Assembly (NCBI GenBank): GCA_947396885.1
Contig: OX377202.1
Coordinates: forward strand, 25,978,001 to 26,042,000
DNA from: Heligmosomoides polygyrus polygyrus
Lineage: Eukaryota > Nematoda > Chromadorea > Rhabditida > Heligmosomidae
DNA length: 64,000 nt
Direction: 5' to 3'
The notes beneath the pieces were generated by a model that searched no databases, had not been told where the DNA came from, and saw nothing but the letters and a program-made list of their open reading frames with translations. Below are positions 1 to 64,000 of the stretch, in pieces. Each line of letters starts with the position of its first letter. The first letter of the stretch is position 1. The position numbers and the translations under genes were made by a program.

Positions 1-795
1 CTTTCGGTGCGACGCAATAGAAACTTGGCTCTGTATTAGTAACGATCTTTAAGTAACTTATTAAACCATCATACTAAAAATGCTAAGCTACTTCACCAAA
101 CCGTACAATTCAAAGATACAAAGCTGGGCATCAATCGCATCAACTCCTTCAATTTGTAAACCACGCGATGCATCGTATTTCGCGACCTCAACGTTTATGA
201 CGCTTTTAGATTTACTTCGTTCTGCATGCTTAAAGTATTTTTAGGAAATTATTGTAGCTTTAGAAATAACTCTTTAATTTTTCGAGCAGAGTGACCATTT
301 TTGAACACCCTGCATAATGTGCACAGTTACTACCACAGTTTTCATATCACCACTACGCCAGCCGTGATTTTAGTAGTAGAAATGAAACTAAACGCATGCC
401 ATCCAATAGAGAGAACCTGAGGGTGGTCGAAATGTTATAATATTATGTTTGTCTACCTTTTCTCTTGTTTCCCGTCCATGCACTCAAAGTGAATCCATTA
501 TCAACGCTAAACCAATTTATTGTGTTTAGATTCAGAGCTGCAGCTTCTACGTTGAATGGGTGAGTTGCAATATCCAATTTTCCTTCTACACTTTCCACCG
601 ATTGCCAACCAGATGTCGCATTTCACTTCCCATTTGAATGCCGAAGTGCCGCCTCGTTAATTCTTCTGTACAGAGCACACCCACCGGTGATCAAAAAAGT
701 TTCCCAGAGATTTTAAACGCCTACGAACGAAATCTGCTTATTGATGTTCGTCCTTCTACGTGGTGTCACTGGAAACAACTCCCTTTCAAGATGAG
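1..795. other. unrecognised non-coding stretch
   Basis: I see no long open frame with family motifs, no RNA gene and no clear inverted repeat here. Composition is AT-rich and ordinary. Confidence 0.5.
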
Positions 796-1025
796 CTGAA
801 CATGGATTCTCGAATGCAGGCGGATAATCTCTGAAATATGCCGATTTTTAAAGATCCTATGTAGAAATGTCGTCCATAGGGTTACAGAATTTAGGAGAAA
901 GTGCTTCGGCATCCGCAAAAGCCGACGCGCTGAAAGCCCGGCGATTATGAGGCGTACGTGAAGAAGTCTTTGATGCAAGGGTGAAATCTGGGAGGGCAAA
1001 TGAACTAGTCCAGAAGTCCATAACA
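796..1025 (+). repeat. RTE-type 5' region fragment (repeat)
   Basis: This block resembles the stretch at about 30,855-31,090, which lies directly upstream of an RTE endonuclease remnant. Shared landmarks in the same order are GAGCTGAAC followed by TCGAATGCAGGCG, a GCCGACG core, and ATGAACTAGTCCAGAAGTC (GGGCTAGTCCGAAAGTC in the other copy). The likeness is patchy, so this is an old, 5'-end-only copy. The open frames across it on the minus strand are not coding in my reading. Confidence 0.45.
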
Positions 1026-2624
1026 TAGGACAGCTTCCCCAATCGCATCACATTGTGAACATCGTCCTCCGAAAAGGCGACTCCCAGTCATCCAGTACTA
1101 CAGCGCGAAAACAGTGGCTAAGGTAGACATTGACCTTGTGGATGATAGTGGCAGAAGCCACGTCACGGCGCAAATATGAGACGCCCTACTCCACCTACCA
1201 ATGAATGAGGAAACTGAGGCTTCTCGCACTTATTTACCGACTGTCACGATTGTTGATAACACCTGAAAGAAAGATATCGAAGCTGTTTGTCAAGTAACAC
1301 GGTTGGAACAGTGCATTCGAGCGAGGAACCTTCCAGGCTCGCCTGTTACCATGCGTTGTTATTCCCATAGGTCTTGGCAGATGTGTGTATTACCGTCGTG
1401 TAAAAGGCACGTGTCGGATGACTTTTATCCACACGTGACGGCATTGCACGTGAACATGACTTGATACCACCGCGTAAAACCCCCCGGTGGTCGGCGGTCC
1501 TTCGACTTTGATCCTTAGAAACCTTCCTGGTATTTTAGTAGTAGACAACCTACGGAGAGACCACAACAACTGTTAAGTTATATCTTCAGTGACATGAATA
1601 AATAATTCTGAGCAATGTGGTTAATGATAAGAAAAGTAAACATGTGTCTAAAACCTACTAGCTATGACCAGACTGCACCCACCTACTCTGGAGATCAACG
1701 ACCGTGACCTGCATGGCGGATCTATCCTAGTCCGGGGGCAAGAATTAAAAATTTTGTAACGAATTGACTTGACACTCACAGAGCGATTGAAGTGAGCATA
1801 ATGGAACCTAAAAAACCAAGAGCGAAACACAAAAAAACCGCGGTTTTACTAGCGTCTCGGCGGACAAAGCTCATTCAAACACAGCTGAAAGCCGCCGTAC
1901 GAGTAATAACACGGATCTACCGTAGTGAGGGGCAAATAAAGCCGCATACAGCGTGATGACTACCGCCTGACGTTTTACAACCTGGATCCTTTACAGTGAG
2001 GGAGCGGATAACGTTGTTTATTTACAACCGCGGTAAATCGAAATATTATTTTTTGTTCTTTTTCTTTATAAAAATTTGTCAATTTAGATCCTATTCTGTT
2101 TTCTTCAATCCGCTCTGTGAGTGTCCAGTCAATTTATTGCATATTTTTTAATTCTGTGGCCCCATGACTACGATAGATCCCTGCATGGCATACCCGGCCT
2201 TGCTCCTGCAGCCTGCATCAAGTCAGAACCGACGAGACCGGGCCGGGGCCCTGCGTAAGCTGCACATCTGCTCGTCGGTGCAGGCGACTGCGGCGGCATG
2301 GGGATCCATGGTGATGTCCATGGAGTGGCACGACTCCCGACTATAGATTGACGACAACCAAACAAATGTAAACTTGCGGCGACGAGGAAACTCTGGCACG
2401 ACACGAACAGAGCGTCCCTAGAGGGACGGTGATGGCTGCAAGCTGCTCCACACGTGAAGAATCCGGACAATCGACCGGTGGGAGCCAGCATAGCAGGATC
2501 AAATTGATGGTATTGTTGCTGGCCAGCGTTGCAACTGTGGGGAGATTTGTGGCTGGTGCTGATTCGTGAACGGCACGGCAGTTGTTTGTAATGTAGACGC
2601 TTCTGTGCTAGTATCAGTGAAAAG
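1026..2624. other. unrecognised non-coding stretch
   Basis: No recognisable gene. A GC-richer patch at about 2,160-2,340 holds open frames on both strands (60 and 107 codons), but neither shows a domain or motif I know. The rest is AT-rich sequence with many stops. Confidence 0.45.
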
Positions 2625-2850
2625 CATCATTTCTTACAAGGGAGGCCCATGAATTTTCCCCAAAGATCCTCAACGTGACCTATACGATCTTATCGAGCTT
2701 CGGACGAGGATCACAGAACTATGCCTCGTTTTTGCTACGGACCACTGGAAGGTCCGAAAATGTCAAAAAATGGTTCCGCTGATAAAACAAACGGGCTGAT
2801 AAAACAAAAGTGACACCTGGAATGGCCCTGTCGTGCTCTGAACTTAACTT
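2625..2850 (-). repeat. dispersed repeat R1, copy 1
   Basis: On the minus strand this reads from a GGCCATTCCAGGTG-like end, through a segment on accepting or crossing a 'GGACC..CC(A/T)..GG' stretch, to an end at AACTTCCC/ATTTTCCCC...CTCCCTTGT. The same order occurs at 9,862-10,060 and 50,628-50,830 on the plus strand, and the terminal part alone at 48,935-49,012. No coding capacity is visible. Class unknown. Confidence 0.55.
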
Positions 2851-3960
2851 GCAAAAGGTTTGGAGCTCAAATTAAAGTTTGATTATAGTAATACGATAGT
2901 TTCCTACGTTTCCTAGACGAAACCGCAGTGTGCATGCAAGTGATTCATTCGCAAAGGTTTATTTATTTATTTTATTTGACCAACACAAATAATGGCACGC
3001 ATAGGTAAACAGGGAAGATTTCAGATAATGGATGGCACTTCGCAAAAAAAAACAGAAAAGCTGAGAAAAATGAGAGAGAGAAAAAAAGAGGGACAGAAAA
3101 CGGGCAGATATACGCCTGGCCGCTGCGAGAGTGCATACAAGAGGGAGTTGTGACAAAAATACGTGTGAGCTTGAGTGGAGCACCTAGTGATGTCATGACG
3201 GAGGTGCGCTGACCATGGGTATGTGCATTAGCAGATACTATGGGTATGTACATTAGCACGATACTACTACCAGTAGGCATAATAGACAATTAACCTTTGG
3301 GGCGGGCCCTGTATCTCAAAGGCCTCTTTAAACTGGTGCACACCCCAAAGGCTGCCTTGGGAGGTCGTGAGGATCTATTAGCATTCTGCTGAATACCCAC
3401 AAATAGTGTAATGCAGCGAACAAGACGTTATTACATAGCCGTTTTCAATTGACACACTCATGTAGCACAAGCAACGCACGAGGCTAGCCAGAAAAGCAAT
3501 CGAGAAAGTGACTTCTATAAAAGCAGAGGACTTTTGTGATCGGAACAAATTGTCTAATTCCTGGAGCTGAACGGCGTCTGTAGGCAAATCCATGGACTAC
3601 GCATCGAGAGGCCTCGGTCGAAAAAATAGAACCTTCCTGAAATCCCAAGTATTGTTCAACATAACGTGCATGGCAACACAGTCATGTAGACCAATTCTCT
3701 TGAACTACGAGGCGACTGATCTTTCTAGAACTGTCTGCACGTCTATATAAGGGCTGGAAAGGGCTCGCTATAACTTCATTGCTCGCTAGTCCTACCCGCC
3801 CTGGATTCGCCTCACCGAGGACAACCCACCGACGACCACGGACGCAACCACAAGGAGTGGACAACCAGCCAGGAACCAGCGCGGACTCGCACCCCAAGGC
3901 CGACAGCAAGAGGAGAGAACCGCCACTGGCAAGAACAAGAGCTATTTTAGGTGCAATAAA
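2851..3960. other. unrecognised stretch with a short direct repeat
   Basis: No gene found. A short direct repeat of the type GGGTATGT.CATTAGCA occurs twice at about 3,217-3,258. The purine-rich part at 3,040-3,110 gives minus-strand open frames that look like low-complexity artefacts. Confidence 0.45.
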
Positions 3961-3964
3961 GATT

Positions 3965-4075
3965 CGCAGGTCGCTACACCATGCAGGGTTCGAACCCTGG
4001 TCACCTGTTTGCAGACAGCGCACAAGGACGTTGCGCCGCCGCTGCCAGTGGGGCGCTCCAATGCATGCGTACAAT
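3965..4075 (-). repeat. tRNA-like sequence (tRNA pseudogene or SINE head)
   Basis: On the minus strand there is a near-perfect RNA polymerase III B box, GGTTCGAACCC, at about 3,982-3,996 inside an inverted repeat (CAGGG...CCCTG) that resembles a T arm. An A-box-like TGGC stretch lies about 50 bases upstream. The T loop is one base short and I cannot pair an acceptor stem, so it is not an intact tRNA gene. It lies just beyond the 3' end of the CR1-like ORF2. Confidence 0.45.
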
Positions 4076-4140
4076 GTTCGCGTATATATAACGTATGCGT
4101 ACAATAGAGCTACTATGCATAGATAGTGGACCGCTAACAA

Positions 4141-6893
4141 TCAGGTCGGCGCTCTGAGTTGTTGAGCTAGGTGAATTTGAAATGCGTGGGATTTTCGGTG
4201 GATGAACAAGTCAGGGCACAGACTATTCCACTCAGCAACCTGCCGCACTAGGAATGAGCGCTCATAGCTAGCCGTATTAGGCTTATCCGGTCGAATACGG
4301 AAGAGGTGACCCCTTAGTCTGCCAACACTGGCTGCTGGTTCGAAAAGGTCGAAGATATTGAGGCCAATCTCATCTGTGGTCAACTTGTACATTAGAGTGA
4401 AGTCGGATATTTTGCGTCTGAACTGCAGAGAGTCATCGTTAAGTCTGGAAAGACGTTCTTCATAAGAAAGACTTGGCAAACCGTAGCGACAGAAACAGCG
4501 ATATGTGAAGCTCTTTTGGACTTTCTCAACTTCTTCTATAAGAGATACGTTTTGTGGGGACCATATGGGCGTACAGTATTCAAGTAATGGCCTCACGTAG
4601 AGAACGAAAAGTCGGAAGAGCGCAACAGGATCTGGCATTTTGAAGGCTCTAAGAACAAAGTTTGAACACTTGAGGGCATCCCTTACTTTATCGTGGATGT
4701 AGCTGTCGAAATTGAGATGAGTATCATACACTACCCCTAAATCGCGTATCTGGTCAACACAATTCAACGCAGTTCCTCGTAGTGAGAAAGAGAAATTCGG
4801 ATGACCTCGTCCTAGTTTTATGACAGCAGTTTTTTGCACGGATATGTCTAAGTCCCACATTGCTGACCACTGTTCGACAGAATTTATTGCATCTTGAAGC
4901 TTTTGGCAATTGTTAACTGTAAATATTTTGGTGTCGTCGGCATATATGCTGCATACGCAGTCGGGTGGGAGAGCGTACGGCAAATCATTAATGAAGATTA
5001 CGAACAGAAGTGGTCCCAAACAAGTTCCCTGGGGAACGCCACTTAGTGAGGGGTAGGACGGAGAAATGATATCGTTTAGCACAACAGCCTGTACTCTGTC
5101 ATTGAGGAAATAGTGCAAAAATTTCAACAGCTGCCCCTTAATTCCATACGAAGAGAGCTTTTTAACAAGTAAAGGTATGGAAATTGAGTCGAAGGCTTTA
5201 GCATAGTCAAGGTTGCAAACAGAGACGTAATTAACCTTGTCAAGCTCTCTGTGCCACAACGGAACAGTGGAAAGTAGAGCGGATGTTGTTGACTTCTGTT
5301 TTAAAAATCCATGCTGTTCCTTTCGGAGGAGGTTATTGACCTTGAGATACTCATAGATTTTTTTACATAGAATACGTTCCATAACCTTACTGGTCGAGCT
5401 GGTAAGACATATTGGGTCGATAATTGACAACCTCGTTTTTTGGTCCTTTTTGTGTATAGGACGCACAAAACCAACCTTCCAAAGTCGGGGAACATCGCCT
5501 TCGAGTAAAAATCTGTTGAAAAGGATTGTCAACGGGCCAACTACACCGAGCGCTGCCCTCTTCAAAAAGACATATGGTATATTATCTGGTAATGTGGAAA
5601 ATCTGTTAGGCAGTTTCCGTAGTACGCTGTAAACTGTTTCTTTAGTGATGTCAACCCAGTTCAGCTCACTGTCGGTCATAGAGGTTATATAGGCTCCGGT
5701 ATCGCGAGGAGGTTTGTAGACTGATTTGAAATAATCGGCAAAGAGCCTACACTTATCGTTATCATCTCTAACTAAAGCATTGCCTGCTATCAAACAAGGT
5801 ATAGTCTCCTCTAATTTTAATTTCTTCTTGCAAAAACTGAAAAATAGCTTAGCATTCCTACAACGAGCTATTCTTTTTTCCTTAGTTATTTGATAGCTAG
5901 CAACGGCTCGCTTAAGTTTGCGCGAGAACTTGATATATCTTGGGTCCCTAATGGACGAGGTAGAGTAGTAAAGCCGATCAACTTTGAATTTGAGAACAAG
6001 TATTTTTCTTGGATAACTATCACGAGTGTGACTGCGCCGTACTGAAGGCACGTGATTCGCGATAAGGTTGTGGCATATCTCAACAAAGTTCTTGTACAAA
6101 ACGTTAACATCAGGTGAACAGTTGTTTATTCCAACCCAGTCTATTTCGGCTAACGAAGAAATCATCGAGTCATAGTCACCCTTGGAAAAGTTTCTGATTA
6201 GTTTGGACCTCTTAGTGGGCTGTTGCTTTGTTCCACGAATTCTGAACGAAATGGAGTTGTGATCTGATGTACTGAACGGTGGGAGGACATAAACTGCTTC
6301 AATTATGGTAGGCTGGGACACTAAAAGTATATCGAGTATATTTAGGCCATGATTGGGTTGAGATACCAACTGCTTAAGGTTCAGTGATGTGGCAAAATCA
6401 ATAAATAGAGATGAGGATATTGTCGAAATATTTGCTCTATGCGACATGTTGCACCATTCAATTGTTTGGAAATTGAAATCGCCTAAGAGAAGAATGTGGC
6501 CACTCCACTCGCACAGAGGCCGTGGAGAAAGTCAATGAATTCTGCGAATGTGGTTGAATTACAGGAGGGGCTACGGTAACAAAGCAGTAACAACGCACTG
6601 CCATGTTCAGTTTCAACACTAAGAGCTATTGATTAAATTTCGCTATGAAAGTCTTTCTGCATCACTAGTTTGTGGGTTAGATGCTTGTTAATTAATGCTA
6701 GAACGCCACCTCCTACTCTATCGCCCTGGCGATCACAGCGATATACCGCATATTGGGAGTTACAAGATAGAACGGCATCATGAACAGTGTTTGGTTTGCA
6801 CCAACTTTCAGTTATGAAGATACCATTAGGGAGTCGACGCATGATGAAGTTCAAGTCCGGAATTTTGTTTACAATCGATCTCGCATTGAACAA
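4141..6893 (-). pseudogene. CR1-like non-LTR retrotransposon ORF2 (endonuclease + reverse transcriptase)
   Basis: This encodes the replication protein of a CR1/jockey-type retrotransposon, which nicks target DNA and reverse-transcribes the element RNA there. The N-terminal endonuclease starts with FNARSIVNK, continues to ITESWCKPN, DRQGDRVGGGVLAL and LLLGDFN, and ends in TSDHNSISF. The reverse transcriptase follows with SGVPQGTCLGPLLF and the catalytic YADD (4,933-4,944). The final part is the usual 'PLLEYCTPIWSP' thumb region, with no RNase H. An uninterrupted 768-codon frame runs 6,447-4,141. The upstream endonuclease part has one in-frame TAA near 6,634 and one frameshift near 6,510, so only these two lesions separate the copy from an intact ORF2. 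It lies directly downstream of ORF1 in the same orientation, as in the family. Confidence 0.9.
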
Positions 6894-6977
6894 AAGAAAC
6901 TCGTGAGACGAAGAGCAAGAACAGTTTCGGGCACATATGGACCTGGTATTATCTAACGCATTGGCCGATCTTTTATC

Positions 6978-7769
6978 CTAGCGCTGGGAAGGCGAGGGAA
7001 GCGAGTGAGAAGCTGAAATGGGTGCAGGAATAGGGAGGTGGGTCTGGTTATTACGACTTACTGGCAACTCACGGGGAGTGTTCAGCTTGTGAATGGCTAG
7101 GTCTCTTACAACGTATACAAGCTTACCTTCCTCGCTATTCATTATACCTGCTTTCCTTCTCAGTAGGCGGTCATACTCAAGCTCTTCCCTCGTGTAATCA
7201 CGTCTCGCATACGAGTGCACGAAGTCTTTCGTGAGTGATTGCCTTCCAATTCTCATATGCTCCAGCAGTCTATCCCTTAGCTCTTGATTACCTAGACATT
7301 TCTTAATTATGCGAGGTCGAGCGCGGTTCGTATCTTTTCGAATTACAGGATGTCTATGGAAAGAGATCCTTCCGTTATTGAATTCGTTAATGAGCTGTTC
7401 GTCACCGGAAGATTCAATTACCTCCTTAATAGCTTCCTTATCAAAAGCCCGTGTGGCCGCATCGGATGCCTGCTCGCCGATACCGACCCATGTTACGCGG
7501 CACGCCTTTGCGTCCACGACTTTCGTGTCAGACTTAAGCTTCACAAGCGTGCTGTATAAAGCCGATCTCGGATCTGAATTTTTAGGCGAGTCCGAGATCA
7601 GTCGTTCCTCTAACGCATCAAGCCTTCTAATTATGGCCTGCTGAGAGTCCTGTAACTTTAGAAAAAGATCGAAAAGCTTATCAAACCGATCGAGATGGTC
7701 ACCCCATCGCTTCAGAACCTGAGTTAGCCAGGCGGGTGCTTCATCGGACGATCCTTTCTTCGGCGCCAT
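6978..7769 (-). CDS. CR1-like retrotransposon ORF1 protein
   Basis: This frame has 263 codons from the chosen ATG at 7,767-7,769, which opens with MAPKKGSSDEAPAW; the frame stays open a further 24 codons upstream. ORF1 proteins of this group bind element RNA as chaperones. The N-terminal part (about residues 15-60) has regularly spaced hydrophobics consistent with a short coiled coil. The middle and C-terminal parts are basic, including the stretch SYARRDYTREELEYDRLLRR, a pattern I associate with nematode ORF1 proteins (inference). There is no CCHC knuckle. It sits upstream of the endonuclease/reverse transcriptase frame on the same strand, with about 85 bases between the ORF1 stop and the first endonuclease Met. 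The frame is intact, which suggests the copy is relatively young. Confidence 0.75.
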   Translation of the reverse strand: MAPKKGSSDEAPAWLTQVLKRWGDHLDRFDKLFDLFLKLQDSQQAIIRRLDALEERLISDSPKNSDPRSALYSTLVKLKSDTKVVDAKACRVTWVGIGEQASDAATRAFDKEAIKEVIESSGDEQLINEFNNGRISFHRHPVIRKDTNRARPRIIKKCLGNQELRDRLLEHMRIGRQSLTKDFVHSYARRDYTREELEYDRLLRRKAGIMNSEEGKLVYVVRDLAIHKLNTPRELPVSRNNQTHLPIPAPISASHSLPSPSQR

Positions 7770-7840
7770 GCTGTTGATCAAGGACGAACCAGGCGAAATC
7801 AGATAAGACAAGCAGCAGTCAGAAGAGCGTACCGGCCGCA

Positions 7841-7914
7841 ATGACCTTAGTAGGCGGGAATGACCTTAGTAGGCGGGAATGACTTAGTAGGCGGGAATGA
7901 CTTAGTAGGCGGGA
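7841..7914 (-). repeat. tandem 18-19 bp units at the 5' end of the CR1-like element
   Basis: Four head-to-tail units, two of 19 bp and two of 18 bp, with core GACTTAGTAGGCGGGAAT on the plus strand, lie about 70 bases upstream of the ORF1 start. Units differ by one C. Tandem 5' units act as promoter monomers in some other non-LTR elements; that role here is inference only. Confidence 0.75.
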
Positions 7915-7930
7915 ATGGGTTAGGTTACGG

Positions 7931-9282
7931 TAGCGACTGGATGGCCGACTGGATAGTGAGGCGAACTTGCGGGAGAGGGTCGATATTTCAATTCCGGGAG
8001 TGGGGTTTTTGCGTCCCTATGTGGACTGTTAGCGTTTTTGCAAATGAGGATTACATTTTGGCTTCGATAGGGTACCTTCTTTGGGGTGAGGGCCTGAACT
8101 TACGAATTTCATCGCTAATTGCGGCGACCTATGCCGCAACGCGGCAGGTCCTCTGCTACGTCTGCCGACTTCCTGCCTTGACCCACCGCCAGCGCGACAT
8201 CGTCCGCCGCAGCCGCGACGACATCCAGGTCTATGGAGCAGACGAGAGGTGAACAGAAACGGGATAGGTTTCTGAAGCACATGTTACGGGCCTGCGAGTC
8301 TTTAAGATCTAAGAGTACTCTCACTAGGTCTCCATGTAGTCCTTCTGCCTTGCTTCTACCCGTTCTACCCCTTTCATTTACCTTCTTCAGGATTATTTTC
8401 AACCGTTCTTATGCTCGTTTACAGCAATTCGGCAGCATCTTAATTTGTGTCCTTAAGTTTCCCTCAATAGCTTGGCTTAAATTTCCAAGAACATTTCCAA
8501 GTCCGACTCATTGGTCGCTGGTATTCGTGCGATCCAGTCTTCAGCCTCCTATCCTATAATATTTCCTTGCCTATGATCCATTAGCCTGGCCGTTCCCCTT
8601 GCGACGCGGAAGGTGGCCAGTAGCCTTTTCTGACAAAAGGAGTCGAAGTTGGCCGAATAGCTGGACAAAAACTACTCAGTGCTTCTTGCAAGATTCGGAA
8701 GAGTAGTTGTCGCGTTCGCGGCAGCGGCTCCCGCACACGTGACAGTAATCAGTGGCGGCTAATTACTGCGCGGCGGTGGCGGCCGCAGCCGCGATGACCA
8801 TTCGTAAGTTCGATCCGCTCCCCCCTTCTTTGCGTCCTAACCCGCTTTCAACCTGTTGTCAGATGTGGAAGAAGCTGGTTTTGTTGTGTGGAGTGATATC
8901 ACGCATCCATTAAACGATAGTTGTCTCGCTGGGGAAGGTTTCGTCAGATGCTGTCCACATATGACCTCTTTGGTATGTTCGCAATTACTTTTGGAAGTGT
9001 TTCCCACTATCACCTCATTCCTGAACAAGATCGAAAGGCATTGATTCGACCCATCATCAAGACACGCTCATTGCTCTTCTTCTTTGCAGACTGCTTTTTA
9101 TTCTTCTCGCAGCTTTCACTATTTCAGCTAACTGTTCCCAAGTACTGCATATTTTATCAAACTTGTGTGATTGGTCGCCTTGCTGTGTATTTCTTCCTTA
9201 CCACACTTTCCTTACTACACTTATGGGAGACGGGTTAGAGCATTGCAGATAGGAACACTTGCACTCACTCCCTCTACTCTGA
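7931..9282. other. unrecognised stretch, GC-rich in places
   Basis: No domain-bearing frame was recognised. GC-rich patches at about 8,120-8,240 and 8,700-8,830 produce overlapping open frames on both strands, which I treat as chance. No RNA gene seen. Confidence 0.45.
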
Positions 9283-9405
9283 AGGCTCGAGCACACTTCG
9301 CTGCCTTTGCTGCTGCAGCAATGATAAAGGATATCATCGAGCTGCTGCCTCTGATACCCTTTATCATTGCTGCCGCAGCAAAGGCAGCGAAGTGTGCTCG
9401 AGGCT
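9283..9405. mobile_element. hairpin MITE, family G (123 bp)
   Basis: The two ends are inverted repeats of about 45 bp beginning AGGCTCGAGCACACTTCGCT, so the whole unit can fold into one hairpin with a short centre (ATATCATCGAGCTGC region). Flanking triplets are TGA (left) and TAA (right), which could be a decayed 3-bp target duplication. The same terminal sequence bounds the 557-bp element at 19,873-20,429, where the duplication TTA is exact. 3-bp TWA duplications are typical of PIF/Harbinger elements. Confidence 0.8.
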
Positions 9406-9861
9406 TAAAGGTCGAGAAATATTTTCGTCCAACATTCATCTGCAGGTTATTTGGGATGCAGACCACCAATTTTGTAACCAATTTCGGTGAACCGACAGTT
9501 TACAGAAGGTTACCATGGGTATGTGTAAGTAACGGGTGTATGCAGAATAACCGGCACTGCTGCCTTTCACGACTCCAAAGTCGAGAGAGAGGTCGAAAGA
9601 AAAATTTTCGCTCAAACCTCGCTCAGGAGGTTACTTGAGGTGCTGGTCACGGATGTCTATTTTTGAAATTTCGGTCGATCACGGTAGATTACGGTAGATA
9701 TGGGTGAGTAAAGCTGTGCCCGTTAGTTGGATCACTCCTTCCCCAATGTTGTCAGACTTTTTTTAACCATCGACTTCAACCTTTGATGGAAGTGCAAGCC
9801 AAGTGATAATTTTTAAAAAAGTGACAGATTCGTGATAAACAGCTCAAGTAATTTCCGACAG
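9406..9861. other. unrecognised stretch
   Basis: Nothing recognisable apart from ordinary AT-rich sequence. Confidence 0.4.
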
Positions 9862-10060
9862 GGCCATTCCAGGTGCCACTTGTGCCTTATCAACCCGCTC
9901 TGAAGTAATACTATATTTGCCATTTTTGGACCACCCAGTGGCCCTAGCAAAAACAAAGCACAGTTCTGTGATCTTCCTCCGATGTACTACAAGACCATGT
10001 AGGTCCCTTGGAGAATCTTTGGGGGAAGTTCATGAGCTTCCCTTGTTAGTGCAGCCAGAG
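9862..10060 (+). repeat. dispersed repeat R1, copy 2
   Basis: Begins at AGGGCCATTCCAGGTGCCAC, passes a TTTTTGGACCACCCAGTGG segment and ends near GAAGTTCATGAGCTTCCC. It matches the rc of 2,625-2,850 and the copy at 50,628-50,830. Confidence 0.6.
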
Positions 10061-10865
10061 CGGTGCATTTCCATCAGCGACCCATCAGTGCACTATATTG
10101 AGGCTATACTATATAGTGTCAAGAAGTGACTCTGTTTGCAGGACCGCGTCGTCCACGCGAGTTTCTTGCATGTAGGTTTTATACGCGGCATTGTTTGCTT
10201 TCCGATCAGTTGATAACACAACCAGCGAAAGAGATGAGTTACGCCGCTCATTGGTCGTAGAGATATCTAACTGAATGTCAGTTATAGTTGTACGAAGGGC
10301 TTCACGGTGTGTATTGAGTAGATGTTATTGGTTGCGCTCGCTATCGTCTACATTTGCTAGAAACGAATGGATTTTACCTTTGGCTACTTCCAAAGCCGCA
10401 AATGCGTAGGCATTTTGAAGTCGTAGGCATTTTTGATGAGAATAGGTAGGATAACTACCGGCAGGAGACGGTACTACCAAAACCCGAGTCTAAAACATTA
10501 TGAAATAAGATTGCGCTGACTAGGAGGAAGGCACTAGGAGCCTCCTTCATATGAGCACGATCGCACAAAGTAAGTCATGCGAAAATACGCGATGGCAATA
10601 GTTATATAAATCTGGGAATGGAAAGCCAAATATGTGTGTTGTGAAACTCATAGACCTGAACACGGGTGTGCATGTGTGAGACAGAATTGTTGAGCAGTGT
10701 CTGCTTTATGGCACTGCGCCGGTAGCTAAGGCCTTGAACCGAGTAAAGTTGTGAACGGGGCCTATGATATGACTGGTGGCCTGACCATGAGTCCAAATAA
10801 GCAGTATAATGCCTGAGCATGTTGGACGCAAAAATGCCGCGCTGGACGACATTTTGTCGGAGCAT
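10061..10865. other. unrecognised stretch
   Basis: No motif-bearing frame, RNA gene or strong repeat seen. Confidence 0.4.
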
Positions 10866-11675
10866 ATTACTGCCTGCGGAATCCACACGTTCCGGCCAGA
10901 AAGATTGGTAGCTGACAGAGTTATCGCGCTCCGAACACGCCCGCGCGTGCAATTTGCGAGGTGTCGCGCTCAGTCGATTGATAGGTGCGATCCTGTATAC
11001 ATTGTGCACAGCGCACTCCAAAGTTTCGCCGGAGCAGAGTTCAGCAATTTCTGAGTAGGGCGGCTGAGAATTTCTCATAAAACTCCCTAAATGCCCACTC
11101 TACAAACTGTCCCCCCCCCCTCGATTGATAGGTTCGGTCCTATATGCATTGTGCACGGCTCACTCTCAGAGGATTCCTGGCATGACAAAACACTTTACGC
11201 CATGCTTGAGGTGCTCCGAAAACATGCAACTCCGGCAATAAAAGCTTCTCCAATAGCAAAAAGTCTGCTCCACTCATCCTTGACCACCCACTGCGAAAAT
11301 GCGGTGGTTTGGCGAAGCTGTATATATGGTTGTGTAGATCTCGAGGAGACGAATCGAAGGGTTTCAACCGTTTCTCAAAAAACCTTGAATTAGAGGAATT
11401 GTGAGCATGCAAGTGTTTTTGACGACTTGCGGCCGACAACTCGTCCGCGGCGGGCCTTCTCAATGGAGCGCAAGTTTTCAATTTTGGCCATTTTTGATCT
11501 TTCATATAAAATTCATGTACCAAACGATAGAGCTCGATCTTCTGATCTCAAATATGCTTCTGGTTTTTCAAATGGATGACTTTTGGTCGAGTTGTAGCAA
11601 AAAGACGCAAAAACCGCAAAAGTGCGGTTTTTTCGGCGTCTATTCAAACGACGCGTCCGGTACTGTGGAGGAGGG
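10866..11675 (+). repeat. PAL-family repeat, single arm copy 1
   Basis: This is one arm of the large palindromic family best seen at 33.7-36.8 kb, and aligns along its length with 45,520-46,297. It contains two spaced copies of the subunit GATTGATAGGTTCGGTCCTA (about 10,975 and 11,122), a poly-C run at 11,107-11,120, and near its end a short hairpin of the form AAAACCGCAAAA...GCGGTTTTTT. It ends at CGGTACTGT (about 11,668-11,676), the same terminus as at 36,795 and 46,295. No transposase is visible. Confidence 0.75.
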
Positions 11676-12693
11676 TATTTGCTGGGGTAGGGTTTGATTC
11701 GCTTCTATTGTCCGAGATACCTTTTTATTAAAACTTTCTTTCATTTATTTTAACTTCAATTTCAGGAACGTCGACTTCAACTGTTCACCATCATTTTTTA
11801 CATAATTATTGCTGTTATCACTACAATAGTAATATCGACCCTGATTGTTAATAGAGATGGTTCCTAGTTATAAACTTCAGTTCATAGTCACTCAAGTGTT
11901 GCTATCATACAATCAATTTCGTTCGTTAAAACCTTAAGAATCGCTTGTTAAGGGATAGCTTTGTTTGCATGTGAATCGAGAAAGTAGATGTGCATTGTAA
12001 TAAACAGAGTTACACCTGCTGTTGGTTGTGTTTTCGAATGCTGTGAAAGTAACTGGTTTCAAAGTTCGGCTCTGACAGCACATACAGCTTTCACGACCTA
12101 GTGTATTCTGTTTTAGCTGGTGCGAGCTGTCCCTAAGCACACTGCTTTTTCAGCTTAATTATTTATAAAAAAATAAAGGTCTCGGTGTTTTTGCACGTTT
12201 TTTAGTGAAGAGAACCGTGTCAATTGTCAATTGTTGTGCTGCTGGCAATGAAATTCTGCTTATCGTAGCAGTGGCGCTAAATTGTACAACAAAGCCAGCC
12301 CACTTCTCGTTAGTTGTGGCACTCAGAAAAGATCTAATGAAAATGATCAGCACTCCGTTCTCGCTCTGGTTCCACTCTTGTTCACTGGTCGCTTAACAGC
12401 CTCGCTAGCCATGTAGTTGCACAAACAAAAAATTATTATTATTAAAACAGCTTGTTATAGAGCTGTCACAGAGCTTGTAATAGGGCTGCTTGTTGAGATT
12501 TTGTTGTTTGTTGTTCGTTTGGCTATTATTTTCCTCCTGAGCTGTGTGTGTAAATCAGAAGCCTCATAATCGTATGAAAAACGTGATGAAAATGAGTATA
12601 ATTCTTGCTTTGCTCTCTTTGTACGGCAGTACTGGTGCCCCACATCTGTCATGGAAAGGTTCATAACACATTCTGAGCTTTTTTGCTGCTATT
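11676..12693. other. unrecognised AT-rich stretch
   Basis: AT-rich with a short ATT run at about 12,430-12,445. The minus- and plus-strand frames of 60-70 codons have no recognisable features. Confidence 0.4.
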
Positions 12694-12730
12694 AGGTTGG
12701 TAAAAAAAGTCTTGCAACAAAAGTTCTGAA
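12694..12730 (+). repeat. mariner-type terminal inverted repeat (single end)
   Basis: TATTAGGTTGGTAAAAAAAG followed by TCTTGCAACAAAAGTT resembles mariner termini (the human HsMar1 end begins TTAGGTTGGTGCAAAAG). The 3' terminus of the mariner remnant at 20,550-20,590 is the matching form in reverse orientation. I did not find a partner end for this one. Confidence 0.55.
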
Positions 12731-12825
12731 AAATTTTCAAATTTTAACGGGAACTTCTAAGGTCTGTTTGGTGCTGGTGTTGTAGCACAAACATTCTAGA
12801 ATATTTCGCATAGATGGCAATTTGC

Positions 12826-12875
12826 TTTTGAGGGCATATAAATACTACGACTGTAGTATTTATATGCCCTCAAAA
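12826..12875. repeat. perfect 22-bp hairpin with 6-base loop
   Basis: Positions 12,826-12,847 are exactly complementary to 12,854-12,875, with loop CGACTG. It contains TATAAATA in the stem. It lies about 130 bases inside the mariner-type terminus at 12,694. Confidence 0.9.
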
Positions 12876-13367
12876 GACTAGCTCATATGGACGTGTCGAT
12901 CAGATACTATCATGTATATCAATGCATCAGTTGATGTGAACGTCACGGAGGCGTCATTTTGGAACTAACACATCCAGCAAGAGGTGGGCCGCAGAAATGG
13001 GTCTCATGGCCCTTGCCGTAGCTGTTGCGGTTCGTTTGTGACTCTAGTGCACCAGACATAGACAAGGTGGGCCATCCTGTGCCGCTTCTCCTTTTTATAC
13101 GACCACATCAAACTGGACACTTCAAATTAAATCGGGTACTCTTCTAAGCAGCAAGCCTGACGCTGTTGAAATGCAACTACACATTAGCCAAATCAAGCGT
13201 TTTTCATAACAAAATAGTCTCCGAGGCGGTTGCAAGAATTTTTTGTTCAATCGTTCTTTGAAATTTTTACTATAACAGTCTTAAGTAAAAGTACAGTAAA
13301 GTAAAAGTGAGGGTTTTACATTTGTGAGTTAGGTCGAGACGTTTGCAAATGACTAGGACCTGAAGTA
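12876..13367. other. unrecognised stretch, possible mariner interior
   Basis: If the terminus at 12,694 is a mariner end, this would be its interior, but I cannot see transposase motifs. Short tandem AGTAAAAGT/AAGTAAAAGT units occur at about 13,282-13,310. Confidence 0.35.
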
Positions 13368-15462
13368 TTTGGTTGCCCCATAGGTCCATGCCATTTTTTT
13401 CAACGATTCATTGCGGATTTCGCCGGCGGTCTTGCATAGCGTTATATAGCACTCGAGAGAGAATGGTTTGCTTTATCAGAGCATGCATTGAATTTTTTTC
13501 ACCCGGAATTTTGTCAATTTTTCGGTCGTTAAAGTGAAAAATGAAAAAGTGAAAAAGTAGCCATTTGCTCACTTGTTCTCGATCTTACTTAGATCAAACC
13601 AAATTCTCCTGATGTCGCGTCATATCGACGTGGCCATTTTCGATATCCACCGACACCATGGTCAGTCGATATGGAGGAGGGTCGTTGAGCGGTCGGTGGC
13701 GGATGGCGGCTCTTCCACCGCGGCTACAGGAGAGCACTGGGAGACGGGAGCAGTTCCTCCACGAGCACCTTGAACGCACTACACCCTGGAGTCCCTTCCC
13801 TAGCCGAGTTGTGCGCTCGAAGAGCGCACAACCCATCTCCGATGTCCCCCTCAGCGACGAAAGCATTCTTGGCACGAGCCGCCTGGATGGCCCACACCCC
13901 GGAGTCCCTTTCCTAGCCGAGTTGTGCGCTCGAAGAGCGCACAACCCATCTCCGATGTCCCCCTCAGCGATGAAAGCAGTCTCTTTTGCGGAGTTTTTCA
14001 TAGCATTTGGAAGACAATGCTCTGTACTACAAAAACTCGTGTTGGCCCTATTTTCTCACTTGTCCTTTATAGAATTTTAGGTCATCAAGTTGGGGCGTCC
14101 GACATTTCCGTCCGAAATTTTACCGAAACTCCTGCACTGTGGTAGAACTTTTTTGCTCGATATTATATGTTGTTTGAGAGAGAATGTCTTGGTCTATAAG
14201 AGCTTGTGTCGCGTTTATTGGCTTATGCTGATTTCTGTCGAATATCAACAAAATTCCAAAAAGAGCAAAATCATCTCCACCAACAATTCCTTCTCCTTGT
14301 TCAGTCTGTCTTGCTTAGTTTTATATTACGAGTGATATGATACTCGAAAGCGCATGTATTGTTCTACCAGAATATATGATTTGTTCTTTGGCCATTTAAA
14401 TTTTTGCTAATTTTGAGGTCATCGAAATGGAGCAGTGCCAGGTTGACAACAATGAGCAATTTTGGCACCTTCTTCTCTTTGCTTTCAACCAGGGTTCTAG
14501 TGCGGCTAGGGCACTAGAACACTGGTTGACCGTACAAACACTATTTTTCATCGCCATTTATATACAAGCAGGCCGGCAGCAATCGTCACTCGCTGGTTCC
14601 CGATATTCATTCATCAAACGAACATATTCAACGATTTTTGCACAGAGTTGTAACTGGTGATGAAAAATAGTGTTTGCACGGTCAACCAGGGTTCTAGTGC
14701 CTTAGCCGCACTAGAACTCTGGTTGAAAGCAAAGAGAAGAAGGTGCCAAAAGTGCTCATCCTTTCGACCTGGCACTGCTCCATTTCGATGACCTGAAAAA
14801 TAGCAAAAATTCAAATGGCCAAAGAACAAATTATACATTCTGGTAGAACAGGACGTGCGCTTTCGAGTATCATATCACTCGTCATACAAAACTGAGCAAG
14901 ACAGACTGAACAAGGAGAACGATTTGTTGGTGGAGATGATTTTGCTCTTTTTGGAATTTTGTTGATATTCGACAGAAATCAGCATAAACCAATAAACGCG
15001 ACACAATTTCTTATAGACCAAGACATTCTCTCTCAAACAACATATAATATCGAGCAAAAAAGTCCTACCCCAGAGCAGGAGTTTCGGTAAAAGTTCAGAC
15101 AAAAAAATCGGATTAAATCCAATTTGATGACCTAAAACTCAGCAAAGGACAAGTGAGAAAATAGGGCCAACACGAGTTTTTGTAGCACAGAGCATTGTCT
15201 TCCAAATGCTATGAAAAACTCTGCAAAAGATTTCAAACCTAAGCGAAGAGAACAAGTGCGCAAATGGCTATTTTTTCACTTTTTCATTTTTCACTTTAAC
15301 GACCGAAAAATTGACAAAATTCCGGGTGAAAAAAATTCAATGCATGTTCTGATAAAGCAAACCATTCTCTCTCGAGTGCTATATAACGCTATGCAAGACC
15401 GCCGGCGAAGTCCGCAATGAATCGTTGAAAAAAAAACGGCGGGAACTTACGGGACAACCTAA
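13368..15462. mobile_element. fold-back element derived from mariner
   Basis: A 2,095-bp unit is flanked by TA on both sides (13,366-67 and 15,463-64). Its ends are inverted copies of a mariner-type terminus: TTAGGTTGTCCCGTAAGTT on the right (read inward) and TTTGGTTGCCCCATAGGTC on the left. The arms continue as inverted repeats to about 14,560 and from about 14,660. Each arm carries a TTTTCTCACTTGTCC segment, a GGTCATC stretch and the start of a mariner-like frame with LLLFAFNQGSSAARALE (14,427 onward on plus) or HLLLFAFNQSSSAAKALE (about 14,780-14,700 on minus). The spacer encodes FLHRVVTGDEK (about 14,635-14,667), the first catalytic-Asp block of mariner transposases. So two 5' ends face each other around a piece of catalytic domain. 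A 400-bp insertion (13,581-13,980) is present in the left arm only. Confidence 0.8.
13787..13980. repeat. 113-bp direct duplication in the left arm of the fold-back element
   Basis: A unit of 113 bp is repeated twice with few differences. Each copy carries a short hairpin, GTTGTGCGCT then CGAAG then AGCGCACAAC, at 13,808-13,832 and 13,921-13,945. The block is absent from the right arm. Confidence 0.85.
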
Positions 15463-15464
15463 TA

Positions 15465-17393
15465 CATTGCCTTGCCTGTGTCCGAAAGTTGACTAGTGGT
15501 GTCTTGACCTGTTTTTATTTTATTTTATTGACGTTATCTGTTTAGTTGCTTGAAGATTATAAGTTCTCCGTACAAATCTAGTACAGGGGACCCCGTTACT
15601 AGACTTGGGCAGAGAATGATTCTTTTTAGGTCCCCTCTCCCGTCTAGGAAAAAAATGAGTATATCTGTGCAACCAGGGGTCGAATTTATCAAGGACTTTG
15701 CTGCAAGTCGTTGACGAATCCGGCCCCAGAAGAAGCCGATGCGTGCACCAGCCTAGTAGATGAAAAAATTCTAAAGAGAAATAGGATGTACATGCAATAA
15801 CAATATAGACCATATTGAGAATAAACAATTGACGGCTGCATGCGTCCCTGGTCGCCACTACTACCTATCGCTCCTACATTGAAGCAGCCGCCACCAGGGG
15901 TGGGCGGAATTTTTGTTTTCTGATTTTCTGGTCATTTTAGGCAATTTTTTCTGTTTTCTGTTTTCTGGGAAAATGACCAAAAAGAGGAAAGAAAACAGAA
16001 AATGCGCCCGCCATCAAAATGTTGTCAAAGCGACAGTCATTTAACCCACTAAAAGACTGGATCGCGCCATTCATTCGAGAAGCTCATCGCGATTTTTATT
16101 CGATTGATAGTGTTAATGCCGCTTACATGAAGCATCGTAGTAAGGATATGTAGGTTCTTCACAAATGTATTTGCTACATCGTTAAAAGATGTGAAAGTCC
16201 ATGTAATTTTACTACCAATCGAATAAAAATTGCGTCGTTTCGAAAAAAGCATGCCACAATCTCTTCTTTTAGCCCTAAAAAAAGACGCCTTCCTGCATTT
16301 CAAGACAAGTTTAAGTCATTATTTTTCTCCAAAAATAAGAATTGTATAAAACTTCGGAAGAGTGTTTACTTTTTGCGTAGGCGAGTTAAACTTCAAAGAA
16401 AGTTATGCTAAAATGTTTCATGAACAAAAAATTATTCTGACATTTTTGGAAAGGCTACTTTAAGATGGAACTTGCTCGTTCGGATTCGGGAGATGTTCCG
16501 TTTGATTCGAAAAGTTTAGGCTTGTTTAGAAGAGCGTTCAATATGACGTGAAAATTTGATATAAGGAGCCACAGGAAACTCTTCTTATATTCTTCTATTG
16601 ACCGCCATTATTGAATGCGTAATGTGCCGTCGAATGTGTCCAAATTATGCTTACATGCATCTCCCGCTTCCGCGTTTGGCCTTTCCAAGCACCGTAGCGC
16701 CGACATGCACAATGAAGAGCGTGGAGCAGATGTGCAGGATGGACCGCACTTTAGCTGCGCAATGCATCTAAACACGAAGGTTTTTGACGTTTACTCCAGC
16801 GTGATGTAACCTTCAGCAAATCTGTGGAGTTGCTCTGGCCGCGTTTGACGACACCGGTTGTGGGAGCAACCAAAAACAGTGCGTTCAGCTACCCGAAGGT
16901 TGCGAAGCTTCAAAGGACTGTGCTGTACAAATGAGCTTCCAGGTTTTTTTATGTTTTCCTTTGTTGACGATATTTGTCCGAGCAAAATGTTGAAGGCTGC
17001 ATTTGCATTGCATCCTGTATGTGCGCGTGTGCGTGTTTCCGTCCGTTCGTCACAACTAGAGTAGGAGCACGGCGTGTTGGCGATACTAAACTATTGATGA
17101 CGACCCGAATCTTTAGCCCTGGAGGAAATCGAGGTCGCTGAACACGAATCTGAAGTTATTTTTTAAAGCTTTCATCGCCAAAAATAAATATTGATCAATT
17201 CTTTGTGCAAGCGTGGTCGCAACTATTCCTCCGCCGCTAGGCCGCGAGTGTTGTGCGTCGCCTCAACGTGGCAATCATCGAAAAAGATGGTGGCACGGTC
17301 AGTCTACCATCAAGGTGGCCCTCGGACGGTCGGTGGCTACACCACGGAGGAACCCCCCCCCCCCCCCCCACCACCGCGGCGTCTGCAGCGCGA
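15465..17393. other. unrecognised stretch with a TTTTCTG-rich patch
   Basis: No recognisable gene. At about 15,905-16,010 a patch of TTTTCTG-type units is followed by its complement (CAGAAAA). A similar GGGCGGAA plus CAGAAAA patch is at 26,735-26,820, so this is a low-complexity dispersed repeat. Open frames on either strand at 16,049-16,303 and 16,615-17,064 show no family features. Confidence 0.45.
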
Positions 17394-17597
17394 CAGGAGG
17401 TACACCCGCCCCCGCTGGGGGCGTGGCGTCAGGAGGTACACCGCTGTTCTGCTGACCGGAAACTTTTGTTCTGCGTGTCAAAGGTTTCGTAAGGCAGCTG
17501 TTAGACTCTTGGTGAAGCCTAGGGGTTGGTGGTGGGTGAGCAAGGGGGATGAGAGGAAGATCGCATGCCCCCCAGCAGGGGGCGAGTGTACCTCCTG
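17394..17597. repeat. short inverted-repeat unit, GC-rich
   Basis: AGGAGGTACAC followed by CGCCCCC at 17,395-17,420 is nearly complementary to 17,567-17,596. The pair bounds about 200 bp and looks like a small MITE, but no target duplication is evident. A run of C (17,349-17,369) lies just upstream. Confidence 0.5.
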
Positions 17598-19479
17598 ATC
17601 GTCCCCCCGCGGCGTCTAGCGCAGCAAGCGGCTAGGGGCGGGATGCCTGCGATAATGTGTTTTGTCTCATAATCCCTTCCTTGGCATTCATCGACAGGCC
17701 GGCTACCAGCTTCTAAAACCTTGTGTAAGGGGTGTTGGATAATTTCATTGGAGAGCAATGGCAAGGCATAGAGAAAGTCACCAATCGGCCCCAACTGGGG
17801 TTGGATCCGCAGAACGGGATTTCACCATCTCTTGCCCATAGAGCAGCCATGGGATTCCTTCGGCAAAGCAGGGTGGACGGAGATGTGAAAACCTTCTTCA
17901 AAGCGAAGTTGAGTAGCCAAAACTTCTTCGACGCACTTCAGGTAGGAGAGTTTATTTCTTATTTATCACCAGTTACTGTTGATAGGACCCCCTTACACAG
18001 CTGCATATTGACACAGCAAACAATCCATGTACGCTCACTAGTTACACGCTGGGTTAAGGGAAACACAGGATTCTCTATCCAAGGCAACATCGCCTCCAAA
18101 TGTAATAGTTAAATAAGTAAGGATTACTGTGGTTGATAAAGCTCAGCACATGTATCTATAAAAAAAATAAAAATCACGCAAGCCTAGAGAGGTCGGCCCC
18201 GTTCCTCTTTCATTTCTGGTAGCTTTACCGTTCCACAAAAAAATGTGTCCTTTTACGTTATATTGGACATGCAAAACTGCTCAGCGTTTTTGTTCTAGAA
18301 GTTATTAGAGAACTGCTCTGGATGTTATGAAACCGTTTGAGGGAGTACGACCCACTCTAGAGGTCCGCGAGATTGTAGAAAACTGCACATATCCTGGAGT
18401 TGATCTTCCATTTTCTCCATATCACTAGCCGATCCCTACTCGCAGTCCTCCATGTTCCTTTGTACTATAGGCGAACATCGTGGACTTTCACCTGCGATCT
18501 GACCCCTAGTTTGTGGCAGCCAAACTTATGTATTAAGTTGAGTCACAAATTTTGCAAAATTTCTTTTTTTTTCTTGGAATTCTTGGAATTTTCTTGGAAT
18601 TTCTTGGAATTCAAATTAAACCCACTAAAGTGTTATAATGTTTTCAAAAGCCTGTTTCCTAGCGATCATTTCGAGTTATGGATCGTTAATTTTCCTTGCG
18701 TTATTGAAACGTTTTGTTCACTAGAACGATGGCCACTAAAAATGAAAAAGTGTGTGATTTCATATTCAATTAGTTCAAGCTCGGCATCATCCCAGCTACG
18801 GCGGTCAAGCACATTCAGGATGTTACCGGCAAGTTCACTCCTAACAGAATGAATTATAGGAGATGGTATCAGCATTCCTTTCCGCCCTGAAGGGCAAAAA
18901 GGAAAAGCCACTCCCGGGAACGACTAACTGGTGTAAACAAAGGGCGCCTACCCAGATCCATCAAGCCGGTTATTTTCAAACCGCACTAGGACTGACCGCT
19001 GTCTCCTCACTTCCCAGTGAACCACCGCTTGTCGGCTGCAGAAGATTGGTGGAAGAACGCCAAAATCGCTTTCGTCAGTGTCTCATGCGTTGACGGGAAC
19101 GGTATATGTCGCGTAGTTGAGCAGCGTTGGTAGGTGGGAACGCCTAAACCAATCAGACCGCATGGAATGGGCATTCGGTTCATAGAGGGCATGTAAAGTT
19201 GGTACCCTAGTGGGCTGGTATGTGTTCGGCTTGTGCCCTGTTTAGTTACTATTAGCTGGCGCGCTTCCACCTACCAATGCTGCTCACCTACGCGACATGT
19301 ACCACGGAAACCCATGGAAATCGCTGTGATTCCGACTACCGAGAGTACCTGCACAGGTTCAGGCGAGACGGTCCGGATTGAATCTTTAGCAGTGGTTAAA
19401 AGCGGAAGCCTCACTGCATCTGTAAAGCCGGAAAGCAACAGCTGAAACGCAACGAGCTGGGGTTCTGACGTCAAAACCG
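17598..19479. other. unrecognised stretch with a small minisatellite
   Basis: The 126-codon plus frame at 17,732-18,112 has no motif I recognise. A short array of TTCTTGGAATT-type units, about four copies, occupies 18,571-18,612. Nothing else stands out. Confidence 0.4.
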
Positions 19480-20588
19480 GAGCGCCGCCGAAGGAAGATC
19501 CTGCTATGCGTTTGGTGGATATGTAGTGGTTCGGTGCACCGGAAGCTGCTCCAAACCATCCTCGTCGCTCACTTTTGCCAGCAACACGATCAGATCCAGC
19601 AAAAATTAGTGGAAAAGGAAGTCGGTACGAGCCAATGTTTCGTCCACCAGGGCAACAGCGGACCGCTTACGGCACTTCAGACACCGGCAAAACGCTAGGA
19701 ATTAGGCTGGACCAAAATCAAACAACCACCATCCACCCCGACATTGCGTCGTCTGACTGCCATCTGCTTCGGTCGATGAAGCACCTCCTCCGTGTTAGGT
19801 GCTTCGGCGAAGTCGATGAGGTCAAGGCAGAGGTACATGACTTCTTCAGATCGAAACCGACTGAATTCTTTAAGGCGTGAGCACACTTCGCTGCCTTTGC
19901 TGCGGCAGCAATGATAAAGGATATCACCGCGCTGCTGCCGCATTTGCTGCGCAGCAAAGGCAGCGCCGCAGCCATGGACACACTTTGCTGCGGCAACAAG
20001 TTCTGAGGCGAAATTTGTTTAGTTCACTGCTGTATTCAGATACGACTCAAATCTATCTGCTCAAGGTGTTCTAGCAGAACGATAGCAGAAATGGACGGAT
20101 AGAAAACCTTTTAAACTGCCAAGCTACGATACCTTTCTTGATAAAGTACAAAATGGTAAAAGGACGGCGTTAACCATACCCTATTTGGTTGCTCTATGCA
20201 TTCTACATCTGTTGGACATTGTCGAGGGAATCTGAATGCGTTTTAGGTATACATAATTTCAGCGAAACAGCTGCTCAGTCATTCCTATTTATCCTACGAG
20301 GATGCAACGTACGGCGCCGTTAAATAGCGGGCGCCGCCGTTTGCTGCGTGCGCCCTTTGCGAAGGCGGCATGCACCCTATTTTGCTGCTCCAACTGGGTT
20401 TGCTGCAGCAGCGAAGTGTGCTCAAGCCTTTAGAGATGTAATCCACTCAGTTCATGAAAAGCGGAAGAAACTCATTGAGAATAGCGGCAATTACTTCGTT
20501 TGAATCAACCATTTCTCTTTTGTTGTATAATCTTATTTTTGCTGGAAGACAAATTTTGTTGCAAAACTAATGGCTCAACCTAATATAT
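19480..20588 (+). pseudogene. mariner transposase, C-terminal half, interrupted
   Basis: Mariner transposases cut and paste DNA using a D,D34D catalytic triad. From about 19,482 one frame reads RRKILLCVWWICSG, then VHRKLLQTILVAHFCQQHDQ, then a decayed FVHQGNSGPLTA in place of the usual LHDNARPHTA (second catalytic D lost). An in-frame stop precedes ELGW. After a frame change it gives HPDIASSDCHLLRSMKH (third catalytic D kept) and FGEVDEVKAEVHDFFRSKP. The frame is then broken by the 557-bp element at 19,873 and resumes at 20,433 with FRDVIHSVHEKRKKLIENSG and a stop. The 3' terminus, TGCAAAACTAATGGCTCAAC then CTAATA, lies at about 20,561-20,585. The 5' half is absent. Dead copy. Confidence 0.85.
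19873..20429. mobile_element. 557-bp inverted-repeat element of family G, TTA duplication, inside mariner
   Basis: The ends AGGCGTGAGCACACTTCGCT and, reversed, AGGCTTGAGCACACTTCGCT are inverted repeats. TTA flanks both sides (19,870-72 and 20,430-32). Removing the element plus one TTA rejoins the mariner reading frame around FFRDVIH, which proves insertion. The interior has further TTTGCTGC/GCAGCAAA stretches. No transposase frame. A 3-bp TTA duplication fits the PIF/Harbinger group; this is a non-autonomous copy. Confidence 0.85.
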
Positions 20589-20589
20589 G

Positions 20590-21299
20590 TGTTTATCCTT
20601 AAAAGAAGCACGTGTGAGCTGCATATAGAAGTCTTCGCTTCAGAGCAGCGTTTGCTACAAATTTAGGAGAACTCACAATGTCTAGATGCAGTCATAGAAA
20701 GGAAGCCATTTCCCGCTTGCTACTGTGCAGATTTTTAGCCAGCGGGCCACGATACGGAAGTGGAACTATACGGGAAAGCGGCTGAAGGAGACGCCTATAT
20801 TGCTGTTGGCTTCTCTCCAGGAGACGACAAAATGGTAACATGGATTAATGATGTTGATGTTTATGTATTTTTACAAAAAAATGCACCTTAGCCAAATAAT
20901 GTATATTGAAATCTAGCAGAAGGAGCAGTAATGGCCTGTAGATTCCTAGTGAACAAACAGTTTGGTACCGAATGCAGCGACACGTCTTCATTTTTCGATG
21001 CGCCGTTAAGTAGTTGCTTAAAAAATCACATATTGCGGTCCATAGCAGAATACAGCGTCTGAGGCTAGTCGCTGAAGAAAGCAGTTGACCAATGCACCAT
21101 TCAAGATGCACGTCTGACCCGCAGAATTGGTATATTTGTGCAGAAACGGCTCTACCTCAGAAATACAAGAATGCAGGTATATCGACTCGAGTTGTGCAAA
21201 AAAGAGAGTTCAAGCAGATCCAGCCGACTAAATAGTAGGTCCAGTACATAGCTTCTCGCAGTTGAGGATATTATCGGTCCTTAATGGGAGGGATAGACG
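20590..21299. other. unrecognised stretch
   Basis: No gene or repeat recognised. Confidence 0.4.
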
Positions 21300-21460
21300 G
21301 ACTAGCGACAGGGTGGGGGTCTCATGGGAAGGAGGCCGAGGGTTCGAATCCGGTTCGCTTCGCATCCTTATAAAGATAAGGAACATAGAAGTCAACCTAA
21401 ATGTTACTGCATTTCATCGCTTCAGTCCAATTTTTGAAGAATGTGAAGTAAACCTGTGTT
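21300..21460 (+). repeat. tRNA-derived SINE-like repeat B, copy 1
   Basis: A near-consensus B box GGGTTCGAATCC lies at about 21,346-21,357, with an A-box-like ACTAGCGACAGGGTGG about 45 bases upstream. The downstream part, with AGGAACATAGAAGTC and ATCGCTTCAGTCCA, is shared in order with the reverse strand of 50,330-50,545. It is not a tRNA: no acceptor stem pairs. Confidence 0.55.
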
Positions 21461-22326
21461 ACCTGTACTGTACAAGGATCATAATTGTGTTGCAATCGAC
21501 GTGTAGTTAAGAATTAGAGGTATCAAAGAGATGGAAAAGGTTATGGAGGGAAAGCCAATGTTATAAAAAATTTTGAAAGCAGTAACATTTCAAGGGCTTG
21601 CTCGAAATCATTTGAACTGCACTTCCTATTTGGGAGGTACTGCACTAACTCAACGTATATTTTCTCGTAGCAGAAGCTCATAGTTCATATCTCAACGCTC
21701 CTTATCAGCTTATATAACTTGTCGAATAATTCTTAGCAAGGTTATTTTGTTTAGGAACTTAACTAGCAGACACAAGGAGTGCCACCGATCGACCACTACA
21801 TTGCCAACATCCAATAATATTGCCATCCCATCCAATATTCTTTACTTTTATAAGTATGCAAAACGAAGTTATAACGGGCGGGTTAGGTTCCCTGGTCTTT
21901 CGTATGAGACAACCATCCTATCCCTGTCACCGCTGGCACTGAAGACGAGGAAAACTCCTAGTTGCACGGGGCTACTGTGCACAATTTTTAATCGGCTGAA
22001 ACATTCTTCTCTGTAGGAGTCAGGTGAAGATACCGTAGCTTTGCATATTCAATGCGGAGTCGCTTCTGTGCATATTTAGCACTTTGGCCGTTCAGACTTA
22101 CCGTTTAAATAGTCTCCTGGTGAGATGAAGAAGTAGATAAGTGAAATACTTGTTTCCAAGTGCTTCACGGTATGCTTCAGCAGGGCTGCATTACACATGT
22201 TTAGCGACGCAGATTTCACAAGAACTCTTTTCTAGACCTTCCTAACTGTTACACAACCGCATGACGGCATGCGCTGCGTCGAAGCGGGAGGCGACACCTT
22301 TCCTCATCTCTTCGCGCGCACGCTGC
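21461..22326. other. unrecognised stretch
   Basis: The plus frame at 21,747-22,016 has no recognisable motif. No RNA gene seen. Confidence 0.4.
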
Positions 22327-22329
22327 TAA

Positions 22330-23669
22330 AGCCTATGTTAGGCCTTTGTCATACCATCGCTCACCCTGAGCGACGCCTAATGATATGTTCACATATCGAT
22401 TCCATCGCGCCGCCCGATCGATATGGGAGCATATCATTAGCGTCGCTCGGGGTGAGCGGTGGTATAACAAATATACTTCGGCGGCGCGTCGCCGGCGACG
22501 TCGCCGAGAGCTCCGCAGGGGTGTTATACTTCCGTCGTCGACGTCGGTGACGTCGCCACTGACGGGTCGACGACGGGCGTACCGACGTCGTCCGTGGGCC
22601 TCGCCGACCCCATTCAAGGGTGGCAGAAAATGCGCTCGGGAGTATTTTGTTTGTGGTGGGTTCTTCGTTTCCGGCACTGTCATCATCCTCGGCGGACCTC
22701 GAATTACGAAATCGGAAGTACAAAAACGCCCGTCTTGCGGACAGCAATGGTGAAATTTTTACTCTTTACTTACTTCTACTTGCTTAAATGTGCTTCTTTT
22801 CGTTCAACTCGTCTTCCATCAGTCATATTTTAAAGACCTTCGTATGCATACAGTTGCGACCCATGTTTGTCAACAATTACTCTTCTCTTCTACACAGGGT
22901 GTCTCAAAAAACTGCATGTACTGTTTGAAAGGAGATAAATTTGCTCACATAAACATATCAAAGAGAGTAAGACCTCATATAAAAGCTTAAAAATAGAAGT
23001 ATTTTGACGTATTAGCGGTCTGGATTGCGCCGTGCACTCGTCTGAATTCTTGCATTTTGAACTGGAATGACTTTTTCGCTTGAATACTTGTTATAATCTC
23101 TTTACAAAGTGACCGTATCGATTGATTTGTGCTTCGTTGAGTGCTTAAAAGTTAAAAACACAGTACAGCTTGCGAAAAATGCAGGGTATCCTTTGGAAAA
23201 TGCACGAACTATTTGAAAGGTTCTAACATTGCTGCTAGTGAAGCCTTTGAAGACCTGCTGAAAACCTGACCTTCTTGAAAACCTGCTTGAGATGACACTT
23301 ATCCATCCTTCTAAAAGCCAAATTTGGTCAGTAAGAGAAAATTCGAGATTAACAATGTATGAGCAAATTGCCGTTCATACAGAGCAGAACTCATCAGCAA
23401 GTCTTGAAACATATTGAGAAAAGCACGAAATGTGTGCAAATTCGAGGCAGATGTGATCACCTAGCGTTTCTATTGGCAGACTGGTTACCAAATGATGACA
23501 TTGAAAACGCGCTCCGATGCTCTTCTGTCAAGACGCTGCCGACGCCGTAACAAAATCTGTCATCGACGTCGCCGACGTCGACGAGGCGTATGTGGCGACG
23601 TCGGCGACGTCGCTGGTGACGTCGGCGTCGGCGACGTCGGTGACGTGTCGCCGAAGTATAACATATGCC
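22330..23669. mobile_element. CG-rich TAA-flanked element, family D, copy 1
   Basis: TAA lies on both sides (22,327-29 and 23,670-72). The ends are inverted: AGCCTATGTTA with TATACTTCGGCG after a nested insertion on the left, and CGCCGAAGTATAACATATGCC on the right. Inside each end are irregular GACGTCGGCGACGTCG-type runs (about 22,480-22,580 and 23,560-23,650). The reverse complement matches copy 2 at 41,658-42,339, including the central ACTTATCCATCCTTCTAAAA stretch; copy 1 is longer, with extra sequence at about 22,640-23,190. Open frames across the CG runs exist on both strands and are repeat artefacts. 3-bp TAA duplications point to the PIF/Harbinger group (inference). Confidence 0.8.
22341..22471. 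mobile_element. hairpin MITE, family H, nested in the terminus of the family D element
   Basis: The unit begins GGCCTTTGTCATACCATCGC and ends with the complement (GGTGAGCGGTGGTATAACAAA), making a hairpin of about 60 bp per arm. It splits the terminal repeat of the surrounding element after ATGTTA. The left duplication is TTA (22,338-40); the right outer bases are eroded. A second copy at 35,030-35,164 is cleaner. Confidence 0.8.
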
Positions 23670-23672
23670 TAA

Positions 23673-24820
23673 GCGATGTCCCCAGCCATCCATTGGTGGT
23701 GCGGACGCGTTGGTGGTGCGGGCGGAACTTACTCACGCGACCTCTTCCTTGCTTCACACCTATTCGTCGGACTTCGGTTTTGAGTGGCAAGTAGTGATTA
23801 ACGCGTATACCGTGCTAGTTCTATTACTATGACTTCCCTGATTTCTCGTCACCAACCTCTAAGCTCGTCGACTTTATCGAGTAAGTTTTTTACTCTATCA
23901 AGTTGATTCTTTCCAAGGAGGAAGGTTCTGTTCCGGTTGGCTGCTGCCTCTGGAGGTTCTTCTGTCGAGTAGGTAATCATTTCGCCCTCGTCATTGCTCC
24001 GACATTCCTTTCTTGCGGGATTTGATAGCTATCCATGCTAATCGGTGCGGGATCCACACGCACGGAGCTAACAAGTCGTACACTCGCTGGCTTGCCGCGG
24101 ACAGCGCCCGAGGCACGCGGCCAAATTAAGTAAACGTTCTCCGCGCACCACCGTCGAAACCACTGACATCTGCACTCTCTTCTTCCCTTTCATGATCTGG
24201 AAGTCCAACAAATTGTGTGGCATTTTTGACTGAAATCAGGATCTCTTCTAACACATTATCCTTGCTGATTTCTGAAACCTTGTTAAACAGTAGGGGCATA
24301 GTGCTGTGATGTCTGCAGTCGTACAAGTGTACGTGCAAATAAGGAAGAGATAAGTTATAAAAACCGATAAGCGAAGGCAGCGAAAAATGGTCCAAATAGC
24401 TATGTGCAAGATGAACACGAATGTATGCGGAAGCGATATGTATGAGTAAATCTGTTCAGGGCTGCTTTGCACTGATTCAGTCCTAAGAAATCGCACCGTA
24501 ATATAAACAGAGAGTTGGTGGTGCAATAGTTTTGCGACAGCAAAGTGAAACAAGGGATTACGGTGTAACAAAACCGTAATTTGTTACGAAAACCACATCT
24601 AGAAAACGAGATTAAGGACCAGAAAAAATTGATTGAAATAACACGGGTGTACAGGGAGCGAAGTCCAACGCAGTAGTTCGCAACGAGGGCATGCATTGAA
24701 TGTTAAACAATTTCACCAGCTTTAAACCGTCGTTATTACTCTTAAAAACACAAACCATTCCAAAATTTTCAGCCTTAGTTTTTTTTCATATAGTCACCTT
24801 TGTCTTATATACTTGATTAG
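23673..24820. other. unrecognised stretch, possible decayed frame on minus
   Basis: On the minus strand at about 24,010-23,850 a 50-codon open stretch reads GEMITYSTEEPPEAAANRNR and then RTFLLGKNQLDRVKNLL. It looks protein-like but I do not recognise it; it might be retroelement gag or a host fragment. The 89-codon minus frame at 24,126-24,395 (SKDNVLEEILISVKNATQF) lies upstream in the same orientation. Low confidence. Confidence 0.3.
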
Positions 24821-24919
24821 GGTGACGACTTGGTGGTATACTGTGCGAGGGTTGGAGATGAAGTTAAGGGAGGCTTGGCGTTCAACAGACCACGTGGAAC
24901 TACGCCTCTGCTGCTGATG
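24821..24919 (+). other. possible host exon (unrecognised)
   Basis: An open stretch reads GDDLVVYCARVGDEVKGGLA and continues to LLLMM, ending at a good splice donor, ATGATG|GTAAGATT at about 24,920. The upstream acceptor (TTGATTAG) is weak for a nematode. The amino-acid composition looks like protein, but I do not recognise the family. It may belong with the frame at 25,355-25,653 and the exon at 32,580-32,678, all on the plus strand. Confidence 0.25.
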
Positions 24920-25214
24920 ATGGTAAGATTAAGTAACAAACCATTTCATTCTTTCTTCATTCTGAAAATAATGGTTTCGTTTTTCCGCTGTTGGGGAAAA
25001 TGGAGATTTAGCTAAATGAGGATAAAAGTCGAAATGCGCAAAAACCTGCACGAGATCAGGGGAATATGCAGGTTGGCTAGAAAGTATGCTCCGCAAATTC
25101 TTGAGAGCACCTTCTGAGAACAAATCTCCGTTTCAAGGGCATTGTAGTATACATGTTTTTAGGGGGGGGGGGTCTTGCATGTGTTCGCTCAAAAGTCCTA
25201 CATAAGTGTTACTC

Positions 25215-25322
25215 AATCTTTTCTGGGATGAGACACGCATTCTACTTTTACGGGGCCTATACAGTGACTTGTGGCCAGTCCAGTGACCATCTGATTAACA
25301 ATTTAGTGACTTATCCCCCTAA
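25215..25322 (-). repeat. SINE-A, 5'-truncated copy
   Basis: On the minus strand this aligns with the body of the SINE at 43,030-43,555: CACTGGACTGGCCACAAG, TGTATAGGCCCCGTAAAAG, TAGAATGCGTGTCTCATCCC, then GATTGAGTAAC. The tRNA-like head is missing. Confidence 0.65.
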
Positions 25323-25365
25323 CAAGTTACTAATATGAAAGATTTTGTTCCTCTAAAAAAAATTT

Positions 25366-25653
25366 CCCAGTCGTGGAATGAAAAATTGCTTCTGTCGCAT
25401 TTTCGAATGCGGTTTTGAGCCAATGGCGGATAAGCATTCTCTTCGTTTCCTTGTTTATAATCCAATTTCCGGCCGTCTTGAGCCGTTTCTTCTATTTTTC
25501 GAACAAAAAAATTCTCACATCGCTGGAATATGGGTGGACCGGAACAATCTCTCCCGTCTTGCACAATCTCCTATGTATTTTTCCCATGCCACCTTCAAAA
25601 CAAATGCGGTGGTTAAATCAGAGGTGATCACCTTAGGGTACATGCCGTCTTAA
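25366..25653 (+). CDS. possible terminal host exon, unknown protein
   Basis: A frame of about 95 codons follows an acceptor-like AATTTCCCAG (about 25,357-25,366) and ends in TAA at 25,651-25,653. It includes ADKHSLRFLVYNPISGRLEP and FEQKNSHIAGIWVDRNN. The residues look like real protein (regular hydrophobic strands, few rare runs) and not like the repeats around it. No domain recognised; no upstream exon could be joined with certainty. It could also be the last piece of an unfamiliar retroelement. The internal ATG at 25,378 gives 91 codons. Confidence 0.35.
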   Translation, partial: PSRGMKNCFCRIFECGFEPMADKHSLRFLVYNPISGRLEPFLLFFEQKNSHIAGIWVDRNNLSRLAQSPMYFSHATFKTNAVVKSEVITLGYMPS

Positions 25654-27518
25654 CACCTTGTAAACAATACAAGAAATTAATCAAATCTTTTTTGAGACGC
25701 TTGTTCTTAAACACAAATTTAGCACGACGATGCTCTTCAAGGCATTAAAGTAGATCTAGCCGAAGAGGTTGATGGTGACCTGCATTGTAAGATTACGTGA
25801 GTTGACAAGCAAATTTTCTTCACTGTTTGGAAAACTAGACGTGGGCGTGTCCTGAGCGAAGGATGAAAAAGACGCCAAGACAAATCGAAAACACACACAT
25901 TGGACAGGAATTTAAAAAAAAGCACTGTTCCCTACTTCTCCACGGCTAGTTTAGTGTGTTAACCCCATGCAGTATGTACTTCTCTTTTGATTTTGCAGCT
26001 GTTGTAGAACAAACAAGTCCATCCATTAGGATGCATCCTGGGAACGTGTTTAGAATACCACTGTGTCTAATTAGAGAATACGTTAACAGAAAGATTTGTT
26101 AGAAACTTGTTGTGGCATTATCATGATGCTCCAACCTAAGGTGCAGCACAAGGAGCGGAACTGCGACGCATCTCTTTGGCACGTGTACACTCCACTTTCG
26201 CTCCTCTATCATCAGGCCGCCTCAGCGTGCCGGAAGCTTGCCAGCAGCGCTGGAGGTCTCACATGCGTTCGCGATGGAGGCGATCGTCCACTTCTTCGAG
26301 CTCAAAACCAGACAAGGGAAGGAACTCTGGGGTGGGCCCATCTAGGTAATAGTGTAAGACCCGCATTCGTGGCTGAGCAGGGGTGGGTTCTGCGCTCTTT
26401 GAGCATCCAGTCTGCTCGTGTGCAAATCGCTTTCATCGTTCAGGGGAGTCATTCAGCTGGAAAAGTGTGCAGAAAACGTCTGAAAATTACGTGGACTTCA
26501 AAACGCCTCAATCTCAACCAGTCAGTTGAAATCCAAAAATGGCAAGGCATGGGAACCGAAGCCTCGACCACCCTTCCATTAAGCATCACCACTTTCCACT
26601 GCGAGCCGATTGATGGTGGAGCCATGGTGGTCTTGCAAGAGAACCACAGCGCACGGTTTCCGCGCTCCATCGATAGGGGGGGGGGGGGGAAGGGGCGCAA
26701 GCGGTTGCCTCGTTGCGTCGCTGGCAGGAATGGGCGGAAATTTTAAACATTTTCCCAGAAAACAGAAAATCGCTTTCGTCAGGAAACAGAAAACCCAAAA
26801 ACACCAGAAAACAGAAAATTTTGAAGATATCAGATGACGTAAATATTCTACCCAAAGATTCATTTTTCCAGCAGCAAATGCTTTCGTATGACTAGAAATG
26901 TGGTCGAGGAGCGTTTTATCTTGTGGTGGTTTATAAAAATTGCTACTACATTCAAAATTCAATACAGTCAGTAGATTGTAAACCTTGACTCAAAGATCCT
27001 AGGATTCTCGCCAGTCGAAGTATGCAACACTACTCATCAGCTCTATTTCACAGCTGACGCCCTACAGATTAAATCAATAATCGCAATACTACGAGTGTTT
27101 CTGTAAGGAATAAATCCATTGGTTCTTCAAAGGTTGGGGCTAAAAAGTAGAAGTACAAAGAAGAGTTACTTATAAATGACGAATTTTACCAATCACATTC
27201 CTCTTAAAATACAGCGGCTTAAGGCTCACTGATAGACTCCAAAACGTAGATGAAATCACAAAACAGACCGTTCGCTAGACTAATGGTACCATATGTTAAA
27301 AAATGCTTGCATATCAGTGCGACTACGGGGGCTGTCAGAACGACAGTTTTTAAGTGAAAGTGTTTTCTTGAATGCGTAGACACTGTAGAATGGGAATCAA
27401 GCATATACCCTCTCCTTCATATTATTATTACTCATCACATACACATCATATTACATCTCAGTGGAAGACTATCAGGAGCGTCTTGCTGTACAAGATGGGA
27501 GATGTGCACGAAATGGTA
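25654..27518. other. unrecognised stretch with a CAGAAAA patch
   Basis: The 216-codon plus frame at 26,096-26,746 runs into a G run (26,677-26,690) and overlaps open frames on the other strand; I do not accept it as a gene. A patch of CAGAAAA-type units follows at 26,755-26,820, matching the patch at 15.9-16.0 kb. Confidence 0.4.
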
Positions 27519-28690
27519 ACTATCCTCTATCAGCCTGCTGTCCGTGGTCTACAAGCTATTCAATGGAGTCATCCTGAATAGGACCGAACACTGTACGAAG
27601 GACAGCCATGCGAACAAGAAGGATTTCGGAGAGGATTCAGCACGGACGACCACATACATACACATCCACCCACCATTACGAAGCTCATCGAAGTGTCGCG
27701 AGAGTGCATGCGCCGCTGTGCCTGACGTTCATCGACCTGAAGAAGGCATTCGACTCCGTCGAAACTGAAGCGCTCGTCGAAGCCCTGCTTACTCAAGCCC
27801 TGCCTTCCTTGCCGGTTCACTAGAGTACTTCGAGAGCTGTACAGTGGATTCACGACCAATATCTCACCATTCTACAACGACGTCGTCATCGACGTAAAGA
27901 GAGGGTTCGGCGGGAGGATACCATATCGCCGAAGCCCATCATAAGTCCCCAAAGCTGGAATTGGACCTTGGATCGCAGCTGAGTCATACGAAGAGATGTT
28001 CATGAGGAAAGGACAAGTTCCTGATGTCCAATTCTGTCTCAACGAAACGAACCCCGAGTGCTCCAGCTAGTGTATCTGGGTCGTGAAGTGAATATGCCCA
28101 ACGACCTAGTGCCGGACCTGGACAGCAGGAAACGAGCTGCTTGGTGAGCTCTCAAGAGCGTCGAAGAAGTGATAAAGACGAAGAACGTCCGACTCCGTGT
28201 CCACCTGTTCGGCCCCACTGTTCTTCCAGCCCTGACATAGACTTAAAGACCTGAGCCATGCGAAAGGAGGATCAGCGTCGCAGAGCGGGGAACCAAGATA
28301 ACGATGCTCGGAGTGCCACCACTCACGCAAGTGAGAGAAGGCCACCGGAGTTCACAGCTTCGTCGACGTTCGAAGACCAGAGGCGCTGTCGCATTGGCCA
28401 ATTCATTGAATATTAGGTGGACCGGCCACGTAATGCGCTTCGTAGACACCCACTAGACGAAAGTGGTCACCGACTGGATTCCTCCGCATGTCAAAAGAAC
28501 GCAAGGACTCCCACCAACGCGTTGGTCGGACTTCTTCGTGAAAGCCCTTAACGGCCGATATGACGCTCTTCGTGTCCCTCGAGCGAGGAGGATCCAATGG
28601 AGCACTCTGTCACGCGACAAGAACGGATGGAGACGCTGCTGGCGCCCGCTCGAGCAATTCGATTATCTACAAAACAACAAATGAAACAGA
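27519..28690 (+). pseudogene. RTE-type reverse transcriptase, decayed 3' part
   Basis: RTE elements encode a single endonuclease/reverse transcriptase. Across all three plus frames the usual order can be followed: LLSVVYKLFNGVILNRTEH, a GFRRGFSTDDHIHT block, CLTFIDLKKAFDSVETEAL (27,720 region), VLRELYSGFTTNISPFYND, DVKRGFGG, then MFMRKGQVPDVQF, a decayed RAAWGA-type stretch, and near the end [40 protein letters not shown] and [11 protein letters not shown] (28,460-28,665). The catalytic (F/Y)ADD region is missing between the KRG and MFMRKG blocks, so there is an internal deletion besides many frameshifts. Dead copy, not joined to the endonuclease remnant at 31-32 kb, which lies downstream of it. 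Confidence 0.88.
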
Positions 28691-28741
28691 TGATACATAA
28701 AAACGTTGTGTACCACTACCGTACATCAGCGAAATCACTCA

Positions 28742-28791
28742 CTCACCATATCGCTTAATAAGTTTAAAATTTTCCGTTAAAGTTACGGTAA
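28742..28791. repeat. fragment of the hairpin repeat at 38,469-38,608
   Basis: CTCACCATATCGCTTAATAA followed by GTTTAAAATTTTCCGTTAAAG and TTACG matches the right arm of the hairpin at 38,550-38,608. Confidence 0.6.
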
Positions 28792-28805
28792 GCCCCATTT
28801 GGGCT

Positions 28806-29015
28806 TATTCGAATTCTTGAGTAATCGAGCAATTTGTTATACTCTGTTTGTATGCTTAAAGATCGAATAATGTTGAAATATCCTACTTTCGAATAACATT
28901 CAAATATGGCTCCTTTTCGATGACCGAATTCGAATGAATATTCGAAAATCTAGAAGTATGGAATATTCGACTATTCGAAGAACTATTCGAATAAATAATT
29001 AGAATATACTCGTTC
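28806..29015. repeat. ATTCGAA-rich irregular simple repeat, locus 1
   Basis: Many partly overlapping ATTCGAA, TTCGAATA and TATTCGA words, palindromic by nature, but in no fixed period. The same type of array is at 47,969-48,135 and 50,941-51,145. Confidence 0.75.
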
Positions 29016-29652
29016 GAGCACAATTATAGCGGTTGGAATCCCGAGGGCGAAGTAACAGTCTGTCATGAATTTAACAATCCTCCAAAAAACCTTAATAATT
29101 CAATAGTAGAAAGCTTAATGAACATCAAACCTCTATATTTTGAACAAAAACTGACTTTCTAGAGACCCTCGTCAGGCTTATTGCTCTTCCTTGCATGGAT
29201 TACCATTCCAATTATGAAAGCTGAACAATTTCAGTACGAGAGTTCTAGAGTAGCTACTCGATTAGGACTATTTTTACATAGTTAAGCTTCTTATACCAAA
29301 GTAACTGCCCATCTTCTTCCATCAGCCAGAGCTGTCTTCATTTTTTAGCTTGTTTTGCAAAGCAGTTTAAGAGATCATGTTCCAGAACAGGTGTCAAAGA
29401 CGGAAGGTACTATATCCTAATGGCCGCTGGCCCCTACGATCAAGGAGGTGAGCCATTCCTGATTTGCTCAACATGGATTGAATATGACATCCGCTTTTGA
29501 AATTTGTATATATAGTTTTCTTGTGCACTTTTTCCCCTCTCAATGAATGTTGGAAGATATTCCCGACTATGCAGAAAAAATGCTATCGCCGACGCAGTTT
29601 TTTTACATTGCTCACAGGTAGAGGATACCTTCACCTCTCCTTTTACTAAAAA
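29016..29652. other. unrecognised stretch
   Basis: AT-rich; no gene or RNA seen. Confidence 0.4.
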
Positions 29653-29895
29653 ATGTACCTCTTCACAAGGACCGGCAGGACAATCGTAAAGGCCACAGTT
29701 GTTGGTCGTTCAAGGAATGTCCTCTTGAAGTTTTGGCCCTCTCTCCTCGATGCAAAAAGCGGAACATCGCGCAGAAGAGGCACTGGTCTGATCCCTTATA
29801 GAATTTGGGTGGAGCGAAAACGTCGGTCAGACAATAGTAAAGTTAACGATGATGTGATCGATCTCGATGTGAAAGATTTCCGGCTACGTCATTAG
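29653..29895 (+). CDS. short open frame, unknown; possible host exon
   Basis: An 80-codon frame: MYLFTRTGRTIVKATVVGRS, later GTGLIPYRIWVERKRRSD and DDVIDLDVKDFRLRH, stop TAG. The bases look coding-like (balanced third positions) and differ from surrounding AT-rich repeats, but I recognise no domain. It may be an exon rather than a whole gene. There is no partner frame nearby. Confidence 0.25.
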   Translation: MYLFTRTGRTIVKATVVGRSRNVLLKFWPSLLDAKSGTSRRRGTGLIPYRIWVERKRRSDNSKVNDDVIDLDVKDFRLRH

Positions 29896-30117
29896 GTGGG
29901 AAACTTCTGAAACTGCCAAAAAAACTAAACTGAACTAATTTCCTTGGTTGGTCTTGATTGAAATGAAGAACTCAGACAGCCTTTTACCTTGCTCGTTCCT
30001 CTCCAAATCGTGATCCCGATCCGATGTTCTTCAAGCGACGTCCGCGGTCCGTTCTTGGAGCTGAAGTCGCCAATCTAATCTGGAGCCAGATTCATCAACG
30101 AATTACAGCAATCTAAC

Positions 30118-30240
30118 GGTGAAAATGCTGCCGAATACCCTGATAGCGCGGCTTATCAACAAGTGATATAGTGAAATGTTTCAATGTTTGTCGCTTGTTG
30201 ACAAGCCGCACTATCAGGGCTTTCGGTAGTATCTTCCTCA
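30118..30240. repeat. hairpin repeat (MITE-like)
   Basis: CCTGATAGCGCGGCTTATCA followed by ACAAG at about 30,138-30,163 is nearly complementary to 30,190-30,220 (CTTGTTGACAAGCCGCACTATCAGGG). Outer parts TGCCGAATACCC / GGCTTTCGGTAGT extend it. No target duplication identified. Confidence 0.65.
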
Positions 30241-30854
30241 TTAGTTTGCTGTAAGTCGTTCATGAAACTGGCCCCTGATCTTCCATACACAACTTCTCCA
30301 GCTCCACGTATAGGCCTTCGAGCTCTTTGTCCTCATAGACGGATTTTGGAGAACGCTGTCGACGAATACTGTCAGGGCTGGAACGGAATCACATCGCTTC
30401 AGTCGAAGACATGCGATTCGACTTGTCAAAAGTACGAATCGATGTTCATCGTTCTTCACGGTCTAACAAAGTTGTTGAATAGAGAACTTACGATTCAACT
30501 TCACGAAAGAGCGGCAACAATAACCAGTTTCGAAGCATGGCAGTCATATCTCGCTCAGGAACGAGTCAACGTAGAAATTTCTGTGATCTTGTAAGACGTG
30601 TATGCCGACGCACCTGTGCCTTTACAATTGAAAATCTTGCTAACTTTTACTAAGATGCTGATTGATAACTATCAATTTATGGTTAAAGAAGGGCAAAGCG
30701 TCGCTCTTCGTTTTAAACAAGTATTAGTTTGGGAAGTTGGTATCAATCAGCATGCTTTTTGTATGACCAAATTCTTGCATTTTTTAGAATTTTTTTTGCT
30801 CCACAAAGCCGTATAATTCCTCGACCAGGCGCCATTGAAGACTGCTTGCTTCTG
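30241..30854. other. unrecognised stretch
   Basis: The 110-codon plus frame at 30,262-30,594 (with CQKYESMFIVLHGLTKLLNR) is unassigned. No repeats seen beyond the border with the RTE remnant. Confidence 0.35.
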
Positions 30855-32114
30855 CGAGCTGAGCCGAACACGGACACTCGAATGCAGGCGACAAGCCTTC
30901 GTGACAGTCGTCCTGTGAACAACCCACGTCACATCGTATGATGTGTTTCAATTCATGTGTTCCGAGGTAGTACTATGGCACCCCGGAAGCCGACGAGTAC
31001 TCGCAAAGCACGTTGGGTACGGGAAATATGCAGGGCCCTGATGCGAAAACGACATCGGGGCCAATGGGCTAGTCCGAAAGTCTCGTAGCGTAAACAGGGC
31101 TCGCGTGGCAACGATGACTGTGGGTACATTGACGGGCCGCTCGTGCGAGTTGGTTGAAGCACTGGAGCGTAGAAGAGTTGACTTTTGTGCAGTGCAGGAG
31201 ACGAGGCGGTCCTGCTGCAAGTCAAGGGACATATGAGGAGGCTTTAACGCCGTTGAATGTGGAAGTCCCAGGATCACCAGTGGTGTCGGGATAATCGTTT
31301 CCGAATGTTTTGTGACTGATTGTTAGCGTAGAGCGCCTTGACCATCGATTGATGAAAATCGTTGTTGTCGTTAAGGAGTGACTCTCTCGCTTCTTCTCTG
31401 CGTATGCTCTTCAGACCGGCTGTTCAGAGCAAGCCAAGGATGAGTTTTGGAGCCTGCTTGATGAGAGGACAGCAGAGGTACCGTCAAAAGTTGTAGTCGC
31501 TGGTGACTTTAGTGGGCACGTTGGTGCTACGAAAGACGGGTACAGCTCTCATGGAGGTTTCGGATACGGGTCTCGTAACGGCGATGGTGAGCGTATTCTT
31601 GAGTATGCGGAATCGCATACCGTCACCATTGTGACGACCGTCTTCTGAAAACGCGACTCCCACTTTAGCTCATACTACGGTGGAAGCACCAAGACTCAGT
31701 TAGACTTTGTCCTTGTTAGAGATCGCGACCGGAGTTCTGTCACAGACGCGAAGATCGCGCCGTATGAGAGGTCGCCCCACAGCACCGACCGCTGATCTGC
31801 ACTTCGAAGATCGCCCCTCCAAGGCTGATGCACGTTGAGCGATGCGGTGCACCAAGAATCAAGAGGTGTCGAATGAGAGAGAAGAAGGCAGCTATAATTT
31901 CTCGCGTTCGGTTACCGACAGTTACGACTGTCGACGAAACTTGGAAAAGGCTACTGACGCGATACTTCAAGCTGCGAGGTCAGAACTTGGCATTATGAAT
32001 CCTGGACGACGAAAAATCGGCAAGCAGGCATGGCTGTGGACAGACGATGTGAAAGCGAAGATTCGAGAGAAGAAGTCACTCCATCACGTGTTTCAGTCGC
32101 GACAAGTGCTCTGA
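30855..32114 (+). pseudogene. RTE-type retrotransposon, 5' region and endonuclease remnant
   Basis: The 5' part (30,855-31,100) matches 796-1,025. The endonuclease begins near 31,114 with TVGTLTGRSCELVEALERRR and VDFCAVQETRRSC, which holds the conserved QET catalytic glutamate. It continues, after frame changes, with FFSAYAPQTGCSEQAKDEFW, VVVAGDFSGHVGATKDG (GDFS in place of the usual GDFN), GERILEYAESH and TKTQLDFVLVRDRDR. The linker runs on to 32,114 with GRRKIGKQAWLWTDDVKAKI. There are several stops (for example after TTVF near 31,647) and frameshifts. It stops abruptly at a mariner fragment on the other strand, so the reverse transcriptase half is missing. Same family type as 27.5-28.7 kb. 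Confidence 0.88.
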
Positions 32115-32303
32115 AACGCCCTTCATTGAATTCCGAAGGTCTTCTGATACTGGGTTGCCGTCGATGTCAAAGTCGTCGTGCTTGAACTTCGCAAACCATT
32201 TTCGTGCTGCGAATTCGCCTATGACACCTCCTCTGTACACCACGCAAATATCTCGAGCGGTTACGGCTGTTTTTTTTTTACCGCGACGAAATTCGAAGAA
32301 CAG
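32115..32303 (-). pseudogene. mariner transposase N-terminal fragment
   Basis: One minus-strand frame, open for about 60 codons, reads FFEFRRGKKKTAVTARDICV, VYRGGVIGEFAARKWFAKFK and then HDDFDIDGNPVSEDLRN. This is the helix-turn-helix DNA-binding region typical of mariner transposases (the KWFAKFKxxDFD block). It has no catalytic domain. It abuts the end of the RTE endonuclease remnant at 32,114, so one interrupts or truncates the other. Confidence 0.82.
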
Positions 32304-32579
32304 AAGATGTCCAAAATGCTGATTTTTGTCTCCTGGGTTTTTCTAAGCCTAAAAATAACAAAAAAGAATTTAATTTTTAAAAAAAGCAACACAGTTTTGT
32401 AGAGCGGATAAGTGCTGTGTAATAAATTTGAGCAGTTTGCCAAACAAATAAATAAAGCAAATCGTCTAAATAAAAGTTTGACGAAAACACTACGAAATTA
32501 TTCTTCAACCTAATACTTATACTCTCAGACCAGACCGACAGGTCCTTTTCCTTCGTATTTCCCATTTCATTTGTTTCAG
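32304..32579. other. AT-rich stretch upstream of a possible exon
   Basis: No gene seen; ends in a strong acceptor TTTGTTTCAG at 32,570-32,579. Confidence 0.4.
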
Positions 32580-32678
32580 CTGATAGTCTTGCTTACCACA
32601 CAAAGGATGGTCGCTGGATTGGTCCAGAAGTGACGGTAGGAAAGGAAGCTCTTAGTGGAGTAGGGAGTCGCGGAGATG
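32580..32678 (+). CDS. possible 99-bp internal host exon, unknown protein
   Basis: This piece has a strong nematode-like splice acceptor (TTTGTTTCAG) directly before and a consensus donor (GATG|GTAAGG) directly after. Only one of three frames is open; it reads DSLAYHTKDGRWIGPEVTVG and then KEALSGVGSRGD, with two bases before and one after. It is the best-supported host exon in the window, but I do not recognise the family and cannot place its neighbours. The frames at 24.8 and 25.4 kb, on the same strand, are possible partners. Confidence 0.45.
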
Positions 32679-32964
32679 GTAAGGAATTTAAGAAAACTTG
32701 ACGAGTTTTCTTTAAGAAACGTGCCCTCTTAATCGTCATACCACTCTTACACTCTTATCGACGAATGAAGTACATAGAAATCAGATAGGAGGCACATTCT
32801 CGAACCTGTGTCTGATGGGTATCAAAATTGTTGCAAAAGTTTCATCGTTGCTTTTTAGAGTTGAAAAATAAGCTAACCATATTGCAGTTAATGAACGAGC
32901 TCTGTATTCTTCTTATTGAGTAGAAAAATCGTTTTAGGAAAATTTTAGTCAGCTACGACATTAT
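32679..32964. other. possible intron, AT-rich
   Basis: AT-rich sequence after the donor; no further exon recognised. Confidence 0.3.
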
Positions 32965-33070
32965 TTACCAGACGTTCAGCGGTCTAGCTGCCGCCAAACG
33001 TCTGGCTGGGGCTTCGCCGCAAAACTCGAGAATACCCAATCTTCCTCCTTTCTTCTTCAGGACTTCTTAC
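32965..33070 (+). repeat. dispersed repeat with CCAGACGTT hairpin, copy 1
   Basis: TTTACCAGACGTTCAGCGGT, then GCCGCCAAACGTCTGGCTGG and GGCTTCGCCGCAAA. It matches the reverse strand of 63,245-63,355. CCAGACGTT and AACGTCTGG form a small inverted pair. Confidence 0.7.
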
Positions 33071-33689
33071 TTTTATGAGGAAAACACTGGTTTTACTAAT
33101 TACTATTAGTGCGATCGGATGGTGTAGGGTGGAATCTTCAATGCTCCTATGAAGCCCATCAACCTCTATCGACGTACGCGATTTGTTCTCTGAAGTGAGA
33201 AACAGATCATGAAAGTTGCAATCCGAAGTGCTTAATCTGCAGAAACATGATTAAAACTAATACTGGATACTGGGCGACAGGTCAACACCTTTACCGTAAG
33301 ACGGCAATAATACTCCTCCGAATCCCATACTCACTCTCCCTACCTCTTCCCCACCCCACGCTTATACTTCTTTACCCTAAACCTACCTATGTGCTGGCAA
33401 AGAAACAGAGTGAGAGACAGGCACGCACATGTGAAACTGAGTCCCAACTCACGTGTCTCCACGTTGCCACGACACTCCTAGACGACACTACTTCTGGACC
33501 CCCTGCCTCGACTTCTGTGACCCATCTTCAGAAACCGGGTGCACTCTGGACGGTATTGAGGAAAAACTCTGTTCCCCCACTAGTTCCTCCGCCCCTTCCC
33601 CCCCCCCCCCCCCCTCTAGTGGTCGCCCTTGTTGATCCCCTCTTTACTGGTCCCCTTCCTATCGGTGCCCTTTGCTCGGAATCCCAACG
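33071..33689. other. unrecognised stretch with poly-C
   Basis: A 157-codon plus frame spans a C run (33,596-33,613) and is proline-rich there; I regard it as low-complexity chance. No family features. Confidence 0.4.
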
Positions 33690-36600
33690 CACGTTGGACG
33701 ACGTCAGTTGTTCCACTTAGGAAATGTTCCTAGCCTGTCCAGCTTGCCTTTGGAGTGCACCGTGAACAATGCATATAGAATCGAACCTATCAATCGATTG
33801 GGCGCGAGAGCATGTAGAGTGCCCGTTTGGGAGTTTTATCGAAATTCCCAGTTGTTCCACTTAGGAAATGTTCCTTGCCTGCCCAGCTTGCCTTTGGAGT
33901 GCACCGCGAACAATGCATATAGAATCGAACCTATCAATCGAGTGGGTGCGACCACTCGCAAATTGCACGCGCGAGTGTGCTCGGAGCGCAATAACTCTGT
34001 GGAGATCGAATCGTTCCGGCTGCGGCTCGTGGTTTGTGTAGGCAGTAGAAAGCTTTAGTGGTCCGCGAAAGTGCAGCGTTATAGCTTCTAAACAAGCGAA
34101 ATTATAGCGGCGCGAAAATGCAGATTAGCCGTGTGTGACACGATTTTCCCGAGTTCAGTCGACCCCTGCAGGAAGTCGCGGCGTGCTAACGGCATGGAAA
34201 CGCGTGGGCTAGCAGAACACTGAAGGCCCTTAACGATGACGTGCTCGCTACTCCTCAGCTGCCTGAACTGCCTTGGCCTCATCTGCCAGTTTAGAGCGGC
34301 GCAAGATAGCAGTTTGCGGAGTTTCTTGCTCTCTTACTCACCCAGATTTGAGCTTTCGACCCTCGCAATGGAACCGTTCTCTTCAGCTCGAAGAGCTCTA
34401 TCGAACGGTGGCGCTCTCGACCAATTCCAGAAAAATGGATTTTTCGACGATCTCCCATCGAGGACGCTGTCGCTCAGGCACAGCTTGCGCGGACGATGAT
34501 GTCATAGAAAATCGATATCTCACAATTGGGCCATGCTAGATACCATTCGGTCCAGCTTTTCATGCTGAATTGTCTTATTGGGAGTAGGGAAAACTGTAAT
34601 CTGGGCGAGTAAGAGCGAGGAGAACATGGACCGTTGTTGTATTGCATTGCACGCGCGGCCGTGTTCTGAGCGCGTAAACTCTGTCATTTGTAAACCTTTC
34701 CGGTTGCAGCTTGTGATTTTTGTAGGCAGTAAAATGTTCTAATAGAGGGCCGAAACAGAGCCATGTAGCTTATGATTGGGCTGTGTTACGGCGCTGCGAA
34801 AATGCAGGTTAGCCGTTTGTGACACGATTTCTTCCAAATTCAGTCGACCCCTGCGGGAAGACGCGGAGAGATACCGGCCTACAAATGCATGGGCGAGCAG
34901 AACGCTTAAAGCACTTTACGATGACATGCTCACAACTCCTCAGCTGCCTAAACCGCCTTAGCCCCAGCTGCCATTTTAGGGCGGTGGACTTAGCGTTGAA
35001 GTTTCCTGCGCCCTTACTCGCCCATATTTGGCCTATGTCGTACCATCGCTCACCCCGAGCGAAGACTAATGATAAGCTCCCATATCGATTGCGCAAAGCG
35101 ATGAGTCGATATGGGAGCTTATCATTAGGCTTCGCTCAGGATGTGCGGTGGTATGACATAGGCCTTTGAGTTTTCGACATTCGCAATAACACCGTTAGCT
35201 CGAGCACGAAAAGCTCTATCGAATGGTATCACTCACGTCCAATTCTGGAAAAAGCGATTTTTTGACAATTTCCCATCGAGGACGTGGGCCGAGCCTGCGA
35301 GGATGATGACGTCATAGAAATCGATATTTTCGAAATTGGCCAACTTTTCTCGTTCGAAATCATCTAGTGGTTATTTTGTGCGCTGATTACGAATCCGACG
35401 TTCGTTTTTGAAAATTTCGCCGATTTCGGTAGGTTACCTGCCGTTTGAAGGTGGTCGGGTCATGATCACCGATCACCCTCGGTCATCATTATGGCTGTCT
35501 TCTGCCATAATCAGCTAAATGGACTTCTTCATCGTGTTAGAAACCCCGAATAACTCCTGCCCTTAGATGAAGTTTGAGGAAAACCGGTGACCCTGACACG
35601 ACCACCCTCAGTTGTCCAGAAGAAAGACTTACCGAATTTTCAAGAACGGACGTCGGATTCGTAATCAGCGCACAAAATAACCACTAGATGATTTTGAACG
35701 TGAAAATTTGGCGAATTTCGAAAATATCGATTTCTATGACATCATCATCCGCGCAGGCTCGGCCGTCCTCGATGGAAATTGTCAAGAAAGCGCTTGTTCC
35801 AGAATTGGTCGCGAGTGGCACCATTCGATGGAGCTTTTCGTGCTGAAGCTAACCGTGTTATTGCGAGTGTCGAAAACTCAAATATGGGCGAGTAAGGGCG
35901 CAGGAAACTTCAACGCTAAGTCCACCGCCCTAAAATGGCAGATGTGGCCAAGGCAATTCAGGCAGCTAAGGAGTTGCGAGCATGTCATCGTAAAGTGCCT
36001 TCAGTGTTCTGCTAGCATACGCGTTTACATGCCGTTAGCACGCCGCGTCTTCCTGCAGGGGTCGACTGAACTCGGAAAAAATCGTGTCACACACGGCTAA
36101 TCTGCATTTTCGCGCCGCTATAATTTCGCTTCTTTAAAAGCTATAACGCTGCACTTGTGCGGTCCACTAAAGCTTTCTACTGCCTACAAAATCCACGAGC
36201 CGCAGCCGGAACGATTCGATCTCCACAGAGTTATTGCGCTCCGAACACATTCGCGCGTGCAATTTGCGAGTGGTCGCGCCCACTCGATTGATAGGTTCGA
36301 TTCTATATGCATTGTTCACGGTGCGCTCCAAAGGCAAGCTGGACAGGCTAGGAGCATTTCCCAAGTGGAACGACCGGGAATTTTGATAAAACTCCCAAAC
36401 GGTCACTCTACAGGCTCTCGTACCCACTCGACCTCACTCTGCGAGTGGTCGCGCCCACTCGATTGATAGGTTCGATTCTATATGCATTGTTCACGGCGCA
36501 CTCCAAAGGCAAGCTGGACAGTCTTAAGGCAATTTCCGAGTAGGGCGGCTGGGAATTTCAATAAAATTCCCCAAACTGTCACTCTACAGGCCCTCACTCC

Positions 36601-36795
36601 CACTCGATTGATTATGTCCGGCCTATATACATTGTTCAACTCTGTTGATTTATATGTCAGAAGATAGAGCTTGGGCCTGCTGAGCTCAAATATATGTTTC
36701 TTTTCACAAGTGCTTGATTTGAAAGAAAGTTATTTGAAAAAGCCGCTTTGGAACGCTCCAAAGCGGCTTTTTCGGGAATTGACCAAAAGGCATGC
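33690..36795. mobile_element. PAL-family palindromic repeat complex
   Basis: A long palindrome is centred near 35,527. For example 35,368-35,418 is complementary to 35,635-35,684, and 34,740-35,330 to 36,200-35,700. The right arm continues to CGGTACTGTA at about 36,786-36,795. An extra direct copy of the arm lies at 33,690-34,545. Each arm has two spaced copies of GATTGATAGGTTCGATTCTA (period 144 bp in the left copy, starting 33,707 and 33,851). Near the right end is the hairpin AAAAGCCGCTTTGG...CCAAAGCGGCTTTTT (36,737-36,772). Single-arm or partial copies are at 10.9-11.7 and 44.6-46.3 kb. No transposase frame, so it is a non-autonomous fold-back type element. All open frames inside are arm repeats read in several directions. 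Confidence 0.78.
35030..35164. mobile_element. hairpin MITE, family H, 135 bp, with empty site
   Basis: Begins GGCCTATGTCGTACCATCGC and ends with the near-complement, GCGGTGGTATGACATAGGCC. TTT flanks both sides (35,027-29 and 35,165-67). The other arm of the palindrome (near 35,885) has the uninterrupted sequence ATATTTGAGTTTTCGACAC on the complement, with a single TTT, so the empty site is visible in the same molecule. Confidence 0.9.
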
Positions 36796-37109
36796 GCGGT
36801 ACTGTAGTTTGCCAGCAATCTCCCATGGTTAAGCCCAAAGAAAACTCCGCTGGCATACGCCGCACTGTCGTAGGCATCTCTTGGCTTCAGTCCCCTTCCT
36901 CGTGATTGAAAGGTGACCGACGGATTAAGCCAACAATGTTTAATAAGATATGCCAAGATTTTGGCAATGAAGAGAAAAAAGTTGATTGGAACCTTGTCTA
37001 CTACCTCGTTCCTGGATTTCCTCTAAATTTTATTACACAATTTATGAAAGGCACCCTTTTATTAACAAACAGACAACAAAAAGATAGAGAATGGAAACTG
37101 ACGTTAATG
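36796..37109. other. unrecognised stretch with one protein-like frame
   Basis: Part of a plus frame at 36,936-37,110 reads MFNKICQDFGNEEKKVDWNL, then VYYLVPGFPLNFI. It looks like protein but has no clear splice sites or family, and it runs straight into a SINE. Confidence 0.3.
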
Positions 37110-37330
37110 AATCCTTTTGGAATGCCCCACGCATTCCACTTCTAAGAGATGTCGCAGAAGCGATTTGAATGCGTATTTGGCCTATACAGGGACCTCCGGT
37201 GACCAATCAATGAACAGGTCAGTGCTTTATCCTTGCCAGCCAATTCTGGTACCAATTCGCCGATACCTCAGGGATGGAAGGCTTAGTTGGCCTAGGCAGG
37301 AAATCCGGAACGAGAGCCAGTGGCCGTATT
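37110..37330 (-). repeat. SINE-A copy, nearly full length
   Basis: On the minus strand it begins in the B-box region (GTTCCGGATTTCC), passes TGCCTAGGCCAACTAAGCCT and TCCATCCCTGAGG, and ends TAGAAGTGGAATGCGTGGGG. This parallels the SINE at 43,030-43,320. Confidence 0.7.
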
Positions 37331-38247
37331 CTTGAATGTTCCCGGGAACGTCGCGGCTTTCCGCGGGAAGTGACCGGAGCGGGAGGCCAAAACATTGGTA
37401 TTTATGAAAGCGGCGAGAACCAGCGGGACCGTCCCACGCCGCTAGCGGCCCGCTCCTGCTCTACCGCAGGTGATCGGTCGGGAACGTCGGCAAGCCGCCA
37501 TGTGAAGTGGTCAGTGCAACTGCACACTACAGGATTTCCCCTTCCTCAGGCTGTGTTATCTTCCTTCTATCTCCTTCTCCTTTCCATCGCTTGCGGTCGT
37601 CACGTACCAGATCGGATCGAACAAGAGAACTGAGGCTAGGAAAATGCCCGTTCTCTAGCCTCAGCTCTCTTGTTTCTTAGTCGACAGAAAGCATACATAT
37701 TAAGTGTGATGAAGAGTTCGTCCTCCAACAATCCTCAGAATGGGACATCTGAGCCGTGAGGATATTTTCGGAAAAACGCCGGAAGCTGAGAGCAAAAAAA
37801 CGTTCTGAAGATGGCAGAAGACTGTATGACGACATAATTATTTGTGGAAATACCCAAATAAGCTATGATCAAATCGGACACTTTCCTAAGCAGCTTGAAG
37901 TTTTTGAAATCCAATGAAGCTCTCCAAGAAGAACAATTTTTGTCTAAGAAAAACCTAGCATTACTTTTTTAAAATTTTTTGATTCAGCTGCCCCAATAAG
38001 TGAACGCACTGTTCGAAATTCTCTAAAATCAAACAATGAGTTAGAATTTGATCTAAAGCACAGGGAGGGGCAGTCATTTATTAGGTTGTCCCACACAGAA
38101 TGTGGCGTACATTGTGGCCTTCTTTTTGCAGTTATTCGGTTGTTAGCTAACTTAGGGTTACTTTTTCGCGGCATTTCATCTTCTACATTTCCTATTTTCT
38201 CACATCATTCCCTCATCGGTTTCTAAAATTATAGCCTTCAGACTACA
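37331..38247. other. unrecognised stretch; contains a mariner-type TIR
   Basis: At about 38,078-38,105 lies TTATTAGGTTGTCCCACACA then GAATGTGGC, a mariner-type terminus that probably belongs to the transposase remnant starting at 38,248. The rest shows nothing I recognise. Confidence 0.5.
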
Positions 38248-39090
38248 ATGGGCCGGAATAGGATTGTGCGCGCGTGCCTGCTCTACGACTTCAAATGGAA
38301 GAAATCCGCTGCAGAATCGCATCGTTCGTTGGTAGCTGCATTTGGCATAGATGTCTTTTTGAAAGACATTGCGAGCGGTGGTTTCAATGTTTTGCCGCCG
38401 GCGAAGAAAGTCTTGAAGACGAAAAGCACGGAAGACAGGCGCCTATCTGGGGCCGGAATCATCAACGACTTACGTAACGTTAACGAAGAATTGTAAGCTT
38501 ATCAAGCGATATGGTGAGCGATTAGCTTCGTTATCTGAGCTTTTAACGCGGCTTATCGCTCACCGTATTGATTGATAAGTTTGCAATTCTCCATTAAAGT
38601 TACGCAAGTCGTTGGTGAATCCGGCGTCTGGATAACGACCTTTCACGGAATGCACTTGATGCTGATCAGACAAGGTCGACTCGGGAGCTTGCAGTAGAGC
38701 TTGTCTGCTCCAAATCCTACTCCAAATCATGCTCCAAATTTAAATCCAATTCGAGTTAACACGTCGTCTACCAGCTTGCTGCATGATAATTCGGGGCCTC
38801 ACGTCGCAAAAGTCGTTTAGTAGAACATTGAGAATCTTGGCTGGACCGTTTTGCGTTATCCGCCGTAAGGCTCTAGCATTGCCCCATCCGACTACCACGT
38901 ATTCCGATCGGTGCAGCACGCCTTCGGTGGGAAGATGTTCCCTGTCTACGGCGAAATTCGAATTTGGGTGATTATCCTCCTCGAATCGCGACCATCTCAT
39001 TTCTTTAAATACGCTATCCATTCTTTGCGTGTACATTGGAGAAAGGTTGTTGATAATTGTGAGAAATATATTGCCGAATCATGTTTGGCT
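38248..39090 (+). pseudogene. mariner transposase, internally deleted
   Basis: The N-terminal DNA-binding region is clear: VRACLLYDFKWKKSAAESHR then SLVAAFGID, followed in another frame by RWFQCFAAGEESLEDEKHGR. A hairpin repeat interrupts at 38,469. Beyond it DADQTRSTRELAVELVCS (38,653-38,706) resumes the linker. The catalytic core is then missing its first Asp block, and the C-terminal part follows with LLHDNSGPHVAKVV (second D, about 38,778) and a decayed APSDYHVFRSVQHAFGGKMF (third D). In the family about 345 residues are expected; here roughly the block between the linker and the second D is lost. It lies 150 bp inside a mariner-type terminus at 38,080. Dead copy. Confidence 0.87.
38469..38608. 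mobile_element. hairpin MITE inside mariner
   Basis: Left arm CTTACGTAACGTTAACGAAG then AATTGTAAGCTTATCAAGCG is nearly complementary to the right arm ending TTAAAGTTACGCAAG. It splits the mariner linker coding region. A right-arm fragment of the same type is at 28,742-28,791. Confidence 0.75.
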
Positions 39091-39132
39091 TTAATTGCTT
39101 TGTGTGAATTTAACTTTTCGGTCTGAAGCGAC

Positions 39133-39134
39133 AT

Positions 39135-39213
<79 letters not shown>

Positions 39214-39214
39214 T
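39133..39214 (-). repeat. (TAAA)n microsatellite, retrotransposon 3' tail
   Basis: About 20 units of TTTA on the plus strand, that is TAAA on the minus. It sits exactly at the 3' end of the minus-strand CR1-like element and is its tail. The plus-strand CR1-like element at 60,766-60,790 ends in the same type of tail. Confidence 0.92.
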
Positions 39215-39547
39215 GGGCATAGACGGATGTCTAGCGTTAAATAAACAAAACAACACTTGAGGAACAAATGCGTACTAACCACATCTTCCTGTTAACACTT
39301 AAACATATAATGACTGCAAGGCGTCAACAACATTTACTTTTGGCATAACTTTTACAGGCTTGAGCAGACAACCTTGTCAAGTCCTCGTACTTACCAAGTA
39401 GCAAATTGAAATCCTTAAGTAAGGAAATCTGATCTGACTCGTGATCTAGCAATTGGGAGTCGAAGAATGACCCTTCCTCTTACAGAACGTGTCAGTTCAT
39501 CATCGATAAAATCTATTGGATCGATAGCCAGCTTTTCAGCTAGAATT

Positions 39548-40960
39548 TTATACAACATAATAAGATCTGCAACTTTTCGCCCTCAGTGATGAAAGACGAA
39601 AGTAAATCGCCCGTTGATGCCCGCATGGAACTGAACTGTAATCCATCGATAAACCCCGCATCATAAGCTTTCTGGTGAAGCTATTTTGTACACTTTCTAA
39701 AAGGTCAGTATCTTTTTTCTTAGTTGGATTGAAGACAGTTGTGTCCGCTTCCACGATAGGACGTACTTAGGTTTTAAAGGCCCCTATGTAAACCTCGGGG
39801 ATGTTAGATTTTAAAACTCTGAAGATGTTATATGAACGATAACTGGCCTTTCTCACCAACATCCTGCAATGCTTAGAGAAGCAAAGGTCGCTCGTTATAG
39901 TGTAACCCAGATCTCGAACTTCATCGACCTTTATCAAAAGCTGCCCATTAATCATATATTCTGGAGATTGAGCATGGCTTTTCTGTCCAATCATCAGGAA
40001 ATGTGTCTTCTCTATTGGGAGTGGTATTTCCCATTTCTCTGCCCAAGAGCAGAAAAAGTCAATAGCAGATTGGATTGTTCGGGTATCTTCTTCGTTCTCA
40101 ACTCTTCTGTAAATTTTTACATCGTCAGCATACATTTTGCATTCAACCCCGAGACTATTGAAGCAGTTTGGAAGGTTGAAGGTATACAGCGAGAACAGAA
40201 TTGAGGACAGGACTCCTCCTTGAGGGACGCCGCTGAATGCATGAAATACCTTGGAGTATTGACCCTTGATTTTAGCTTGATATGTTTTTTCGGATAAAAA
40301 TTGCGGAATACAGTTTATAACCAGGGGATGAATACCCACTGCTTTCATTTTGAGCATCAATTTTCTTACCGGAACTTTGTCGAATGCATTTGAGAAGCCA
40401 AAATACACAACATACGTGCGTTTTTTGTCCTCATTTAATTGGATCCAGTCATTCAAGGAAGTGAGAACGCTCGTTTCTACGGATCTACCTTTTAAAAACC
40501 CAAATTGATTTTCTAAAATTACTTTATTGGTATCAAGGTGCGCTAAGATATGCTTCTTCAGTATCTTTTCAAAGGTTCTGGCAAACATTGGGGTGATGCT
40601 TATAGGCGGGTAGTTACAGGGAGTGCTGAGCGGAATCCTCTTGGAAATTGGGGTGACAAACGCGTGTTTCCATCTAACAGGAACTTCTGCTCTAGTGTAA
40701 CTCAAATTGAATATGTGTTCCAAAGGATAAGCGATTTGATGCACAATGTTTTTTATAAAGCTTAATGGAAGGAAATCCGGGGATAATGAGGATGAATTTG
40801 GCCACTTAGATAACACTTCAATAATCTCCTCTTTATAAAACATTCTAGACATTCTGTGTAGTATGCTAAAAGAACGGATCGCGCGAGGTATTCGTTCTTT
40901 TAATATACTACTTAATGTACTGTGCGTGTCATTCCACGCCAAGACAATTTTTGTTTTCAT
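39548..40960 (-). pseudogene. CR1-like reverse transcriptase, 5'-truncated copy (CR1-C)
   Basis: A 397-codon minus frame (40,960-39,767) encodes a reverse transcriptase: NLSYTRAEVPVRWKHAFVTP, FARTFEKILKKHIL, NQFGFLKGRSVETSVL, SGVPQGGVLSSILFSLYTFN and the catalytic YADD (40,121-40,132). The frame ends in a TAA/TAG-type stop just after VYIGAFKT, where PLLEY-type sequence is expected, and the next part (39,754-39,548) continues as VEADTTVFNPTKKKDTDLLE and SVQNSFTRKLMMRGL, the thumb region. The endonuclease and ORF1 are absent, as is usual for 5'-truncated non-LTR copies. The tail is a (TAAA)n run. It is related to, but distinct from, the elements at 4-8 and 53-61 kb; FEKILKK and the tail are shared with the latter. 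Confidence 0.9.
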
Positions 40961-40990
40961 TCAAATTGAAATAGAGTAGGCCAGTAAATG

Positions 40991-41654
40991 GCGAGATGAA
41001 CTTTTCGCATGCTATAAAAATGCTGCCTTTCTGTGCCCTGACATAAGCTATAAAACACAATATTTCCTTTGAATATAAATTTTTTTTTATAAAATTTCAA
41101 GCAGCGCGTGCACTTGTTGGGCAGCTGAATTTTAAAGAATAAAAAGTAAAAAAGTTTTAAAATTTAAATGTTCCTTGAACAAAAAGTTGTTTAAACTTTC
41201 ATGGAGAGTTTTTAGTGTAATGCGGAAAAAGCTCACTTTAATTCGGAAGGTGCTCGGCTTGATTAAAAACGACAAGCTTGCTTATAAGTGTGTCAACTTC
41301 TACTTTCAAAGTGTCCATTTTAATTTGTAAGGTCTCCAGCTTGATTTTAAAAGTTCAGAGTTTGAAATGGAAACGGTGGTCTCAATTTGATTTTGAAGGT
41401 TTCCAATTGCACGTGAAACGGTAACTACTCATCACTACTGCGTTTCATTCAAGACGTAATTTGTCGATTTTTTCCACATTGAGTAAACTTTTATTTATCA
41501 CCGTCTATTGTTCCATCCATACCAGTCAGAAGGCATCAGGCCATATGAAGGCTTTCGCGTCAAGTCGAACACTTTTCAAACAAAACTGCATGAAAAACGG
41601 TGATTTGACGAATTAGTTTTCGAATTTTTGCACTTCCGGCGTCCGTTGAGAGTT
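40991..41654. other. unrecognised AT-rich stretch
   Basis: Repetitive TTTAAT(T/C)/GGAAGGT-like wording at 41,220-41,410 (for example TTTAATTCGGAAGGTGCTC) is reminiscent of 16,320-16,560, but the similarity is loose. No gene. Confidence 0.4.
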
Positions 41655-41657
41655 TAA

Positions 41658-42339
41658 GGCCTATGTTATACTTCGGCGACGCGCCGCCGACCCTGCGACC
41701 CGTCATCGACGTCGCCGACGCTGACGTCACCACCGACATCACCGTCGTCGCCACAGACGCGTGCTCGACGTCGGCGACGTCGTCAACAAATTCTGTGGCG
41801 GCGCCGGGGACGACGTTGACAGGAGAGCATCGAAGCGGATTTTTAGCAGCGGGTTTTCGGAGCGGGTTTTCAATGTCATCATTTGGTAACCAGTCTGCCC
41901 ATAGAAAGGCTAAGTGATCACATCTGCATTCGCATACATTTTGAGCTTTTCTTAATCTTCAAAAGAAATTTGAATTCTTAATTCTTCTTAATGCTTCAAG
42001 ACTTGATGATGATTTTTTGTCCTGTATGTACGGTAGTCTGCTCAACCATTGTTAATCTGCCGAATTTTCTCTTACTAACCAAATTTGGCTTTTAGAAGGA
42101 TGGATAAGTGTTCAAAGGTTTCACTAGCAGCAATGTTAGAACTATTCAAAAGCACCTGTATTTTTAGGCGTCGCCGACGCGCCGTCGTCGGCCCGTCTGT
42201 GGCGACATCGGCGACGTCGGCGGCGGAAGAATAACACCCTCTGCGGAGCTCTTGGCGACGTCGTCGCTGTGATGTGCGGGCTGCTACGCAGTGCGTAGCA
42301 GCCCCTACAGCATAGCGTCGCCGAAGTATAACATAGACC
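41658..42339. mobile_element. CG-rich TAA-flanked element, family D, copy 2 (682 bp)
   Basis: Exact TAA duplications flank it (41,655-57 and 42,340-42). The ends GGCCTATGTTATACTTCGGC and the reversed right end GGTCTATGTTATACTTCGGC are inverted repeats. Next to the left end are CGACGTCGCCGACGC-type runs. The interior has a block shared with copy 1, including ACTTATCCATCCTTCTAAAA on the minus strand. A short perfect inverted pair GGGCTGCTACGCA / TGCGTAGCAGCCC at 42,278-42,303 lies near the right end. No transposase. Confidence 0.88.
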
Positions 42340-42342
42340 TAA

Positions 42343-42719
42343 CTCGCGCGTCGCGGCCGCTCCGGCATCCCTGTGCTGCACGCGACAGCTAACACCTCCT
42401 CCGACTGCGTTCCACGACAAATTAATCATATTGATATTTTATTGTTGAATGTGATTTAGGGTTAAAAAACACAAATGTTTAACAAATTTATCTTAAATTT
42501 ATGTTTAAAAGGGTCACCAAAGGCTGACAGTGCCAATTTTAAAAAACTAAAGACAATTAAATAACAGATTTCAATTTAATCGCGGAAGGAGCTGTAGGAT
42601 GACTAACCACAAGGCGGCCCTAACGTTTCGTTAGGTCGAACAAAGAACTTTCAACACTTGTGCAACAAACCCAAAGCGACAAATTACAAACTCGGTCACT
42701 TGTGTAATACCTGTTCAAA
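42343..42719. other. unrecognised stretch
   Basis: No gene or repeat recognised. Confidence 0.4.
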
Positions 42720-43029
42720 TCGACTATTCCTCTCCATCACGCAGGCCTACAGTCTTACGATTCGCTGTGAAACAAAGCTTGAGAGACGTCCATATCCAGT
42801 TGATGTCAGTTTTTGAATTCTCTATTGGGGATGCTGTGCTCCAAATAAGTGGCAGTATAGAAACCATGTCGGCAAAGTAAGATTGGTAGGGTGAAACAAC
42901 GCAACCTAGTTCACGATTTTCTTCAAGGCTCAGCTTCTTACTTGCTTTTCTCTCGACGTGAAGACGCGCGTTGTCGTTCAGAAGGTAGACATGTTCCATA
43001 GGCGATTTTGGCTCATAACGTCTTCCAGG

Positions 43030-43555
43030 GGCGCGTGTAGCGCAGTCGGAGGAGCGCCGACTGTCGCGTGCACCTGATACCAGGTTCCTGGTTCGGATTT
43101 CCCGCTCAGGCCGACCAAGACTTCCATCCCTCCAGGGTCGAAGAATTGATGCTGCTACTAGTCTGGGAACGATAAAGCGCTAAATTGTTTATCGGCTGGC
43201 CACCGCGAGTAATTGTATGGCCAAATACGTAATCAAATCGCCTCCACGACATCCTGTAGAAGTAGAATGTGGCGCATCTCAAAGAGGATTGAGTAACGCC
43301 GGCCTTTATCCTTTACCCTACGCAAAGCATTTCTCACCGATTTTGCTCCTAACCGTCTTTTAGAAGCGCTTTGTCCAACCCAGACTGGTAGCAATTCACC
43401 GACAAAGCGCTGACTTCTTCATCGGCTGACCACCGCAAGTCATTGTATGGCCAAATACGCATTCATATCGCCCTCACGGCATACCATAGAAGTAGAATGC
43501 GCTGGCGCATCCCGAAAGAGATTGAGTAACACCGTCCTTTATCCTATATCCTAAT
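43030..43555 (+). mobile_element. SINE-A, tRNA-derived, with doubled body and 10-bp target duplication
   Basis: GTCTTCCAGG flanks both sides (43,020-29 and 43,556-65). The head has a perfect-looking A box (TAGCGCAGTCGG, 43,038-43,049) and a B box (GGTTCGGATTTC, about 43,091-43,102), so it derives from a tRNA. The body (about 43,150-43,325) is repeated with changes at about 43,376-43,555; both bodies end GATTGAGTAAC then a TTTATCCT-type tail. It is inserted in mariner coding sequence. Other copies: 37,110-37,330 and 25,215-25,322, both on minus. Confidence 0.88.
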
Positions 43556-43885
43556 GTCTTCCAGGGTCTGAAGCTCACTAGCTGGACGCTGATGCTGTGG
43601 TCCTGTCCACCAGCAATTTCCAGTGGAGTGTCCAGTCTGAATCCCTCCAGCAACACAGAACACCCTTCTTTTCGCTTTTATCTGGCTTGGAGCCGTTTCC
43701 CCGCGTGGTAGCCATTAGCTCTTGTGAGAGCTGTTCACGTAGAGACAGCTATCGTGCTCTGTAGCAATGTCCTTCACAGTCCTTTCTGGCTGGCGAAATA
43801 GTAGAGTAGAGGTGTTTGACATGTCTCGTGTGCTAGCTGAAGCTCGTTTAGCGGTACCCGAAGATCTCTAGCTCTAAGATCTAAT

Positions 43886-43927
43886 AGATTTCTAGCTGAC
43901 TAACGACAGTGAGTCAGCTAGAAATCT
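43886..43927. repeat. perfect 16-bp hairpin
   Basis: AGATTTCTAGCTGACT (43,886-43,901) pairs exactly with AGTCAGCTAGAAATCT (43,912-43,927), loop of 10. It sits inside the mariner remnant, between linker and catalytic domain. Confidence 0.9.
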
Positions 43928-44200
43928 TTCAGTACAACCAAGTGACGCCGGCAAATCACGAGTGGCTGACTTAGGCTGAGCCTTGAGAGCTTCAGTTGTC
44001 TTTTTCCGCTGCAGAAGGGCGCACAGAGGCGGGTCTTTCTTGCCACCGGCCTCATAGTGCTACCTATTGTGGAGAAATGAATAACGTCCTCCCTGGATGC
44101 AGCGCTGATATTGGAGGCAGTAGTCTTCAAAGAGTGGCTTAGCGGGAATTCATAGTAGACGATAGGTCGTAGAATGTAGTTGAATAACGAAGCCATTATT

Positions 44201-44469
44201 ACTGTACGTGTGTTAGTGTGCTGGAAAAATCTTCGAAAATTGTGTCATGCCTGTAATGGCTTTAGCAGGTTTATAAGGAAAGGCTGTAAAGCAATTCAAG
44301 ATTTTTCAATCAACCTAGTACTTGGCGTCTTTGGTTGTTATTGGGGACTGGTGTTTGACCAGGAAATAGACCGCGAGTTTTTTTTTTCACGCTCACAAAA
44401 CATCTCTTTTTTCGCATCTGGACTTCTACCATAATTCTTTTGAGGGTGTATCGTATCGAAGAGCGTGTG
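44201..44469. other. unrecognised stretch
   Basis: An 84-codon plus frame with no known motif; nothing else. Confidence 0.35.
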
Positions 44470-44562
44470 AAATAGGATATCTGAGCTTTGAATATAGGTT
44501 ACAAACGTTGTCCAAACTCACAGCCTAAAAGTAATACTGCCTTGTGCGATTCTCCGCACAAT
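44470..44562 (+). repeat. left half of a repeat split by a PAL element
   Basis: ATATCTGAGCTTTGAATATA then GGTTACAAACG through TGCGATTCTCCGCAC matches 61,488-61,580. The right half of the same repeat resumes at 46,298. Confidence 0.75.
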
Positions 44563-46297
44563 CTATTAGGTTGGAAAAAGTCTTCATTTTTTCAGAGATT
44601 TATTATTCACAACTACAGTGCCAAATCAATTGAGATAAACTCCATTCTGTTCCACTACACTTCTCCAAATTTGCCAAATTTCCTTATCCAAAATCATCTA
44701 GAGGACAATTTGGTGCGCTGATCGTCTGTTCGTCTGCTTAGATTTTCTTCTGAATGTGGTCGGGTCAGGATCATCGATTTTGCTCAAAATTCGTATAAGG
44801 GCAGGGGTTGTTCAGTTGTGCAGACTGCCGAACACGATGTCGACTTCCATTTGGCCGATTATGGCAGGAGACCAACCACACTGATAACTGAGGGTAATCG
44901 GTGATCCTGCCCCGACCAGCCACAAATTGCAATTGACAACCTACCTAAATCAGAGGAATATTCAAAAGAGGACGTCGGATTAGTAATCAGCGCACCAAAT
45001 AATCCCCCAGATTATTTTGAATGAGGAAATTTGGCCAATTTCGAAAATATTGATTTTCGAAGGCGTCATCGTCCTTCTGCCGCGACCTTGAGCCGCCTCG
45101 CCTTTGATGCGAAATTGCCAAAACTCGATATTTGGTCGAGATTGATACCATTCGATAGACCCTTTCGTGCTGAGGAGACGGTGCTCTTGCGAGTGTCGAA
45201 AACTCAAACGTGGGCGAGTAAGGGCGGAGGGAACTTCACCGCTGCCCTCCGCCGCTCTAAAAAGACAGATGGGCTAAAGCAGATTAGGCATCTGGGGAGT
45301 TGTGAACACTTCATCGTAAAGCACGTTGACCGGTTTGCTTGTCTACGCATTCGTAGGCTGTTAGTTCTCCTCGTCTTCCCGCAGTAGTCGACTGAACTCG
45401 GAAAAAATCGTGTCGTACAAGGCTAACCTGCGTTTTCGCACCGCTTTAACTTTGCCCATTCAAAAGTTACGTCGCTGCGTTTCAGCGCGCTTCTTGAACG
45501 TTCTACTGCTTACAAAATCCATTGGTTCCGCTGGAAAGATTCAAACTTGACAGAGTTATTGCGCTCAGAACATGTCCACCTGTGCAATTTGCGAGCGGTC
45601 CCGCCCACTTGATTGATAAGTTCGGTGTGCACGGTGCATTCCAAAGTCCTGCCGGACCAGAGTACAGCGATCTCTGAGTAGGGCGGCTGGGAAATTCTGA
45701 TAAAACTCCTCAAACGCTCATTCTACAAGCTGTCGCGCCCGCACGATGGATAGGTTCGGTCCTATATGCATTGTGCACAGCGCACTATCTGAGGATTCCT
45801 GCCATGACAGAGCATTGGCGACGTACGCCATGCTTGAGATACCCCGAAAACATGTAAGACCTGGGAAGTAAGTTGCTCCAATCGCAAAGGGCCTGCCTCT
45901 GTCATACGTTTTGGTCACCCACTACGATAATGCGGTGGGGTGGTAAAGTTTTATACTTTTTTGTATAGATCTCGAAGAGTCGAATCAAAGGGTGCCAACC
46001 GTTTCTCAAAAAACATCGACTTAGAGGAGTTGCGAGCATGCAACGGTTTTCGACGGTTTCCGACCAACAACTCGTCTGTGCCCGAACTTCGGAATGGAGC
46101 ACAAGTTTCAATTTCGGACATTTTCATGGCTCCATATGAAAGATGTAGATCCAACGATAGAGCTTGAGCTTCTGAGCTTAAGTATGCCCTGGTTTTTCAA
46201 AAGGGTGACTTTTAGGTGAGTTTTATGAAAAAGACGCAAAAACCGCAAAATCGCGGTTTTTGCGGCGTCTATTCAAAAGATGCGTCCGGTACTGTAC
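44563..46297 (+). mobile_element. PAL-family element, partly deleted palindrome
   Basis: The centre (44,676-45,000) and the right arm (to 46,295) match the palindrome at 33.7-36.8 kb; the left arm is cut to about 100-150 bp. The left edge reads CTATTAGGTTGGAAAAAGTC, like a mariner terminus, while the right edge is the PAL terminus CGGTACTGTA. The right arm carries two GATTGATAAG/GATGGATAGGTTCGG-type subunits and the terminal AAAACCGCAAAA hairpin. No transposase. Confidence 0.72.
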
Positions 46298-46345
46298 CTG
46301 CTGATACGCTCTAATAAAATTAGCTGCTGTGAAGAACGAGGCTTC
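46298..46345 (+). repeat. right half of the split repeat
   Basis: CTGATACGCTCTAATAAAAT then TAGCTGCTGTGAAGAACGAG matches 61,592-61,650, where both halves are contiguous. Confidence 0.75.
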
Positions 46346-47035
46346 TTGCTTATTTTTACTGTAATCGGACAACGAGCGCTCGTTACGTCTGCATCCTGTA
46401 GTAGTTGTTGCGGCCTAGTCTATTTTCTTATCCCAAAGCTCTAATGGCTATAATGCGCGTGAGATGTGAAATCAAGGACATGACTTAATGCTTAGTGTTG
46501 CAGCAAAGGACAGCGAAAATAAGGAAACAAGAGCACTGGACTTAAAAGGTACTATTATATACTGCGTTTTCTGCTAGAGAATCTCCTTGTTTGCAAAGCC
46601 GTTATTTTAGGTGCAGCAATAATCGTCTTGTATGGCATCTGGACGCTACTTTAAGTGGTATACTACGACAGCTGTAGAAGTAAACGTCACTACGAAGATT
46701 TTTTGTTCTGAACATAAAGTCTTTGTGTTTTAATTATGCGTAGCAAAGAAACGTAATGAAGACTGTACAATCAGAATAGCTTCGCTCACCAGTTTCTTCA
46801 TTTCTTCGACACACTTCACCATGTGTCTTCAAGGAATGAATGCCTTCTACACGGTTTGAAATTCACATGCGAGACCCTTAAAAACTTTAGTACGTGGGGA
46901 GGTCAAATAAGCTGCACTGAAGGATTCCTCTGAATCCCACTCTTGTTGTCGTCCTTAGTCCTGACGGTCCCAATTTCGAAACAACTAAACTCGGAGGCAA
47001 TATATTTATTTTGTTTTTCATATGTGTGTAAGAAT
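46346..47035. other. unrecognised stretch
   Basis: No gene or repeat recognised. Confidence 0.4.
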
Positions 47036-47179
47036 ATGAAAATATTATTTCTGCTCCCGCTTCTTCACGCAGTTCCGTCACCCAATGCTTCGAGCTGTGT
47101 CCTTCTTTTGAAGCAGGATGGTGATGACACTTACCCTAGTCGTTCAGGTCGTCACTGGCCATTTATGTTCATCGCTTGA
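47036..47179 (+). CDS. possible small secreted peptide, unknown
   Basis: A 47-codon frame opens MKILFLLPLLHAVPSPNASS, a classic short signal-peptide pattern (Lys, hydrophobic core, small residues), and then CVLLLKQDGDD to FMFIA and a TGA stop. There is no second cysteine-rich part and no clear splice site. It may be a first exon, a relic, or chance. A larger frame starts upstream at 46,943. Confidence 0.25.
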   Translation: MKILFLLPLLHAVPSPNASSCVLLLKQDGDDTYPSRSGRHWPFMFIA

Positions 47180-47968
47180 TCGGCACGAGCTAGTCCCTTC
47201 AAATGCTCGTCAACATTCCGCTCCTTAGTTCCTCTCATTGCTGGTACCTAAAGATTCGATTCCTCTCCAAAATGTCGAATCGAAATGTCGAATTGTCCAC
47301 TGAAAATGATTCTTGACAAGATTTTCGTGGAGACCTCTGTAGCTAAATACCTTCCCTTTAAATGTGTTCTCGAGCACTTGAAAAGCGCTGAAAGTGTGAA
47401 CGTGATCCTGTCGATTTTGTTCGAATTTGAGTGGAGGCTTATAAAGTGGTAACCATCCGTGATCGACCTTAAGGGGGTATGCGGTTGGCATGCGCACTGG
47501 CGTTCAAATAATGGCTAGTCATTAGTAACGAGCGAACTTTATTATGTAGTGGTAGATATTAAACTGAGAACGAATCGTGCGAAAAAATATATTTTTTCAG
47601 GCATAAAATCAAAAAGAAACCGGAGCAATGTGCAAAGGTGGGACAGAAATAAGGCAATTCTAAACCTAGTTCCTGCTTTTGAATAACTTACTGAACTTAT
47701 GAACTTGAATACTCTATTGTATCGTGACATTCGCGGACTTCATCCAGTAGTGTTCTACCACTCTATTGCAGGAGCAATTCTTGAAGCTCTCCTGAACGCG
47801 GATAGCCCATCCCGTTGACGAGTATTTAGAGATTATAACGGTTCCAAAATGATATTAGGTTAACCGAAAGGCTTGCAACACTTTACGCTACTGCCTGTCA
47901 AATTTGTGAAAGCTCTTACAGCATTGATCTTGTGTGGTGACTATATCTTTGTCCTTGGGAAAAAATTT
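47180..47968. other. unrecognised stretch
   Basis: The minus frame 47,497-47,225 (90 codons; includes VFSYRGLHENLVKNHFQWT) looks somewhat protein-like but is unassigned. No repeats noted. Confidence 0.35.
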
Positions 47969-48135
47969 CGAATTTCGAATGTTCGAATAATATTCGATTT
48001 TCAAAAATTCGAATTTCAATGATCGAATAATATTCGATTTTCAAAATTTCGAATTTCGAATGAACGAATAATATTCGATTTTCAAAAAGTCGAATTTCGA
48101 ATAATCGAATTTCGAATAGTCGAATATTCGAGTAA
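47969..48135. repeat. ATTCGAA-rich array, locus 2
   Basis: The most regular of the three loci: a unit of about 42-46 bp, TTCGAATAATATTCGATTTT then CAAAAATTCGAATTTC, is repeated roughly three times. Confidence 0.8.
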
Positions 48136-48208
48136 TCAAATGAACACTAATATTTACTGTCTCGTCACCCAGTGATTGACATTTAATTATTTTTTATTAC
48201 CCACTGTG

Positions 48209-48241
48209 AAGGAAATGGATGGCTGCTCCATCCATTTCCTT
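48209..48241. repeat. perfect 14-bp hairpin
   Basis: AAGGAAATGGATGG, loop CTGCT, CCATCCATTTCCTT. Confidence 0.9.
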
Positions 48242-48934
48242 TACGAGACCAAAGGACAATAACAGCGGTATAATGGCAATGAAGCACGCTTTGCTTCCCT
48301 AAGAATTCGTGCACCGAGAAGAGAGAAACACCTTGGGTAGGCAGAGCTGGATTGTTATAGGTCTTTCTCTATAGGTTGCTATCGAAGCTTCCAGTGGTAA
48401 AAGAATGATTATCGTGGGCGGAAAAATGACACAAAGGCGATCTGGTGCAGAAAGGGCGCACTGGAGTCTCATGAATGGCATTCAGTTTGTGTTCTAGCTC
48501 CTTTGAAGAGAAACGGACTCGCGTTGGAATCTAATCTGACAAGACACTACGACTTGGACAGTGTTAGAGCGAAAATGGGGATGGCTCACTTTCATAGGAA
48601 ACGGAGTATGACGGGCTCTTGTACTCCATAGCCATTGCTCTTCTTCTCTTCTTCAACGTCTTTACTGGCAGAAAGCAGGAGCTTTCTAGGCCCCTGAAAG
48701 TTCTACCTCCCTACCGCAGCCCCTTCGGCTCTAATCGTTCCCTTGTTGTAACTGGGGTAGAAATACAAAACGAAGATTCTCCCGTAGTATACTGAAGGTA
48801 AAAATACCTGTGTACAGGCATAACCCCAATCACTTGCGATTCACGTGAATGGCCACAGCACGTTCGACGGCCGTTTACAAGGAAGCAGGTGCGCAGCGGA
48901 GGGCCGCGCTTGCAGCGCTACCTTCGTATCAACT
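48242..48934. other. unrecognised stretch
   Basis: No gene seen. Confidence 0.4.
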
Positions 48935-49012
48935 CACAAGGGAGGTCAATGAACTTCCCGTGGGAATCTTATAAGTGACCTATTGAGCGCTGTGGGGGAT
49001 TGTCCGAGAGGC
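48935..49012 (-). repeat. dispersed repeat R1, terminal fragment
   Basis: CACAAGGGAGGTCAATGAAC then TTCCCGTGGGAATC and AAGTGACCTATTGAGCGC match the end of the R1 copies at 2,625 and 50,760-50,830. Confidence 0.6.
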
Positions 49013-50329
49013 ACCCCAGGGGTTTAAGACTGAATGCAGCTAAGGGACATTTTATTTAACGAATTTACCGAATTTACCTTTTTAACGCGAAAATTTTTCG
49101 TTAAAAAGTGGTCGTTAAAAATCTACCGAAAAAATTTAACGCACACCCCTACTGCCCATCGCCTCCCCACCACTCTCTGCTAATCGAAGTTTAGGGACTT
49201 GTACTCCCACAACTCCGGAGATCGAAAGCAGGTTTCGCCCAAACGTCGTCTAGAGGGCTAATTGAGGTGCTGATCGCAAATCTAGTAAACGTTTTCGCGT
49301 GATCGCGTGATTCCACATTTTCATGAGTGATCAAGTTTATCAGTTTGAGTACATAGAATCGCTTTCTTCACCTACATATGTGATCAGACTTGTTTTCCAG
49401 TCTTCGACTTTGAGATGGAAAGTAGTGCACGAAAAAATTGATAATTTAGAAAAAGAAATGACAGATTCATGGTAGCAGCATAGATAATTTCCTAAGGCGA
49501 GGAAAGGACGAAATCAGTGGTCATGACAACCCCATCCTTACTCACGAACACACACAATGAAATATTGTAAGCGGCCAAATTGTCGAAATTGGATACCATA
49601 TTCGTGCTCAACATCCAAAATAACAGTACAGGCGATGTTTATGCGAAAAAAAATCGACCTCCACTCCACTTTTGGAGTCACAATAGTACAACGCGGCCGG
49701 TAATTCTGCACCTTTTCTCGCACATACTCACCGTCGCCTATTGTCGACGGTAACACCGACGTTTGCCAGCTTCGTGATCAGAACCTCTGTCAACCCTCAG
49801 GACAACATTTGTACGAAATTTTATTATCTACTTACGAAGTCATGGGGATTAATACAAGTACCTACGTTTGCAAAGCCCCCCCCCCTCTGTCAGTGCGGGA
49901 GAGTGGCCGAGGAAGACTAGGCTGCAAGAAGACCAATAGAATAAGTTAATCATATATGTAAATTTTAATACTCAAAAAGTTTTAAATTCAATGTCTAAAT
50001 AACGAAGTAGAATTAGAAATAACCTGGGGTATACATCAACTCTAAATCACTCTGTACTATAACAAACACAAGTGAAAAACGAGCAACAACTAAAACAAGT
50101 AATAACTAAAACAATGGTAACAACAACACTAAATAAGTCTTGTTTCGCCTCTGCCTTCATACAAAACATGTTTATAATTAGTCACCCCGAGGCTCGTCAG
50201 TGAAGAAGGTGACTAATTAATTTAGTTGTTAGTACTGTATTTGGTGTTATATGCAAATGCTACGAATACTACGGAGTACAATACTACGGAGTGGGTCAAA
50301 AATGATGCATTTTATAAGAGATGCTAAAA
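49013..50329. other. unrecognised stretch
   Basis: A patch of TTTACCGAATTTACC / TTTTTCGTTAAAAAG wording at 49,050-49,140 looks like degenerate simple repeat. A C run is at 49,880-49,890. No gene. Confidence 0.4.
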
Positions 50330-50545
50330 TTAGTAAAATTTACAAGAGAAACGTTCACTATAGGAACCCGAAGACTGATCAGCACATCCCAGAGATGGAC
50401 TGAAGCAACACATTTCGATCATGTTCGTAAATATGGTTAAAATGAGAATATGTTCTACATTTACCAAAACGTACAGCAATCCGTAAACAACTCTCCTAGA
50501 TTCGAACCTGGACCTCTCCCCGCCCGACTGCAGTGAATGATTCAT
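50330..50545 (-). repeat. tRNA-derived SINE-like repeat B, copy 2
   Basis: On the minus strand a B box, CCAGGTTCGAATCTAGG, lies at about 50,489-50,505, preceded by CACTGCAGTCGGGCGGGGAG. Downstream AGAACATATTC and TTGCTTCAGTCCATC match copy 1 at 21,300-21,460 in order. Much diverged. Confidence 0.55.
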
Positions 50546-50627
50546 TTGACCTAATAAATTGTCAGATTTCTAAGATCTAACTATAATTAAAGCTCTATAG
50601 CATTTGCATTTTAATTTCTGAGTAATT

Positions 50628-50830
50628 CAAGGCCATTCAGGGCGTCACTTTCGCCTTATCAGCCAGCACTGAAGTGCTACAGTTTTTTGTAATTTTTGAC
50701 CTACCCAGATGCCCGGAGGATACTTGAAGACCACTACGGTGCTTTTTAGACACACCCTTATAACAAGCAATAGGTCATTTTGGAAATCTCCATGGGAAGT
50801 TCATTGACTTCTCTTGTCAGATTGCGTACT
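50628..50830 (+). repeat. dispersed repeat R1, copy 3
   Basis: AAGGCCATTCAGGGCGTCAC through a TTTTTGACCTACCCAG segment to AAGTTCATTGACTTCTC matches copies at 2.6 and 9.9 kb. Confidence 0.6.
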
Positions 50831-50940
50831 CACAATTCGGTGCAGTTTGAGCGACGCGCGAAACTCAAACATCGTTTTTTATCATAAGGTCAGACTCCCC
50901 TGGTTTTCGAAGAAGATTGCCACTAACTTGTTAAGAGATT

Positions 50941-51145
50941 GATAAAGAATATTCGAATATTCGACTATTCGAATATTCGATATTCGAAGCCTTCGAATAT
51001 TCGAATAAACGAATATTCGAATATTGGCTACTTTCGAATATTCGAATAAACGAAAAATTCGAATATTGGACTTTCTCGAATAGTCGAATATTCGAATATT
51101 CGAAATTCGAATTTATTCGAAAATCGACTATTCGAAATTCGAAAA
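50941..51145. repeat. ATTCGAA-rich array, locus 3
   Basis: Dense AATATTCGAATATTCGA-type wording without a fixed period. The 80-codon minus frame across it (SNIRLFEYSKASN) is a repeat artefact. Confidence 0.85.
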
Positions 51146-51181
51146 TGACAAAGTACAGTGGTGACATTCTCAAAACTTATA

Positions 51182-51913
51182 CAGGGTGCGTAAAAAGTAT
51201 TGACGCAGTAAATGACGGCTGTGGAAATAGTATTGCGCTGTAAGTTTTAAAATATTCACTTGGGAAATATGGAAAATGATCTTGCAAACACGATAGAATA
51301 ACTCGTAATCGACATTGGCTTCTTTACTGAGAATACAGGAACGAAAACGACGGAAAAATTCATGAGCACGCGCCGCAAGTACTCGCTTGGATTTCGTTCC
51401 GTGCTTTTAACAGGGTAGCCTTCTGCGACTGGTCACTTCTATTAAAAGTAGCCCAGACCTCATTCTCCAAAATCGCCTAAAAAGAGTAATCCAGCGGATT
51501 CTTGTTTAAGCTGTGCTCGTCTGAAAAGCTGTCCACATCTGCGCGCCTTATCCGTTTGCCGTTATCGGACAGAGATTGATAATTTTGGATTTGAACGTTA
51601 TCGTGCTTGAACATATTGTAATCATCATCTGTTATGACAGAGCCGTGGCTGACGTTTGGGTTGCTGGCCTCTTTCCTCACCAACCGTTTCGAACAGCGCC
51701 TAATTTTCTTGTTAAGGAAGTACTCAGCTGTCTGGGTAACAGACAAAAAAAGGCCACCGTAGCGATGACGATCATGTTTCTTCAGTTTTTTCGTGAGTGT
51801 TTTTTGACCACAATACAGACAACAAAAATAACACACAAAAGCCTAGAGGGGTAGAAAGAGAAAGCTGGAGCTGAAACAAAAAGTAGGTGCGTCAATACTT
51901 TTTACGCACACTG
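51182..51913. mobile_element. 732-bp inverted-repeat element at TA, Tc1/mariner-like termini
   Basis: TA flanks both sides (51,180-81 and 51,914-15). The 26-bp ends, CAGGGTGCGTAAAAAGTATT then GACGCA, and the reversed right end, CAGTGTGCGTAAAAAGTATT then GACGCA, differ by one base. TA duplication and CAG-type ends fit the Tc1/mariner superfamily. It lies just upstream of a mariner transposase remnant, whose own 5' terminus is not visible. Confidence 0.88.
51477..51836 (-). CDS. 119-codon frame inside the 732-bp element, function unknown
   Basis: The frame reads FCCLYCGQKTLTKKLKKHDR near its start, then NKKIRRCSKRLVRKEASNPN (a basic stretch that loosely resembles the second helix-turn-helix of Tc1-like transposases), then DDDYNMFKHDNVQIQNYQSL and stops at LDYSF. 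It fills about half of the element. A TTTCAG lies upstream on the same strand (about 51,874). No catalytic motif is visible, so it is at most the DNA-binding part of a transposase or captured host sequence. Unassigned. Confidence 0.35.
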   Translation of the reverse strand: MCYFCCLYCGQKTLTKKLKKHDRHRYGGLFLSVTQTAEYFLNKKIRRCSKRLVRKEASNPNVSHGSVITDDDYNMFKHDNVQIQNYQSLSDNGKRIRRADVDSFSDEHSLNKNPLDYSF

Positions 51914-51923
51914 TACAGCAACA

Positions 51924-52760
51924 ATGTCAAAGACGAGCGGCAGCATCCTATGACCTATCGTCTACTACGAATTTCTGCAAGGCCATTCCGCAAGGACTGC
52001 AGTCTTCAACATCTGCGCTGCATTCAAGGAGCAAGTCATTCACTATTCCACAGTGGCCCGTTGATATCAGCGCTTCAAGGCTGGAGATATCTCTCTCGAA
52101 GATCGGCCTCGTTTCTGACGCCCTCTGTTGGGGAAGAAGACAGCTTTTGCGAAGCCTTCAAGGTGAAGCCAAATTCAACCACTCGCGAATTGGCGGCGAC
52201 GTTTGGATGTGCGCAAAGCACCGTCGAGAAGCAGCTGGAGATCCTTGCGTACCGCAAAGTTTCGTCGTCTTGGGTACCACGTGAGCTGCGGGACTCTGAC
52301 AAGGCATGCCGAATTAGTGTTCCTGAGTCGCTGCTTCTCCGCCCGCACAGAAAGGACTTTCTGAAGGATATCGTTACTGGTGATGAAAGCTGGATTCTTT
52401 ATGTTAGCTACACCCGCAAGACCTCCCACGTAGAAAACCGGCTCCAAGACAACCGAAAGGTGTACACTACGAAAAGAATGTTCTTCTGTGTTGCTGGTGG
52501 GACTCAGAAGGCACGCTTTACTGGGAGTTACTGGATTGTGAGACCACAGCCACAGCATTTGTCTACGCTGCTCAGCTCCAGATATTGGCCGATGCCATGC
52601 GCCAAAACGTCCAGAACGGGAAAATGTCTACCTGCTGCACGCGCGCGTCCTCATGTCGCAAAAGTGAGACGCGAGAAAATCCAGGAGTTAGGCTGGGAAG
52701 TTCTGCCCTATGCAGACCTCGCTCCTCCTGACTACTACCTGTCTACTACCCGAAGCAGCA
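51924..52760 (+). pseudogene. mariner transposase, full length but decayed
   Basis: From an ATG at 51,924 (MSKTSG), with frame changes: PIVYYEFLQGHSARTAVFNI, CAAFKEQVIHYSTVAR and YQRFKAGDISLEDRPR give the helix-turn-helix region. NSTTRELAATFGCAQSTVEK is the linker. LKDIVTGDESWILYVSYTRK has the first catalytic D. KRMFFCVAGGTQKARFTGSY follows, with AGG where WWD is usual. ARARPHVAKVRREKIQELGW replaces the HDNARPHVAK block (second D lost to ARA), and LAPPDYYLS keeps the third D. A single 332-codon frame (51,887-52,885) covers much of this but its N-terminal 85 residues are out of the transposase frame. Dead copy; relative of 42.7-44.2 kb. Confidence 0.87.
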
Positions 52761-52809
52761 TCATCGAGGTAGAGAGTTCGATGATCGACGTCAACTGGAA
52801 ATGGAGGTT

Positions 52810-52865
52810 TCTGAATTCTTTTCCTCGGAAATGGAGATTTCTGAATTCTTTTCCTCACAGCTTTC
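52810..52865 (+). repeat. short tandem duplication
   Basis: The unit AATGGAGGTTTCTGAATTCTT then TTCCTCGG (about 31 bp, starting about 52,799) occurs twice in a row with a G/A difference at the end of the mariner remnant. Confidence 0.75.
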
Positions 52866-53095
52866 GGAATTCTAGGGAAAATTAATTGAAAGGCTGCATG
52901 AAAGATGGGGAGGGATATAAGACTTGGATTGGGAATATATCAATCGGTCTCAGGCGGTCGTCGCGGACGGTTGGTCATTGACGGCCTGGTGGCACCTCGG
53001 CAACGGACTTCCTTCCGCCAGCACTGCAGCTACTACCTGCTGGTATTCTGTCTATTTCAACGGCTTCTTCGTCCTATCTACACCACTATCTGGTT

Positions 53096-53970
53096 ATGGG
53101 TGTAAACTCTGTCGGGAGATCCTCTACTCCACGAGCCCAACCTGTTTCTGGGCGTAAACGGTCGCCATCAAGACGTCACGCCATCGATCCCGACCCGATC
53201 ACCAATTCGACCACTGCCACTGATCTGAATTTGAGTCTGGAGGAACTACTCTAATGTTTCTATGCACGTTTGAACTGTGATTTCGCTACTGTTAGAGGAA
53301 AGAAGGAGGCACATGGAAACCATGGCCAGACTCCGTGAGTTGATTAAAAACTTCCCAGGATAACGCTTCCGTTCATACGCCTGGTCTATCTTTTCATGCT
53401 ACCCCACCTCTCGTTGTTCACATAAAGCCTGAGGAATCCTCTGAACAAGCTCGATCAATTGTCATTGCCAACATTCCCGAAAGTACAGCACATCACGCCT
53501 CAGCAAGAGTTAATGATGATCTTTTTTCTGTACGTAGCATTATGGACTTTCTAGAGATAAATTGTCTTATAGTTACGGCATATCGGATAGGCCCGTTGTA
53601 TCCTCGTAGATCTAGGCTATTGAAACCTATTTTACCTGCCTCTCGTCTTGCCAGGTTGATGATTAAACGTGCCCCTCGCCACAAATATCTCATGTGGCCA
53701 AAGCGCCTTTACATACTTCCCTTGCTTCCAAAAGAAGAAAGGGACAAACTCAAATTCGAGCGAGGGTCGCGTCTTTCTTGCCCTATTAGGGATCAGGTCT
53801 CCTCTGCTGTCAAAGCTGCTCACAATTCTGTGTTTAGTGATATCTCTTTTTCTGCAAAACATGTTACCTGTTCTTCTACCACTAAGGGTATTGCCCTCTC
53901 GGATTCCTCCTCTGCTTGTGCCTTTTTTCGTCTGAAAAGACAACGTACCGCCATCGGTCTAACAGTCTAA
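53096..53970 (+). pseudogene. CR1-like ORF1 remnant (CR1-B)
   Basis: It opens MGVNSVGRSSTPRAQPVSGR and KRSPSRRHAIDPDPI, a basic serine/proline-rich start, with a stop at LEELL* near 53,253. After frame changes the conserved part appears: SIVIANIPESTAHHASARVN, DFLEINCLIVTAYRIGPLYP and RRSRLLKPILPASRLARLMI, an RRM-like pattern found in non-LTR ORF1 proteins, then LPLLPKEERDKLKFERG. The last part ends at 53,970. The endonuclease starts immediately after, in the usual ORF1-ORF2 order. Several frame breaks make it dead. Confidence 0.78.
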
Positions 53971-54085
53971 CATGCTTCCTTGCTAATACACGCTCCTTTA
54001 AGAAAAACCGAAATGCAGTTTCCTTTTTACTTAAGAAATATGAAGTCGATTTGGTGGCACTATCCGAAACCTGGTTGATCAGTGG
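53971..54085 (+). pseudogene. CR1-B endonuclease, N-terminal part
   Basis: TCFLANTRSFKKNRNAVSFL then LKKYEVDLVALSETWLIS carries the typical endonuclease opening (N-x-R-S and the catalytic-type SETW). Interrupted at 54,085 by the gypsy LTR; the 5-bp AGTGG at 54,081-85 is the target duplication. Confidence 0.85.
54081..54085 (+). repeat. target site duplication, left (AGTGG)
   Basis: Repeated at 58,840-58,844 immediately after the 3' LTR. Confidence 0.9.
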
Positions 54086-54251
54086 TGTTACATATCAGTC
54101 TATACCAGTCGCATGACATGATGATTATCATGCAGTGATTAAAGGACTACTATATAAAGGCTACTCTGGTATGGTTTGCAGTTTATCGGTCGTCGGCAAT
54201 AAAGCGTATATCGTCCATCAAGTCTATACCGCAGCGGCCAAGTACTCAACA
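54086..54251 (+). repeat. 5' LTR of gypsy-type element (166 bp)
   Basis: Starts TGTTACATATCAGTCTATAC and ends CTCAACA. It contains a TATATAA box (54,151-54,157) and a polyadenylation signal AATAAA (54,198-54,203), so promoter and terminator are both inside. It differs from the 3' LTR by three substitutions and one indel. Confidence 0.93.
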
Positions 54252-54268
54252 GTGGCGATCAGGATCAA
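54252..54268 (+). promoter_or_regulatory. likely primer-binding site
   Basis: GTGGCGATCAGGATCAAGA begins right after the LTR; its TGG at 54,253-55 would pair with the CCA end of a tRNA. I cannot name the tRNA. Confidence 0.6.
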
Positions 54269-54286
54269 GAACCACCAGGTGGTAAG

Positions 54287-55807
54287 ATGGCAACTTTTTC
54301 GGAGCAGCAATTTCAGCAACTACTGAGTAGTTTTGCGTCCGCAATCCAAGGAATCACCAACGTCGCCCATCCCCCGGAGACATCGGCTGCCAACCCCACC
54401 AAGCACTTCGATACTCTCGCCGGACGGATAACCCCCTTCTCATACGACCCTGAGGCCGACGTTACGTTCGAAGCTTGGTACCGCCGGCATGAGGATATTT
54501 TCACCGTGGACGCAAGCAGTCTGGATGAGCCATCAAAAGTTCGACTTTTGCTGCACAAGTTAGATGCTGTCTCCTACGAAAAATTTTCCAACTACATTCT
54601 TCCCCGAACACCAAAGGAAGTATCCTTTGATCAAGCAGTCAAGACACTCAAGGATTTGTTCGGACCGCAACAATCACTATTCAGCGCACGATACGCCTGC
54701 ATGAAACTGGTCAAAAATCCAAAAGATGATTTTGCTACATATGCCGGACATGTTAATCGTGACTGTGCCAAATTCAAGCTCGCGGAATGCGACGACAACC
54801 AATTCAAGTGTTTAATCTTCGTCTGTGGACTCCATGCCCCCGAGGATGCCTTTATCAGACTGAAACTGCTCGACAAAATTGAAGCAGAACCTAGCTGCAC
54901 CATTCAGACACTTACCGAAGAATGCAAACGACTGCTAAATCTTCGTCACGACACCAAAATGATTGAAGAAGGCAGGCCAACAATTCATTCGATTGATGCA
55001 CCACCGAGCCTAAGAAGGAAGCCTCGAGATGATGTTCGCAGATCACGTTATCATAACGATAACAACAGCCGCAACCAAACTCATCCTACTCAACGCAAAA
55101 ATCTTCACAAGACACCCCCTTCACCATGCTGGAACTGCGGTAACATGCACTTTGTCAGAGAATGCACCTTTCGGAACCACGTGTGCTCACAATGCCACAC
55201 TACAGGACACAAAGACGGCTTTTGTTCCTCAGCCAAGCGTCGCCTAATATCCAAACGACCTTCCCGCCACAACCCCCCTACCCAAAGGCAGAAGACAAGA
55301 GCAGATGCGATCTTCAAAATCTCGAATATCGACTGCTATCGATATCGACGTTACGCCACAATCAAAGTGGACACCCACACCATCAACTTTCAAGTTGACA
55401 CTGCATCAGACGTCACCGTCATCAACAAGGTGACATGGAATCTCATGGGCAAGCCGAAACTCGAACCCCCCTCCCTCATCGCACAAAGCGCTTCCGGAGA
55501 CCAAATCCGATTCCATGGCCAACGCAAATGCACATACAGTTTCAAGGACGTTTCAGCCGAAGGAACGTTCTATGTGGCCAACACGCATCACAACCTGCTA
55601 GGAGCGGAATGGATATCTAAAATGGGATTGTACTCAATCATGGACGCCTTGCCCACTTCAGACCCATGCCCAACCGATCCCACCATCACCATGTCTTCAG
55701 TTGCGACAAGCAGCGACGTAGCAGATGAACTACAGCGACGATATCCAGAGGCATTTAGCTCTGATCTCGGCCTATACAAACATTCCGAAGCATCCCGTAG
55801 CAGATGA
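54287..55807 (+). CDS. gypsy gag and protease, cut short by a duplication
   Basis: The first 250 residues are capsid-like (FSYDPEADVTFEAWYRRHED, a pattern frequent in gypsy gag). Two zinc knuckles follow at 55,127-55,225: CWNCGNMHFVREC, with one residue fewer than the standard spacing, and CSQCHTTGHKDGFC, which is canonical. The protease comes next with FQVDTASDVTVI (catalytic Asp in DTAS, about 55,397) and HHNLLGAEWISKMGL. The frame then enters the first copy of a 79-bp tandem duplication and ends 10 codons into nonsense. Because 79 is not a multiple of three, gag-protease is separated from pol; without the duplication they would share one frame (gag-pol fusion). The start at 54,287 is the first ATG after the LTR in this frame. 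Confidence 0.88.
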   Translation: MATFSEQQFQQLLSSFASAIQGITNVAHPPETSAANPTKHFDTLAGRITPFSYDPEADVTFEAWYRRHEDIFTVDASSLDEPSKVRLLLHKLDAVSYEKFSNYILPRTPKEVSFDQAVKTLKDLFGPQQSLFSARYACMKLVKNPKDDFATYAGHVNRDCAKFKLAECDDNQFKCLIFVCGLHAPEDAFIRLKLLDKIEAEPSCTIQTLTEECKRLLNLRHDTKMIEEGRPTIHSIDAPPSLRRKPRDDVRRSRYHNDNNSRNQTHPTQRKNLHKTPPSPCWNCGNMHFVRECTFRNHVCSQCHTTGHKDGFCSSAKRRLISKRPSRHNPPTQRQKTRADAIFKISNIDCYRYRRYATIKVDTHTINFQVDTASDVTVINKVTWNLMGKPKLEPPSLIAQSASGDQIRFHGQRKCTYSFKDVSAEGTFYVANTHHNLLGAEWISKMGLYSIMDALPTSDPCPTDPTITMSSVATSSDVADELQRRYPEAFSSDLGLYKHSEASRSR

Positions 55808-55875
55808 ACTACAGCGACGATATCCAGAGGCATTTAGCTCTGATCTCGGCCTATACAAACATTCCGAAGCTTCCC
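55718..55875 (+). repeat. 79-bp tandem duplication that breaks gag-pol
   Basis: Unit 55,718-55,796 (GTAGCAGATGAACTACAGCG...) is repeated at 55,797-55,875 with almost no change (GAAGCATCCC versus GAAGCTTCCC). It shifts the reading frame by one. Confidence 0.95.
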
Positions 55876-57478
55876 TGCAGTTAAAACCCGGAGCAAAACC
55901 CGTATTCCGCCCAAAGCGCCCAGTACCTTATGCAGCTCAAGAAGCGGTGGAGAAGGAGCTCGACCGACTACAATCAATTGGCGTCATCTCAAAGGTCAAC
56001 TATTCCAACTGGGCAGCCCCTATTGTAATTGTCAAGAAATCCAACGGCACCCTTCGCGTATGCGCCGATTTTTCCACAGGCCTCAACAACGCCCTCGACC
56101 TACATCAGTACCCTCTTCCTCTTCCAGAAGATATATTCAGAACCTTAAATGGTGGCCGCTACTTCTCCCACATCGACTTCGCCGACGCATATCTCCAAAT
56201 CCTAGTTGACCCACAGTCCAAGGAGCTGTTGACCATTAACACCCACCGTGGTCTCTTCCAGTATAACCGATTGCCGTTTGGAGTCCAATCAGCACCTGCT
56301 ATATTCCAACAAATAATGGACACTGTCCTAGCCGGCCTTCAAGGAGTGGTCGCATATCTCGACGACGTAATCGTCGTTGGACGCACTGCAGAGGAGCACT
56401 CACAGAACCTTCACGCTTTCTTCCAACGTATTGTTGAAAATGGTCTACACGTACGCTTGAGCAAATGTAAATTTGCTGAAACCAGAATCGACTACCTCGG
56501 CTACATTGTCGACAAGCATGGTCGACACCCCGATCCCAGTAAAGTCGAAGCCATACAAAAGATGCCGGTTCCTAAAGACCTCTCACAACTCCGATCCTTT
56601 CTTGGACTTCTCAGTTACAACGGAAATTTTGTTAAGGAAATGAGGATTATCCGAGCTCCACTTGACGCCCTACTCAAGAAGGATACCCGATTTGAATGGA
56701 CACAGGCATGCGATAAGAGCTTCAAACGAGCCAAAGAAATTCTTTCCTCCGATCTGCTTTTAGCCCACTACGACCCCAACCAAGAAATCGTAGTTGTAGC
56801 AGACGCCTCAAACTATGGCATTGGAGCAGTAATCTCCCATCGTTATGCAGATGGATCAGAGAAAGCCATTGCTCATGCTTCACGCTCCTTACTCCCAGCT
56901 GAAAAGAACTACAGCCAGATTGAGAAAGAAGGACTAGCACTCATTTTTGCCGTCCAAAGTTCCACAGGGTGCTTCACGGACGCAAATTCATACTTCTTAC
57001 TGACCACAAGCCCCTTCTGGCGATATTTGGCTCAAAGAAAGGTATCCCTATCTATACCGCTAGCCGACTTCAACGTTGGGCAATAACACTGCTGGCTTAC
57101 GACTTCACTATCCAGTACCGTTCCACCACACATATGGGACAAGCTGACGCTCTATCAAGACTCATCGCAAATCATAAAACAGCGAATGAGGATCAGGTCA
57201 TAGCAGCTATATCGGTAGACTCGGATATCAGACACGTGTTCGCAAATCTGGTACGAGCCTTACCAGTCACAGCAGAGGATATCAAACAAACGACCCAAAA
57301 AGATGAGCTACTTCAACTTGTTATGAAGTACACCAGAGAACGCTGGCCACCGTCAATCCAAGATCCCACACTTAAGTGCTTCCACAATAGACATGACTCC
57401 CTTTCAATTTTAAATGGATGTCTGATGTTCGCTGAACGAGTTGTCATACCAACTTCACTTCAACAACGTATACTTTGA
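55804..57478 (+). pseudogene. gypsy pol: reverse transcriptase and RNase H, frameshifted
   Basis: The reverse transcriptase reads GAKPVFRPKRPVPYAAQEAV, then GVISKVNYSNWAAPIVIVKK and ALDLHQYPLPLPEDIF, LPFGVQSAPAIFQQIM and VVAYLDDVIVVG, whose YLDD (56,355-56,366) is the catalytic pair. RNase H follows: VVVADASNYGIGAVISHRYA and KNYSQIEKEGLALIFAV. At about 56,953-56,960, in the run of A after GTCC, one base is missing; the frame changes from AVQSSTG to the next frame, which goes on HGRKFILLTDHKPLLAIF, TASRLQRWAITLLAYDF and GQADALSRL. The continuing frame ends in a TGA at 57,476-78. Confidence 0.9.
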
Positions 57479-58603
57479 CAACTTCACTCTGGACATCCCG
57501 GAATTGTTCGCATGAAAGCGCTAGCTCGTAGTTACGTATACTGGCCAGGTCTCGACAGAGACATCGAAAGGATGGTTCAACGATGCACAAGATGTTCATC
57601 AGTCGCCAAATTCCCTACCAAAACCACACTTGCATCTTGGCCAACGCCAAGTAAGCCATGGGAACGAATACATGTGGACTACGTTGGTCCATTTGAAGGC
57701 ACAAATTACCTCATAATCGTGGACGCTTTTTCCAAGTGACCTGAGATATACAATACAGATCGCACAACAACAGGCGCCACCATCTCATTACTGCGCCAGA
57801 CATTTGCCAGGAATGGAGCTCCCGAAATACTCGTGTCAGATAATGGCACTCAGTTCACCTCAGAAGAATTCAAAGAGTTTTGCCAAGAGAACGGAATCGA
57901 GCACCTGTTTTCTCCCCCATATCATCCACAATCCAACGGTCAAGCAGAAAGGTTCGTAGATACCTTCAAAAGGAGCTTGCTTAAAATGAAAGGGGAGGGA
58001 ACACTCTCTCGAATTCTCCAAACCTTCCTTCTTACCTACCGCTCAACACCACATCCAGCCTTCGAAAAGCTCAAATCACCAGCAGAACTATTTGTTGGAA
58101 GGAAACTTCGGACTCCTTTGTCTCTACTTCAGCCCATCCAGTCTCACAGCGGGAGACGAAATGAAGTCATGGAACGTCACTTCAACGCCAAGCATGGAGC
58201 TAAGCCTAAGATTTTCGAGCGAGGCGACACTGTCTACGTGAGCGACTACAAAGACGGAAAACATAAGTGGACAAACGGTTCCATATTGGATCGTATTGGA
58301 GAGGTGCTCTATAAAGTTCGCTGTGGAACACAAGCTTGGATACGACATGCGAATCAACTACGAAGACGCTACAGTGGTAGCAACAACGAAGCCCAAGAAG
58401 ACATGGACACACTTTTCGAAACATTCGACTTGGAGCGACCTGAGCTCCAGAGCCAAGCACCTTCCCCTCCTCCGGCTGAAACTTCTGAAGGAGTTCCAAC
58501 TGTTCAACAAGGTATGCAGCTACGACGATCGACTCGAACACGAAGACCTACGAGGACGCTCCACATTGACCCAACTCAGAAGAGATATCATTTTTGTCCT
58601 TAA
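57479..58603 (+). pseudogene. gypsy integrase with an internal TGA
   Basis: The zinc-binding N-terminal part (HSGHPGIVRMKALARSYVYW then CTRCSSVAKF, an HHCC arrangement) follows the TGA at 57,476-78. The catalytic core has HVDYVGPFEG (first D), a second TGA at 57,737-39 where Trp is usual after AFSK, LVSDNGTQFTSEEF (second D, about 57,838) and PQSNGQAERFVDTFKRS (catalytic E, 57,947-49), so the D,D,E triad is present. The C-terminal part has FERGDTVYVSDYKDGKHKW. Both stops are single-base changes from arginine- and tryptophan-type codons (inference). Same frame throughout. Confidence 0.9.
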
Positions 58604-58662
58604 GATCGTTGTAACAATTAGATCATCGTATTATCCGATTGTAAAACTGATTTATCATCTTC

Positions 58663-58674
58663 AAAAAGGGGAGG
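58663..58674 (+). promoter_or_regulatory. polypurine tract
   Basis: AAAAAGGGGAGG directly before the 3' LTR; the plus-strand primer site in this class. Confidence 0.85.
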
Positions 58675-58839
58675 TGTTACATATCAGTCTATACCAGTCG
58701 CATGATATGATGATTATCATGCAGTGATTAAAGGACACTATATAAAGGCTACTCTGGTATGGTTTGCAGTTTATCGGTCGTCGGCAATAAAGCGTATATC
58801 GTCCATCAAGACTATACCGCAGCGGCCAAGTACACAACA
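58675..58839 (+). repeat. 3' LTR of gypsy-type element (165 bp)
   Basis: Matches the 5' LTR, from TGTTACATATCAGTC to ACACAACA, with one base deleted in GGAC(T)ACTATATAAAGG. Confidence 0.93.
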
Positions 58840-59640
58840 AGTGGCTCAATAGTGGCTCAATCTTGTGTGATTTTGCCCTCTCTATTCTATAGTTCAATGT
58901 GATCGTACTGAGAGAAGGGGAGGGGATGTAGCTCTGGTTGTTAAGTGGTCACTCTTTCCACACTTAATATATGCAGAGTCCGTATCCAATTCGTATGGGA
59001 TACTTTGTTGTGATATCTTTGGGAAATTTTATACTGCGCGCTTGACCATCGTGTATAGAGCTTCTTCCTGCTCACACAATGAGATGTTAAGCTCCTTAAA
59101 GCTATGAGCGACCTTATCTCTTGCGGGAAAAGTTGTTTTGTTTTGGGTGACTTTAACTTGCCCAAAATCAATTGGTCATATTCCGATTTTCCTGTCGGCC
59201 ACTCCATTACCGAAGTATCTTGTGCTAGTTTCTGTAACGTATACAAGTTAACTCGACTCGTCGGCCGGCCACATTAGATAGGATATGTTCTAGATTTGAT
59301 GCTTAGTACAAATCCGCACCACATTTTCGAAGTTAGGAACTGCTGTACCCTTGGTACTAGCGACCATGCTTATATCAGTTTTAGTATCCGTTTCCCAAAA
59401 GCTGATCAGTCTGTAGTCGTGTCAAGGGATTCCAAAGCGGCTAATTATGAAGGCATCAATTTTTTATTTCTTAGTCGGGTGGACTGCTATGGCTTCTTTG
59501 CCATTGTGAATTCCGTTAATGACATGTGCGAAATGTTTTTGGCAATACTGAATCACTGTACTGACCTATTCGTCCCTCTCAAGCGAGTTAAGCTCCACTA
59601 TTCTGCACTACCAGGCACTTGCATCGCTTGTTTCTCTTGA
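58840..59640 (+). pseudogene. CR1-B endonuclease, C-terminal part
   Basis: After the duplicated AGTGG the frame continues for about 20 codons, then shifts to QCDRTERRGGDVALVVKWSL, then FVLGDFNLPKINWSYSD (GDFN) and VLDLMLSTNPHHIFEVRNCC and LGTSDHAYISF (the SDH catalytic region). The order and motifs are those of CR1 endonucleases. A stop interrupts at about 59,275 (after GRPH) and the frame ends at 59,640. Confidence 0.87.
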
Positions 59641-60567
59641 AAACTAAGGCATGGGAACTTTCTGTATCTACAGTTATGCGGGGATACTGGTCGAGGTTTG
59701 ATAATCTAAGAACTGGGTTCGAAAAGAAACTTGCGAAATACAATAGCTTGATTAAGAAAAGGATTATCGATTCCGGCAATAAACGCGGCTTCCACAATTA
59801 TATTGATTGCAAGTTAAAGTGCCAAAATAATAGGCCCATTCCTCGGACCTACCGGAGTGGTCTGTTGGTCTGATGAAGAAGTGCCGAAATCTTGGCTAAT
59901 AGCTTCGAGCAGGCCTTCGCGAGAGAGAAGGAGGTTGATTCTAGTGCTGAAAATCAGACGTTCCCCGCCATGACATGGTTTGCCGTTATGAAAAACTCGG
60001 TACGGTTCTTGCTGGGGACATACAGGCATTAATCTCTAGTTGGCCAGGTTCTTCCTCTCTAAATCCTGATGGCAATCCCTTGAAATTCATCAAGGATGTA
60101 ATTGAATACATCGCTGGTCCACAGGAATACATAGTTAATTTAAGTTTTATGAGGTCTGAAGTGTCAATGAGATGGAGGAAGGCAGTGGTTACTCCTATCC
60201 CCAAAAAGCCCCCCTACTCCAAGCCGGATAACTTTTGACTGATCAGCATCACTTCTGTGTTTGCCCGAACCTTCGAAAAAATATTGAAGAAGAGAATTGT
60301 GGAGCATTCAGTTATTTCTCGTTTCCAACATGATTTCCAAAAGGGGAAATCCACGGTTACGGCTATGCTGCACTCGATGGACGATTGAACGATCGCTTTG
60401 GATGAAGGTCGAGCTGTGGATGTTGTCTACCTTAATTTTGCCAACGCTTTCGACTGGGTGGCTCATAACAAGCTGCTGTTCAAGCTAGGAGTAGTTGGAG
60501 CCCACCCGCGGGTTGCTTTATGGCTGAAGGCCTTTTTGACTGAAAGGCCCTACCAAGTTCGGAGGTA
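59641..60567 (+). pseudogene. CR1-B linker and reverse transcriptase, internally deleted
   Basis: The linker (AKYNSLIKKRIIDSGNKRGF) leads to GDIQALISSWPGSSSLNPDG, NLSFMRSEVSMRWRKAVVTP and IPKKPPYSKPDNF, a stop, then FARTFEKILKKRIVEHSVIS and VVYLNFANAFDWVAHNKLLF, ending at LTERPYQVRR. The YADD palm block and the thumb are missing between here and the 3' untranslated region, so there is an internal deletion. Similar in wording to the copy at 39.5-41 kb. Confidence 0.87.
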
Positions 60568-60944
60568 GATTTCAAATGTTTCTTAAAGATGTTGGACTGT
60601 CATCTGAATCTAATTTGATCACAGTAGTTATTAATTATGAGGATTAAATTTACTTTGATGATCCTTGATAATTCTACTCATAGGGTCGATGGTTGTCTTC
60701 TGTCATCGTTTGTTCGCAATTTGTCTTGTTGATCTATTATAAGTTGTTCATGACATGTCCATGTTATAAATAAATAAATAAAAATAAATATATCGTGGAC
60801 TGAGCTTTTGCATATTGTGTTATATTGTATTGTATTGTACTATTGTTGTACTAGTGTTGCAAGACTTTTCGATCAACCCAATACATCGATCAAGCTAGGG
60901 ATCAAACTAACAAAGAGAGCATCCAAACTTGCGGTGAGCTTTTG
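60568..60944. other. CR1-B 3' untranslated region, tail and flank
   Basis: Non-coding sequence to the TAAA-type tail (60,766-60,790), then TATTGTATTGTATTGTAC-like short repeats (60,818-60,842). Confidence 0.6.
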
Positions 60945-61440
60945 CGATGCAATTTTAAAGGATGTAGGGTCCCATATAGGGAGTCCAAAACCGCTGTTCT
61001 TTCGGAATGCTCTTCCGTGGTCAAAAAAGGCGTGTGAAGGCGTGAGCTCGAAGTTCATCACGCCCTGGCGCCCCCACTGGGCGTGGTCCGTTGGAAGTGT
61101 TATCGCTTCACAAGAACGTGGTAGTAGGTTTGATTCCCCCATATGCTGGTGTTTTTGCATTTTGCAATTTATCGACAGTGATAGCATTCATCCCCATTTC
61201 TAACATATTTTTGAGTAAAAACATAGCACAAATGCCGCTTACGTTCATTAAGCTTTGTGAAAGTGGAAAGGTAAGAATCACTTCGCAAAGTGATTCTTAC
61301 CTTTCCACTTTCACAAAACGAGTAAAGCAAGTCAAAAACTGATGCCAGATTCGTGATCCGTACCCCCGAATAACCCTCACGCACAAAGTTTGGGCGAAAT
61401 TGGTGCTTCTGACCTCATCACCCTTACTCAAGCCTGGGCC
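60945..61440 (+). repeat. tRNA-derived repeat C, copy 1
   Basis: Contains AGGATGTAGGGTCCCATATA, AAGTTCATCACGCCCTGGCG, a tRNA-like stretch with GTCCGTTGGAAGTGTTATCG and B box GTAGGTTTGATTCCCCC (about 61,124-61,140), then GTTTTTGCATTTTGCAATTT and CATCCCCATTTCTAACATAT. The reverse strand of 63,365-63,810 matches in the same order. A third, short copy of its 3' part (CGAATAACCCCACGCACA.. then CGAAATTGGTGCTTCTGAC) is at 61,672-61,790. Confidence 0.75.
61254..61317. repeat. perfect 30-bp hairpin, 4-base loop
   Basis: 61,254-61,283 is exactly complementary to 61,288-61,317, loop CGCA. The sister copy on the minus strand near 63,470-63,500 has this sequence only once, so the second arm is a local inverted duplication. 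Confidence 0.93.
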
Positions 61441-61485
61441 AGAGCGGGCATCATTGTTAAACAAGTGTATCATACCGAAAAACGT

Positions 61486-61660
61486 GTGAAAAAAAATATC
61501 TGAGCTTTGAATATAAGTTAGGAACGCTGCATGAACTTACAGCCTAATAGCAGTGCTGCCTTGTGTGATTCTCCGCACGAATACCAAATATCTATTTGCA
61601 GTTACGCTCTAAAAAATTAGCTGCTGTAAAGAACGAGGCTTCTTGTTTATTATCACTGAA
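61486..61660 (+). repeat. uninterrupted copy of the repeat split at 44.5/46.3 kb
   Basis: ATATCTGAGCTTTGAATATA to GTGATTCTCCGCAC, then GTTACGCTCTAAAAAATTAG and CTGTAAAGAACGAGGCTTC, contiguous here. Confidence 0.75.
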
Positions 61661-61671
61661 ATACCGAATAA

Positions 61672-61790
61672 CCCCACGCACAGTTTTAGACTTGCTTAAC
61701 ATGGATTGACTTCCAGATTAAGCAAGTCAACCCCTACGCACAAAGTTTGGCGAAATTGGTGCTTCTGACTTCACCATCCTCACTCAAGCC
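61672..61790 (+). repeat. fragment of repeat C with a small hairpin
   Basis: Matches the 3' part of repeat C. GACTTGCTTAA (61,690) and TTAAGCAAGTC (61,719) form an 11-bp inverted pair. Confidence 0.6.
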
Positions 61791-62285
61791 TGGGCCAAAC
61801 CGGGCATTGCACATCGGACATCATTGCCAAACAAGGGCGGACATTGAGGTGCGAAGCCATTTGAGGTGGATACCAATTGAATACGCTAAACGGCGGAGAG
61901 ATGCACAAAGTAAAGTATTGGTGCTACGACGCCCTTTTTTGAAATGGTGGTAGCGGGTAGCGTAGATGTTCAGTTGGTGAGCAATGTGGTGCCATTACAT
62001 GGTTTTTTGCAATCTTCCATCATTGTTGAACAAGGTCGGTACATCATTAGCTATTCTTACCAGTTGTTCAGTACGTTTTTGGCTCTATCCATATCCTACT
62101 TTATATAAGCGAGAACGGTCGTTTGTCTGTGGGTGAGTTTGTTTGTGTGTGTGTTTGTTTGCACAGAAGTGCTGGGGGAGTGTGTTGGGAGGAAGTTTGG
62201 GGAAGGGGGGGGGGGGGAGCAGGAGGTTGCAGTTGTCACCAGTTTGTCAACTGTTGTAGTTGTCGACGGGCTTCCATGTTCAGGC
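61791..62285. other. unrecognised stretch
   Basis: No gene; GTTTGTGTGTGTGTTTG (62,141-62,160) and a G run (62,207-62,217) stand out. Confidence 0.4.
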
Positions 62286-62540
62286 GACATGTCACCGATG
62301 TCGCGCAATGCACGTCCGACTTGAGAAGACATGTCACCGACGTCGCTCATCAGGTGCCTGCATTCAGAAGAGGTGTCACCAATGTCGCGAAGGGCCTTCC
62401 AGATTCAGACGACGTGTCACTGATGTCGCGCAAAGCACGTTCGGGTTGAGAACACATGTCACTGACGTTGTTCAACAGGCCACCGGGTTTGGAAGAGGTG
62501 TTACCGCTGTCGCGCGAGGATTCCGGATTCAGACGACGTG
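62286..62540 (+). repeat. 42-bp minisatellite, about six units
   Basis: Units start at 62,286, 62,328, 62,370, 62,411, 62,453 and 62,495. Each opens GACATGTCACCGATGTCGCG or a variant. Alternate units resemble each other more (GAGGTGT in 3 and 6, CATGTCAC in 1, 2 and 5), suggesting growth by higher-order duplication. The 108-codon plus frame across it (RRHVTDVAQ repeated every 14 residues) is a repeat artefact. Confidence 0.85.
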
Positions 62541-63175
62541 ATACCAGTGAAGGTGGAACCAGTAATTGGGGACCGGTGAAGGATGGGGTTTCAATAAGGG
62601 GGAGCGGTAAAGGGTTGACCAATGAAGGTGAGACCAGCAATGGGGCCGGTAAGGGGGGGGGGGGAAGCAGCGAAGGGGACCGGTGAAGGGGGGGGGGGGG
62701 AGGGGTCCAGTGAAGATGGGACCGGTGAGGAACGGACCAGTAATGGGGACCGGTGAAGGGGGGGGAGTGGTCCAGTGAAGGGTGGACCGGTGAAGCAGGG
62801 GGAAGAGTCCAGTGAAAAGGGGACGGTAGAATGTTGACCAGTGAAGAGGGGACCAGGTGAAGGGGGACCGCTGAGGAAGGGACCAGCAATGGGCACCGGT
62901 GAGGTAGTGGGGGGGGGGGGAAGGGGCCAGTGAAGGGAGATCGGAAAAGGGTTGATGAGTTAAAAGGGGACCAGTGAGGGTGGGACCAGTAATGGGGATC
63001 GGTGAAGGATAGGATAACCAGCGAAGAGGGGGCAAAGGGAGGTCCAGTGAAGGTGGTTGCAGTAGTAAGGACCGACGAAGGGGAGGGGGACCAGTGAAGG
63101 GTGAACCGGAAATGGGCTGACAATAAAGGGAAACCAGTGATAAGGGACCAGTTAGAGGGGGTCCAGTGAAAGTTG
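62541..63175 (+). repeat. G-rich degenerate minisatellite
   Basis: About 630 bp of GGGGACCAGTGAAGGTG-like words in variable spacing, with several runs of 8-10 G. On the minus strand all of it stays open in one 289-codon frame (63,219-62,350), rich in TGP, PLL and HWS words, because the period tends to preserve frame. I treat this as non-coding. Confidence 0.85.
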
Positions 63176-63244
63176 TGGGCCTGCTTTGTCCTATTCCGCA
63201 ATACCATTCTATATAGCAAAAGCAGTTTTTAATGAATGAGAGAA

Positions 63245-63355
63245 GGCCTAAAGAGGAGAAGAAGACGTTCGGGGTGTTCTATACTCCGGGTTTGGGGCAA
63301 AGCCCCAACCAGACGTTTGGCGGCCGGCAGGCCGTTGAACGTCTGGTAAAGAATA
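63245..63355 (-). repeat. dispersed repeat with CCAGACGTT hairpin, copy 2
   Basis: Reverse complement of 32,965-33,070: CCAGACGTTTGGCGGCCGGC, AACGTCTGGTAAAG and TTGGGGCAAAGCCCCAA. Confidence 0.72.
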
Positions 63356-63364
63356 TAAGAGAAT

Positions 63365-63810
63365 TTGTTGTCTACAACACCCAAACTTTGTGCGTGTGTG
63401 GGGTTATTTGGGGTGCTGATCACGAATCTGACATCAGTTTTTGACTTGTTTAACCTGGAATGTAAAAGTTCTCACCGTTCCACTTTCACAGAGCTACAAA
63501 AACGCAACCTAAACGACATTTGTGCCATGTCTTTATTCAAAAATATGTTGGAAATGGGGATAAATGGTATCACTGACGATAAATCGCAAGATGCAAAAAC
63601 ACAAGCATATGGAAGAATCAAACCCACGACCATGTTCCTGTGAAGCGACAACTCTACCAACAGACCCCCCTCCGGTGGGGACGGCAGGGCGTGATGAACT
63701 TCGCGTTCGCGTCTTCACACGCCTTTTGCGACCACGGCAGAGCATTTCAAAAAAGCTAGCTATGGTTTTGGACTCCCCATATGGGACCCTACATCCTGTA
63801 GAAATTGGAT
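63365..63810 (-). repeat. tRNA-derived repeat C, copy 2
   Basis: On minus: GTCTGTTGGTAGAGTTGTCG (A-box-like), CACAGGAACATGGTCGTGGG, TTTGATTCTTCCATATGC (B box), then TTTTTGCATCTTGCGATTTA and CATTTATCCCCATTTCCAAC. Same order as 60,945-61,440; the two copies face each other across the minisatellite region. Confidence 0.78.
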
Positions 63811-64000
63811 GCTTTTCTTCTAAGGCGGTAGGAAGTCGCTTGCTTAAATTCTTCTGTGTGGGAGCAAAAAGTGGTTAAGGTAACGAAAATAAACGAAAGT
63901 GATGAATGAAAATAGTAACGGTATTGGAAAAAAGTTTTGGTTTTGCACGCTAACAAATTAATTATAGGGTAATAAAAGCATGCATCCCTTACATTTTCCA
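63811..64000. other. unrecognised end of window
   Basis: AT-rich, no features. Confidence 0.4.

Follow-up and report, generated by a model that had tools for sequence, protein, structure and literature searches.

A palindromic, mariner-derived fold-back element family in the genome of Heligmosomoides polygyrus

We analysed a 64,000-nt stretch of DNA from Heligmosomoides polygyrus polygyrus (assembly GCA_947396885.1, contig OX377202.1, positions 25,978,001 to 26,042,000 of the forward strand; hereafter the window) and found that positions 13368-15462 form a palindromic element, an inverted repeat of 2,095 bp bounded by mariner-type ends. The element is best explained as an old copy belonging to a mariner-derived, non-autonomous fold-back family, and such a palindrome very probably moves as a unit with transposase supplied in trans. 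The family consists of fold-back elements of the Tc1/mariner superfamily, a kind that has nematode precedents. Arms of approximately 0.8 kb make up the bulk of the element, as in other fold-backs, and are separated in the window copy by a 90-nt spacer. TA duplications and mariner-type terminal inverted repeats place it within Tc1/mariner. No reading frame inside the window element exceeds 140 aa, and 19 of the 20 other copies read are two-armed with the same centre, a pattern expected of MITEs and other non-autonomous elements. Family members are probably unable to move by themselves.

The first-pass annotation of this DNA had given the same element bounds, with TA on either side and inverted arms of about 1 kb. 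The bounds and both TA dinucleotides are exact and the inversion is confirmed, but the arms are closer to 0.8 kb, the left one being lengthened by a 401-bp stretch. Alignment of the two arms, a check proposed in that annotation, yielded inverted blocks of 93-98% identity. The 187-bp outer block is 98% identical (Table 1), followed inward by 13982-14093 with 15119-15230 (112 bp, 94%), 14098-14446 with 14764-15112 (349 bp, 93%) and 14452-14560 with 14651-14759 (109 bp, 94%). With blastn, the outer arm blocks align at 93.6% over 218 bp and the inner self-inverted block, which includes the spacer, at 88.0% over 1,263 bp. In the arm alignment, the arms differ at 56 of the first 786 sites and at 83 of 833 when all sites are taken, the additional differences falling within the non-matching loop.

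Without its 401 extra bases the left arm would measure 792 bp, against 812 bp for the right arm. Each runs from a mariner terminus through a leader into the start of a mariner transposase; the leader is approximately 0.68 kb long in the right arm and, counting the extra stretch, 1.06 kb in the left. The 401-bp stretch is absent from all other 19 two-armed copies; each unit of the 113-bp direct repeat within it contains a 25-nt hairpin, GTTGTGCGCTCGAAGAGCGCACAAC. The element begins with TTTGGTTGCCCCATAGG and its right end, read as the reverse complement, is TTAGGTTGTCCCGTAAG. We considered whether the dissimilar outer 26 bp might be the 5' and 3' ends of a mariner, and rejected this because other copies carry the same form at both ends. 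It follows that the left end of the window copy has probably mutated. Diverged internal repeats are also apparent in each arm (for example 13442-13480 and 15009-15047; 27-29 nt at 79-81%, E 0.007; 39 nt at 72%), and are perhaps candidate subterminal binding sites.

Table 1. Features of the palindromic element, in window coordinates.
Feature	Position	Strand	Basis
Left TA, target site duplication	13366..13367	.	Flank letters, copy comparison
Left terminal repeat TTTGGTTGCCCCATAGGTCCATGCCA; family form TTAGGTTGTCCCATAAGTCCCCGCCG	13368..13393	+	Copy comparison
Outer part of left arm	13368..13580	+	13394-13580 vs 15248-15434, 98% inverted
Left-arm-only 401-bp stretch	13581..13981	.	Right arm has ~17 bp there
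113-bp direct repeat inside the 401-bp stretch	13743-13855, 13856-13968	.	Self comparison
Inner part of left arm, into transposase start	13982..14560	+	93-94% inverted matches
Mariner transposase N-terminus remnant MEQCQVDNNEQFWHLLLFAFNQGSSAARA, HTH_48 start	14427..14515	+	HTH_48 match short of Pfam cut-off
Small internal hairpin, inner junction of left arm; family feature	14485..14529	.	Copy alignment
Spacer/loop, 90 nt in window copy	14561..14650	.	Inverted matches, copy alignment
Transposase piece MNIGNQRVTIAAGLLV, just upstream of first catalytic block	14563..14610	-	Translation
FLHRVVTGDEK, first catalytic block	14635..14667	+	Translation, copy alignment
Right arm, inverted copy of left arm	14651..15462	-	Inverted matches
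Small internal hairpin, right arm	14682..14726	.	Copy alignment
Second N-terminus remnant, frame broken after MEQCQV	14695..14783	-	Translation
Right terminal repeat TTAGGTTGTCCCGTAAGTTCCCGCCG	15437..15462	-	Copy comparison
Right TA, target site duplication	15463..15464	.	Flank letters, copy comparison

Both arms run into the same transposase start, as had been read from the window alone: LLLFAFNQ[G/S]SSAA is encoded after an ATG at 14427 on the forward strand and again after one at 14783 on the reverse strand. This N-terminal fragment matches HTH_48, the helix-turn-helix domain of Mos1 transposase, with E values of 6.8e-4 and 0.0076, which fall short of the Pfam cut-off. The match at a related locus, L056, lies above the cut-off (E 9.8e-13); there the frame runs on, with stops entered as X. 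The catalytic block FLHRVVTGDEK, which the earlier reading had placed in the spacer, is indeed present but straddles the spacer edge. Mariners have Trp after TGDEK; the corresponding codon is TAG in the window copy and in 14/20 aligned copies, and TGG in 3/20. Read in the transposase sense direction the loop gives RNQRVTIAAGLLVRHHSSHGHIQRFLHRIVTGDEK, and the window copy lacks approximately 47 bp of loop retained by most other copies.

The catalytic fragment had no Transposase_1 match in Pfam, and in a search of the PDB it found SETMAR and Mos1 at E values of 0.09-0.41. Its top PDB match, a designed repeat protein (E 1.1e-4), was set aside as a repeat artefact that sums weak repeats. In a one-sequence search, the catalytic fragment aligned with a mariner at locus L054 (E 5e-5 to 5e-9), and the N-terminal fragment gave no alignment with the same mariner. 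Despite the weak library matches, we consider the identification of the loop piece as a mariner catalytic piece to be firm because of the TGDEK motif and its position. Only fragments of the DD34D domain are present in the fold-back family, in which its second and third acidic residues were not seen. A separate mariner-like coding stretch with an open frame lies at 51887-52882; it contains VTGDESWILY, and matches Mos1 weakly (E 0.12) and no Pfam transposase.

We searched the window's own genome (656 Mb, in six contigs of 97-112 Mb) for further copies with TA duplications, as the first-pass annotation had suggested. This analysis returned at least 192 matches, hand-grouped into at least 40 places including the window's; copy numbers are lower bounds because they come from the best 40 of 5,048 candidates. 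The annotation had made its reading depend on the existence of other copies, and many exist. Twenty of the 39 other places were read with their flanks. Nineteen are two-armed, three of them (L036, L044 and L049) with a damaged arm, and the remaining copy, L050, consists of one arm only. The 19 two-armed copies and the window copy have a common centre, with local deletions in some (L038, L039, L042). Its parts follow in the order transposase start, small hairpin, reverse catalytic piece, turn, catalytic piece, hairpin and inverted arm, and the family hairpin reads AACCAGGGTTCTAGTGC-GGCTAAG-GCACTAGAACCCTGGTT. The arrangement first proposed for the window, two inverted mariner 5' ends around a catalytic piece, therefore recurs across the genome, and the shared centre indicates that the palindromic structure as such was amplified.

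Two-ended copies without the extra stretch of the window copy span 1.56-1.76 kb, and the family form of the terminus, TTAGGTTGTCCCATAAGTCCCC, is present at both ends of copies. Allowing up to 3 mismatches, the 32-nt terminus occurs at 5,181 genome sites compared to 0 for a reversed-pattern control, a count that covers every kind of element ending in this way. One apparent terminus, at L043:1775, was dismissed as a chance match. Among further loci, L055 is a main-type fold-back and L053 is truncated, while the fold-backs L051, L052 and L057 have different centres, the left and right junctions being unlike in L051 and L057. We counted these other centres against the best explanation. Among the matches listed for contig C1, the exact 32-nt terminus forms nine inward-facing pairs 991-1,088 bp apart (786503-787535, 5168579-5169666, 6144335-6145376, 9267548-9268538, 30463841-30464883, 30974721-30975773, 40111495-40112545, 49828503-49829553 and 54849411-54850441). 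These pairs of approximately 1.0-1.1 kb may represent a shorter and more recent class that shares these ends. Exact termini also stand 2,686 and 2,866 bp apart at C1:45734362-45737047 and C1:55184184-55187049, respectively. These two intervals are candidates for a longer, perhaps complete element, and would be the best places to look for the parent.

Target sites were scored in 21 copies, including the window copy and L050, of which 14 have two alignable ends and seven lack one. TA is found on both sides in 7 of the 14, TA together with a one-base variant in five, and ends displaced by small indels in the other two; TA makes up 5.5% of the dinucleotides of the window. We also joined the flanks of each copy, and two of 14 joined pairs had a spanning match among the loci examined. 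The joined flanks of L046 match L037:915-1265 with 301 of 352 positions identical and a single TA at the junction. L037:915-1265 is thus an unoccupied paralogous site for the L046 insertion, although L046 itself has TA on one side and TG on the right. The spanning match for L035, at about 75% and without a clean TA, lends weak support. An unoccupied site with a single TA indicates that the whole palindrome enters TA sites in one piece, and with the TA ends of copies it bears out what had been suspected from the window sequence. Head-to-head insertions of mariners do occur, and two of them landing together by chance, or an error of assembly, could be invoked to explain the palindrome. We regard this as vanishingly improbable, given that the same centre recurs in 19 other copies at different places and that the empty site implies insertion as a unit. 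For the family, the common centre and the empty site refute both possibilities.

We found no full-length transposase of the fold-back family among the matches listed (the best 150 of 3,028 helix-turn-helix candidates), and we therefore infer that movement occurs in trans. Nine of these 150 scored matches pass residue 50, and the longest open frame is 197 aa. The genome is rich in mariners, with 26,990 PF01359 candidates, of which the best 150 were scored. One of them, L054 (C60:247900-250300), has an intact-looking transposase frame of 342 aa and terminal inverted repeats of approximately 33 bp, with TTAGGTTGGTGCACAAGTTC at one end. L054 was rejected as the parent because its short repeats are unrelated to the fold-back arms. 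It is a possible, putative source of trans-acting transposase, though its ends differ from those of the family. Amplification would in all likelihood follow from the terminal repeats at both ends of the palindrome, which would let a mariner-type transposase made elsewhere bind, cut and insert the element at TA.

We next considered how the palindrome may have arisen. Locus L056 consists of an arm, a colinear first half of a transposase gene and an inverted arm, the arms being 82.7% identical over 671 bp; its right end is beyond the stretch examined. The gene part holds the helix-turn-helix, the catalytic piece and EEWLSTGKQTT in broken frames with a simple-repeat insertion. Compared to L056, the main type has no helix-turn-helix stretch and has a reverse catalytic piece in its place. 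From its structure, L056 is a possible intermediate toward the fold-backs. A mariner would have lost its own 3' end along with the 3' half of the transposase gene, with an inverted 5' end as substitute, as in L056; this step seems reasonably probable. The arms would then have grown inward as the helix-turn-helix region of one half was overwritten by the reverse catalytic piece of the other, through template switching or conversion between arms, to give a near-complete palindrome; here we see an even balance for and against. Yeast breaks are described as producing short templated inverted duplications by a fold-back mechanism in the available text of PMC11724301. A 7-base inverted match at the turn was tried as a priming site and rejected, L056 sharing only GTGAT of it. 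Taken as a whole, a stepwise birth is offered tentatively, at somewhat below even confidence: an inverted 5' end replaces the 3' half of the gene (the L056 state), repeated arm-to-arm copying extends and re-symmetrises the palindrome, one-arm changes such as the small hairpin and junction shifts reappear in the other arm, and diversification of the family proceeds by matched pairs of arms, with intermediates in the same genome.

The structure of L056 is also compatible with a mariner that naturally had long terminal inverted repeats, the fold-backs then being MITE-like internal deletions that required no later inverted duplication of an end. Long-repeat relatives are known within Tc1/mariner, the available text of PMC5490172 describing aphid LTIR elements with terminal repeats of ~460 bp, and the 2,686- and 2,866-bp intervals on C1 would suit two arms plus a complete gene. 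Several features nevertheless make this origin rather unlikely. The 3' arm holds the transposase start in antisense, so that the gene start is part of the repeat, and the main-type centre holds the catalytic piece in reverse too, which internal deletion alone does not yield. A complete transposase between the arms is absent in the fold-back copies read.

We compared arms within and between copies. Distances were computed for all 20 arm pairs; the tree, the private-base count and the run-length control used 17 of the 20 two-armed copies, including the window copy and leaving out L036, L044 and L049 for their damaged arms. Mean arm distances between copies are 0.180 left to left, 0.174 left to right and 0.161 right to right. 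Left arms are thus no closer to left than to right arms, which gives no sign of fixed left/right differences. Across the 17 copies there are 57 private bases that occur on both arms of their copy (on average 3.4 for each copy), compared to 0.61 per mismatched pair (272 pairs), and the window copy contributes 13 of the 57. In the tree, the two arms are sisters in 10 of 17 copies (one with support 0.04) and not sisters in seven. In 9 of 17 copies the longest identical run is above 57 nt, which marks the 95% point among mismatched pairs; only L047, with 133 nt, is above the control maximum of 100 nt. Differences are clustered by permutation (<0.05) in 11 of 17 copies and not in six, and the damaged pairs L036, L044 and L049 also show clustering, which means that the permutation test is not specific. 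Together, the private changes and long identical tracts common to the arms of one copy suggest arm-to-arm copying, which we read from the alignments as patchy conversion. On balance, such patchwise correction between the arms of a copy probably continues. Part of the sharing could also reflect subfamilies outside the sample.

Folded as RNA, 951 nt of the palindrome reach -687.8 kcal/mol compared to -227.8 (sd 8.1) for 20 shuffles (z -56.65). A long double-stranded RNA, the predicted product of a transcribed palindrome, fits this fold. The near-complete folding of the predicted transcript could be taken to mean that the palindrome has been retained for its hairpin RNA, as a source for a small-RNA pathway silencing mariners. 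We think this very unlikely, as the copies have diverged from each other (means 0.16-0.18) and several are truncated, like ordinary dead copies, and amplification explains the copy number without benefit to the host.

Fold-back transposons have several known relatives in nematodes and beyond. Tc4 of Caenorhabditis elegans is a Tc1/mariner-related element of ~1.6 kb with long inverted arms and a short loop. It differs from the window family in its TNA rather than TA duplication and in its loop, which is not known to be a piece of mariner transposase. A C. elegans palindromic repeat that we take to be Tc6 resembles the window family as a palindrome with transposon-related sequence, but its ends are Tc1-related and those of the window family are mariner ends. 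MADE1, a palindromic MITE of human Hsmar1, is ~80 bp long and made of terminal repeats only. Like the window family it is a palindrome of mariner ends moved in trans, although it is not known to carry coding remnants like those found here. Galileo and Tm1 have other target duplications than the window family. Both share its Foldback-like long inverted arms and belong to other transposase superfamilies, Galileo being Foldback-like within the P superfamily in the available text of PMC4168063, and Tm1 a Mutator/Foldback element of root-knot nematodes in that of PMC3169594. Aphid LTIR elements likewise have terminal repeats of hundreds of bases, but the accessible part of PMC5490172 places a DD40-41D transposase gene between them, whereas the window family has at its centre a fragment a few dozen residues long. 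The nematode precedents are the fold-back element Tc4 (Yuan et al. 1991, as cited in PMC6829131) and, also in C. elegans, a palindromic repeat related to transposons (Dreyfus and Emmons 1991, as cited in PMC3212995). Mariner-derived fold-backs are accordingly less unusual than the first-pass annotation had supposed.

We found no report of the window's fold-back family in the literature on fold-back and palindromic mariner elements, Tc4, strongyls and template switching, a search that covered few subscription papers. Fold-back transposons have usually outlived their parent, so that their birth can seldom be followed. Here, parts of a mariner gene can still be identified in the arms and loop, with their orientation known, and the genome also contains relatives that have other centres. 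The fold-back sequences might therefore reveal in what order deletion, inversion and copying between arms took place. The two arms of a copy also offer an internal clock and allow gene conversion between inverted repeats to be tested. If younger copies are transcribed, the long hairpins they would form could be sought in small-RNA studies.

Other inverted structures are present in the window. A second, larger one spans 33707-36607, with an 833-bp arm alignment at 84% and a 175-bp tandem repeat at 36265-36607; on comparison it proved unrelated to the fold-back family. Repeats related to this second structure lie at 10.9-11.2 kb and 44.7-45.8 kb of the window. At 12825-12876, approximately 0.5 kb outside the element, a 4-nt loop separates the two halves of a perfect 24-bp inverted repeat.
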